Shown: positions 1-39,392 of the stretch, in pieces
Layout of the letters: each line of letters begins with the position of its first letter
How positions within the stretch are numbered: position 1 is the first letter of the stretch
DNA from: a virus
Length of the DNA stretch: 39,392 nt
Direction: 5' to 3' (one strand)
Virus record (IMG/VR): IMGVR_UViG_3300019867_000002
Span: 1-39,392 of that record
Translations under genes and position numbers: made by a program
The notes under the pieces: model-generated
What the model saw: only the letters and a program-made list of their open reading frames with translations
The model's database searches: none
What the model was told of the DNA's origin: nothing

Positions 1-134
1 ATGTTTCCTGCAATGCTTCAGCAACTTTTTGTTTAGCAAATGCAATCATTAACTCCTGAGTTGAAACGTTTTCATTTTCATGCAACAATTTCATGTACAT
101 TTCATTTGCTGTAATTGGTGTTGGTTTTACTTTT
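1..134. repeat. Terminal direct repeat, left copy
   Basis: Bases 1-134 recur at 39259-39392. The only difference is position 8 (C here, G at 39266), so bases 9-134 are identical. This shows that the contig closes on itself. It may be an assembly overlap of a circular or permuted genome, or a true short terminal redundancy; the sequence alone cannot separate these. The mismatch lies 8 bases from the contig end, where assembly errors are common. Confidence 0.95.
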
Positions 135-145
135 TTAGTTTCCAT
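1..145 (-). CDS. Small protein, N-terminal part (gene continues at window end)
   Basis: The start codon is at 143-145, and the reading frame leaves the window after 48 codons. It continues in the same frame in the right-hand repeat copy, down to a stop at 39188-39190. The joined protein has 71 residues. It is mostly polar and helical, with no recognised domain. It is the second gene of the early operon, after the XRE regulator. The mismatch at base 8 changes codon 46: Gln in this copy, His in the other. The intact frame across the join supports circular continuity. Confidence 0.7.
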   Translation of the reverse strand, partial: METKKVKPTPITANEMYMKLLHENENVSTQELMIAFAKQKVAEALQET

Positions 146-168
146 AACATCACTTTGTTTTTTGGTTG

Positions 169-444
169 TTAAAATGGCAATATTTCGCTTGATTTGACAT
201 TTAGTTTATTGCAAATCAATTCTAAGTATTTTATAGATAACGATTGCCTTCCGTTTTCTATATTAGAAAGCGATGTTCTAGTTATTCCTAAAAAATCAGA
301 TAATTCTAACTGATTCATGTTTTTAGATTTACGTATTTGAGCTAGTTTTTCAGCTACATACTCTTTTGTATCTAACTCTACTGTAATTTTTTGCCTATCT
401 ATTTTCTTAATAGGAACAAAAACTTCTATTTTGTGTTTTGTCAT
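169..444 (-). CDS. XRE/Cro-CI family helix-turn-helix regulator
   Basis: This 91-residue protein has a Cro/CI-type HTH over about residues 32-88. Helix 2 follows MNQLELSDFLG, and the recognition helix is RTSLSNIENGR. Family members bind operators as dimers and control phage operons. It is the first gene after a clear promoter at 468-497, which is flanked by inverted 7-mers that could be its own operator. A 30-residue basic N-terminal extension precedes the HTH. It heads the early operon that crosses the join into 39186-35965. Whether it represses lysogeny-type control or times early genes cannot be told; no integrase is seen. Confidence 0.85.
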   Translation of the reverse strand: MTKHKIEVFVPIKKIDRQKITVELDTKEYVAEKLAQIRKSKNMNQLELSDFLGITRTSLSNIENGRQSLSIKYLELICNKLNVKSSEILPF

Positions 445-460
445 AGTTATTATTATTTAA

Positions 461-519
461 TGTTAAGCAAATATATAAATGTTTTTTAAATAAACAATAT
501 ATAAAAGTAAAACTTAACA
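461..519. promoter_or_regulatory. Candidate operator: inverted TGTTAAG / CTTAACA pair
   Basis: TGTTAAG at 461-467 and its exact reverse complement CTTAACA at 513-519 flank the promoter of the XRE gene. The arms are 45 bases apart, and one overlaps the expected transcription start. Paired sites around a promoter suit autoregulation by the adjacent regulator. The assignment to this protein is inferred from position. Confidence 0.4.
468..497 (-). promoter_or_regulatory. Bacteroidota-type early promoter
   Basis: Read on the minus strand: TTG (495-497), 19 bases, then TATATTTG (468-475), which matches TAnnTTTG fully. Transcription should start near 461 and give a leader of about 17 bases before the XRE start codon at 444. 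Confidence 0.75.
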
Positions 520-539
520 CTTTTTATTTTTAAGCGCAT

Positions 540-570
540 AAAAAAACCACTCCAATTAAGAAGCGGTTTT
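540..570 (-). terminator. Intrinsic terminator closing the lysis/late operon
   Basis: On the minus strand an 11-base-pair stem (560-570 with 543-553, two G-U pairs) closes a 6-base loop and is followed by a run of T (546 down to 540). It lies after the lysozyme and the 51-residue gene, and before the early promoter at 468-497. Confidence 0.8.
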
Positions 571-657
571 GATAATAAACCTAATTTTTAAAACAGAAAT
601 GCAATTAACCAGATTGCTAAAAACCCCAAAAACAAATATTATGAGTTGTAAAGATAA

Positions 658-813
658 CTAATTTTTATTTACCTTGTCAAAAACATCATCAATTCTTCCT
701 GCATTGGGTGTGTTCTTAATTCCTTTTTGATTGGTAATTATTGCTTTAAGCGCAAATAAACCCAATCCTTTTACTATTTTTCCAACTACTGTGTTCCAAA
801 ATGGCTTTTTCAT
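658..813 (-). CDS. Small basic protein, 51 residues, after the lysozyme
   Basis: ATG at 811-813, stop TAG at 658-660. The first 27 residues alternate basic and hydrophobic (FWNTVVGKIVKGLGLFALKA), so they could form a short amphipathic or membrane-associated helix. The rest is polar. It is the last gene before the late terminator and directly follows the endolysin. A role in lysis is possible from position only. Confidence 0.55.
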   Translation of the reverse strand: MKKPFWNTVVGKIVKGLGLFALKAIITNQKGIKNTPNAGRIDDVFDKVNKN

Positions 814-856
814 AAACTTGTAATTTTTGCGAGATATTGCGTGAATCTCGTGGTTT

Positions 857-1291
857 TTATATCTGAAAATATTGTTTTACTTCTGACTTTCTTCGTCCAA
901 TTAATTCTTTATTCTTTGTCCATAACATCATCGCATCCTTTATTTTAACGTTATTAGGATTGGCATTTACTAATCTCAGCACCGTGCTGTTTCCAAAGCC
1001 ATTTAAGCCAATATTATAGGCAAGTGATACCAAAGCATTAAATTGATTTTGATTCACGTTTGATTTTACCAACTTATCAACTTCTAATGCAAACTTATCA
1101 GCCGTTAGTTTGCCAAGTTCCTGAGCCTCTATGATAGTTAAAGCGCGGTCTTGCATTGTTACCCTACGCCCATCTAAATATGTAATATTGCCGATTGCTA
1201 TCGTAGCAATTCCACGTGTATCTAAATATGGTTTTAATCGTAACCCTTCTCTTTCGTGAAGTGCTTTATATCCTGCTTCGTTTAGTTTCAT
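857..1291 (-). CDS. Endolysin: GH24 (T4-type) lysozyme
   Basis: This muramidase cleaves the MurNAc-GlcNAc bonds of peptidoglycan at the end of infection. At 144 residues it has the usual length of GH24 phage lysozymes. The catalytic pattern E-x8-D-x5-T is complete at E15, D24 and T30, in the context EGLRLKPYLD then ATIAIG. A conserved C-terminal GRRKSE follows. No signal peptide or SAR segment is seen at the N-terminus, so release should depend on a holin. The start overlaps the stop of the upstream membrane protein (1288-1291, ATGA), which fits a lysis cassette. Confidence 0.93.
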   Translation of the reverse strand: MKLNEAGYKALHEREGLRLKPYLDTRGIATIAIGNITYLDGRRVTMQDRALTIIEAQELGKLTADKFALEVDKLVKSNVNQNQFNALVSLAYNIGLNGFGNSTVLRLVNANPNNVKIKDAMMLWTKNKELIGRRKSEVKQYFQI

Positions 1292-1644
1292 TTCTTACTC
1301 TTTAAATTCAATATAAAATCAAAAAAACTTTCTGTTGCGGCAGTTAAAAATAAATCTATGTTTAGCTTATAGATTAAAAACTCTCCTATTTTGTCCGATA
1401 GTATGGCGATAATTGCAATTACAATTGAAACGTTATCAGGGTCAAAATAACCACGTACCCAATCAGAACAAATATAAGCACCACCTACACCGATAACCAT
1501 CGACAAAAAAACATTTAATGCTGTAACCTTTGTTTTATTGCTTTTCATTTCAATAGCTATTTTAAGCCCAACAGCCAAAAATGCAGGAAACAATATCTTA
1601 ATAAAAAACTGATAAAACTCACTTTGTATTAATTTTTCCGGCAT
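1288..1644 (-). CDS. Putative holin, three membrane segments
   Basis: This 118-residue protein has hydrophobic segments near 13-32, 42-60 and 71-92 and a charged C-terminal end (LKSKK). That layout is typical of class I holins, which form the inner-membrane holes that let a signal-less endolysin out. It overlaps the lysozyme gene by 4 bases (ATGA), so the two are translationally coupled. I do not recognise an exact family. Position next to the lysozyme is the main argument. Confidence 0.65.
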   Translation of the reverse strand: MPEKLIQSEFYQFFIKILFPAFLAVGLKIAIEMKSNKTKVTALNVFLSMVIGVGGAYICSDWVRGYFDPDNVSIVIAIIAILSDKIGEFLIYKLNIDLFLTAATESFFDFILNLKSKK

Positions 1645-1945
1645 TTCTTTTTTGGATTATAAGCCAAACAATTGGCAGGATTAGAGCTAAAATTATTTCG
1701 TTAAGACTTATTTTTGTGTTATCAAAAAATATCTCGTCTAACAAATTGCTGAAAGATAAACAAATTAACGAAAAAGAAATTACATTTTTATAGGATAATA
1801 TATAATTTAACACACATAAAAGAAAGATAAATAGTGCATTTCCAATATAAAAAACCGGAATACCAAACTTCTTAAGAATGATATTCCAGAATAAATATGT
1901 TGAAATTCCAACAATTAAAGCTGATATTTGTAAAAACTTAACCAC
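1619..1945 (-). CDS. Membrane protein, four predicted segments
   Basis: This 108-residue, very hydrophobic protein has segments near 4-24, 30-50, 54-70 and 81-98. The only in-frame start near the upstream stop is GTG (1943-1945), which overlaps the upstream gene by 8 bases; there is no later ATG. It overlaps the holin-like gene by 26 bases. It could be a second holin, an antiholin or a superinfection factor. Confidence 0.6.
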   Translation of the reverse strand: MVKFLQISALIVGISTYLFWNIILKKFGIPVFYIGNALFIFLLCVLNYILSYKNVISFSLICLSFSNLLDEIFFDNTKISLNEIILALILPIVWLIIQKRNAGKINTK

Positions 1946-2360
1946 GGTCTTTTGGTCTATCGCCTACGATTGGTTCGTCCGGATCAGGCTCTTCTGCAAA
2001 AGCCTGTATCTTATCATCAGCTATATTTGTTTTCTTGTCAACAATATTCATAATGTAAGACTTAGCACGACTAATTAATGTTTGAATAATCCATGAGCCT
2101 AATAAACCTACTGCAAAAAAACTAACCCTTGTAAATACTAAAATATTTGGTCTTACTTTTCCAACCTCAGGGAATAGTAAAAGCCATAAAAAAACAGAAC
2201 ATAACGACATTGCAATTGTCAAAAAATCCTTTTCTAAATAGTCTTTAAATCCAAAATTTACATTGGCTCTTTTTGCGTAATCGATTAATGATTTAGCCTT
2301 TGCTAAACAATGCATAATCACGCCGCCCAATCCGCACAATATGTATATTACTTGCTCCAT
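1938..2360 (-). CDS. Membrane protein with acidic cytoplasmic tail
   Basis: This 140-residue protein has hydrophobic segments near 3-20, 46-63 and 73-93, followed by a polar, acidic, proline-containing tail of about 40 residues (AEEPDPDEPIVGD). It is the first of three consecutive membrane-protein genes before the endolysin, just after the fibre gene. Its place suggests the lysis cassette (holin, antiholin or spanin-like). No catalytic motif is visible. Confidence 0.65.
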   Translation of the reverse strand: MEQVIYILCGLGGVIMHCLAKAKSLIDYAKRANVNFGFKDYLEKDFLTIAMSLCSVFLWLLLFPEVGKVRPNILVFTRVSFFAVGLLGSWIIQTLISRAKSYIMNIVDKKTNIADDKIQAFAEEPDPDEPIVGDRPKDRG

Positions 2361-2385
2361 TTCTATATATTTATTTAATTGTTAA

Positions 2386-5229
2386 TTACGGATATACTCT
2401 TATTTCTACCATCGTGCTTCCGTTTAATAGACCATCTGTAAGTGCAAGTGAATTATTAGCCGAAAAAATAGTAATTACATTTGCGCTTGTTCTTGTAATC
2501 CTTAAAAAAGTACCCGGATTTGAGTAATCACCCCCTATAATAGACGCGGTTTTTGATGCTGTGAATGCGCCTGTTAGCGTGCCTTCATAATTACCTGTAG
2601 CTGATCGTGTCCAAACTATCGACCCGATTGTATTCTCTAATACCGTAACCGTTGGCGCGCTTGTTCCTGTTTGAGAAATTAAAGCTACGTATTTTAAAGG
2701 CAGTACTGCCCCTCTGCTAACTTTGCCTATATTATCCGTTTGAAGTAATGCGTCTCCTGTTCCTGCTAATCCTGATATTCTTATATTACCCGATACTTGA
2801 AAAGCGTTAATTGCATCATCTGTTGCTCCGTTTATTAAAACATTTCCGGTGTTATACATTATCTGAAAAGGAGCCGTTATCCCTGTAAGTACTCCACCTG
2901 CCGTTCCTGTAGATGCCTTTGCAATCTGGAAAAAGTTTTTTCCGAAATACATTAAAGTAGCTCCACCATTAAATAAATACCTGTTATTATTTGTATTATC
3001 GTAAAAACTATTAAACGATAATGTGCTTTCCTCAGAACTAGAAGTACTTAACTCTTGTAAATTTAAATTCCTAAACTGGAATATATTTGAGTAATTTGGG
3101 TAATGTGCTCTATAAGCTAATCCGCTTGCGTTTATTTTACTACCTACGACTAGGGTGGTTCCATCGTCAATAACCCTACTATCTATTAAGCTTGCATTTC
3201 CTGTTTTTTTAACTAAATAGTTCGTTGTAGCGTTCATTGCGGGAACAACTGCGCTAGGCGTGTAATTCCAAAAAGTATAATTTGCAATAGCCGAAAGAGG
3301 ATTCACAATACTATTTGAAGCGTACGACATTCCAAGCATTTTTTTACCACCTCTAGGGTTTATCACAGAAGGATATCCAGAATCTGAATTTACAGAAGTC
3401 GCAAGTACTTGCCTTGTTTCCGCAAGCCAACCACTAACCCCCGCTATCAGATCTGATTTTTTACCTACAACTCCATTAACACCGTAAGGAATACCTCTAA
3501 GAGAAGTAAATAAAGCTACGTATTTTTCACCGTTAGCCTCAATGTAAGTATTAAGCCAAGGCGCAACATTTGAACTATTCGCACTAGGTATTAAGCCCTG
3601 ATTAGTCCAAGTTTGACCATTATCAGTTGATATTAATTGAGACAATAGTAAAGTATCTACTCTGCGACTAACGCACAAAATAACGCCACCATCTAAATAA
3701 GCGTAAGACGCTTCATTATACCCATTAGTTAAATCACTAGCGACCAAAACGTCGTTACCCCAAGTAGCCCCGTTATCGATTGAAAATTTTAAATAAGTTG
3801 CTTGCGTACCGTCTAATTTTTCAATGTAGTATGGTAAAGCTAATTTTCCGTCGGCAATAGCAATCATGTTCCCGTAAGGAGAGTAACCAGAAGACCCTGA
3901 TGGCACTGTTTGAATTACATAATTTGACCATGTAACCCCGTCGTCGTCTGAGTATATAGTGCCTTGGCTGTAATAAGTAGGCACAGTTCCGTTAAACTTC
4001 AAAAAGAACACAACAATTCTACCTGAAGGAGTTACGCCCCCCGCTATATTTCTACAATCTATTCCCACCACGTCTTGGTAAATAATAGACCTTGCGGAAA
4101 ATGTCTTACCTCCGTCTGTAGAAGTTCGCATAACTATTTTACCATCAGTACTAATGTGTCCAGCGCCTTCTCTGTAGATTTGAAATATTTTATTAGACAA
4201 AGACTGCACAAGAATACCGAAAGCGTCAAATGTTGTTCCTGATATTGTAGTGTTGCTGTCCGCTACATCGTAATTAGAAGTGTACGTTTTGTTTAGTTTA
4301 CTATCATTTAATGTTTTCAAATTATTCAAAGCGTCTGTAGTAGTTGCGCCCGTAACGGTTGAAAGGTTCAACACTGCTGTAGTATTTAAAGGCACCGGAA
4401 CGTCATAATATGAATTATAAGACGTACCGTAATAAACCGATTGAGTAATATTTGACGCTGCTGTACCTACTTTCTCAGCCGATACATGATAACGTAACCT
4501 TTCACCTACTGCCATAGACAAAGGACTTGCTAAGTTACCAGAAACCTGAACATTTGTAACGCTTCCGTCAGCTAAAGTCAATAATCCGCTGTCTAGTATA
4601 GCAATAACGGTAACGCCTAAATCCCCAACGGGTGCACCTGTAATACCGGATGCAATAGGAGTGCCTGCGTTATTGCATTTATAAATTTCAACTGTCCAGC
4701 GCTGTTGTGCGCTGTTTGGTGTTGTTGATGCTGATAAATTACCCGCATAAATACCTGGAGGCGATAAAACAGCCGTAGGAAAAGCGATACTTATTAAGTC
4801 AGTAGTATAATACTTTTTTTGATTATCATCGTTGGTTACTGATTGAATATGACTTGCTGCCGTTCCTTTGTTTACCTGATTTGTTAAATCGAATGTTCCC
4901 GCTCCAATTGTTGTCTGATCGGCTGTAAACCATACGCGTGTTGTTACACCTGCTGTAGTAGCAACAATAGATTCTAATTGATTGTTTATGCCTGTTAAAT
5001 GCCCGCCTAAAGTAGCAGTAATCGGTGTGTAACCTGTTGGAATGTACGGAATCGGAATATTAACGGGTTGCAACCAATTTATTTTTCCGTCAGTTTCCTG
5101 TACTGAAATCCTGTTGGCTGTTGCGCTTTCCGTATTTGTTTTAGTCGTAACCGTTCCAAATGTTGGATTTTGATATGTTTGTGCGTAACTGGATATTGTA
5201 ACGAGTAGTAAAAAAAGTATTTTTTTCAT
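2386..5229 (-). CDS. Sialidase-fold fibre protein with signal peptide
   Basis: A 947-residue protein. Residues 1-16 form a classic signal peptide (basic start, ILFLLLV core, cleavage after SYA before Q17). Residues of about 330-660 hold four Asp-box motifs of the form S-x-D-x-G-x-T-W/F, at 370-377, 427-434, 483-490 and 534-541. These mark a sialidase/BNR beta-propeller that binds or cleaves sialic-acid-like glycans. The C-terminal 280 residues resemble the adhesin or fibre ends of Bacteroidota phages. It sits among tail-tip and lysis genes, so a receptor-binding fibre or depolymerase is likely. Base composition looks less AT-rich than its neighbours, which suggests transfer. I did not verify an intact catalytic Arg triad and Tyr/Glu pair. 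Confidence 0.8.
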   Translation of the reverse strand: MKKILFLLLVTISSYAQTYQNPTFGTVTTKTNTESATANRISVQETDGKINWLQPVNIPIPYIPTGYTPITATLGGHLTGINNQLESIVATTAGVTTRVWFTADQTTIGAGTFDLTNQVNKGTAASHIQSVTNDDNQKKYYTTDLISIAFPTAVLSPPGIYAGNLSASTTPNSAQQRWTVEIYKCNNAGTPIASGITGAPVGDLGVTVIAILDSGLLTLADGSVTNVQVSGNLASPLSMAVGERLRYHVSAEKVGTAASNITQSVYYGTSYNSYYDVPVPLNTTAVLNLSTVTGATTTDALNNLKTLNDSKLNKTYTSNYDVADSNTTISGTTFDAFGILVQSLSNKIFQIYREGAGHISTDGKIVMRTSTDGGKTFSARSIIYQDVVGIDCRNIAGGVTPSGRIVVFFLKFNGTVPTYYSQGTIYSDDDGVTWSNYVIQTVPSGSSGYSPYGNMIAIADGKLALPYYIEKLDGTQATYLKFSIDNGATWGNDVLVASDLTNGYNEASYAYLDGGVILCVSRRVDTLLLSQLISTDNGQTWTNQGLIPSANSSNVAPWLNTYIEANGEKYVALFTSLRGIPYGVNGVVGKKSDLIAGVSGWLAETRQVLATSVNSDSGYPSVINPRGGKKMLGMSYASNSIVNPLSAIANYTFWNYTPSAVVPAMNATTNYLVKKTGNASLIDSRVIDDGTTLVVGSKINASGLAYRAHYPNYSNIFQFRNLNLQELSTSSSEESTLSFNSFYDNTNNNRYLFNGGATLMYFGKNFFQIAKASTGTAGGVLTGITAPFQIMYNTGNVLINGATDDAINAFQVSGNIRISGLAGTGDALLQTDNIGKVSRGAVLPLKYVALISQTGTSAPTVTVLENTIGSIVWTRSATGNYEGTLTGAFTASKTASIIGGDYSNPGTFLRITRTSANVITIFSANNSLALTDGLLNGSTMVEIRVYP

Positions 5230-5231
5230 GT

Positions 5232-5891
5232 TTATATTGGTTTAAAAAGATCACCTAATGCGAATCCGAATGTTGTTGTTATACTTGACCCTGTTTGCGA
5301 CCAATCAAGATCGTTTAATAATGCTCCATTCCAGAAAACCGCTTTTGCTAAAGCTGTTGTTCCTAGTGGGAATACCGTTTGTCCTGCTGTTGCTGTTATT
5401 TGTATTTTTGGAAGCGTAGCAAAGTTAGTAAATAAATAATTCAATGCTTCTGTAACATTTGCACCAGGAATATCAGAATTGTTTTCTACATTATCACTAC
5501 TCGTCGCAGGTTCTTCAGATGCATCGGTCCAAATAAAACCGTTCCATTGCCATAATTTAACCGGTAAACTATCAATGTCCAACTGCATATAAAAATCTGC
5601 ATAATTATATGTAGGTGGCGGTGTTACATTTGGATCATCAATACCGGTATATAATTGAACACCATTATTTACTAAATCATCAAAGTTTTGCTTTAACGAA
5701 TTAATAGCTTCTACAACGCTATTCTTTTCATCTGTAGTTAAGTTATCTAAATCGCCAATATTGTTATTTGCAAAATCTAATATTGCATCTAAAATAGGAT
5801 TTAAAACATTAGCAGTAATTTCATTATTGCCATTAGCTACAATGTAGGTGTTTATTTGCGCAAATACCTCTGCATAAGTCGGTGTAGCCAT
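5232..5891 (-). CDS. Virion appendage protein, fibre-adjacent
   Basis: A 219-residue protein, not assigned to a known family. The N-terminal 80 residues are helical (LDNLTTDEKNSVVEAINSL, a motif common in phage fibre proteins). A Pro-rich turn (PPPTYNY) and a small beta domain with LWQWNGFIW follow. The C-terminal 50 residues are beta-rich. It lies 2 bases upstream of the sialidase-like fibre in the same operon and is probably a fibre base or chaperone-like appendage. Confidence 0.6.
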   Translation of the reverse strand: MATPTYAEVFAQINTYIVANGNNEITANVLNPILDAILDFANNNIGDLDNLTTDEKNSVVEAINSLKQNFDDLVNNGVQLYTGIDDPNVTPPPTYNYADFYMQLDIDSLPVKLWQWNGFIWTDASEEPATSSDNVENNSDIPGANVTEALNYLFTNFATLPKIQITATAGQTVFPLGTTALAKAVFWNGALLNDLDWSQTGSSITTTFGFALGDLFKPI

Positions 5892-5893
5892 TA

Positions 5894-6517
5894 TTAATAA
5901 TTATTAAAGTCGTTATTAAAATCATCATTGAAATCTCCATGAGGCGTGAACACGACGTCTTGAAATAAATTATCAAAGTCATTCGGACCACCTTCATAAA
6001 TAAAAGGCAATTCATCCTCTAATGCTTCAGATAAAGAAACAAGTTTTATAATTGCGCCACCGTTTGCGTTTTGAGGATCGTAAGTATAATTACTAGTTGT
6101 CATTCCAAATTCAAAACCATATATTTCAACTGTTCCATCATACAATTGTAAAGCAACAAAATAATCTGCATTATCTAATTGCTGAAGCGTACATTTAACC
6201 GTTTGATTTACTCCTAAAACATTTATAGTAACTCCATGTAAATATTGAGGTATTCCGTTTACAACTGACTTTTCAACTGTACCAAAAATAGTTGATCCGT
6301 TTTCGGTCATTGAAAATAAAAAGCCTGACAAATCTTCTTTTAAATTAAATAGCACTTTGTAACGACATTCGTAAACTCCTTCAATAGAAACTGTGCTCGT
6401 TAGTATTTGTTTGTTTAAAACGTCTGCACGATTAACCAAAACGGCTTGCTGATAATAGTTTTTTATAACATTACCACATGATAAATCTAAACCGTTTCGT
6501 AATTGTTCGCAACTCAT
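5894..6517 (-). CDS. Virion protein, paralogue of the gene at 9081-9686
   Basis: A 207-residue protein. It shares with the 9081-9686 product the blocks LSC/ASC near the N-terminus, YYQQAVLVNRAD versus FYQQAVVINKAD, and DGTVEIYGFEFGMTT versus DGTVEVYGFENGLTT. The two also share overall length and an Asn/Asp/Phe-rich C-terminus. These are two diverged copies in one structural operon. The role is probably a repeated virion component such as a tail tube, decoration or neck protein; the sequence does not decide. Its start overlaps the upstream stop by one base (TAATG), so translation is coupled. Confidence 0.75.
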   Translation of the reverse strand: MSCEQLRNGLDLSCGNVIKNYYQQAVLVNRADVLNKQILTSTVSIEGVYECRYKVLFNLKEDLSGFLFSMTENGSTIFGTVEKSVVNGIPQYLHGVTINVLGVNQTVKCTLQQLDNADYFVALQLYDGTVEIYGFEFGMTTSNYTYDPQNANGGAIIKLVSLSEALEDELPFIYEGGPNDFDNLFQDVVFTPHGDFNDDFNNDFNNY

Positions 6518-7116
6518 TATTTATTTACATTTGAAGACCTGAATCCGTAACCTTTTGCTTTTGTTCCTCCGCATTTATCTGAACCGCATCCGCATTTATC
6601 TGTTGGGCAATGCGTGTAATCGAAAATAGTTTTATTTTGACAGATATACCTTTGAGTTCTTTCAAATGAAATTAAACCCATATTTCGATATTTATCAGCA
6701 AAGTTATTTAATGCTTTTTGATCTATTGGTATTGAAAATTCATTTGTTTTCTGAACTAATCCTGTGGCCGTATCGTTAAACCCGTTAAGCATAACATAAC
6801 GAGCATACGAATAATAAGCCATTATTTTATAAATTCCTTCGAATGGTCTTAATTTACCTCCGCAATCGGTATAATTGCCACCATATAACAGTGCTTTTTT
6901 CTCTGTATAGTTCTTAGGAATAGGCGGTTTTGGATCTTGTGCATTATCATACGCAATAATTTCTGTATTTATCTGCTCAATTTCTATCCAAAAATCACAA
7001 AACAACTCAGCCAAATCAAAGTTTGATGCTTCATTTTCGGCAACGCATAGTTTTGATACGTCGCAATGCTTTGCGAGTATTCCAATGCAATTATATTGTT
7101 GTGGTAGTAGATTCAT
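6517..7116 (-). CDS. Probable head-tail connector-type protein, Cys-rich C-terminus
   Basis: A 199-residue protein read from the ATG at 7114-7116; a TTG three codons earlier is possible. It overlaps the portal gene by 26 bases. Its place straight after the portal suggests an adaptor or connector in the neck. The C-terminus carries a dense cysteine cluster (CPTDKCGCGSDKCGG, about residues 173-187), with further Cys near the N-terminus (YNC, KHC, KLC). This could bind zinc or form disulphides in the virion. The family is not recognised with certainty. Confidence 0.6.
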   Translation of the reverse strand: MNLLPQQYNCIGILAKHCDVSKLCVAENEASNFDLAELFCDFWIEIEQINTEIIAYDNAQDPKPPIPKNYTEKKALLYGGNYTDCGGKLRPFEGIYKIMAYYSYARYVMLNGFNDTATGLVQKTNEFSIPIDQKALNNFADKYRNMGLISFERTQRYICQNKTIFDYTHCPTDKCGCGSDKCGGTKAKGYGFRSSNVNK

Positions 7117-8512
7117 TTGGATCAATTTTTTCAGGACTACCTAAAAGCGCATCTGCAACTTCTTTTGTAAATCCGTAAATTTCTGTAAATATTGTCATAG
7201 CACTATTATAATCTGTCAATCCTTGTGAAAAAGATGCTTGAACTTGCAAAACTCCAGTAACACCCCCAACAGATCCGCGTAAATTTGCTTGCGCCTGTTT
7301 CGTAGCATCATCAACAACTACTTCCTCAACTCCATCAACTACTTCTTTTATTGAAATATCAACAATAGGAATGATTTTGCACGGGAAACCTAAGTAGGTT
7401 AGTGTATCTTCAATTTCTTTTCTTTCGTCTTGCGTTTGCTCAGTATAAAACTTTTTCATTTCTAAATAAGTTTCTGATTGAGTTCCGAAAATTGATGTTT
7501 CAGCCTTTACAAGTTGAGCAGGAATATTGTTTGCTTGAGAGTAAATATTATCTCTTAAAGTTGTTTTTGTTTCTGAAAACAATTTGTCATCATATTCGGC
7601 TTTTATTTGACCTACTTTAAACACTTTTTCAACTTCTACTCCGGCTTCTAATGCTATATGATAAGTACCCCCAATATTTTCAGAACCAAGCCATTGCGCA
7701 ATTTCTTCATCTGTTTTTTTAACATCTTCTTCATCTAGTCCGGATGTTACAACATAAGTTTTTCCTAAAAATCCAGTACGCACGTTTCTATTGGTAAACA
7801 TTGCAATTCTATATTCAGAATCTAAATCATTATAACAAGCATCAAAAGGCGAAAGAGCATATTTAAACTCGGGTGTTAAGTTCATATAGTAAACTTGACC
7901 CCGATAATAAGGCAACATAACCGCTAAATCAACTTCAAGTTCTTTAGGCTCGGTTGCTAAATAATCAGCTTTTATTTGAGCTAAAATTACGTCAGGATTA
8001 TTATCAAACGGATAGTACCATTCGCCTGTATCTGTTTTTGTAGATTTTCCAAAACATTTCTTTTCAATAGAACAATCTTTTAACCAATATTTTGAAATAT
8101 AATCGTTGTCATCTTCTTTTCCAATTCTTGATTTTGTGTATTCTAAAATATCAATTGTAGGCTTTAGAACCGCATTCTCTAATGTTTGACCAATATGAAA
8201 GAATGTTCCGTTTTGTCTTGAAACATCAACCGCTGACATTCTAACTATCTTTGAAAGCTTATAGTTTTTATCAGGATTAACAATTACATCATTCTCAACT
8301 CCTTTACCCGAAATATATTTAGCAAAAACTTTAGATGCTGATTTACCTGAAGGACTATTTAAAATCGCTAATTCAATCTCATTTGGATAAAGATTGTTTT
8401 CTCCATTGTAATAAATAGATTCATCTTTATTCTCAGCTAATGGAATAAACCTACGGTAAAGCTCAATGAATTTAGCTCTGTATTTGCCAACTGGTATTTT
8501 AGGTAAATCCAT
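7091..8512 (-). CDS. Portal protein
   Basis: A 473-residue protein of the Bacteroidota-phage portal type. Portals form the dodecameric ring at the head vertex through which terminase pumps DNA. Supporting features are the length, the mid-protein segment on nucleoprotein geometry (AQLVKAETSIFGTQSETYLEMKKFYTEQTQ), and the C-terminal sequence LRGSVGGVTGVLQVQASFSQG followed by a helix that ends in ALLGSPEKID. Neighbours (capsid, connector) agree. The start overlaps the upstream stop by one base (TAATG). Confidence 0.75.
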   Translation of the reverse strand: MDLPKIPVGKYRAKFIELYRRFIPLAENKDESIYYNGENNLYPNEIELAILNSPSGKSASKVFAKYISGKGVENDVIVNPDKNYKLSKIVRMSAVDVSRQNGTFFHIGQTLENAVLKPTIDILEYTKSRIGKEDDNDYISKYWLKDCSIEKKCFGKSTKTDTGEWYYPFDNNPDVILAQIKADYLATEPKELEVDLAVMLPYYRGQVYYMNLTPEFKYALSPFDACYNDLDSEYRIAMFTNRNVRTGFLGKTYVVTSGLDEEDVKKTDEEIAQWLGSENIGGTYHIALEAGVEVEKVFKVGQIKAEYDDKLFSETKTTLRDNIYSQANNIPAQLVKAETSIFGTQSETYLEMKKFYTEQTQDERKEIEDTLTYLGFPCKIIPIVDISIKEVVDGVEEVVVDDATKQAQANLRGSVGGVTGVLQVQASFSQGLTDYNSAMTIFTEIYGFTKEVADALLGSPEKIDPNESTTTTI

Positions 8513-9078
8513 TATTTACGTTTTTTAGGACCACGTTTTTTGCCTGTGTATGAATGTTTAACTTCAATCGTATCAACAACTTCTTTTACTGAATTTGTAA
8601 TTTCTTCATCAGTTGAATCAGGCGACAATGTTTTTTTTACTTCTTCAAATTTAGCATCTACCTTTGAAGTGTCGGAAACAATAATTTCCGGTTGTGTTGT
8701 TGGAAAATTAAACATTTTTACACGTTCTTTATTTTCTTCATCAGTACCCGAAACAATAAATTCTTTAATAAATTCATCGGTTAAAATATTATCATATTGA
8801 CGGAATGTTTTACCATCTTTACGATAAGTCAAAATTTTACCTTGTATTTTTTTAATTGAAATTGTATTCATGATTTTACCTTTTTGTAAAGTTACTTTTT
8901 TTTCTCCTTTTATTGAGTATAAAGATACTAATTTTTGCCAATCCGTACCAAATGAACATCCGGCACAATTCGGAACTCTCCCAAAAGCAGTTTTAAAAAA
9001 ATCTAGGTATAAAGACATAAGGTTAGAATCTCTTCTAACCTTAGCTTTATCTAATAATATAAATTCATTAATTGTCAT
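8512..9078 (-). CDS. Unknown protein between capsid paralogue and portal
   Basis: A 188-residue protein. Residues of about 1-60 form a compact unit with C-x2-C (PNCAGCSFGTDW). Residues 70-100 are beta-like (ISIKKIQGKILTYRKDGKTF). The rest is acidic and helical, ending in a strongly basic tail (TGKKRGPKKRK). The basic end could contact DNA or an acidic scaffold. An internal ATG at codon 70 could give a shorter product. Function unknown; virion assembly is likely from position. Confidence 0.6.
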   Translation of the reverse strand: MTINEFILLDKAKVRRDSNLMSLYLDFFKTAFGRVPNCAGCSFGTDWQKLVSLYSIKGEKKVTLQKGKIMNTISIKKIQGKILTYRKDGKTFRQYDNILTDEFIKEFIVSGTDEENKERVKMFNFPTTQPEIIVSDTSKVDAKFEEVKKTLSPDSTDEEITNSVKEVVDTIEVKHSYTGKKRGPKKRK

Positions 9079-9080
9079 AA

Positions 9081-9686
9081 TTAAACACTTGGTGCTCCAT
9101 TATCGAAATTAGAATCGAAATCTGCATTTTCAGATCCTGGAGGTGTTGATTGATAAACCAAAGGTACATAATTCTCAGGTGCAATATCTAAAGAAGATAA
9201 AACAATTGCAGTACCTCCACCGCCTTCTTGAACGTCATACGTAAAATCTCCGGTTGTCAAACCGTTTTCAAATCCGTAAACTTCAACAGTTCCGTCAGTA
9301 AATTGATAAACAACAACGTATTTACCTTTACTCAATGAATCCAAAATACATTTTGCTTCTTCTGTAGATCCTACAATTAAAAGCTGTGCATTATGTTTGT
9401 ATTGTGTAAATCCTAAATCAGACAATGTTTTGTCAAAATATCCTTTATAAGAACTTCCTGATTCTGGTCCTGTAAATCTGTAACCCGTTTTACCGTCTTT
9501 CAAAGAGAACTGAACGTTATATAAACAATCAGGATCTTCTGCCGTAGGAACGCTTAAAACAACTGATTCAGGATCAATATCTGCTTTATTAATAACTACC
9601 GCCTGTTGGTAAAATCTACGGGCAGGAGCAATACAAGATGCATCCTGACCGTTTTTTAATGTACCGCATATACTTGCTACTGCCAT
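9081..9686 (-). CDS. Virion protein directly after the capsid gene, paralogue of 5894-6517
   Basis: A 201-residue protein that follows the major capsid gene by 18 bases. It shares the conserved blocks listed for the 5894-6517 gene, including DGTVEVYGFENGLTTGDFTYD-like residues and an N-terminal SC. A glycine run (GGGG) lies near residue 157. Position next to the capsid gene suggests a decoration, head-tail joining or tail tube subunit. The gene and the capsid gene end with the same last codons (PSV) and similar bases around the stop. Confidence 0.75.
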   Translation of the reverse strand: MAVASICGTLKNGQDASCIAPARRFYQQAVVINKADIDPESVVLSVPTAEDPDCLYNVQFSLKDGKTGYRFTGPESGSSYKGYFDKTLSDLGFTQYKHNAQLLIVGSTEEAKCILDSLSKGKYVVVYQFTDGTVEVYGFENGLTTGDFTYDVQEGGGGTAIVLSSLDIAPENYVPLVYQSTPPGSENADFDSNFDNGAPSV

Positions 9687-9704
9687 TTTATTTGTTTTTT
9701 AAGA

Positions 9705-10775
9705 TTAAACACTTGGCGAAGCTGTTTCAGCACCAATGTAAACATATTGATTTGTAACTAATGCAGCACCTACATTCGCACCACCTTTGATATAAATTTG
9801 GTCATCATCTTTTGAATACCAAATATCGAAAGCAGGCAATTGATCTAATTCAGTTGTGCCGATTAAGATGTTTGTATCACTTGTTAATATTGCTCTGTAA
9901 GGATTGCCCAATGCAAAAGCATTAATAACCCCGTCAAACTCTCTATGAACATGAACAGTAATTCCGAATATTTTTAACATTCCATCAACTGAATAAGTTC
10001 TTTGAGCAGTTAAACCGTCAGCAGAATAACATTCGCAATTGATTCCTGTTCTATCCCCGATTGAATTTAACCATGAAACCAAAACCGCTGCCATTGCTTG
10101 TGTCATTTCGAAACGAGCTGTTGCAGGATTCCACCAAGGTTGTAAAGATGCATATTCGTAAGCTTCTGTTAAGTAAGCATACAAAGCAGGACCAGTTAAA
10201 CCAGTTCCGGCAACATTTTCAGCAACTTCAATTTTGTAACCATCCATCGCTTCAGCTTGTGTAAAAATACCATCAGCACCTTCAAGATAATCGTTTGAAC
10301 TTGCAGAATCAGCAAACCAAACTCTACGCCAGATTGCAGCTCTTAAATTCTTTTGGAATAAATCAATTATGTATTGAAGTAATGCAGAGTTTAAATCAGC
10401 ATCACCAAAAATACGTTTGTGTTGATTCCAGAAAAGTAAAAAGTTTTCATCAAATGAATTTATACAGATTGGAATTTTACAGGCAATCATTGCTGTTTCC
10501 CATGCTTTAGTTGAGAATCCCAAATCTAAATCACATGCAGGAATAACACAGTTGTTATTTGCTTTTACAGGAAACGCTTCATAGTTTGGAGAATTATCCA
10601 AAATAGGAATCAATGCGCCTGGACGAATACCTGTTACAATTTGATGACCTTCCGCAATATCTCCCACCTCAAAGGTGCTCATATAAATTGCGTTTGAGAT
10701 GTCTACTCTATCAGCAGTTACAAGGTCATCAACCAATGCAAGAACCGCTGTGTTAAAATTTGTTGTAATTGCCAT
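9705..10775 (-). CDS. Major capsid protein
   Basis: A 356-residue protein, probably HK97 fold, that builds the icosahedral head. It lies directly after the ClpP-type head protease, as expected. Supporting features are the mixed alpha/beta pattern, a Cys-containing central part, the segment LRAAIWRRVWFADSAS, and a C-terminal domain rich in small residues (NVGAALVTNQYVYIGAETASPSV). Unlike HK97 it has no long N-terminal delta domain; the scaffold function seems to reside in the protease C-terminus. The start has an A-rich leader and no Shine-Dalgarno site. Confidence 0.85.
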   Translation of the reverse strand: MAITTNFNTAVLALVDDLVTADRVDISNAIYMSTFEVGDIAEGHQIVTGIRPGALIPILDNSPNYEAFPVKANNNCVIPACDLDLGFSTKAWETAMIACKIPICINSFDENFLLFWNQHKRIFGDADLNSALLQYIIDLFQKNLRAAIWRRVWFADSASSNDYLEGADGIFTQAEAMDGYKIEVAENVAGTGLTGPALYAYLTEAYEYASLQPWWNPATARFEMTQAMAAVLVSWLNSIGDRTGINCECYSADGLTAQRTYSVDGMLKIFGITVHVHREFDGVINAFALGNPYRAILTSDTNILIGTTELDQLPAFDIWYSKDDDQIYIKGGANVGAALVTNQYVYIGAETASPSV

Positions 10776-10778
10776 TTC

Positions 10779-11291
10779 TTATTTTTTTATTACGTTTTTA
10801 TTTAAATTTGCAACCGCTTGAGAAGCTTTAGAAGGTGTTGGTTCTTTTTCCTTTTCTTTCGGAGCTTCTTTCGATTGATTCGGTGCAGGTCTTGAACTTG
10901 CTTTGTATCCTGCAATCAAAGCGTCTTTAGCTTTATTTTGAGTATCTAACTCAATAGCTTTATTTGATACTGCTTCTAATTGCTCAGTAAGCAATGCAAT
11001 AGTTGCGTTTGCTTCTGCCAATGCCTCTGCATTTGTGTCTGTAACATCTTCAGATTGAATTTCAGTTAATTCTCCGGCAATGAACACATAAGTTTCTCCA
11101 TCAGGCATAATAAAACTACCATCTGCATCCATACCATCGTAGTAAGCTTTATCGCCAACTTTAACAACGGCATCATCTTCTAATTCGTAAAAGTCTAATT
11201 CTTTTCCATCAGCAGATGTTACCACTTTGTTTGAGAACTGACCTAAAAACTTAGCTACTTTGTTATATAGCGTTTGTGTTTTTTTATTCAT
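10779..11291 (-). CDS. Possible nested scaffold protein (internal start in protease gene)
   Basis: An in-frame ATG at 11289-11291 (codon 194 of the protease gene) starts just where the protease domain ends. It follows an Asn-rich linker and an A-rich stretch (AAATAATAAAAAC) that looks like the leaders of other genes here. The product would have 170 residues and be a free scaffold, as in the lambda C/Nu3 arrangement. The evidence is position and leader only. Confidence 0.35.
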   Translation of the reverse strand: MNKKTQTLYNKVAKFLGQFSNKVVTSADGKELDFYELEDDAVVKVGDKAYYDGMDADGSFIMPDGETYVFIAGELTEIQSEDVTDTNAEALAEANATIALLTEQLEAVSNKAIELDTQNKAKDALIAGYKASSRPAPNQSKEAPKEKEKEPTPSKASQAVANLNKNVIKK

Positions 11292-11870
11292 GTTTTTATT
11301 ATTTGTGTTAGTACTAAATCTTTTTAATGCCACTGGTCTTAAAACTTCTTCTATTGAAGTCGCAAAACGAATTGTAACCGCTTCTTCTGCCGTGATTGAA
11401 GTATCGTTGTTCATTAACTCCAAAGCTTCGTCACGGGTTAAATCAGTATGTAATGCATAATGATCCGCAATCATGTTGTTACACTTTTCTAATTCAGCAG
11501 CGACACGAACCAAAGTTTTTGAATCTCCTTCTGAATAAGTCCATGCGTTGTGTACGAATGGTTCAGTATGTCCTGTTAAAATTCTTTCGTCTCCTGCAAG
11601 GAAAATAACCGTTGCAATTGAAGCAACCTGACCCTCTCCTAATGTTGTAACCTTTGCTTTGTTGTCTTTGGCATATCTACGTAACTCATTGTACATAGTA
11701 AATCCGGTTTCAACATCGCCACCAAAAGAACGAATACGAACTTTAATATCTTTTCCTTTAGCTTCTTTTAAAGATTGTTGAAGTGTTGACAAGTTGTAAA
11801 ATCCACCTTGGTCAATTATCCATTGCTCTTCGAAAGGAACTATCTCACCGTATATTTTAATTTCGTGCAT
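10779..11870 (-). CDS. Head maturation protease (ClpP-type) fused to scaffold-like tail
   Basis: A 363-residue protein. Residues 1-180 are a ClpP/S14-type serine protease: oxyanion strand SFGGDVETG (48-56), catalytic Ser84 in GQVASIAT, His107 in PFVHNAW, and Asp156 in NNDTSITAEEAV. Residues of about 190-363 are Asn/Lys-rich, then acidic and helical (ALAEANATIALLTEQLEAVSNKAIELD), then Pro/Lys-rich. That is the pattern of a scaffolding domain. Such fusions assemble the procapsid and then digest themselves. An internal in-frame ATG at codon 194 may start the scaffold alone. It is the first gene after promoter 11902-11937. Confidence 0.88.
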   Translation of the reverse strand: MHEIKIYGEIVPFEEQWIIDQGGFYNLSTLQQSLKEAKGKDIKVRIRSFGGDVETGFTMYNELRRYAKDNKAKVTTLGEGQVASIATVIFLAGDERILTGHTEPFVHNAWTYSEGDSKTLVRVAAELEKCNNMIADHYALHTDLTRDEALELMNNDTSITAEEAVTIRFATSIEEVLRPVALKRFSTNTNNKNMNKKTQTLYNKVAKFLGQFSNKVVTSADGKELDFYELEDDAVVKVGDKAYYDGMDADGSFIMPDGETYVFIAGELTEIQSEDVTDTNAEALAEANATIALLTEQLEAVSNKAIELDTQNKAKDALIAGYKASSRPAPNQSKEAPKEKEKEPTPSKASQAVANLNKNVIKK

Positions 11871-11901
11871 TGAATTTTAAATTTTGTATAAAATTAAACT
11901 A

Positions 11902-11937
11902 CAAATGCAATAATATTTATTAAAAACATTGTCAAAA
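11902..11937 (-). promoter_or_regulatory. Candidate promoter for head/lysis genes
   Basis: On the minus strand: TTG (11933-11935, within TTTTGACA), 23 bases, then TGCATTTG (11902-11909), 7 of 8 matches to TAnnTTTG. It lies between terminator 11949-11977 and the protease start at 11870, exactly where a new promoter is needed. The spacing is at the long end for this class. Confidence 0.45.
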
Positions 11938-11948
11938 TATTTGGTCAC

Positions 11949-11977
11949 AAAAAAACCGATACATTACGCATCGGTTT
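11949..11977 (-). terminator. Intrinsic terminator between tail and head units
   Basis: A perfect 8-base-pair stem (11953-11960 with 11970-11977, ATCGG core) with a 9-base loop, followed on the minus strand by seven T. It follows the 11999-12319 gene and separates the tail unit from the protease/capsid unit. Confidence 0.8.
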
Positions 11978-11998
11978 AGATTTTTATTAATATTTATT

Positions 11999-12319
11999 TT
12001 AGTATTTATTATACTGTCCATAAATTCGCTCCATTGTCTTTCCTTCATCGTTTACAATGTAAGCTACTTCGTCGTTGTTAATAACGTATGTATTATTTTT
12101 TCCGAAAACAATTACTCTAACCTTTTCTTTTTCTTCATACGTACAAGGAATATCTTTAAAATATTCGTCAACTGTTGATTCAAATAAACTTTTTTCTGAA
12201 GAAGCATTTACGCTTTTAATCTTAGATAAATAAGTGTAGCTATCTTCACCTAAGCTGTAGTTAATTGTTCTTTCACATCCTTCTAAATTCTGATTGATAA
12301 TTCTTAACAAATAATTCAT
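11999..12319 (-). CDS. Unknown protein, 106 residues
   Basis: A mixed alpha/beta soluble protein with no recognised motif; two cysteines (GCERT, PCTYEE). It is the last gene of the first late unit, after the tape measure and two small genes, and is followed by a terminator. The C-terminal half looks beta-rich (VRVIVFGKNNTYVINNDEVAYIV). Confidence 0.55.
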   Translation of the reverse strand: MNYLLRIINQNLEGCERTINYSLGEDSYTYLSKIKSVNASSEKSLFESTVDEYFKDIPCTYEEKEKVRVIVFGKNNTYVINNDEVAYIVNDEGKTMERIYGQYNKY

Positions 12320-12368
12320 GATATATAATGTATAATATTTTGCCTACTCTTTAGCTTTTCGGCATCCG

Positions 12369-12602
12369 CTATATTGTTATATTTTTTTCCATGTCTACAA
12401 TTGCTCTGCGAACTGTATTAACTGATATTTTAAAATGTCTGCTGACTATGTCGTATTTCTTCATCTGAGCAGGTTCGTAATCTATAGATTTATAAAACAA
12501 ATAAATGTCGTAATCGTTTAAAACAGAAAGCGGAAGCTTTCCAATCTTCACAAACGTTTGCACAATCTTAATATTTGAACTTATATAATTTGCTACTTTC
12601 AT
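12369..12602 (-). CDS. Small HTH-like protein
   Basis: A 77-residue protein. I chose the ATG at 12600-12602 because it overlaps the upstream stop as ATGA; a GTG three codons earlier is less likely. Residues of about 48-72 (MKKYDIVSRHFKISVNTVRRAIVDMEK) fit a helix-turn-helix in which the second helix is NTVRRAIVDM. It could be a late-gene regulator. It lies among tail genes, which is an odd place for a regulator. Confidence 0.6.
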   Translation of the reverse strand: MKVANYISSNIKIVQTFVKIGKLPLSVLNDYDIYLFYKSIDYEPAQMKKYDIVSRHFKISVNTVRRAIVDMEKNITI

Positions 12603-12889
12603 TCGCTCCACTTTTTACATTTAGTTATTGATTGACGTAATTTATAAGATGATGTACAACCGCATTCTTCACAATACATATTTGAAAGTTCCGTTATTCT
12701 TTTATCTTCAACACGCAAAAAAGAAATTGGTTCAGTTTGGAAAAACTCACATCCCGAACACTCATGCATCCTATTTTCAGCTAACCGTTCTATCTCTAAA
12801 ACAGGATTACTGAAATTATGCATACCAACCTCTAAAGGCTCTATCCCGTTCGTTACCAAAGATACTATTTTCTTTTTAAAACTTTGCAT
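12599..12889 (-). CDS. Small zinc-ribbon-like protein near tape measure
   Basis: A 96-residue protein with two Cys pairs, CSGC (44-47) and CEECGC (73-78), a later Lys-Leu-Arg-Ser-like stretch and a final CKKW. This is the layout of small zinc-ribbon proteins often found in Bacteroidota prophage tail regions. Four Cys (and a further Cys) could bind one zinc ion. It overlaps the tape measure 3' end by 14 bases. Function unknown. Confidence 0.65.
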   Translation of the reverse strand: MQSFKKKIVSLVTNGIEPLEVGMHNFSNPVLEIERLAENRMHECSGCEFFQTEPISFLRVEDKRITELSNMYCEECGCTSSYKLRQSITKCKKWSE

Positions 12890-15704
12890 CAGCCATTACT
12901 TTACGGTCGTTACTTAATTCTTTGATACCTGATTGAGACCCTGATTTTGTTCCTGCTTCTGCCCCAATCGCTACAGCTTCAGCAATCATTTGAACCATTT
13001 GAGAATTGTTAGCGTTATTATTCAAATCGTTTTGATTTAATATGTTCGACGCTCCGTTAATTCCTACACCTCCACCGGCTTGATTTATCGCGCTTAATTC
13101 GTTAGCGAACATTGAAGTGCTGCGTGCGTTTATAATACTTTCTCCGGCACTTGCATTCAAATTAATATCGTCACTTGTTCCGCTTCCTGATCCACGTAAC
13201 CCAATTACACCAGTCGCATAACTTGGTGTTTTTCTAATTGTAGGTTCTTTTGTTCCGACAATCTTTTTAACATTTGATAAACCCGCTGCTACTGCTGCAC
13301 CTGCTGCAATAGCACCCAATGCAGGACCAACAATAGGAATACCAGACAATGCAGAGAATGCAGATGTTGCAGATTTATAAGTATCAATTGTTGTTTGTGC
13401 AATTGCTGCGGCTTTTCCTGCTTTGCTTTCTTCTCCAAATATAGCAGCCAAAGAACCAAACGCATTACTTGCTAATTGTAATTTATTATCTTGTTTAGCT
13501 TTCTCAATGTCTTCTGCTTGTTTCGCATACTTAGCATTTATTAAAGATATATCCGCTCCTGTTTGCTCGGCATTTTCAACTTCCTGCTGTCTTTTTATTT
13601 CATTTTGTGCTTTATCAATTTCTGCCTGAGCCAAAAAGTTATTTTCATTTATAATCTTTTGGTTTTCTAGATCTGTTAAAGCCTTTTCTTTTGCCTGAGC
13701 TTCACGTTCAATTCTTAATTCCTCATTTGATTTACGGTTTTCTTCATTGATTCTATTAATTTCAGCATTGTATTCCGCTTCATTAATTATTCCTTGCTCT
13801 AAACGTAACTTTGCAAAATCCTGATCGGCTTTTAAATTATCTGCCAATGCCTGTTGTTTTAATGCGTATTGAGAATCAGATAAAAATTTATCACTATCTA
13901 AAATTCTTTGATTCTTTTCAACTTCAATACTATATTCCAACTCGGCATTTTCAATCAGCAAATCAGAGTTGTTTTTTAAGAACTCCATTCTTAATTGTAA
14001 AGACTGCGCATCAAATTCCGCCTGAGTAATTTTCTTTTTACTAAGTTGCAATTTTAAATCTGCTATTTCTTTGTTGTATAAGTCAGAATTAAATTTTGCC
14101 TGATCTTCTGCTGACTTTTTAGCAAATCCCTGAGTAGCTTTTAAATATTCAATCTCTGCTTTAGATTTATTTAAAGCCTGTTCAATAGCCTGTTCGTTCA
14201 ATGCCTTTTGTTGGTCAGCAGCTTCTTTACGTAATGAATTTAAATTAGCCAATTGTTCAGATTCCTGACCTGCTATTCTTTCATTAATATCAGATATGTT
14301 TGTTTGCGCTTCAGCACGTGCGTTTAATGCTTCGGTTGTTTCTCCTTCGGCTTTAATACGTAAATTAGCAACTTGTAATTGTTTATTTGCAATAGCCAAT
14401 TCAGAGGCGGATTGTTTTTGTAATACATTACCTAATTGATTATTAATTGCAATACGCTGTGCAATTGAATTAGTTTCATCATCCCTTTGCTGTCTTAATT
14501 TCTCAGCAGTTTTTTGGTAGTCTAATTGAATTTTTCTCGCTTGTCTTTGTTGTACTGCCAATTCTCCTTCTGCCTTTGCTAAATTTGCAGCAGCCTGAGA
14601 ACTTGCTTTTACTTCGGCTGTAAAATCACGCAATCCTTTTGCAGTTTCATCTGCTCCAATAAATTCTAATGCATCAGCTAATAAGCCTAATGTTTTTTCG
14701 GCAACTGCTCCAACTAATTCTAATTGTTTTATAAATACATTAGCAAAGAACAACCCAAGAGGCTTAATAACTTTAAATAATCCATTAAAAACACCTGTAA
14801 TTGCTCCTGTAACTACTGCGAGCTTTTGCGTTCCTTGCTCTGTACTTCTAAGTGATGCAGTGGCTAATTTAAATGCGCCAACTACCGCGCCAACGGCTAC
14901 AGCCAAAGCAGCGATAACCGCACCGATTGGTGTTGCAATAAACGCTAATCCTGCTTTTAACGCCCCAAGTATTCCAACACGGATTGCGGTAAACGCACCG
15001 GTTAATAAACCGCCTGCCCCGCCTGCATCTTTTGAACGCTGTACAAAATCACCCAAACCACCGTTAAAAGGATTTAATTCGGCTAACGCATCTTTAACAG
15101 ACTGTGCATAATTACCAACGTTTATTTTTTGCTTTCCAATCTCAGAAGTATTTTCTTTTATGAAGTCGGTATTCTTATCAATCTGAGCATTAACACGTGT
15201 AAGTAATTCGGCTTCTTCCTCAATGTTAGGGTTTAACTGATTTGAAACAGCATTTAAAGCAATGTTTGCTGCTTTAGCATCATTCTTATTATTAATTTGT
15301 CTTTCAAGTGCCTGATTGCCTAAATCAATTAAAGATTTTGTTTTTCCTTCAGCGTCCTGATACGCTTTTAATTGTGTTGTTGTTTGCTGAGTTTCTTTAC
15401 TAACGGCAGCCATTTGTAATTTTAAAGCTGCTTCACTTTTATTTAAGTCCTTTTGCGTTTTAATTAATGATTGCAATTCTTTATCATTGGCTTCAATGGC
15501 TTCTGAATTATCTCCGGAAGCAGCAGATAAAGCCTGTTGTGATTTAGTCAACAAATCTATTTGCTTTGCAGTATCTTTTGACTGATCCGCTAATGACTTT
15601 TGTTCTTTTCTAAGATCAAACATTTTATCAGTCAAATCATCAAAATTGTTCTGAAGCTTTTGAGTATCTAAATTGAACGTTGCTAAATTTATAATCTCTG
15701 CCAT
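12876..15704 (-). CDS. Tail tape measure protein
   Basis: A 942-residue protein that sets tail length and spans the tail lumen. Residues 1-200 and about 370-720 are long Lys/Glu/Gln/Ala-rich coiled coils. Hydrophobic stretches lie at about 232-282 and 297-350, and an Ala/Gly-rich one lies near 770-830. The Gly/Ser-rich C-terminal part (GLRGSGSGTSDDINLNASAGE) is typical of tape measure ends. The length is compatible with a siphovirus tail of roughly 140 nm under the usual 0.15 nm per residue rule. It directly follows the tail hub-like genes. Confidence 0.9.
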   Translation of the reverse strand: MAEIINLATFNLDTQKLQNNFDDLTDKMFDLRKEQKSLADQSKDTAKQIDLLTKSQQALSAASGDNSEAIEANDKELQSLIKTQKDLNKSEAALKLQMAAVSKETQQTTTQLKAYQDAEGKTKSLIDLGNQALERQINNKNDAKAANIALNAVSNQLNPNIEEEAELLTRVNAQIDKNTDFIKENTSEIGKQKINVGNYAQSVKDALAELNPFNGGLGDFVQRSKDAGGAGGLLTGAFTAIRVGILGALKAGLAFIATPIGAVIAALAVAVGAVVGAFKLATASLRSTEQGTQKLAVVTGAITGVFNGLFKVIKPLGLFFANVFIKQLELVGAVAEKTLGLLADALEFIGADETAKGLRDFTAEVKASSQAAANLAKAEGELAVQQRQARKIQLDYQKTAEKLRQQRDDETNSIAQRIAINNQLGNVLQKQSASELAIANKQLQVANLRIKAEGETTEALNARAEAQTNISDINERIAGQESEQLANLNSLRKEAADQQKALNEQAIEQALNKSKAEIEYLKATQGFAKKSAEDQAKFNSDLYNKEIADLKLQLSKKKITQAEFDAQSLQLRMEFLKNNSDLLIENAELEYSIEVEKNQRILDSDKFLSDSQYALKQQALADNLKADQDFAKLRLEQGIINEAEYNAEINRINEENRKSNEELRIEREAQAKEKALTDLENQKIINENNFLAQAEIDKAQNEIKRQQEVENAEQTGADISLINAKYAKQAEDIEKAKQDNKLQLASNAFGSLAAIFGEESKAGKAAAIAQTTIDTYKSATSAFSALSGIPIVGPALGAIAAGAAVAAGLSNVKKIVGTKEPTIRKTPSYATGVIGLRGSGSGTSDDINLNASAGESIINARSTSMFANELSAINQAGGGVGINGASNILNQNDLNNNANNSQMVQMIAEAVAIGAEAGTKSGSQSGIKELSNDRKVMADAKF

Positions 15705-15706
15705 TG

Positions 15707-17614
15707 CTATACTTTATTTATTTTAATATATTCTCCAATTGATTTTTCGCCTTCGGTAAAAGGTATTTTATTGCAAATGTAATATGCGTTTTCCTGTCTA
15801 AAAAAGAAAGGCTTTGTCAGGTCCATTCCAATAAAATCATTTTCTGTTAACGCTTGTGATATTGTATGAATACGAAAGTTAGTAAATATTCTTTGATACT
15901 CTGCGTAATTATTATAAACGGCTTCTTCAAACAATGTGTCCGTATTAATTCCAACCGGAACACTCGATACAATTGTTTCGTCATCCAACTTTTCAGAAAT
16001 GATTTTAAACGATCCTTCTAAATCATATTTACGGATAAAATAAAAACGCCCTGATAATCCTTTGTAATTAATTTCAACTGTTCCATCATTATCTTTTGCT
16101 TCTGTTTCCCAAATCTTATATTGATTAGTTGTGAATCCTGGAAACTGAGTAACTATCTTTTTATCCGGTGCATATATTTTAGACTGAGCAATTGTTTTTT
16201 CATCTTCAATATTTCTATTGTAAACATATAAATAACCGTCACCTTCTAAATCCGTATCAACATTACGTTTTAATCTAAAGACATTCTTTTGTGCATAATC
16301 ATTTGTGTAAATCTCATTTGTTCTCTCTACAAATGTATGTGACATATCCTGAGCATTAGAAAAATCAATTCGGCTGTCAAGAGTAATAAACTCAACTGTA
16401 TTTGTTTCACGATTTAATATTGGTGTTAATCCAGTTCGCCAGGTTATTTCTTTTACAAAGTCTTTAATTAAAAAATCTTTTAATTCATTCTGTAAAATAG
16501 TAGTCCCTAAATCTGTTTTTGAAATAATGAAATCAGTTTTATTATGATACCATTCATAGCAACGGTAATTCCTACCTCTGAATTGTAACGTTTGAGGCGA
16601 AAATATTCTAACCTCAATTATATCTCCTGCATTACATGTTTGATTGAAATTCATTGTGCGTTCATCTCCTACGGTATCGCTTTCTAAATAATTAGAAATC
16701 AAACTTTGCATTACAACACCATTCTTTAAAATACTTACGCTTACATCAACATTAGGATTGTAGTAATTTGGTCTACGATACTTAACATACATTTCAATTG
16801 CAAAATCAAAATTGTAAGAAGTTGTTTCTGGTATTAAATATTTCCAATCTGCAATCAAAGAGCCTTCAGTAATTATTTCAGTATCCCAAGTATAAAACTG
16901 GCTTGGCTGTGATACTCCGGCAACACTTAATATTTGCTGTGATAAATAAGGGTTCTTATGCAATGTTGCAACAGTTTCATTAACCTGACCTTCAGATACA
17001 TCTTTTGGATATGTCATATACAAACCATCCAAATAAGAAAGGTTAGTGTAGTCACAATTAAAATTAAATGTTGAAAATATTAATTCCCATAATTTACGAA
17101 CAGAAAAACAAGGTGCTAAATAATCAATATTTATTCCATCTTCAAAAATTGTTTTCCCTCCGTAATCAGCAATGATATATTTATAGTATTCGTTTGTAAA
17201 TGATGCAACAACAGTAGTTAAAAGTTTCTCGTGGTTAAAGTTGGTTAAATCTAAATCGTTACCCATTGTTTTATTTTCAATGGCTTTAAAAAAGTCAACC
17301 ATTCCATCTAGAATAGATCCTTTATAATTTGAATCCGTTCCAGAAACATTAAACCATCCTTTTGAAATTAAATCGAATCCGTTTACTTTTAACTGAGCAT
17401 CGTTTTTAATATATGGTATTTGGGAGCTATCACCTGATATTCCGAGCTGTTGCATTGCTACGGTATTTTGTGGTGTTTTCTCAAACTCAAACGAATTAGT
17501 AAAAGATACTGAAACCTGAGCCAAATCAAAAATATCAGCAATCTGTTTTGTAAACTTTATTTTAGTTTCAGACGGTAATTCAATTGGCTGATTGTTTATA
17601 ATTAATTCGACCAT
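15707..17614 (-). CDS. Large tail protein upstream of tape measure (tail hub/distal tail type)
   Basis: A 635-residue beta-rich protein. N-terminus: VELIINNQPIELP then FTKQIADIFDLAQVSVSFTNSFEFEKTP, a pattern I associate with Bacteroidota phage tail proteins that precede the tape measure. The middle has many aromatic beta strands, and the C-terminus mentions no catalytic motif. It overlaps the upstream tail gene by 13 bases and precedes the tape measure by 2 bases. The role as hub or distal-tail component is inferred from place and size. Confidence 0.6.
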   Translation of the reverse strand: MVELIINNQPIELPSETKIKFTKQIADIFDLAQVSVSFTNSFEFEKTPQNTVAMQQLGISGDSSQIPYIKNDAQLKVNGFDLISKGWFNVSGTDSNYKGSILDGMVDFFKAIENKTMGNDLDLTNFNHEKLLTTVVASFTNEYYKYIIADYGGKTIFEDGINIDYLAPCFSVRKLWELIFSTFNFNCDYTNLSYLDGLYMTYPKDVSEGQVNETVATLHKNPYLSQQILSVAGVSQPSQFYTWDTEIITEGSLIADWKYLIPETTSYNFDFAIEMYVKYRRPNYYNPNVDVSVSILKNGVVMQSLISNYLESDTVGDERTMNFNQTCNAGDIIEVRIFSPQTLQFRGRNYRCYEWYHNKTDFIISKTDLGTTILQNELKDFLIKDFVKEITWRTGLTPILNRETNTVEFITLDSRIDFSNAQDMSHTFVERTNEIYTNDYAQKNVFRLKRNVDTDLEGDGYLYVYNRNIEDEKTIAQSKIYAPDKKIVTQFPGFTTNQYKIWETEAKDNDGTVEINYKGLSGRFYFIRKYDLEGSFKIISEKLDDETIVSSVPVGINTDTLFEEAVYNNYAEYQRIFTNFRIHTISQALTENDFIGMDLTKPFFFRQENAYYICNKIPFTEGEKSIGEYIKINKV

Positions 17615-18468
17615 AACAAAGAAGGATTGTATCTGTAATTAAGATCAATGTTTATATTTACTGCGTATACTTTTTTAATATTATCATATTCATTTGAATT
17701 TGACTTCATGAATATTTTTTCCCATGATGCATTTCTATATGCGTAAACATCCGGAGAATCGATTATATCTAAAGCATATTGACGGTATTCTTTTGGTATC
17801 TTAGAATATATTTGCAAGTCATTATCTGATTCACTGCCTAAATCAACCATGTTATTCGAACCATTAATAACGTATCCCAAAGGAGTGTTTGAGTTCTTCT
17901 TAGTATAGCTTTCAAATAACCAATAACTATAACCGCCGTTTTGGTTTAAGAATTTAATATAAACATTATTGCAACCTTTAATTCTTTTATAATCAATTCC
18001 GGTAGGATCTAAATCCGCTAAATTTTGCTGCTGAATAACATAACCTGATGATAAGAAATAATCATAAACAGGAAATCCTGACCATACAGGTAATTTTTCC
18101 GAAAGTCTTAGCGTTTGATTAGGAGATATTGTTTGATTAACTTCATTTACTCTTTTTCCGCCACGTACAAAGTCTTTAACGAAAGTGATATTTGTACCGT
18201 CATTTGCTGTAATTGATATTTGAATCTTAGTTGAATTGTTTGTAGCTCCGTTTGGAATATCAAATAAGCTTTTTACAACGCTTTGAATGTTTACGAATGC
18301 ATTATCATTAGGATCAGCATAAGCAATAAACTGAGTGCTTATTTTAGCGTTAGATAAATTTTGAAATATAAGTTTAAAATATACAACATCTTCATCGGCA
18401 TTAATATTAAACCAAATCTCGTTGTTAATTAAATAACCGTTACTGTTTAAATCATGCGAAATTGTCAT
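17602..18468 (-). CDS. Tail-associated protein, beta-rich
   Basis: A 288-residue, strand-rich protein (INNEIWFNINADEDVVYFKLIF at the start) with conserved-looking aromatic and Asn residues and one Cys (KGCNNVYIKFLN). It lies in the tail module between the HK97-gp10-like protein and the large hub-like protein, overlapping both. It is probably a structural part of the tail tip. No enzyme motif is seen. Confidence 0.55.
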   Translation of the reverse strand: MTISHDLNSNGYLINNEIWFNINADEDVVYFKLIFQNLSNAKISTQFIAYADPNDNAFVNIQSVVKSLFDIPNGATNNSTKIQISITANDGTNITFVKDFVRGGKRVNEVNQTISPNQTLRLSEKLPVWSGFPVYDYFLSSGYVIQQQNLADLDPTGIDYKRIKGCNNVYIKFLNQNGGYSYWLFESYTKKNSNTPLGYVINGSNNMVDLGSESDNDLQIYSKIPKEYRQYALDIIDSPDVYAYRNASWEKIFMKSNSNEYDNIKKVYAVNINIDLNYRYNPSLLWSN

Positions 18469-18919
18469 GTATTTGCTTTTTTAATATTTTACTTATTTTC
18501 AAAGAATAAAAAGTTCCTATTTGTTCGATTATGTAAGCTTTACATTCAGGACTATTTAACACATCTAACAAATCTGTTCCGTCTGGATAGTATTCCGTAC
18601 CTTCATTCTTAATCTTCTGCGCAATTGCAAATGCAATTCCTTTTGCTTCTGGTCCGTTTATTCCAAACTTCGCATTTACCCAAGTTATTAACGGTGCTAT
18701 CGGTGGCATTTTACCCGGCTTTCTTCCGTTGACTAACCAATACGTATAATCAAAACCCCATATTTCGCCATTGCCATTATTAACACGTGGTTCAAGCGCA
18801 TCTATCCAAGCTCCCGTCGCATTCATCCCTAACGAAATAAACTTAGGAATCAAAAAAACATCGATAACGTGTTGCATTATCTCAATTATTTTTTCATCAG
18901 GTATTTTAGGGATTTCCAT
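18452..18919 (-). CDS. Neck/tail-completion protein, HK97 gp10-like
   Basis: A 155-residue protein. I place the start at the ATG 18917-18919 because it overlaps the upstream stop as TAATG; the longer reading starts at TTG and overlaps more. It has the helical start, then ATGAWIDALEPRV, a YTYWLVNGRKPGKMPP turn and LITWVNAKFG, then KGIAFAIAQKIKNEG. This resembles HK97 gp10-type minor tail or head-tail joining proteins. It lies between the terminase side and the tail genes. Confidence 0.65.
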   Translation of the reverse strand: MEIPKIPDEKIIEIMQHVIDVFLIPKFISLGMNATGAWIDALEPRVNNGNGEIWGFDYTYWLVNGRKPGKMPPIAPLITWVNAKFGINGPEAKGIAFAIAQKIKNEGTEYYPDGTDLLDVLNSPECKAYIIEQIGTFYSLKISKILKKQIHDNFA

Positions 18920-19410
18920 TATATTACTTGTGTAAATGTGTATTGAATACGCCAACCATTATAAACATTGTCTAAATAATTATGAACCATTGTAGCGTTT
19001 GTCAAATCTACATTAACATTGGTCTGCCCTAGTATCTCACAAGTATCTAAAATATTATCACACGATAAACATTCTTTGATAGGCAAAAATATTTCTTCCC
19101 ATTTACTTTCCTCAATTGGACGACCTTTAATTTCATTATAATTATTTACTCCTAAAGGCGATTGCTTAGCAACCCACAAAGTAAATGTGTCAATGCAAGT
19201 ATGTGAGGTAATTAATCCTGATGTTGCTCTAACAATATTTTCACGAAATCCAATGTCCGTAATCCAAACTTGAACACAACAAGGATCTTCTGTTTGATTA
19301 GTGTTTGATTGGCTTTGAACTAAAGGTGCTGAAAACTCAAAGCATAATCCGCATTTATCAGATTCATTCCATAAATCTACTTGGTCTTTCCAAAATTTAA
19401 CGATGTCCAT
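18919..19410 (-). CDS. Probable tail protein, 163 residues
   Basis: This soluble alpha/beta protein has seven Cys, including CGLC near residue 20, PCC near 44 and CLSC near 115. Such repeated Cys pairs could bind metal. It directly precedes the gp10-like gene (TAATG overlap), so a tail-terminator or neck role is the natural guess. I do not recognise a family. Confidence 0.55.
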   Translation of the reverse strand: MDIVKFWKDQVDLWNESDKCGLCFEFSAPLVQSQSNTNQTEDPCCVQVWITDIGFRENIVRATSGLITSHTCIDTFTLWVAKQSPLGVNNYNEIKGRPIEESKWEEIFLPIKECLSCDNILDTCEILGQTNVNVDLTNATMVHNYLDNVYNGWRIQYTFTQVI

Positions 19411-19412
19411 AG

Positions 19413-19559
19413 TTACGACTGTTTTACTTTAAATCCTTTATATTTACCTCTAACAAATAAATGCTTATGTTCTTTATAAATACTTTTTGATAACAAAAGA
19501 ATAGTATCTTTAGGGTAATTATTAGGCAGCATTTTAATATGTTCGTCAAGTATATTCAT
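19413..19559 (-). CDS. Small basic protein, 48 residues
   Basis: ATG at 19557-19559, stop TAA at 19413-19415. It fills the gap between the 163- and 174-residue genes with 1-2 base spacing. Lys-rich, with a KHLFVRGKYKGFKVKQ end. The tight fit and lack of internal stops support a real gene. Function unknown. Confidence 0.6.
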   Translation of the reverse strand: MNILDEHIKMLPNNYPKDTILLLSKSIYKEHKHLFVRGKYKGFKVKQS

Positions 19560-19560
19560 G

Positions 19561-20085
19561 CTATTTTTGTTTTGCTAATTTCTTTTCTATTTCACTTTTC
19601 ACAACCTCCATGTACTGTTTGTCAAAAACAACATTATAAGGCAATTCACGAATTAAATCGTATTTTAATATATCGCCTTTTGCTAAATTATCCAAAGTAT
19701 TCATTAAACCAAACTGATCTAACTTATTTATCCCCGCTTGCAATAATTTAACATCAGGATCAGAACGCAAATATGTTGATTCTAATTCACGAATCGTTTT
19801 CATTTCGTCAATGAGCCATAAAATAAAGCTCATAGCTTGATTAACTTCTATTTTCTGAACGTCTGATAAGAACACGTATTGTTTTCTGTCATGAAGCATT
19901 AAATAAAACAATTGTTCGAAATCGTTCTTAGCGAATAAATCCGGAAGCGTTTCTTTTAATAATCCCCATTTTAAATATATAAGGCTTTCGAAGTCAAAGT
20001 TAAACAATTTTGAATTACGTTTACCGTTCTTTATCAGAAAGTTGAAATCATCCTGCGAAATTTGAGATAGTTTTTGGTTTAGCAT
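19561..20085 (-). CDS. Unknown protein in terminase-tail interval, helical
   Basis: A 174-residue, mostly helical protein rich in Leu, Lys and Asp, with two or three helical blocks (QISQDDFNFLIKNGKR; MSFILWLIDEMKTIRELE). It sits between the large terminase and the tail genes. In other siphoviruses tail assembly chaperones precede the tape measure, but a frameshift product is not evident here. Function unassigned. Confidence 0.55.
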   Translation of the reverse strand: MLNQKLSQISQDDFNFLIKNGKRNSKLFNFDFESLIYLKWGLLKETLPDLFAKNDFEQLFYLMLHDRKQYVFLSDVQKIEVNQAMSFILWLIDEMKTIRELESTYLRSDPDVKLLQAGINKLDQFGLMNTLDNLAKGDILKYDLIRELPYNVVFDKQYMEVVKSEIEKKLAKQK

Positions 20086-20088
20086 AAG

Positions 20089-20331
20089 TTACAATCCTTT
20101 ACGCATAATATCTTCTGTAGTGTATTCAACGCCAGTTTCACTATGTATTTCAGTAAATCCTTTGCTTCTTTCAACAATTAAAATACTTTTAGAAACTGAA
20201 CACATTTCATTTAACAATTCGTGTGTTGAATCATCTATTTTAATATTTGCTGTAAATGTATGTTTGTATTCGGGTCTACAAGGTTTGTCTATAATATCCC
20301 TGCCTTTTGACATAGTTGTAAATAATTGCAT
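20089..20331 (-). CDS. Unknown protein, 80 residues
   Basis: It starts at ATG 20329-20331; the later ATG at 20311-20313 (codon 7) is an alternative. Composition is soluble, with RDIIDKPCRPEYKHTFTANIKIDD then a helical part. It lies just downstream of the large terminase in the same operon. No motif recognised. Confidence 0.55.
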   Translation of the reverse strand: MQLFTTMSKGRDIIDKPCRPEYKHTFTANIKIDDSTHELLNEMCSVSKSILIVERSKGFTEIHSETGVEYTTEDIMRKGL

Positions 20332-20346
20332 AGTTTTATTTTTAGG

Positions 20347-21567
20347 TTAATCAATTACCCCCCCGCCAGAACGTTTTACTTTTGGTTTTAATGAATCCTG
20401 TTCGTTTATATATCGCATGGGGTCAATGCAATGATTATAAGCATCGATAGGAACATTTATATTTTTACCGTCTTTTGATTTAATCCAACAGTATTTTCTA
20501 AGTTCATTAATTAAATTTAAGCTTCTGGCAGTTACTAAGAACTCTTCTTTCTGTAAATTCTGAATACCAAATTTAATAGAATCCGCTCCTTTAACCGCTC
20601 CGACAATATCCACCTGATAACCTTTAATTTCTGTTATTGATTTAGGTTCTGAGCTATCCGCAACTATTTTACGTTTAAAATCTTTCTTAACAAGTTTTGC
20701 AATATCTCCGTTAGTCAATCCTTTCTCATAAAGTATTTCATCGTACACCGGAACGCCTTGATATAAATATTTATCTATACATGTTGTTGGGTCGTTTGTA
20801 AAACCAAAATCCAAACCAGAGCGAATGTATTTTGAATCTTCAGGTAAGTTATCAATTATTTTCCAGTTGGTAAATATAACTCCCTCTAAGTTTCCAATCT
20901 CCCCATAAATATAAACTCTACACCAGTTCGCCCAATATTCTGATTTAATGTTTTTTTCTTCGAATATTTTTGGATTAGGCAAATTAGGATTAAAGAAGGC
21001 TTTTTCTTTTTTCTCTATTAAATCTTCTAAAGTTTCTGGACTTAATCCCTCGTTATCTTCATAAGTCAATAAAAGGAACTCACTTGTTTTTGATGTTAAT
21101 ACTTCTTCATGAACCCAAAACTTATTGTCAGGATTAAAATCAATCCAAGTTTCTTTTGAACGAATCATTAAGGCATCTGCAATTTCGAATGGGATATGAT
21201 TTGCTTCATTCAAAAACAATATATCTCTCTTTCCGCTTGATTTAGCTTTACCTACTGAATCAAAACTTTTAAATTGTATTCTGCTACCAGATGAAAAAGT
21301 ATAGGTTAAATTTGAAGCATTCCAATGTTTTTCAATCCAACGATTAGTATCAAACATAAAAGCTTTAAAAATATCTAAAGCTCCTTCTTTAACCGCTGGT
21401 AATGTTTCCGCAACTACGGTTGCTTTTAATCTTGGTTCTTTAATTAATTTGTCAGTTATAACAGGGAGTATTCCATAAGTTTTTCCTCCACTTGTTCCGC
21501 CTTGAACAACTTTCTTACGGGCTTTCATTGCCCTAAGTTTTTTTATAGCGGTTGTATGTTTAAACAT
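20347..21567 (-). CDS. terL: Terminase large subunit
   Basis: This packaging motor ATPase and headful/cos nuclease has 406 residues. Walker A is GGTSGGKT (23-30); Walker B is DILFLNEA (115-122) with Glu121. The RNase H-like nuclease has acidic residues D253 (GLDFG), D304 (VADSSEP) and D382 (HCIDPMRY). This matches the phage terminase family with Terminase_3/6-type C-terminal nuclease. It is preceded by the small subunit. The C-terminus has a G-rich codon run (SGGGVID). Confidence 0.95.
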   Translation of the reverse strand: MFKHTTAIKKLRAMKARKKVVQGGTSGGKTYGILPVITDKLIKEPRLKATVVAETLPAVKEGALDIFKAFMFDTNRWIEKHWNASNLTYTFSSGSRIQFKSFDSVGKAKSSGKRDILFLNEANHIPFEIADALMIRSKETWIDFNPDNKFWVHEEVLTSKTSEFLLLTYEDNEGLSPETLEDLIEKKEKAFFNPNLPNPKIFEEKNIKSEYWANWCRVYIYGEIGNLEGVIFTNWKIIDNLPEDSKYIRSGLDFGFTNDPTTCIDKYLYQGVPVYDEILYEKGLTNGDIAKLVKKDFKRKIVADSSEPKSITEIKGYQVDIVGAVKGADSIKFGIQNLQKEEFLVTARSLNLINELRKYCWIKSKDGKNINVPIDAYNHCIDPMRYINEQDSLKPKVKRSGGGVID

Positions 21568-21571
21568 AGGA

Positions 21572-21970
21572 TTAAAACAATGGCTGTTCTTTTATTTCGG
21601 TTACTTCTGATTTTTCTGCAAGTCCGTTTAAACGTTGGGTAATTGATGGATTGTAAACCCCTAAAAGTCCGCCTGTAATTTGATTTGATCGTATTTCTTT
21701 CTTAATGTGCGAACAGATAGTAACGAAGTCATCATAATAACCATCTTTATTGTCAAAATATTGATTAACGCATCCGTGATTATTGTAACAATATACTTCG
21801 AATCCCTCCATTGTATAAGGTAGTTTCATAGGGTCCTCTTTTCGCTCTCCTTCTTTTCCTACGTATTGAACTTTTGTCCATTCAAAAGCTTCTTGCTTAA
21901 GACTTTCTTTATAAGAAGTCCAAACAATTTCTAATTCTTCTGGTGCTTTAAAAATTCTTGATGGATGCAT
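21572..21970 (-). CDS. terS: Terminase small subunit
   Basis: This 132-residue protein binds phage DNA and hands it to the large subunit. The block YCYNNHGCVNQYFDN, then FVTICSHIKKEIRSNQI, then GLLGVYNPSITQRLNGL is typical of the gp3/DNA-packaging small-subunit family in Bacteroidota phages. The start overlaps the upstream 54-residue gene as TAATG, and the stop is 4 bases before terL. Confidence 0.85.
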   Translation of the reverse strand: MHPSRIFKAPEELEIVWTSYKESLKQEAFEWTKVQYVGKEGERKEDPMKLPYTMEGFEVYCYNNHGCVNQYFDNKDGYYDDFVTICSHIKKEIRSNQITGGLLGVYNPSITQRLNGLAEKSEVTEIKEQPLF

Positions 21971-22134
21971 TACTTTTTAATTATTGATAATACTTCAGCT
22001 AACTGATATTTTTCGAATGATAATATTTCTTTTGCTCGTTCTTCTGAACAGTCAAATTCTTGATTCTTTAATCTTTTTACTTCGGCTTTAGTATCGTGAA
22101 AATTAGCCAAAACTTTTAATGTTACTGTTTTCAT
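21970..22134 (-). CDS. Small protein between glycosyltransferase and terS
   Basis: A 54-residue protein; ATG at 22132-22134, stop 21970-21972. It overlaps the glycosyltransferase stop (ATGA) and the terS start (TAATG), so it is tightly coupled on both sides. Helical, with Lys/Glu pairs (TKAEVKRLKNQEF; KAEVLS-like end) and a single Cys. Function unknown. Confidence 0.65.
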   Translation of the reverse strand: MKTVTLKVLANFHDTKAEVKRLKNQEFDCSEERAKEILSFEKYQLAEVLSIIKK

Positions 22135-23084
22135 GATTCAAGTAAATTAATCCAATGTTCTTCTTTACCCAATTCTTCAAACTCAGGAACAACCGGAATA
22201 TTATTTAATATTTCTTCAAAGTTTATATTCTGCATATCGAACGGAACAATGTAACCGTTAACACCGTGTTTAATTTGTTCGTTACCGGATGCGAAAGGCG
22301 TTATGATACATGGTGTTTTAACCTGCATTGCTTCATAAACTGAATAAGCGAATCCCTCAGTATCTGAAAGCTGTACTAAATAATCCGCTTTATTAATTTC
22401 TTTGAACGGTTCTCGTGTAACTCCTTTAAAAATTACGTTAGGACAATTCTTAAACCATGAAACAACCTGGTTTGCAAAACTATGCGTTGTGTTTCCATAA
22501 ACATTCCAAATGTACGGTATTTTTTTTGAATCTAATTGTTGCGCTAACTGAAGTATTCTTTTAAATCCTTTCTCGCCCGACAACCTACTCATAGTAACCA
22601 AATGTAAAACATCGTTTTTAAGCTTAGTTTCTAACTTGATCGAGTTATCTAGTAGATTATAAATTATAGCATCGCATTTGTAAGGTGTAACTTCTTCAAA
22701 AGCCTGTTTTACTATTTCGCCAACGCAAACATGATGTGTTGTTTTTTCATGTTTAATGTATTTGAAATTCCAATTTGAAATAACGTGTCTAAAGTCAGCG
22801 TGACAAACCTGGATTATTTTTTCTGCTTCTATATTGTTATAAGGCGAATATCCCCATGCGGTAGAATTTACAAAGTAATCGAAAATATAAGTTTCTTTTT
22901 TATCTATTTTAATTACATTAACGTAATCAGAAATTTCAAACAATAAATTATAGTCCTCTACGAAATCAAAAATAAGTGTGACATCGTAATGCTTTGACAT
23001 TCTTTTGCAGAAGTTCTCAACGAACCGCTCAACTCCGCCAATTTTATTGTAGTTGCTAATATAGATTCCTAACGTTTTACTCAT
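22131..23084 (-). CDS. Glycosyltransferase, GT-B fold, GT4-like
   Basis: A 317-residue protein. It has an N-terminal Rossmann half with GG at 16-17 (NKIGGVERFVENF), and a C-terminal donor half with SRLSGEKG (166-173) and the E-x7-E motif E243/E251 in DTEGFAYSVYEAM. These are the marks of retaining GT4-type enzymes that use a nucleotide-activated sugar. It is the first gene of the late unit, straight after the leaderless promoter and upstream of terS. Targets could be virion proteins, phage DNA bases or host surface glycans; the sequence does not tell. The start codon is fixed by the conserved first strand near the N-terminus. Confidence 0.88.
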   Translation of the reverse strand: MSKTLGIYISNYNKIGGVERFVENFCKRMSKHYDVTLIFDFVEDYNLLFEISDYVNVIKIDKKETYIFDYFVNSTAWGYSPYNNIEAEKIIQVCHADFRHVISNWNFKYIKHEKTTHHVCVGEIVKQAFEEVTPYKCDAIIYNLLDNSIKLETKLKNDVLHLVTMSRLSGEKGFKRILQLAQQLDSKKIPYIWNVYGNTTHSFANQVVSWFKNCPNVIFKGVTREPFKEINKADYLVQLSDTEGFAYSVYEAMQVKTPCIITPFASGNEQIKHGVNGYIVPFDMQNINFEEILNNIPVVPEFEELGKEEHWINLLES

Positions 23085-23088
23085 ACCC

Positions 23089-23119
23089 CAAAATTACACA
23101 ATCAAATCGTAAAAAGCAA
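23089..23119 (-). promoter_or_regulatory. Late promoter, near-leaderless
   Basis: On the minus strand: TTG (23117-23119), 20 bases, then TAATTTTG (23089-23096), a full match to TAnnTTTG. Only four bases (GGGT) separate it from the ATG at 23084, so transcription should begin at or next to the start codon. Its upstream element overlaps the T-tract of the preceding terminator. Confidence 0.7.
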
Positions 23120-23141
23120 AAAACACGTAACTAAACGTGTT
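23117..23141 (-). terminator. Intrinsic terminator before the late genes
   Basis: A perfect 7-base-pair stem (23122-23128 with 23135-23141, AACACGT) with a 6-base loop, followed on the minus strand by a T-run. It ends the accessory unit (25935 to 23230). The T-tract shares bases with the upstream element of the late promoter. Confidence 0.7.
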
Positions 23142-23229
23142 AATTTATCGTTAGACTGTATTTTCATGACCCCTGTGATTTCGTTCGCTTTCATAATCTA
23201 CTTTATTTGTAATTCGTATTTGGGTTTTG

Positions 23230-23451
23230 TTAGTCGGGTATTGGCATCCAACGAACAATATCACTTAATTCATAATCATCTTGACGATACCAATCATTAA
23301 AATCTGAACCATCAATAAAACCCGAATATAAAACAGCAATAAATGTTTCTCCTTTAGAATCCTGAGCAATAACTTTCTCGCTTCTTAATCCATCCCAATT
23401 GCCTCTTTCTGTGCATATCGGATTTTTATCTTTTGTATAACTCCATTCCAT
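23230..23451 (-). CDS. DUF551-like protein
   Basis: A 73-residue protein; the end VRWMPIPD and the preceding pattern (VIAQDSKGETFIAVLYSGF) fit the DUF551 family of small phage proteins, whose function is unknown. It is the last gene before terminator 23117-23141. Confidence 0.6.
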   Translation of the reverse strand: MEWSYTKDKNPICTERGNWDGLRSEKVIAQDSKGETFIAVLYSGFIDGSDFNDWYRQDDYELSDIVRWMPIPD

Positions 23452-23469
23452 CCCTAATAATTTACTTGG

Positions 23470-23736
23470 TCAAATTGTTGTTGCTTTTTTGATTAGTTGT
23501 TCCAGTTGTACAAATAAATCTTCATTTATATGCTCTTTTGCTATAGAATTTATATTACTAAATTTAATAAGCATTTCCAACATTTCACGAGCGCATAAAG
23601 TCAAATTAACATTATGTTCAGCATCTTCTCCATAAGCCTGAAATATTGTTTCATTTCCCGATGCAATGATAAAAGGAACGCCCATTGTTTTTGCATCCAT
23701 TTTATACCACTCTCCTTTTGTTCCTTTAAATTCCAT
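23470..23736 (-). CDS. Unknown protein, 88 residues
   Basis: It begins MEFKGTKGEWY, a start seen in small proteins of Bacteroidota phages. Soluble; helical C-terminal half (CAREMLEMLIKFSNINSIAKEHI). It precedes the DUF551-like gene. No function assigned. Confidence 0.55.
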   Translation of the reverse strand: MEFKGTKGEWYKMDAKTMGVPFIIASGNETIFQAYGEDAEHNVNLTLCAREMLEMLIKFSNINSIAKEHINEDLFVQLEQLIKKATTI

Positions 23737-23738
23737 AA

Positions 23739-23930
23739 TTACAGTTTTATTTTAAATATATTATAAACGTAAGCGAATATAGCCAAAACCAAAATGATAG
23801 TCAATACATCACTTTGAATCGATACACTCGGCATCAAAGATTGACAATGCGGGTTATTCATTCTACTTGGCACCGCTTCACGCCAACACTTAGTAAAAGG
23901 CTTTTGGCATTCTGAGAATTTTTCGTTCAT
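23739..23930 (-). CDS. Single-pass membrane protein, 63 residues
   Basis: A polar, Cys-containing N-terminal half (SECQKPFTKCW) is followed by one membrane segment at about 42-58 (VLTIILVLAIFAYVYNIF). It overlaps the upstream gene by 4 bases (ATGA). It may act at the inner membrane during infection; function unknown. Confidence 0.55.
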   Translation of the reverse strand: MNEKFSECQKPFTKCWREAVPSRMNNPHCQSLMPSVSIQSDVLTIILVLAIFAYVYNIFKIKL

Positions 23931-24346
23931 AATCCTATTTGTTTTTGTGCGGTTGGGGTTAGTTCTAAATTGTATGGAATCAAATCTTCTATTGTTTTAT
24001 TTTTCCAAAATTCAGGATAATTTATAGTAGATAGTGATTTAGATATTATTACGATATTGTACGAACCTTCATGTTTAGCTTCTACGTATTCTATTCCTTC
24101 AAACAAAACACGTTCTTTTGCTTTTTTGTATTCTCTCATATATTTATTTGAATGAGTATAAATCGGAGCAGAACCCGGATGCAATAAAGGATCATTTTCT
24201 AAATCACAAGGTACAAACATCCATAGTTCTAGGTTTTGCCTACAGAACTTAACAAATTTTATATGTAAATTCCATTTTCCTGCGGAATTAATCTGCAAAG
24301 AATCTAAGAAATAAGAATGTTCAGGTATTGAAATAAGCCGATCCAT
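23927..24346 (-). CDS. Unknown protein, 139 residues
   Basis: I chose the ATG at 24344-24346 because it overlaps the upstream stop as TAATG; an ATG three codons earlier also exists. Mixed alpha/beta protein with SFYFLDSLQI-like start and a Lys/Glu helical centre. No known motif. Confidence 0.5.
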   Translation of the reverse strand: MDRLISIPEHSYFLDSLQINSAGKWNLHIKFVKFCRQNLELWMFVPCDLENDPLLHPGSAPIYTHSNKYMREYKKAKERVLFEGIEYVEAKHEGSYNIVIISKSLSTINYPEFWKNKTIEDLIPYNLELTPTAQKQIGL

Positions 24347-24450
24347 TACTTCCATTGTAGATTAGGAAATAATACTCTCCATAAAATAACTCCTGTGATT
24401 GCTACGGCAAATAAAATATATCCTCCGTAATTGTAAATAAATGTTTTCAT
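24346..24450 (-). CDS. Tiny single-pass membrane protein, 34 residues
   Basis: ATG at 24448-24450, stop 24346-24348. One membrane segment (GGYILFAVAITGVILWRVLF). It is coupled to the downstream gene (TAATG), which supports translation. It lies in the accessory unit with another single-pass protein at 23739-23930. Confidence 0.55.
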   Translation of the reverse strand: MKTFIYNYGGYILFAVAITGVILWRVLFPNLQWK

Positions 24451-24456
24451 AATTTC

Positions 24457-24888
24457 TTAGTTGTTAAGTTGATATTTAGGTTCATTATTTTCTGATTCAA
24501 AAAGTTTTGTATAATCCATTACGTTTGGAATGTTATCCAATTCGCAAAGATATTCTACTACTGCGCATAAACCTTTGAATTGGGTTTCTTTGGTTTCTGT
24601 GCCTGTTTCAAATAAGGCTTCAGTAATGAATCTTAATTCTATTTCAGCAAGTTCTTTAACTGAATATCCTGTTTTTCTGATAGTTTCATTCATAAAATTA
24701 ATGTCAATATGTCTTGAAGTTACACCAAATGTAGAAACCATTGTTCTTATAGCATTGTTCCAGCTATATTCGTTATTGCAAATATTACCTACAGCACACA
24801 TGCTACAGTCCTGACTTCTTAAAGCTCCATTGTGAAATGCACTATAAAGCTTCGGCAATGCATTATCAAATCTTTCTGTTGTTTTCAT
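24457..24888 (-). CDS. Conserved-type protein with C-x2-C-x5-C motif
   Basis: A 143-residue protein. Residues of about 14-38 read LYSAFHNGALRSQDCSMCAVGNIC, a cysteine motif (C28, C31, C37) that could bind metal. The rest is helical and acidic. I recall similar small proteins in Flavobacteriia genomes, sometimes given unreliable redox-enzyme names; no function is assigned here. Confidence 0.6.
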   Translation of the reverse strand: MKTTERFDNALPKLYSAFHNGALRSQDCSMCAVGNICNNEYSWNNAIRTMVSTFGVTSRHIDINFMNETIRKTGYSVKELAEIELRFITEALFETGTETKETQFKGLCAVVEYLCELDNIPNVMDYTKLFESENNEPKYQLNN

Positions 24889-24889
24889 C

Positions 24890-25057
24890 TTACTTTTGTT
24901 TTATTGGTTTTAAATTCAGTTCGTTTAAATACTTAATTAAGGCTTTTTCAGCCACTATTTTTAATTTAGGCATTAATTCCTCAGTTAAGTGCTTTTCTTT
25001 AATCTGCACTCTTAAAACGCCTAATTTTTCGCCTTGTGGTAATTTGTTTCGTCCCAT
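24890..25057 (-). CDS. Small basic helical protein, 55 residues
   Basis: ATG at 25055-25057, stop TAA at 24890-24892. It fits between neighbours with 1-3 base spacing. The start MGRNKLPQGEKLGVLRVQIKEK then a Lys-rich helix could be DNA- or RNA-binding; a ribbon-helix-helix protein is one possibility. Unassigned. Confidence 0.6.
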   Translation of the reverse strand: MGRNKLPQGEKLGVLRVQIKEKHLTEELMPKLKIVAEKALIKYLNELNLKPIKQK

Positions 25058-25060
25058 TGT

Positions 25061-25342
25061 TTAAATAAAATTAGCTACGTTGTTTGTAATTATGTAATGT
25101 GACTTACATTTAAAATTATAATTCCCTATACTTGGAGTAAATGAAATATTTCCGTTAATATCTTTGGTTAAAATCCATCCATTACCATACAAAGGCATTA
25201 CCGTCTTTTCTCCGCAACCGCATAAGCAATTATGAATAGCACATTTATATTCTTCTGAAATATAAACTTTGTTTTCTTCAAGAACATCAGGGGTAAAATT
25301 CACGAATACTGGTTCTATTTCTACTTTTTTAAGCGTTTTCAT
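25061..25342 (-). CDS. DUF6527-family protein
   Basis: A 93-residue protein with the family layout: N-terminal KVEIEPVFVNFTPDVLEE, then CAIHNCLCGCGEKTVMP (residues 34-50), then FTPSIGNYNFKC-x-SHYIITNN (68-87). The Cys/His set suits a zinc site, and the Ser of PSIG is conserved in the family as I know it. DUF6527 proteins linked to bacterial ubiquitin-like (Bub) operons have, from memory, been described as zinc-dependent serine peptidases. Whether this standalone phage copy is active is unknown. It overlaps the upstream gene by 14 bases. Confidence 0.7.
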   Translation of the reverse strand: MKTLKKVEIEPVFVNFTPDVLEENKVYISEEYKCAIHNCLCGCGEKTVMPLYGNGWILTKDINGNISFTPSIGNYNFKCKSHYIITNNVANFI

Positions 25343-25574
25343 TTGTTCTTTCTGTGTTTATTATCAATTCATCTTCATCGTTGTAATGATGACATTTGTC
25401 GCAATAATGTTTTTCATTGTCTTTTTCAAAATTAGACGTCCATCCGTAATCATCAGCAGATTGCCACGCATCGTTTTTATCGACCCAAAAACCATATCCA
25501 CTATCTTCGTCCTGATAAGTTTCTTTGCAATTGTCGCATTGAATAGTAAATAATTCTTCTTTTACAAATCCCAT
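25329..25574 (-). CDS. Small protein with two C-x2-C pairs
   Basis: An 81-residue acidic protein. Cys pairs CDNC (13-16) and CDKC (58-61), the second followed by His residues, may bind one zinc ion. The centre is rich in Asp, Trp and Tyr. It is cotranscribed with the DUF6527 gene and overlaps it. Function unknown. Confidence 0.6.
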   Translation of the reverse strand: MGFVKEELFTIQCDNCKETYQDEDSGYGFWVDKNDAWQSADDYGWTSNFEKDNEKHYCDKCHHYNDEDELIINTERTNENA

Positions 25575-25585
25575 AACTTTTAAAT

Positions 25586-25777
25586 TTAAATTATTATTTT
25601 TTTAACTAATATTGTTCCGCTTCTGTAAGAATCTCCAAACAACGTTATTCCGAAAAATCCTCTTTTTATATTATTATTACATACTGTTGTTTTTTTATTA
25701 TCAGTATGCAAAATAGTATCTCCGTTTTTTATCACGGAGATGTGTACTTCTTGTATTTTATATTTCGACAAATCCAT
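25586..25777 (-). CDS. Unknown protein, 63 residues
   Basis: A small beta-rich protein (VHISVIKNGDTILHT; ITLFGDSYRSGTILVKKIII). Its start overlaps the upstream stop by one base (TAATG). No motif recognised. Confidence 0.5.
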   Translation of the reverse strand: MDLSKYKIQEVHISVIKNGDTILHTDNKKTTVCNNNIKRGFFGITLFGDSYRSGTILVKKIII

Positions 25778-25935
25778 TAGTAAACAGTTCTTATGTATTG
25801 AGCAATTGTACTTACTGAACTATAATTTTTTGATGCTTGTTCAAAATGAATGTTTACCATCTCGTTAACATCATCCACATTGTTTCCCGATTTAATTAAT
25901 TTTACTATTACTTTATTTCTTAATGTATTTGTCAT
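25777..25935 (-). CDS. Small protein, first gene of accessory unit
   Basis: A 52-residue helical protein (TLRNKVIVKLIKSGNNVDDVNEMV). I chose the ATG at 25933-25935. A longer reading would begin with a TTG that forms part of the promoter element TATCTTTG, so it cannot be the start. The promoter at 25960-25989 gives a 20-base leader. Confidence 0.65.
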   Translation of the reverse strand: MTNTLRNKVIVKLIKSGNNVDDVNEMVNIHFEQASKNYSSVSTIAQYIRTVY

Positions 25936-25959
25936 AACGTTTGTTTTTATTTGTTGTGT

Positions 25960-25989
25960 CAAAGATACATTGCTTATTTATATAAACAA
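25960..25989 (-). promoter_or_regulatory. Bacteroidota-type promoter of accessory unit
   Basis: On the minus strand: TTG (25987-25989), 19 bases, TATCTTTG (25960-25967), a full match to TAnnTTTG. It drives the 25935 to 23230 gene group, which ends at terminator 23117-23141. Confidence 0.75.
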
Positions 25990-26024
25990 TACGTAAAATA
26001 AACATTTAACATATAATTAACATT

Positions 26025-26153
26025 TCATTTCCTCCTTTCAGCGTAAACCGTTTTGATTTGTTCGAAAGTGATTTTGGCTATCGACTTGTATTTCATGATT
26101 TGTTTTTTCTCCTGAAGCGGTTTATCTCTCCAATAGCGCAGGATTTGTTTCAT
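26025..26153 (-). CDS. Small basic protein, 42 residues
   Basis: ATG at 26151-26153, stop TGA at 26025-26027. Strongly basic (RYWRDKPLQEKKQ; YAERRK end). An internal ATG at codon 20 is an alternative start. It lies between the ASCH-like gene and the accessory promoter. Plausible but short. Confidence 0.45.
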   Translation of the reverse strand: MKQILRYWRDKPLQEKKQIMKYKSIAKITFEQIKTVYAERRK

Positions 26154-26191
26154 CTCCCAATTCCGTTAATAGTTAATAGCTGTTTTAGGGG

Positions 26192-26449
26192 TTATCGATT
26201 AGGATGTAAAAACGACATTATACAATATCCATTCATTAATCCGAAGTGTTCTGCATCTTTCAACATATAAGTTACAATCCTGCTTGTGGAATAACCTGTA
26301 TATTCTTTTTTATCATTGTCGTATTCTTCCAAAATTAACTGATCGCCAATTTCAAAATTTCTGTCATTCAATCTTAGCTCCCAATCTTTTTCACCAGATA
26401 CAACTTTTTGGTAATACTCAACATGTGTTTTTAATTTATGCGTTTTCAT
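26192..26449 (-). CDS. DUF3850/ASCH-like domain protein
   Basis: An 85-residue protein with the DUF3850 pattern: H at the start (THVEYYQKVVSGEKDWELRLNDR), then FEIGDQLILEEYD, then YTG and a C-terminal GLMNGYCIMSF. DUF3850 belongs to the ASCH superfamily (PUA-like fold), which is thought to bind RNA or modified nucleotides. Its exact job in phages is not known. It belongs to the replication operon tail. Confidence 0.75.
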   Translation of the reverse strand: MKTHKLKTHVEYYQKVVSGEKDWELRLNDRNFEIGDQLILEEYDNDKKEYTGYSTSRIVTYMLKDAEHFGLMNGYCIMSFLHPNR

Positions 26450-26486
26450 AATATATTTTTTTTAATGTTATTTAAAATAAGGTTGG

Positions 26487-26858
26487 TTAGTACGTAGTAT
26501 CTGATCCTAAAAACTCGTTTAATTTATGTTTTGAATCCTTGTCAAAATTAGCTTGTAATTGATTACAGTTCAATAACTCTTGTAAATCTGATCTCAAATA
26601 CCATTCTATAAACAATGTTCCGTTAGACATTTTGTGAAAAACCATCTCAGTTGATTCTTCTTTTGTTTCTCCATCTGTTGCCGATAAATGAATTTGAGGC
26701 AAGTTTGTTTTTTCGACAATATTTAAATTATTCTCTTTAGACATAATTTTACATTCAAGCCATTGGATGTAGTTTTTATTGTTTAGTCTAAATAATAAAT
26801 CTAAATCTGAAATATTTTCTTTTTTTACTTCGTTGGTAAATTCTTCTCTTAGTGTCAT
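26487..26858 (-). CDS. Unknown protein, 123 residues
   Basis: The N-terminal TLREEFTNEVK ... YIQWLECKI resembles small phage proteins of Bacteroidota; the rest is acidic and helical with one beta patch (GTLFIEWYL). It precedes the ASCH-like gene. Function not assigned. Confidence 0.55.
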   Translation of the reverse strand: MTLREEFTNEVKKENISDLDLLFRLNNKNYIQWLECKIMSKENNLNIVEKTNLPQIHLSATDGETKEESTEMVFHKMSNGTLFIEWYLRSDLQELLNCNQLQANFDKDSKHKLNEFLGSDTTY

Positions 26859-26865
26859 AATTTCT

Positions 26866-27057
26866 CTATTTATTTTTAGTTTTCAAAATGTTGTGTTTGT
26901 ACAACTTTCTTTTTTCTTTTATTTCATTTACTCTTAATTCCAATTCCGGAACTGTAGAGTAATAAAATGACCTTGCTTTTTCTAATTGTCTTTTAGTTCT
27001 AGCTAAATGATTATTCATTAATCGAATAACTTTCTTTTGGTGATCTGTGTAACTCAT
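26866..27057 (-). CDS. Basic coiled-coil protein, 63 residues
   Basis: Nearly all helix and highly basic (RLMNNHLARTKRQLEKARSF; VNEIKEKRKLYKHN), so nucleic-acid contact is plausible. It follows the 52-residue gene by 1 base. Function unknown. Confidence 0.55.
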   Translation of the reverse strand: MSYTDHQKKVIRLMNNHLARTKRQLEKARSFYYSTVPELELRVNEIKEKRKLYKHNILKTKNK

Positions 27058-27058
27058 T

Positions 27059-27217
27059 TCATTCGTTCGTTTTAGTTTTCAAATAAGGCTCAATTTTTTG
27101 GTAGGGGAACGTTTCAAACAAGCCGGTATCGAGCCACTTAATGATACATTCGGTTTCGGTTATCCCACTAAGTCTAAATGGTCGGTTGTTCTTTGAGTAA
27201 AATGTTTTGAAATTCAT
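27059..27217 (-). CDS. Small protein overlapping the VRR-NUC gene end
   Basis: A 52-residue protein; ATG at 27215-27217, stop TGA at 27059-27061. It overlaps the VRR-NUC 3' end by 44 bases in another frame and fills the gap to the next gene. The sequence is protein-like (CIIKWLDTGLFETFPYQKIEPYL). No family recognised. Confidence 0.6.
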   Translation of the reverse strand: MNFKTFYSKNNRPFRLSGITETECIIKWLDTGLFETFPYQKIEPYLKTKTNE

Positions 27218-27497
27218 TTAGTGATCGTATTAAGTGATATTCATAACCAAGTCGATTGACAACTCTTTCAAAATCCTTTTGGTTTTGTTGCTGTTGGTTA
27301 TACCCAACTTTTAATTCACAAAAAATAACCCTATTATTCATTACGAGTATAAGGTCCGAGCATCCTAAACAAATAACTAAATCTTTTCGTTTAGACGCTA
27401 ATTCATTCAGGACCGGAATAACAACGCCTTTGCCGTGCCTTTCAAAATGGTTTCTAAAATATGATATACATTCAAGTTGTAGTGTGTGTTCTGTCAT
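27174..27497 (-). CDS. VRR-NUC domain nuclease
   Basis: A 107-residue protein, about a whole VRR-NUC domain of the PD-(D/E)xK superfamily. Key residues: D48 in GCSDLILV, E61 and K63 in FCELKVG, and a Gln-rich helix (QQQQNQKDF) after them. In phages such standalone domains act as structure-specific or Holliday-junction-type nucleases in replication and recombination. It lies 2 bases after the primase-helicase gene. Confidence 0.88.
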   Translation of the reverse strand: MTEHTLQLECISYFRNHFERHGKGVVIPVLNELASKRKDLVICLGCSDLILVMNNRVIFCELKVGYNQQQQNQKDFERVVNRLGYEYHLIRSLNEFQNILLKEQPTI

Positions 27498-27499
27498 TT

Positions 27500-29848
27500 T
27501 TAAAATGGTATTTCGTTATCGTCTTCTTTTGGTTGTGTTGGGTCCTCAAAATCAATCCATCGTGTTGCATTGGTCCTCCCTGAAACATATTTAAGTCCGT
27601 AATACTTTGCATAAGATTCGAGCCATTGTGTGAACTTTCTTTGTGATAGGAACTTTTTAAAATCTTGGTACTCATTACAGAATTTTGTAAAATATTCCGT
27701 TTTATCAATTCTAAAGTTATGAGGTAAATTTTCACGGTCCGAACTCCATTCGTAAAATTCGTATGAAGTTTCTTTTATGAATTTTCTAACTTCAAGATTA
27801 TTGAAATTATGTTTTACTAGTCCGTTTTTAAGATAGTATTGTTCACAATTAATCATAAAGTTATCAAAACGTAACCATTCTTTTTGATCCCAATCAGAAT
27901 ACAGCATGTGTCCAAATTCATCTAAAGGTGTGTGTTTGTGACTGAAAAATGAGGACATTTCGACTTCAAACTTTCTGCGCTCAAATGATCCCCCAATACC
28001 TCCAACAGTATAATTTGTTGTAATCAAAATCTTTGGACTTTTTTCAACCGGAATTGTTATTGCATCCTGTCCTTTGTATTCGAGTGTAATTCCCTCCGTT
28101 ATAAGTGAAAATAGGTTCTCAAAGTTGAAATTCTTTTTAACATCATCGAATACTAAAATTTGAGTATCAGTGCTTACGGTTTGGTAAGGAAATGTTTTTG
28201 TTGGCTCAAACATTTTTCCATCTATTCTGGAAACCTTTTTCATGTTTTTTAATCCATTCCAAAAAATACCTTTTCCACTACCTCCATTTGGATTCTCACT
28301 TATTGTTTCATCGTTGAATATTATTGCTTTATTATTTGCTGATGTTTTGAATGAGTGAAGTAAATAACCAATTACGCTTTTTAATGAATTATACTTTTGT
28401 ACATCTTTACCGGATGCAAGCCATAAGTAAGTCCTGAACTCTGAATCGTGATGATCAAATAATTCATAATTCCTATCAATTATTTGCCTTCTCCATACAT
28501 AACCGTCAAGGTCTAAATAATCAATTTTTTCTATTTTTTCAGAAGTCACTTTTACTACACAATTTTTAAAATACAAATAACATTCAGTAGATGTATCTTC
28601 TTTTATTTCTACTTCTGTAGTGTCGAGCATTGAAAGAAAATCAGGCTTAAAATAACCGCTGTTTGAAGCCATATAATCGTATGGTCCATATCCAATATTA
28701 GAACGATCCAATATGTTCTTTAAAACATAATCTTTGATCCTTTTTTCGTTAGTTTCTTCTAAAAGATTCTGATCCTTTTTTATGAATGTAAAAGTGTTAC
28801 TTTGTTCTGAAGGATAGTATTTGAAAAAATTGTTTTGCTCAAGCCAAAATTTAAACTTATGAGTTGAAAGAACAACCTTTCCTTTATCATTATAAAACCA
28901 AAATTCATCAATATCAAGTGTTTCTTTTATTCTGGAAATATCAACATCTTTATATACTTTTTCAATATCCTTTACCGATTTACCAGAACGGACCATTTTT
29001 TCAATCTTTTCTTTTTGCGAAGTATCTTCAAATGCTTTTCCGGCAGAAGGTCTTTTATAAGCAGAACGGACCAACGCTTCAATTTCTTTTTGTTTTCCTC
29101 CTTCATCATACTTCATACATTCAGAAAGTGCATCATTGTAATCAATACTGAAGTCGTTGAAAGCGGAAGCAAGTTTATGAAGGTTATTGTTCTTTGATCC
29201 TTTATTCATTCCGTATTTTTTGGTCCACCAAACCAATAATTTTTCTACAATCTGGTTTGACGAAGTCATTCTTACGATTGGCTCATAAGTTCCTATTTCT
29301 TCAATCTCAGGTTCTTCTAATTCGGTCCATTTTGAACTTTCTGGATTAATATAAATATCAGGGTCGTAGCTTTCAAAACAAGTACGTGAAACATCGCTTC
29401 CTGAATCATCCCAATTAGGATGATTAAAGTATTTTTTCAATGATTGAAAATAGCCTTTATGATTTTCTGTGATGCCTGGTATTTTAACCAATATTTTTAC
29501 ACCCAATGCAGAAGGAGAAATCCAAACTGAATAAATGTATTCATCACTTAGAATTGAGTTCTTAAATTCAATTGCTTCGTCTTTTGTTTTGAATTTATCA
29601 AAGTCTAAAATAATTAATCCTGAGTGCTCAATCAGTCCGGTTATTGATCTGCTTTTGAATTTTCCATTGAAACAAACTACAGGTAGCTTTGATTTATTCT
29701 TTGCGTAATCTTCCGGATTCATTAAACGCAATTGTTCTACAAAATCTTTTGATTTACCTTCTTGAATACGCTTCAATGCATATTCAACTCCTTTGTTAAA
29801 AGGATTGTTTACATCGGTTATTTTTTTAAAGATTGATACTATTGGCAT
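27500..29848 (-). CDS. Primase-helicase: VirE/BT4734-type N-domain and SF3-type helicase
   Basis: A 782-residue replication protein. Residues of about 1-170 resemble the BT4734/VirE N-terminal primase-like domain, with acidic motif LDFD (81-84), SPSALGVKILVK (111-122) and DVSRTCFESYDP (152-163). Residues of about 480-700 are an SF3/D5-like ATPase: Walker A GGSGKG (522-527), Walker B ILVFDD (564-569), sensor ILITTN (607-612). A long linker joins them. It should unwind and prime at the phage origin. Eight GGWCC words lie in this gene. The start overlaps the upstream gene by 10 bases. Confidence 0.88.
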   Translation of the reverse strand: MPIVSIFKKITDVNNPFNKGVEYALKRIQEGKSKDFVEQLRLMNPEDYAKNKSKLPVVCFNGKFKSRSITGLIEHSGLIILDFDKFKTKDEAIEFKNSILSDEYIYSVWISPSALGVKILVKIPGITENHKGYFQSLKKYFNHPNWDDSGSDVSRTCFESYDPDIYINPESSKWTELEEPEIEEIGTYEPIVRMTSSNQIVEKLLVWWTKKYGMNKGSKNNNLHKLASAFNDFSIDYNDALSECMKYDEGGKQKEIEALVRSAYKRPSAGKAFEDTSQKEKIEKMVRSGKSVKDIEKVYKDVDISRIKETLDIDEFWFYNDKGKVVLSTHKFKFWLEQNNFFKYYPSEQSNTFTFIKKDQNLLEETNEKRIKDYVLKNILDRSNIGYGPYDYMASNSGYFKPDFLSMLDTTEVEIKEDTSTECYLYFKNCVVKVTSEKIEKIDYLDLDGYVWRRQIIDRNYELFDHHDSEFRTYLWLASGKDVQKYNSLKSVIGYLLHSFKTSANNKAIIFNDETISENPNGGSGKGIFWNGLKNMKKVSRIDGKMFEPTKTFPYQTVSTDTQILVFDDVKKNFNFENLFSLITEGITLEYKGQDAITIPVEKSPKILITTNYTVGGIGGSFERRKFEVEMSSFFSHKHTPLDEFGHMLYSDWDQKEWLRFDNFMINCEQYYLKNGLVKHNFNNLEVRKFIKETSYEFYEWSSDRENLPHNFRIDKTEYFTKFCNEYQDFKKFLSQRKFTQWLESYAKYYGLKYVSGRTNATRWIDFEDPTQPKEDDNEIPF

Positions 29849-30240
29849 GATTCTACTAATTTGTTAAATGCGTTTCTTAAATGTTTATGTTGAGAAACAA
29901 TACCTTTTTTATTTAAAAATAAATATTGATCTCCAAAAAATACAATTTTTTTACCCGATACATTAAATTTATCTTCAATCCTGTATATTTTTAAATTATC
30001 TACAGAGTTATTAAGTTTATTGAAATCCAAATGCCCTACTTTTATTCGGTTGTGAAAATTAATATCAAAATCAAAAAACAATCTGGCAACTATATTTTTT
30101 AGCATTTCGTTACCTGACCCAGAATTAATAATTATATCTCCGTGCATATTTATATGACCATAAACTATTTTATTAGTTTTATTATTCAGCACTACACCAT
30201 CATCTCTTATTAAATAATTTTCGTATTCTTTAATTTCCAT
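29839..30240 (-). CDS. NUMOD4/HNH-like homing-endonuclease relative
   Basis: A 133-residue protein. N-terminus YENYLIRDDGVVLNNKTNK resembles NUMOD4; KVGHLDFNKLNNSVDNLKIYR (about 68-88) resembles the core of HNH_3 nucleases, where a first His before HLDxN is usually needed but is Gly here. So it may be inactive or purely DNA-binding. It starts 12 bases after the attenuator hairpin and carries no GGWCC word, unlike its neighbours, which may mean a separate origin. Confidence 0.55.
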   Translation of the reverse strand: MEIKEYENYLIRDDGVVLNNKTNKIVYGHINMHGDIIINSGSGNEMLKNIVARLFFDFDINFHNRIKVGHLDFNKLNNSVDNLKIYRIEDKFNVSGKKIVFFGDQYLFLNKKGIVSQHKHLRNAFNKLVESCQ

Positions 30241-30251
30241 AATTTATAAAA

Positions 30252-30299
30252 TAAAAAAATCCTATCAGATTGGAGGTTGCAGCTCCGCACTGATAGGAT
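30252..30299 (-). terminator. Two-tier terminator hairpin ahead of the replication genes
   Basis: On the minus strand a perfect 10-base-pair outer stem (30290-30299 with 30259-30268, ATCCTATCAG) and an inner 4-base-pair stem (30283-30286 with 30272-30275, GGAG/CTCC) are followed by seven T (30259 to 30253). The inner loop CTGCAAC is exactly 7 bases. It lies between its own promoter (30348-30376) and the gene at 30240, so it can act as an attenuator. Confidence 0.85.
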
Positions 30300-30342
30300 A
30301 ATATAAAATGTCTTAAACGTAATAATCCTGCAACGAATACTA
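30253..30342 (-). ncRNA. Predicted ~90-base structured RNA / attenuator leader
   Basis: Transcription from promoter 30348-30376 should begin near 30342 and stop at the hairpin near 30253. The 5' part holds GTTGCAG (30328-30334), the exact complement of the hairpin loop CTGCAAC (30276-30282), which allows a 7-base-pair pseudoknot. The AGGAT at 30325-30329 can also pair with ATCCT of the terminator stem, a weak anti-terminator. It could be a free small RNA, an attenuator for the replication operon, or both. I match it to no known RNA family. Confidence 0.55.
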
Positions 30343-30347
30343 CAAAG

Positions 30348-30376
30348 CAAATATAGTAAATAAATTTAAATAACAA
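30348..30376 (-). promoter_or_regulatory. Bacteroidota-type promoter of replication operon
   Basis: On the minus strand: TTG (30374-30376), 18 bases, TATATTTG (30348-30355), a full match. It lies between terminators 30586-30619 and 30252-30299. Confidence 0.75.
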
Positions 30377-30585
30377 ACAAAAACCACAAATGTTTTATAT
30401 TTTTTTAACTAAGACGTTACTTTTGTCACTTCTTAAGTATTGATATTATTGAAAAGTGACGTAAGGGCGTAGTAAAATTGATTTTTTATTAAGTTGGTTA
30501 ATTTTACAAAAACATAAAAAATACATATAAAGAGTAATATGTATTTTTGACGATGTGTCACGCTTTTTTGTAAGTAAATACAAAT
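30377..30585. other. AT-rich gene-free region, possible replication origin
   Basis: The whole 30241-30627 interval has no credible gene. This part is strongly AT-rich and has GTCAC/GTGAC words at about 30425, 30455 and 30556. Two of them form an inverted pair, GTCACTT and AAGTGAC, about 22 bases apart. It is next to the primase-helicase operon. These features suit an origin, but no iteron array is clear. Confidence 0.35.
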
Positions 30586-30619
30586 AAAAAAACCTTAACT
30601 ACTTATAAGTTAAGGTTTT
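30586..30619 (-). terminator. Intrinsic terminator after the SF2 helicase
   Basis: A perfect 12-base-pair stem (30589-30600 with 30608-30619, AACCTTAACT core) with a 7-base loop, followed on the minus strand by a run of seven T (30592 to 30586). It lies 9 bases after the helicase stop. Confidence 0.88.
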
Positions 30620-30627
30620 AAGATAAA

Positions 30628-32262
30628 TCACGAAAAAATAGCCTTTAATCTACTTTCAATCTTTTCTTGCAAATAGGAGTAGGTCCGAGGAACACCATTT
30701 TTTATCATATTTACATATCCGTAGTTTTTTTTAAGATATTCCTGAATTCTAGTATACAGATACCCGGTCCTCACTCGTTCTAAATATGTCGCTTTATCTA
30801 CTCTATACAATTTCCAAAGATCAACATATTTTTCAATTAAGATCCTGTAATAGTCCTTTTTGTCATTGCTGGTCCTAACAACAAATTCAGCTATTTTTTT
30901 TCCATTTGGCAAAGGTATTGTTTGCAAGGCAACTGTTTTTTTATCTACAATATCAAGTTCTTGCTCTTCGTCACCTGATGGTGTACGGACCATTAATTGA
31001 ACTACATTTACATGTCCGCAATCTGGACATTCATCTTTATTTGAACCAAGCCAATTGTAACCGCATTTTTCGCATTGGACCAATATTTCTTTTTTCTTTC
31101 TGGCTTTTACAACTCCATTATAAAAAATATCTTTCCAGTCTAGTTTATCGGACCATTTACCTAATCGTTTTACATTTCCTCCTAAATCAATTACAATAAA
31201 ATTATCTTTAAAAATTAAGTCACTTGGTCTTGCGCCCCTGCCTATAATTTGATGCCATAATGATAATGATTTAGTCGGTCGGTTTACAATGATGCATTCG
31301 ACTTCTTTGACATCGAATCCGGTTGTAAAAGTTCCGGTACTCACAAGGATTGCTCCATCCGTTTCTTTGAACCATTGGACCGTTGTTTTACGTTCCGATA
31401 CTTCATTATTTACAGAATCATAAGATTGTATTTTATGTCCTGCTTCGGTAAAAGTTTGGACCAATGAAGTATTTTGTTTTGTCGAAGCTGTAAAAATCAT
31501 TGTCTTTTTTCCGATTGCTTTTTCTACATATTCATCTAAAACATTTTTATCGTGTTTTATACTTTCTTCTGCAATTTCATTCTCGTCAAAATCATCATCG
31601 CCTTTTGCTTTTAATTCAGAATAGTAATCGTAATCAAAAATAATTTCATCTACTAAAGAACCTTCATCGATCAGGACCCGAATAGGAATTCCGACAATTA
31701 CAGTATCATAAGTTTCGGACATGGTCACGGGTGCGCTCCATTTTATAGCGTGATCCTTATAACAACAAACTTCACGTGTTTTAAATCGCTTATTACAATG
31801 TTCGCATTCATAATAAGTAATACGTTTGTTTAGTGAAGGAGTTGCTGTAAATCCGGTCCTAAATGCGTTGTCGAATAAATGAAATGTTTTAACATGGACC
31901 TGCTCGTGCGCTTCATCTACAATAAATAAACCAATATCGAGTTTAATTTTTCGTGAATGAATGGTTTGCGTCATTCCGACAAAAACATTATTACTAAAAT
32001 CCGGTTTTGATTTAGCCGTAATCTTATCGTTTAGTATTCCGAGCCTTGCGAGTGTGTAACTCGTTTGATCTACAAGTTCGTCACGATGTACCGAAACCAA
32101 AACTTTTTTACCAGGATTACGATTAAGCCATTCTTTAATAAAAAAAGACATGATTACAGTTTTACCTGATCCTGTAGCAGACTGACATAAAACCGAGTTG
32201 TGGACCTTCTCGGCTTCAAATATGGAATTAACCATATCTGATTGATAGTATCTTAATTGCAT
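30628..32262 (-). CDS. SF2 (DEAD/DEAH-type) helicase with two zinc-finger-like inserts
   Basis: A 544-residue protein read from the ATG at 32260-32262 (RYYQSDMVNSI follows, the usual start of this family). A longer frame to 32343 would run through the structured leader. Motifs: Walker A ATGSGKT (29-35), DEAH (116-119), TATP (139-142), QIIGRGAR (338-345). Cys sets at 153/156/166/167 with His171, and at 397/400/412/415, look like zinc fingers. The first is inserted right after the TATP motif. A role in phage replication or recombination is likely. Twelve GGWCC words lie in this gene. Confidence 0.9.
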   Translation of the reverse strand: MQLRYYQSDMVNSIFEAEKVHNSVLCQSATGSGKTVIMSFFIKEWLNRNPGKKVLVSVHRDELVDQTSYTLARLGILNDKITAKSKPDFSNNVFVGMTQTIHSRKIKLDIGLFIVDEAHEQVHVKTFHLFDNAFRTGFTATPSLNKRITYYECEHCNKRFKTREVCCYKDHAIKWSAPVTMSETYDTVIVGIPIRVLIDEGSLVDEIIFDYDYYSELKAKGDDDFDENEIAEESIKHDKNVLDEYVEKAIGKKTMIFTASTKQNTSLVQTFTEAGHKIQSYDSVNNEVSERKTTVQWFKETDGAILVSTGTFTTGFDVKEVECIIVNRPTKSLSLWHQIIGRGARPSDLIFKDNFIVIDLGGNVKRLGKWSDKLDWKDIFYNGVVKARKKKEILVQCEKCGYNWLGSNKDECPDCGHVNVVQLMVRTPSGDEEQELDIVDKKTVALQTIPLPNGKKIAEFVVRTSNDKKDYYRILIEKYVDLWKLYRVDKATYLERVRTGYLYTRIQEYLKKNYGYVNMIKNGVPRTYSYLQEKIESRLKAIFS

Positions 32263-32277
32263 AGTGTATAAATGAAA

Positions 32278-32361
32278 AACCGTCCTATAAGCCACTACAC
32301 TCATAAAACGGTTATCGATTAGACGTTGTCTAAATATCTTCACTCGAGTAGTGGATCGAGT
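32278..32361 (-). promoter_or_regulatory. Structured mRNA leader with three hairpins and loop-loop match
   Basis: In the 157-base gap before the helicase gene, the minus strand has: H1, 6-bp stem ACTCGA/TCGAGT (32356-32361, 32342-32347); H2, 6-bp stem TTAGAC/GTCTAA with a 3-base loop (32319-32333); H3, 6-bp stem AACCGT/ACGGTT (32308-32313, 32278-32283) followed by T. The H1 loop CCACTAC (32348-32354) is exactly complementary to GTAGTGG (32292-32298) in the 24-base H3 loop. H3 lies 15 bases before the start codon. This suits a kissing-loop regulator of translation or termination. Confidence 0.5.
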
Positions 32362-32403
32362 TCAAAAGCCTAATTTTTACTAGCCTTAATTATTTGTAAA
32401 GAT

Positions 32404-32411
32404 AGGGGGGG
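32404..32411. repeat. G8 homopolymer in the helicase leader
   Basis: Eight consecutive G on the plus strand (C8 in the transcript), between the stop of the upstream gene and the structured leader. Such a run is rare in a sequence this AT-rich. It could vary in length by slippage. Confidence 0.6.
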
Positions 32412-32419
32412 GTGTTGGG

Positions 32420-32722
32420 TTAAACTAATTTTGACTCGTTAAATTCTTCAAAAGTCATAGTCGCTTTTGTTTTGAAACTTTTACCGTTTCTAAAATAAGC
32501 TTTCCAAATATCCCCGGCCTCTTCTCCTTCTCCATCAATTAAAAATGTAAGTTCTGGATATTTTAAAGAGTAATTTATCATATCCTCTTCGCATCCGTAC
32601 CATTTAATTTCATCATCAAAACAATTACTATAATCTGCTAATTCAGATATTTGTTTTTCGTGGTCTATAGTGTAGTCTTGATCTCCTATTACCGTTAATT
32701 CATGTCGTGTGTAATATCCCAT
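32420..32722 (-). CDS. Unknown conserved-type phage protein, 100 residues
   Basis: It begins MGYYTRHELTVIGD and contains EISEL-like, NCFDDEIKWYGCEEDM and GEGEEAGDIWKAYFRNGK segments. I recognise this pattern from other phages but not its function. Acidic; single-domain alpha/beta. It is the last gene before the structured leader. Confidence 0.6.
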   Translation of the reverse strand: MGYYTRHELTVIGDQDYTIDHEKQISELADYSNCFDDEIKWYGCEEDMINYSLKYPELTFLIDGEGEEAGDIWKAYFRNGKSFKTKATMTFEEFNESKLV

Positions 32723-32763
32723 AATAATCCTAAATTTTATGCCTATTGGCGTTAGTGGGTTGG

Positions 32764-33045
32764 TTAAAAATCGAATACATCCAAAACAGATTCATAATAC
32801 CCAATATAAAACAATTGGTCTTTTTCATCTTCGTATTGTTCAAAAACTAATTCATCCATTACTGCTTTTTTAAAATCCTGTTTTTTATACTGAATATCCT
32901 CATCAGGGAACATGGCATCAATAGCCTGTTTTATCGTAACCAATTTTTCTAAGCTATCAGAAATCATTTTGTAATATTCGGTTTCGCCAACTTGGTTAAT
33001 AATGCTTTGTCTTACCTCTGATTTTAATTGTTCTAAATCTTTCAT
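32764..33045 (-). CDS. Unknown protein, 93 residues
   Basis: An acidic, almost all-helical protein (LEQLKSEVRQSIINQVG; KQDFKKAVMDELVFEQYEDEKD). Coupled to neighbours in the second early operon. No motif recognised. Confidence 0.5.
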   Translation of the reverse strand: MKDLEQLKSEVRQSIINQVGETEYYKMISDSLEKLVTIKQAIDAMFPDEDIQYKKQDFKKAVMDELVFEQYEDEKDQLFYIGYYESVLDVFDF

Positions 33046-33051
33046 CCCAAT

Positions 33052-33279
33052 TTATTTTAAAGTTTCTTTGTTTGTTGTGTAGGTTTGTTTGTAGTATTGT
33101 TCGCCTGTTAATGTGCTAGTATAGCTTTCTTCTGTATCGTACTCAATAGCATCAATAATCTGCTGTTTTTCGGTTTCTTTAAGTTCTTTTACTTTTTCAA
33201 AAAACTTGTAAAAACTGAAGTCGTAATTATTTTTTAAATCAGTAACATATTCTTCTAGCAATTCCATCGCTGTTTTCAT
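33052..33279 (-). CDS. Unknown protein, 75 residues
   Basis: It begins MKTAMELLEEYVTDLKN, a common start of small helical proteins in Flavobacteriia phages; helical first half, then a Thr/Tyr-rich end (TGEQYYKQTYTTNKE). It overlaps the next gene by 4 bases. Confidence 0.55.
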   Translation of the reverse strand: MKTAMELLEEYVTDLKNNYDFSFYKFFEKVKELKETEKQQIIDAIEYDTEESYTSTLTGEQYYKQTYTTNKETLK

Positions 33280-33461
33280 AATTTTAATTTAAGTTCGTTT
33301 TTGTGTTGGGTATTTCTATGTTGAATCTCTTGTTCATAAATTTTATTCCAATACTCTTCTTCTGTAAAATTATTGAAATAAATAAACATTTTCCACCCTA
33401 TTGATGCTAAATTTCTTTTTGGTTTAATTAGTAATATTTCGTACCATTTTAATTTTTTCAT
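33276..33461 (-). CDS. Unknown protein, 61 residues
   Basis: Basic protein with an aromatic N-terminal half (WYEILLIKPKRNLASIGWKMFIYFNNF) and a charged helical tail. Perhaps membrane-peripheral. It overlaps the downstream gene by 4 bases (ATGA). Confidence 0.5.
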   Translation of the reverse strand: MKKLKWYEILLIKPKRNLASIGWKMFIYFNNFTEEEYWNKIYEQEIQHRNTQHKNELKLKL

Positions 33462-33494
33462 TTCCGTTTAGGTTTTAATTAATTTTTTGATGGG

Positions 33495-33890
33495 TTAGTA
33501 AATAGGGGGATTAGGTAATTTTACACCTTGGTAATACATAACATTTTCTCTCCAGTATTTATGATAATAACCAATATCACCTACTGAAAAAGTACATATA
33601 GATTGTTCTAAATCTTCTTTTAATACGGTGTGATATATTCCACTTTGTTTAGGGTAATCTGCTTCACTTTCAATTTTAATCCATCCGTTATTTGTATCAA
33701 TGCCTTTTAATGATTTTGGAATAACGCACCATTCTTTACTTATTTCATTATATGATTTTAAAAACCAATCATCGCTCCATTGATATAAAAGGTGTTTATC
33801 AAATTCTGAATATTTACGTAATCCGTTTTCATCTATATCAGGTGCGTAATGTACTCCCCACGCTTCAATAATTTTTTCTTGCTTTCTCAT
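33495..33890 (-). CDS. Unknown protein, 131 residues, DUF551-like end
   Basis: It is rich in Trp and Tyr. The segment GWIKIESEADYPKQSGIYH and the end VKLPNPPIY resemble small phage proteins of the DUF551 type, which also ends at a Pro-rich motif (compare the 23230-23451 product). Function unknown. Confidence 0.55.
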   Translation of the reverse strand: MRKQEKIIEAWGVHYAPDIDENGLRKYSEFDKHLLYQWSDDWFLKSYNEISKEWCVIPKSLKGIDTNNGWIKIESEADYPKQSGIYHTVLKEDLEQSICTFSVGDIGYYHKYWRENVMYYQGVKLPNPPIY

Positions 33891-33897
33891 ATAGTAT

Positions 33898-34023
33898 CTA
33901 ATTTAAACAAACTCCTATCTCTTTAATAATTTTACGTAACACTTCTCTATTTGTCGGTTCCGGCAACAATCGTTTTTTAAGGGCGTTGTTGAGGTTTGCG
34001 AATATTTGGCTGACGGTTTTCAT
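33898..34023 (-). CDS. Small protein, 41 residues
   Basis: ATG at 34021-34023, stop TAG at 33898-33900. The start overlaps the upstream stop (ATGA), which supports a coupled gene. Helical and basic (NLNNALKKRLLPEPTNREVLRK). Confidence 0.6.
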   Translation of the reverse strand: MKTVSQIFANLNNALKKRLLPEPTNREVLRKIIKEIGVCLN

Positions 34024-34289
34024 GGTTTGTTATTTATAGCGTTTAAACAACTTTTACAAGTTCCGTTTGAAGTCATAGAATAGAATTTATAATTTGTAGG
34101 AGCTAATTCATCAACTTTCATGTTACAGAAAGTTTTTTCTAATGTTTTAACAAGATGTATTTTTCTTCCTCTTGAATTCCCTGAGTGATTTGGCTTATCT
34201 GGATGCGTTGCAGTACAAACAGTATGCCCTTTCATGGTTCCTGGAATCTGCATCCCTGACCACGTTCTTGTTTCTTCGGTTATCTTCAT
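34020..34289 (-). CDS. Small Cys/His-rich protein, possibly zinc-binding
   Basis: An 89-residue protein; C/H residues HTVC (22-25), H29, H35, C55 and CKSC (78-81) could bind zinc. The centre HPDKPNHSGNSRGRKIHLV is basic. Reminiscent of small phage proteins with nucleic-acid contact; unproven. Confidence 0.55.
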   Translation of the reverse strand: MKITEETRTWSGMQIPGTMKGHTVCTATHPDKPNHSGNSRGRKIHLVKTLEKTFCNMKVDELAPTNYKFYSMTSNGTCKSCLNAINNKP

Positions 34290-34332
34290 AATTCTATTTT
34301 TAGTGATTTTATTTATCTGTTGGTTTTACTCG

Positions 34333-34539
34333 CTATTGTCGATTGTAGCGTTCGGTTAAGTGTAATCTGATTGATTCGTATCTTTGAATGTTTTTATAAG
34401 AAGTTTCTAAGTAACGTAACTCATGATAATGTGCGTTTCGTTCCATGAAATCCTTTTCTTTATCGATACATCTATCACATTCCTCAATCATTTCAATAAT
34501 TGCTAATTTTCTCTGGTGGTAACGTTTCTGTTCTAACAT
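34333..34539 (-). CDS. Helical protein, 68 residues
   Basis: Nearly all coiled coil with many Glu, Arg and Tyr (KLAIIEMIEECDRCIDKEKDF). Two Cys in CDRC. It overlaps the upstream gene by 7 bases. Function unknown. Confidence 0.55.
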   Translation of the reverse strand: MLEQKRYHQRKLAIIEMIEECDRCIDKEKDFMERNAHYHELRYLETSYKNIQRYESIRLHLTERYNRQ

Positions 34540-34685
34540 AACATTGTTTTTAGATTTTTAATTTTAGACAATGTTTTAAAAAACTCATCATTACTTAATT
34601 CTGAATGCATAATTTTATTTGATAGAAAATTAATTTCATTCATGATATTGTACTTAATCAATGCTTCATTTACAAATTGATTCAT
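34533..34685 (-). CDS. Small protein, 50 residues
   Basis: ATG at 34683-34685, stop TAG at 34533-34535. Helical (NEALIKYNIMNEINFLSNKIM). It fills the gap between its neighbours and overlaps the next start by 7 bases. Confidence 0.55.
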   Translation of the reverse strand: MNQFVNEALIKYNIMNEINFLSNKIMHSELSNDEFFKTLSKIKNLKTMLC

Positions 34686-34708
34686 AATATTTATTTTTAA
34701 GTGGTTAA

Positions 34709-34987
34709 TTAATCTCCGTTATAAGCTCCTATTCCGTAATCGTGTCTAGCTCCTGAGTTGTCAAAATAAACATTAATAACAGGCTTAACGGAATTTAAAG
34801 AAATATTCAAATCTCTTGCAATTGAAGTAAGATATTTAACTTCTATTCTTTCGTCAGAAGTCATATATTTCAATTCTAATGTATTTATTTTATCGCACAC
34901 AGATTGTAATTTAAATCTAAGACAAACAAAATCTAATGATTTATTTAATTCTTTTTTGAACTTGGTTAAAAAAATATTTCTTTTCAT
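34709..34987 (-). CDS. Unknown protein, 92 residues
   Basis: Basic helical first half (FLTKFKKELNKSLDFVCLRFKLQSV), mixed second half that ends in a Gly/Tyr/Asp-rich tail (HDYGIGAYNGD). Part of the second early operon. No motif recognised. Confidence 0.5.
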   Translation of the reverse strand: MKRNIFLTKFKKELNKSLDFVCLRFKLQSVCDKINTLELKYMTSDERIEVKYLTSIARDLNISLNSVKPVINVYFDNSGARHDYGIGAYNGD

Positions 34988-34989
34988 GT

Positions 34990-35571
34990 CTAATCTGTTA
35001 TTTCTACTTTGTAATTAATTAACGCTAAGTAAGCTTTTTTATCGATTTTGTCCTTCCATTTTTCAGCGACTTCTTTTATGTGTTTTTCCTTTCCGTGTTT
35101 ATACGCTAAAAACGCTTCTTCTGCCGTATTAAAAGTTCCTAATCCAACATTTTTATTGTTCTTTGACATAATTACGTAAAATATTTGTCTTTTTTTATGA
35201 AAAGAAACTCCTATAGGATGAGGACCCCTCTTTGAATTTCTTTTTACAAATAATAAATTTATTTCTTTAGGAACAAAACAGCATGTTTCAGGAGAGTATA
35301 TTTTATTTCGTTTGATTAAAATATCTTTATCTAATTCAAATGATTCTTTCTGATTTTCATGATACCATTTTGCGAAAACCTGATAATTATGCCATTTAGA
35401 ATCCATTGTACAATCTCTATAGGTAGGACTTCTTAATTTAAAACGCTCGCTATAAGATTTTCTAAGAATTCCAATCCATGCACCATAGCATTTTGTGTGT
35501 TTCTTCTTAATGCAAGCTACAAAAGCTCCTTCTACATTAAATCCGTGTCCGTGCGTGAGTTTTTGGGTCAT
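34990..35571 (-). CDS. AP2-domain protein related to phage homing endonucleases
   Basis: A 193-residue protein read from the ATG 35569-35571; a TTG two codons earlier overlaps the upstream stop. The N-terminal part (CYGAWIGILRKSY, SPTYRDCTMDSKWHNYQVFAKWY, DKDILIKRNKIYSPETCCFVP) matches the common core of phage AP2/HNH proteins. Residues of about 116-170 form an AP2 domain (IGVSFHKKRQIFYVIM, LGTFNTAEEAFLAY). No clear HNH catalytic set is seen, so it may only bind DNA. Confidence 0.7.
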   Translation of the reverse strand: MTQKLTHGHGFNVEGAFVACIKKKHTKCYGAWIGILRKSYSERFKLRSPTYRDCTMDSKWHNYQVFAKWYHENQKESFELDKDILIKRNKIYSPETCCFVPKEINLLFVKRNSKRGPHPIGVSFHKKRQIFYVIMSKNNKNVGLGTFNTAEEAFLAYKHGKEKHIKEVAEKWKDKIDKKAYLALINYKVEITD

Positions 35572-35573
35572 AA

Positions 35574-35831
35574 TCAATAGTTTACAAATTCTCTTCTTAG
35601 ATGCTTAAGATATGAATGTTTCAAATTTGCTTCCGCAAGCTTTACATCTAATTCAGGAATAAGAATAGTTAAAGCGTTGTGAATAATGTCAGGGACTTTA
35701 TTTGTAATTAATTTTCCGTTCTCAATATTTGCATAATTAGACTGCTCAACATTTAGCATTTCAGCCAAAACATATTGCTTCATTCCTACTTCTTTTCGGA
35801 CTACTTTTACATGATTCATTGTTAATTCCAT
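35574..35831 (-). CDS. XRE-family regulator, early operon 2
   Basis: An 85-residue protein from the ATG at 35829-35831 (a second ATG four codons on is possible; the longer frame begins at a TTG inside the promoter). HTH over about residues 8-55: VVRKEVGMKQYVLAEMLNV, then EQSNYANIENGK as recognition helix. It directly follows promoter 35856-35885 with a TTGTACAA palindrome at its -7 element, which suits autoregulation. Confidence 0.85.
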   Translation of the reverse strand: MELTMNHVKVVRKEVGMKQYVLAEMLNVEQSNYANIENGKLITNKVPDIIHNALTILIPELDVKLAEANLKHSYLKHLRREFVNY

Positions 35832-35850
35832 ATATAATGTTTTTATTTTG

Positions 35851-35885
35851 TTGTACAAATATAATACAAAATTATATACAAACAA
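35851..35885 (-). promoter_or_regulatory. Bacteroidota-type promoter with palindromic operator candidate
   Basis: On the minus strand: TTG (35883-35885), 19 bases, TATATTTG (35856-35863), a full match. The 8-base palindrome TTGTACAA (35851-35858) overlaps its downstream end, where a repressor would block initiation. It drives the second early operon. Confidence 0.7.
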
Positions 35886-35932
35886 TACTTTTTAAATAAA
35901 TATTTCAAATTATTTTATTTCCGCATATCACT

Positions 35933-35958
35933 AAAAAAAGCCGAAGTGAATCGGCTTT
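35933..35958 (-). terminator. Intrinsic terminator ending early operon 1
   Basis: A perfect 8-base-pair stem (35937-35944 with 35951-35958, AAAGCCGA) with a 6-base loop, followed on the minus strand by T (35939 to 35933). It lies 7 bases after the 35965 gene. Confidence 0.88.
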
Positions 35959-35964
35959 GGGTTG

Positions 35965-36207
35965 TTATTTGTTTGGATTGTTACCTCTGAATGTTCTTTT
36001 TCTTCTAGGTGCTTCAGGAACGAAATCTTTCCTAATTGTATCTAAGGTGTTTTTTAACCTTATATTTTCCTGTCTTAATATTGCAATTTCAGATTTACCT
36101 ATTTCTTCAATTGCTTTTTTAAGCCTATTTATTTGCTGTCTTTGCTGACACCAACGAACGAACCAATAAGCTTCTTCATTGTCTGCTTCTTCTCGAGATT
36201 TACTCAT
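35965..36207 (-). CDS. Coiled-coil protein with basic tail, 80 residues
   Basis: Mostly coiled coil (QRQQINRLKKAIEEIGKSEIAILRQENIRLKNTL) ending in a basic tail (APRRKRTFRGNNPNK) that could bind nucleic acid. Last gene of early operon 1. Function unknown. Confidence 0.55.
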   Translation of the reverse strand: MSKSREEADNEEAYWFVRWCQQRQQINRLKKAIEEIGKSEIAILRQENIRLKNTLDTIRKDFVPEAPRRKRTFRGNNPNK

Positions 36208-36209
36208 AA

Positions 36210-36443
36210 TTACATTGCGTTTAAACGTGATTCATAAATATAAAACGTTTCCGTTGTTTTTAATAGCGAATGAACTACTATTTCTTTACGTTTATCTATA
36301 AATAAATCTATATCGAAATATTTTGCGTTGCCTTTTTTATGAATGTAAGGTATTTTTAAACGCTCTATTTTCTTATAGACTACATTTATTGTGATTCCCA
36401 ATATCTCAGAAATTTCCTTTGTTGCGAACGTTTCTATCTTCAT
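36210..36443 (-). CDS. Small HTH protein (MerR/excisionase-like)
   Basis: A 77-residue protein. KEISEILGITINVVYKKIERLKIPYI is a helix-turn-helix followed by a wing-like AKYFDIDLF segment, as in DNA-binding domains of the MerR/excisionase type. It overlaps the upstream gene by 38 bases. Confidence 0.65.
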   Translation of the reverse strand: MKIETFATKEISEILGITINVVYKKIERLKIPYIHKKGNAKYFDIDLFIDKRKEIVVHSLLKTTETFYIYESRLNAM

Positions 36444-36765
36444 CTGGCTCTACTGTTTCAGGGTCTATTACTTCTATGTTGTTTGGGTTGGTGGTAAATT
36501 CCACGCCTAATTTCAATTTTCTATCCATTATAACCTTGCAAAATCCGTTTTGTCGTCTGCATTCAGATATTGAAGGATATTCAAAGCCGTCACTAATTCT
36601 AATGACCTTTACAGAATTAACCGCTTTCCAATTGCGTTTTTTCTTTTCTTCAAGTTTATCAAATTCCTTCTTTTCTTGTTCAGTCCATTTGCTTACTGGC
36701 TTATCCCAAAGGCTATGATGTGGGTTTTTAATCATAGCCTGTCTTATTGTTTGAACGGTTAGCAT
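36406..36765 (-). CDS. NUMOD1-like protein
   Basis: A 119-residue protein. Residues of about 52-86 (VKVIRISDGFEYPSISECRRQ ending KLGVEF) fit the NUMOD1 DNA-binding module found in homing endonucleases, but no nuclease domain is attached. The first 45 residues are basic and helical. It follows the exonuclease gene by 1-base overlap. Likely a DNA-binding remnant or regulator. Confidence 0.6.
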   Translation of the reverse strand: MLTVQTIRQAMIKNPHHSLWDKPVSKWTEQEKKEFDKLEEKKKRNWKAVNSVKVIRISDGFEYPSISECRRQNGFCKVIMDRKLKLGVEFTTNPNNIEVIDPETVEPDEDRNVRNKGNF

Positions 36766-37379
36766 TAGAATTGACTATTTTCATTAATCAATTCAATATA
36801 ATCCCACTTTAATTTAATTGCCTCTTTTTCACGCTCAGTAATTAAATCAATAACTTCCTGGTCACGTAAAACAACAATCTCATGCCAATACTCTCTACCT
36901 TCAATAACAATGTAGTTGAAAAAATACGCTTTTTGTTTGTTTGTTGCCTTCATTTGTTTTTGCATTTGATAGAAGTACTTTTTATCTACTTCGTTACTTA
37001 AAACAATCTTAAAAAAGGTATTTGCTTTCGGGCATTTAATTTCTAATACTGCATCATCCGAAACCAAACCATCTGGACTTGCTCCTGTTTCTTCTCCATC
37101 TTCAAAGAAACCGCAACTTTCAACTTCTAAAAATTGCAACGCCTTTAATTCTGAGAACTTTTTAAAGGCTAATGGCTCTAAATCGATACCGTTTTGCATA
37201 TCATAAGAAATATACTGTTCTTCAACTTGTCCGAATAAATGTTCAATCGCTTTTTCAAAGGCATAAGTTTTGCCCGTTTCTCCAAGCCCTTTAATCCCCA
37301 TTAGTTTATGGGTTTCAGAAGCGGTAAATTTACCTAATCTTTGTTCAATCCATTCATATGATCTTTGGTTACTTTCCAT
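36765..37379 (-). CDS. YqaJ/lambda-type exonuclease
   Basis: A 204-residue protein of the PD-(D/E)xK recombination exonuclease family. Key residues: D103 in GASPDGLV, E113 and K115 in LEIKCPK, Q138/Q140 in YFYQMQKQM. It degrades one strand of duplex DNA ends for single-strand annealing recombination. It overlaps the partner gene at 37369-37884 by 11 bases. Confidence 0.92.
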   Translation of the reverse strand: MESNQRSYEWIEQRLGKFTASETHKLMGIKGLGETGKTYAFEKAIEHLFGQVEEQYISYDMQNGIDLEPLAFKKFSELKALQFLEVESCGFFEDGEETGASPDGLVSDDAVLEIKCPKANTFFKIVLSNEVDKKYFYQMQKQMKATNKQKAYFFNYIVIEGREYWHEIVVLRDQEVIDLITEREKEAIKLKWDYIELINENSQF

Positions 37380-37884
37380 AATTTGAATATAGTTTTTCCA
37401 TTTCTGGTGTTATTGAATAATGTTTTTTTATAGCTTCGATTGTTGCTTTTGCTTTATAAGCCGTTTCAAAATTAGCTTCTGTAAAGTCAGGTTTCGCTTT
37501 TACTTCTGGTCTTATTGGTTGAATTCTTACACCATCCGTAATTGCTCCCATCATTTTTACATTGTGGTCAACAAACAATTCAACAATCATTCCTTTCCAA
37601 TTCTCAATTAAATGACAATCTTTGCCTACGTAACCATCTTTTTTAGCGAATCCGGCAAGTATTTTACTGTTTGTAGAGTTTAGCTTAAGCGGTTTAATAT
37701 CCTGCATAAAATAGCAAAATACGCCATTCATTTTAGTTCCTGACACATCAACACCTTCTTCATATTTTACTTCCTTAATTTGGAATATAAGTTTTTTACC
37801 TTCGCTTTCTAATGCATCCAAATCGGCACTTGCAAGGTGGGTTGATTTCCTGAACTTTCGCCAGTCTGTTTTTTGTTCTTCCAT
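37369..37884 (-). CDS. Probable ssDNA-binding/recombination partner of the exonuclease
   Basis: A 171-residue protein, beta-rich in the middle (YFMQDIKPLKLNSTNSKIL; WKGMIVELFVDHNVKMMG; VRIQPIRP), a pattern I associate with phage OB-fold-like proteins next to YqaJ exonucleases. The adjacent, overlapping gene order supports a recombination role. The exact family is not certain. Confidence 0.55.
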   Translation of the reverse strand: MEEQKTDWRKFRKSTHLASADLDALESEGKKLIFQIKEVKYEEGVDVSGTKMNGVFCYFMQDIKPLKLNSTNSKILAGFAKKDGYVGKDCHLIENWKGMIVELFVDHNVKMMGAITDGVRIQPIRPEVKAKPDFTEANFETAYKAKATIEAIKKHYSITPEMEKLYSNYGK

Positions 37885-37901
37885 TATTTCTATTTTAGGG
37901 T

Positions 37902-38051
37902 TTAAATTATTTTACTGAATGAATAGGTTGTTGAAAAGAAGCCACGATTTTTGTTTGTTAGTGCCCATCCGTCACTTGCAAGTTTATCTATTATTTTTCG
38001 TGCTTTTTTAATCTTCCAATTATAGACAACTGTAAATATTGGTATGTCCAT
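37902..38051 (-). CDS. Small protein, 49 residues
   Basis: ATG at 38049-38051, stop TAA at 37902-37904. Basic, with KKARKIIDKLASDGWAL in the middle. It fits between neighbours with spacing of 1-17 bases. Function unknown. Confidence 0.55.
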   Translation of the reverse strand: MDIPIFTVVYNWKIKKARKIIDKLASDGWALTNKNRGFFSTTYSFSKII

Positions 38052-38052
38052 G

Positions 38053-38589
38053 TTAGTCGATTATTTTCATTCCTAATTGTTTTTCGGCTTCTTGTCTTGC
38101 TATTGTTCGTCTTAAATAACCCCATCTACCATCTCTAAATATAGCGTACATTCCCCACCATAAAATACAAGGCTTTGGATTAAGTCTATAACTGTCCGAT
38201 TCTTTTGAATCTCCGTCCGTTCCGTTTGGTGTAGTAAAATAAACTTCACCTGTAAAACCTCTTTTAATAGATTCTTCTTTAAGAAGTTCCAATACTTCTT
38301 CTTGAGTAGCTTCTTCCCAAACTCCTAGACAACACTTTTCTATGCTTTCTTTTGTGATTATTGCATCATTCCATTGTCCACAACTAGAAATACCACACAT
38401 GCTTTCTTCTCCTGAATAAAAAGCAAAAGTACCTATATAACTTTTATACCATTTACTAACTTGAAACTCTTGCTTAAAAGCATCAGGAAACAAATCTTGT
38501 AATGTTTGTTTAGTCGCTCCTAAACGAGGTTGTTTTTTTATGTATTCGTTAATCTGCTCCTTAGTTATTTCGTATTTTCTCATAATCAT
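38053..38589 (-). CDS. Unknown protein, 178 residues
   Basis: Mixed alpha/beta; contains CGISSCGQW and CCLGVW Cys clusters, and a Trp-rich end (PCILWWGMYAIFRDGRWGYLRRT). No known motif. It overlaps the upstream gene by 29 bases. Confidence 0.55.
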   Translation of the reverse strand: MIMRKYEITKEQINEYIKKQPRLGATKQTLQDLFPDAFKQEFQVSKWYKSYIGTFAFYSGEESMCGISSCGQWNDAIITKESIEKCCLGVWEEATQEEVLELLKEESIKRGFTGEVYFTTPNGTDGDSKESDSYRLNPKPCILWWGMYAIFRDGRWGYLRRTIARQEAEKQLGMKIID

Positions 38590-38785
38590 ATTTATTTATC
38601 TGGTTAAAATTTGCTCTGAATACTTTTACCTGTTGTTTAATTTCTTTGGCGTAGTGGGTTGTTGTTTGTATTGTTGTTATTGCGCCATTTTTAGACACTA
38701 TCATTATACGCAACGACTTTCTGTACAATCGCTTTGATTTCTTTCGGATTTGCGCTCCGTAGTGCGTGAATATTTCTGGGTTCAT
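38561..38785 (-). CDS. Small basic protein, 74 residues
   Basis: Read from the ATG 38783-38785; a TTG ten codons earlier is unlikely. Strongly basic (IRKKSKRLYRKSLRIMIV), so nucleic-acid or membrane contact is plausible. It lies two bases after the 55-residue gene. Confidence 0.5.
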   Translation of the reverse strand: MNPEIFTHYGAQIRKKSKRLYRKSLRIMIVSKNGAITTIQTTTHYAKEIKQQVKVFRANFNQINKYDYEKIRNN

Positions 38786-38787
38786 GG

Positions 38788-38955
38788 TTAATAATCTTCT
38801 GTGTGAAATTTCCAATGATCTAATTCTTCCTGCAAATTTATAATCATTAATTTTCTGTTTTTGTTATAAAACACACCTTCTTCTTCGGATATATCTTCAC
38901 CCATTTGTAGCTTTGTGTCGATGTGCCATATTTTACTTATATCTTGTTCGTTCAT
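38788..38955 (-). CDS. Small acidic protein, 55 residues
   Basis: ATG at 38953-38955, stop TAA at 38788-38790. Acidic and helical (DISEEEGVFY; NLQEELDHWKF). Tight spacing to both neighbours supports it. Function unknown. Confidence 0.6.
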   Translation of the reverse strand: MNEQDISKIWHIDTKLQMGEDISEEEGVFYNKNRKLMIINLQEELDHWKFHTEDY

Positions 38956-38961
38956 AACTTC

Positions 38962-39186
38962 TTAATTAAGTTGACTTATATTATTTTCTACAGCCTTTAT
39001 AATCGCATTCACATTCGGCATTTTGACCGAGTTCGATTTATTCACATAGTCGTTGAATTGGTGTTGATAAACTTCATTAAGGCTCTGAATCCAAACAAAA
39101 GTATCTGAATCGCCAGTATAAGTATTTTCTAATCTATACTGATTAAAATCTCGGTAACTTGGTGTAATAACAGCTATTGTTTTCAT
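38962..39186 (-). CDS. Unknown protein, 74 residues
   Basis: It begins MKTIAVITPSYRDFNQY, like the first strand of a Rossmann-type fold, and has an aromatic centre (DTFVWIQSLNEVYQHQF). It starts 1 base after the stop of the 71-residue gene that crosses the join. Function unknown. Confidence 0.55.
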   Translation of the reverse strand: MKTIAVITPSYRDFNQYRLENTYTGDSDTFVWIQSLNEVYQHQFNDYVNKSNSVKMPNVNAIIKAVENNISQLN

Positions 39187-39187
39187 G

Positions 39188-39392
39188 TTACACTATTTTA
39201 TCAAGTTTATAATGATTCTTAACATGACTTATATTTTCAGGGTTTTTAAAATGCAATGATGTTTCGTGCAATGCTTCAGCAACTTTTTGTTTAGCAAATG
39301 CAATCATTAACTCCTGAGTTGAAACGTTTTCATTTTCATGCAACAATTTCATGTACATTTCATTTGCTGTAATTGGTGTTGGTTTTACTTTT
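39188..39392 (-). CDS. Small protein, C-terminal part (gene begins at window start)
   Basis: Continues the gene that starts at 145 in the other repeat copy; stop TAA at 39188-39190. The C-terminal end is ENISHVKNHYKLDKIV. Joined length 71 residues. No recognised domain. Confidence 0.7.
   Translation of the reverse strand, partial: KVKPTPITANEMYMKLLHENENVSTQELMIAFAKQKVAEALHETSLHFKNPENISHVKNHYKLDKIV
39259..39392. repeat. Terminal direct repeat, right copy
   Basis: Matches 1-134 with one difference (39266 G versus position 8 C). See the left copy. In this copy the small gene reads on without a break into 39188, so this version of the variant base may be the correct one. Confidence 0.95.

Follow-up and report, generated by a model that had tools for sequence, protein, structure and literature searches.

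Several described systems share parts of the arrangement reported here. At lambda pR'-tR' a promoter is followed by a short leader, a terminator and then genes, and the HK022 put RNA places two hairpins right after its promoter; put is, to our knowledge, not itself a terminator, and we know of no kissing between its two hairpins. The phage leaders that we describe have the same order of promoter, short leader, terminator and genes, but no assigned Q-, N- or put-like factor. ColE1 RNA I and RNA II are two antisense transcripts from one site that interact through 7-base, fully paired kissing loops, and these loop pairs diversify. The loop pairs of our leaders are of the same size, are likewise fully paired and also diversify; they lie, however, on one transcript, and because the loops are complementary within one strand no opposite-strand antisense RNA is needed. 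Purine and fluoride (crcB) riboswitches combine a tertiary contact between loops with a terminator in the leader, as do the leaders here, which differ in having no conserved ligand core and in using the terminator loop itself as the kissing partner. We know of no described system in which a 5' hairpin kisses the loop of a terminator. In crcB the terminators overlap the motif (PMC2864571). In pT181-type antisense attenuators, as here, a 5' UTR with a 5' hairpin and an intrinsic terminator precedes a replication gene, and the kissing hairpins carry interior loops, which are thought to aid loop pairing in kissing antisense systems (PMC4878617). Their kissing partner is a separate antisense RNA, whereas here both loops lie on one RNA and one of them is the terminator loop; moreover, an anti-terminator for the terminator stem is part of their 5' hairpin, whereas in our leaders none is conserved and no pairing of a terminator arm with the leader is comparable to the kiss. 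STAXI (PMC2864571) and Flavo-1 (PMC9723704) are similar in being structured elements near DNA-handling genes or widespread in the Flavobacteriaceae, but STAXI is a tandem-repeated pseudoknot (PMC2864571) and Flavo-1, which is Rfam family RF01705, matched no leader tested.

The window analyzed here is the whole 39,392-nucleotide stretch of IMG/VR virus record IMGVR_UViG_3300019867_000002. On its minus strand, between a helicase gene (stop near 30628, own terminator 30619–30589) and an operon of an HNH-like and a primase-helicase gene, lies what its sequence identifies as a structured RNA leader with kissing hairpins (copy A). The features of this leader, the two genes that follow it and a second leader (copy B) are as follows.

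30348–30377, minus strand: predicted sigma-A promoter of Bacteroidota type, composed of TTTG (30377–30374) and the -7 box TATATTTG (30355–30348).
30319–30343, minus strand: HP1, the 5' hairpin GUAGUA-U-UC-[GUUGCAG]-GA-U-UAUUAC (minimum free energy fold, covariation, arm test, start position).
30328–30334, minus strand: K', GTTGCAG, the 7-base loop of HP1 and 5' partner of the kissing helix (sequence, fold, covariation, non-circular tests).
30300–30318, minus strand: A/U-rich linker separating HP1 and HP3 (sequence).
30259–30299, minus strand: HP3, the two-tier terminator hairpin ATCCTATCAG-TGC-GGAG-(CTGCAAC)-CTCC-AAT-CTGATAGGAT (sequence, fold, covariation).
30276–30282, minus strand: K, CTGCAAC, the 7-base loop of HP3 and exact complement of K' (sequence, covariation, non-circular tests).
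30253–30259, minus strand: terminator U-tract of 7 T, the first of which is the last base of the HP3 stem (sequence; U-tract across the family).
29839–30240, minus strand: first gene after the leader, encoding a 133-aa HNH-endonuclease-like protein (PHROG 959, E=5e-7).
27500–29848, minus strand: second gene, overlapping the first and encoding a 782-aa primase-helicase-like protein with a BT4734-like (VirE) N-domain (PF08800, E=2e-19).
32275–32361, minus strand: leader copy B, with HP1 (32361–32342), K' CCACTAC (32354–32348), HP2 (32333–32319), HP3 (32313–32278), K GTAGTGG (32298–32292) and a U-tract.

The sigma-A box of Flavobacterium (F. psychrophilum) has the consensus TAnnTTTG and lies at -12 to -5 (PMC9723704), which places the predicted RNA start of copy A at 30343, with GUAGUA as its first bases. 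An earlier sequence-only reading of this locus had reported a promoter, an exact complementarity between GTTGCAG and CTGCAAC, and a terminator hairpin. All of its coordinates check against the sequence and the complementarity is present as described, so that the observation holds, with two refinements. The promoter is, as judged from its box, of the bacteroidetal sigma-A type and not sigma-70; in a sigma-70 scan the TATATTTG site was not among the 60 sites listed, and the 86 sigma-70-like sites found were no excess over shuffles (86.0). The pairing that had been called a pseudoknot exists, but because K' is, in the minimum free energy fold, the loop of its own 5' hairpin, the interaction is a loop–loop kiss and not a simple pseudoknot. 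In this fold the first base of HP1 is the predicted first base of the transcript. HP3 has a 10-bp outer stem (ATCCTATCAG/CTGATAGGAT), an internal loop (TGC/AAT) and a 4-bp inner stem (GGAG/CTCC), and 18 bases separate it from the start codon (ATG) of the HNH-like gene. The leader strand folds better than 200 of 200 shuffles (z -3.7).

Taken alone, one 7-mer match is weak evidence, and a complementarity arising by chance beside an ordinary terminator could produce it: a descriptor composed of TAnnTTTG, then K', then a terminator hairpin containing its complement K finds one match in the window against 0, 0, 0, 0, 0, 0, 0, 1, 0 and 0 in ten dinucleotide shuffles, so that a shuffled genome yields a match about once in ten. 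We nevertheless give chance practically no credence, because comparative data refute it, every independent control being far exceeded. When TATATTTG boxes and terminator hairpins 40–75 bases further on were chosen blind to complementarity (73 non-redundant pairs), the hairpin interior and the leader shared a complement of at least 6 bases in 59 pairs (81%) and of at least 7 bases in 53 (73%), compared with 7.5% and 2.8% after swapping partners. The HP1 arms around K', scored without reference to K, reach 10.9 versus 5.9±0.26 (sd) with shuffled partners. Seven homologs served to build a covariance model that includes HP1 and HP3 and leaves out the kiss; run over 60 loci, it gave 65 matches outside the seed at E<=1; a kiss of at least 6 bases is present in 62 of these and of at least 7 bases in 52, versus 13% and 5% when swapped, and the three non-kissing matches are false, one of them being the antisense strand of the window element. 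Among the seven near homologs 91% of cells are paired, and 17 of 29 pairs are changed on both sides versus 8.2±1.8 in shuffles, figures that are not exact probabilities given a small alignment of related sequences. The kissing helix is 100% paired there and includes three double-changed pairs, and pairing collapses to 34–49% after a shift of the partner by one to three columns; these slid controls, like the swapped ones, are less affected by relatedness. Loss of the complementarity in relatives had been named beforehand as the observation that would speak against the element, and we find it instead to be kept with compensating changes. These comparative tests support the proposal of a structured RNA leader made in the sequence-only reading.

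A megablast search of phage records gave no match. A sensitive blastn search, and blastn only, found a counterpart in Olleya phage Harreka_1, with the same promoter, HP1, terminator and U-tract and with loops (GTGGTGG/CCACCAC) that are again exact complements; this leader precedes an unrelated gene of 43 aa. In 2.46 Mb of loci fetched by protein similarity the descriptor has 101 non-redundant matches, whereas the controls gave 14 (reversed), 23 (complemented) and 17 (identical), and removal of 12 by eye left 89 credible non-redundant elements that carry 63 different K. The genes downstream of them represent about 30 families with no relation to one another; most are early genes for DNA handling, among them helicases, primase and HNH/NUMOD endonucleases, and many have no assigned function. 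A phage may have several leaders: Flavobacterium phage snusmum6-1 has three, before helicase gp33, HNH endonuclease gp40 and gp43; L101 also has three and the window two. Loops turn over rapidly: among 15 primase-family leaders there are 12 different K, and among 14 of a second helicase family 11. Two forms recur. In one, to which window copy A and Harreka_1 belong, K' starts in GT; in the other, represented by window copy B, K' ends in AC and the linker sometimes holds an additional small hairpin. Purine-rich internal loops are frequent in HP3, although internal loops vary and some type I copies have none (L004). We observed that internal loops of the forms GGAGUA/GAAA (bulged-G-like) and UGAA/GGAU (tandem G-A-like) recur, for example at L099:30126, L011:4563, L131:5080 and L171:10245. 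Within genomes, none of 22 leader pairs shares at least 4 loop bases, versus 13% between genomes, which in this small and non-independent sample is no more than suggestive of loop pairs that are orthogonal within a genome.

The leaders occur in a subset of Bacteroidota phages and not in all. The covariance model found no element in Leef_1, phi46:1, lotta8-1 or ctfjg026, and descriptor matches there were judged spurious. Two family-wide searches of Flavobacteriaceae chromosomes (199 and 41 genomes) found no kissing element at low sensitivity, with 19 or 94 candidates scored per genome, which is weak evidence for absence from host chromosomes. One true copy is on a MAG contig (L242, G003:C320), ahead of the same phage-type helicase. 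This copy has a 6-base loop pair (TTGCGC/GCGCAA) and the box TAATATTG; 6-base versions and a looser promoter of this kind escape the descriptor. In three further loci (L033:1294, L181:6057 and L160:8633) an additional copy of K' adjoins the start codon, 14–16 bases after the hairpin, and the terminator loop could bind it too. As a general feature we reject this extra copy, since three cases versus 0.84 expected (maximum 4) are not significant.

Among 66 elements collected with no U-tract requirement, 58 have at least 4 T directly after the stem; T makes up 83–95% at positions 1–4 and stays high through position 6, whereas windows ahead of other ORFs are 31% T and 46% A. The ATG is 10–20 bases after the hairpin in 46 of 66 elements and within 60 in 65 of 66. 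In 59 of 79 copies the first base of HP1 is no more than 2 bases away from the predicted RNA start. The median length is 92 bases for the RNA predicted to result from termination, and the median distance from the start to the ATG is 103 bases. In these copies the stretch from terminator to start codon is too short to hold another promoter; transcripts of the gene must either pass the terminator or begin further upstream. The leaders thus have what defines attenuator leaders in general, namely a promoter, an intrinsic terminator, no gene between them, and the terminator before the start codon. Mutually exclusive terminator and anti-terminator pairings, which mark two-state attenuators but not every attenuator, are not seen across the 89 copies. 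The 5' arm of HP3 scores -5.0 against the leader (-4.4 swapped) and the 3' arm -4.6 (-4.7 swapped), compared with -14.8 for the kiss (-8.8 swapped); the slight excess of the 5' arm is small next to the kiss. Because the HP3 arms pair with the leader about as swapped arms do, there is no shared anti-terminator, and the kiss is the only conserved long-range pairing in the leader. The proposed pairing of AGGAT near the 5' end with ATCCT of the terminator stem does exist in the window, but as an anti-terminator switch we reject it, since across the 89 copies it occurs at chance level and the leaders do not share it. Promoter box, HP1, kiss, terminator, U-tract, ATG position, compensatory change and spread over gene families are all directly visible in the sequences.

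From this anatomy we posit, with a probability of about 0.6, that the leader is a cis-acting attenuator in which the kiss of HP1 with the terminator loop controls how often polymerase reads on into phage replication genes. An attenuator had been suggested for the window, and this appears to fit best because the terminator is locked 10–20 bases ahead of the ATG in most copies; a free regulatory RNA, suggested alongside it, is less favored as the main role, although a terminated leader of about 90 bases may exist. We infer transcription, termination and the effect of the kiss on termination as follows. Host RNA polymerase would initiate at the sigma-A promoter, and the RNA 5' end would close at once into HP1. 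About 50 bases on, the polymerase would make HP3, whose loop is complementary to that of HP1, and the two loops would kiss, with 7 bp in the window. Since the terminator is right before the ATG, polymerase has to pass it if this promoter is to yield any mRNA, and the kiss would most likely set the share of transcripts that terminate (RNA of about 90 bases) versus those that continue into the replication gene. The RNA exit path of polymerase holds 14 bases. With such a path, the HP3 loop would emerge when the 3' arm is nearly complete and the U-tract is a few bases ahead, and the ready-made HP1 loop could capture it at the decisive moment, competing in time with the zipping of the terminator. 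The kiss would hinder or help termination, and the sequence fits either direction. The same device, with private loop pairs, would stand ahead of several early DNA-metabolism genes in these phages.

Several points weigh against a cis-acting attenuator: no classical two-state switch is visible in the sequences, which have no conserved anti-terminator; leaders in general could instead act in mRNA protection or translation; and not all Bacteroidota phages have the elements. We regard a role in protection or translation as quite unlikely. As a structured 5' UTR, the leader would have its 5' end sealed by HP1 and compacted by the kiss into a cap, the U-tract would terminate little, and the hairpin would keep the start codon free. 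The start of HP1 at the predicted first base and a hairpin locked 10–20 bases ahead of the ATG agree with such a role, as does the finding that Flavobacterium mRNAs are without Shine-Dalgarno sequences (PMC9723704). It leaves unaccounted for, however, a true terminator U-tract that is present in nearly all copies even when unasked for (at least 4 T in 58 of 66), where A, not T, dominates before other starts. The retention of shape with free loop letters argues against a partner that reads sequence and against a metabolite pocket. A metabolite riboswitch with the kissing loops as part of its aptamer, as in purine or fluoride riboswitches, would share the leader position, the terminator and the tertiary contact; we consider it very improbable given the free loop letters, the lack of an Rfam match, and our inspection of the 89 copies, in which promoter, hairpins, kiss, U-tract and ATG are the only universal elements and no conserved unpaired core is present.

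What these comparisons appear to leave is a self-contained timer in cis, a protein that recognizes the kissing complex by its shape, or an action of leader RNAs on one another in trans. A phage or host factor could use this complex, next to a promoter-proximal terminator, as an antitermination site, much as at lambda pR'/tR' or HK022 put, and open all leaders of a phage together. Several leaders of different sequence and one shape in a single phage (three in L101, two in the window), loop letters that change while pairing is kept (12 K in the 15 primase-family leaders), and the GGAGUA/GAAA and UGAA/GGAU loops in some HP3 would suit recognition of this kind; nevertheless, no partner protein is assigned and the internal loops vary to the point of being missing in some type I copies, and we hold protein gating to be possible but doubtful. 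Action in trans, which we think unlikely, would rest on the presence of both kissing loops in each terminated leader of about 90 bases: such an RNA could pair with a leader being transcribed from another genome copy and displace the cis kiss there. Such self-sensing might make read-through track leader dose, that is, phage genome number, and might let a resident phage influence an incoming phage whose corresponding leader has an identical loop pair. It would explain rapid loop turnover with perfect complementarity as well as the unlike loops within one genome.

The sequence-only reading had matched the element to no known RNA family, and the Rfam searches now run agree with it: no leader was matched by Rfam 15 in gathering scans of the window and 7 loci or in E-value scans of the window leader and 5 further loci. 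One match of another kind was to the DUF805b RNA (RF02914, 45.6 bits) at window positions 12341–12372 on the minus strand, just upstream of ORF 11999–12319; we reject it as a related element since none of the leader anatomy is there. Searches of an open-access literature library found no description of such leaders. We regard them as a new RNA class within a general kind that is already known, the promoter-proximal attenuator leaders. If our reading is correct, a subset of Bacteroidota phages gates entry into replication genes by a portable, sequence-free RNA device, and a terminator loop captured by a 5'-end hairpin would be a new class for Rfam. For flavobacterial phages, which are poorly understood, the leaders would also give a way into the study of timing, and orthogonal terminator parts for use in Bacteroidota could readily be drawn from them; they make it testable whether loop–loop contact alone can set intrinsic termination.

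The second leader of the window, copy B, precedes a helicase gene with its ATG at 32262, and its linker holds the extra third small hairpin HP2 (TTAGACAACGTCTAA). Its promoter box is degenerate in the window and in L006 but clear in L003 and L005. The local history of copy A can be read from close relatives of the window (L003, L005, L006 and L043), whose primases are 95–98% identical. In these the HNH-like gene is absent and the primase is directly preceded by a different leader with other loops. In L011 the homologous HNH-like gene retains a leader of the window type, with the pair GTGGTGG/CCACCAC. In the window, the HNH-like gene together with its own leader seems to have taken the place of the relatives' primase leader, and leader and gene seem to travel together as mosaic modules.
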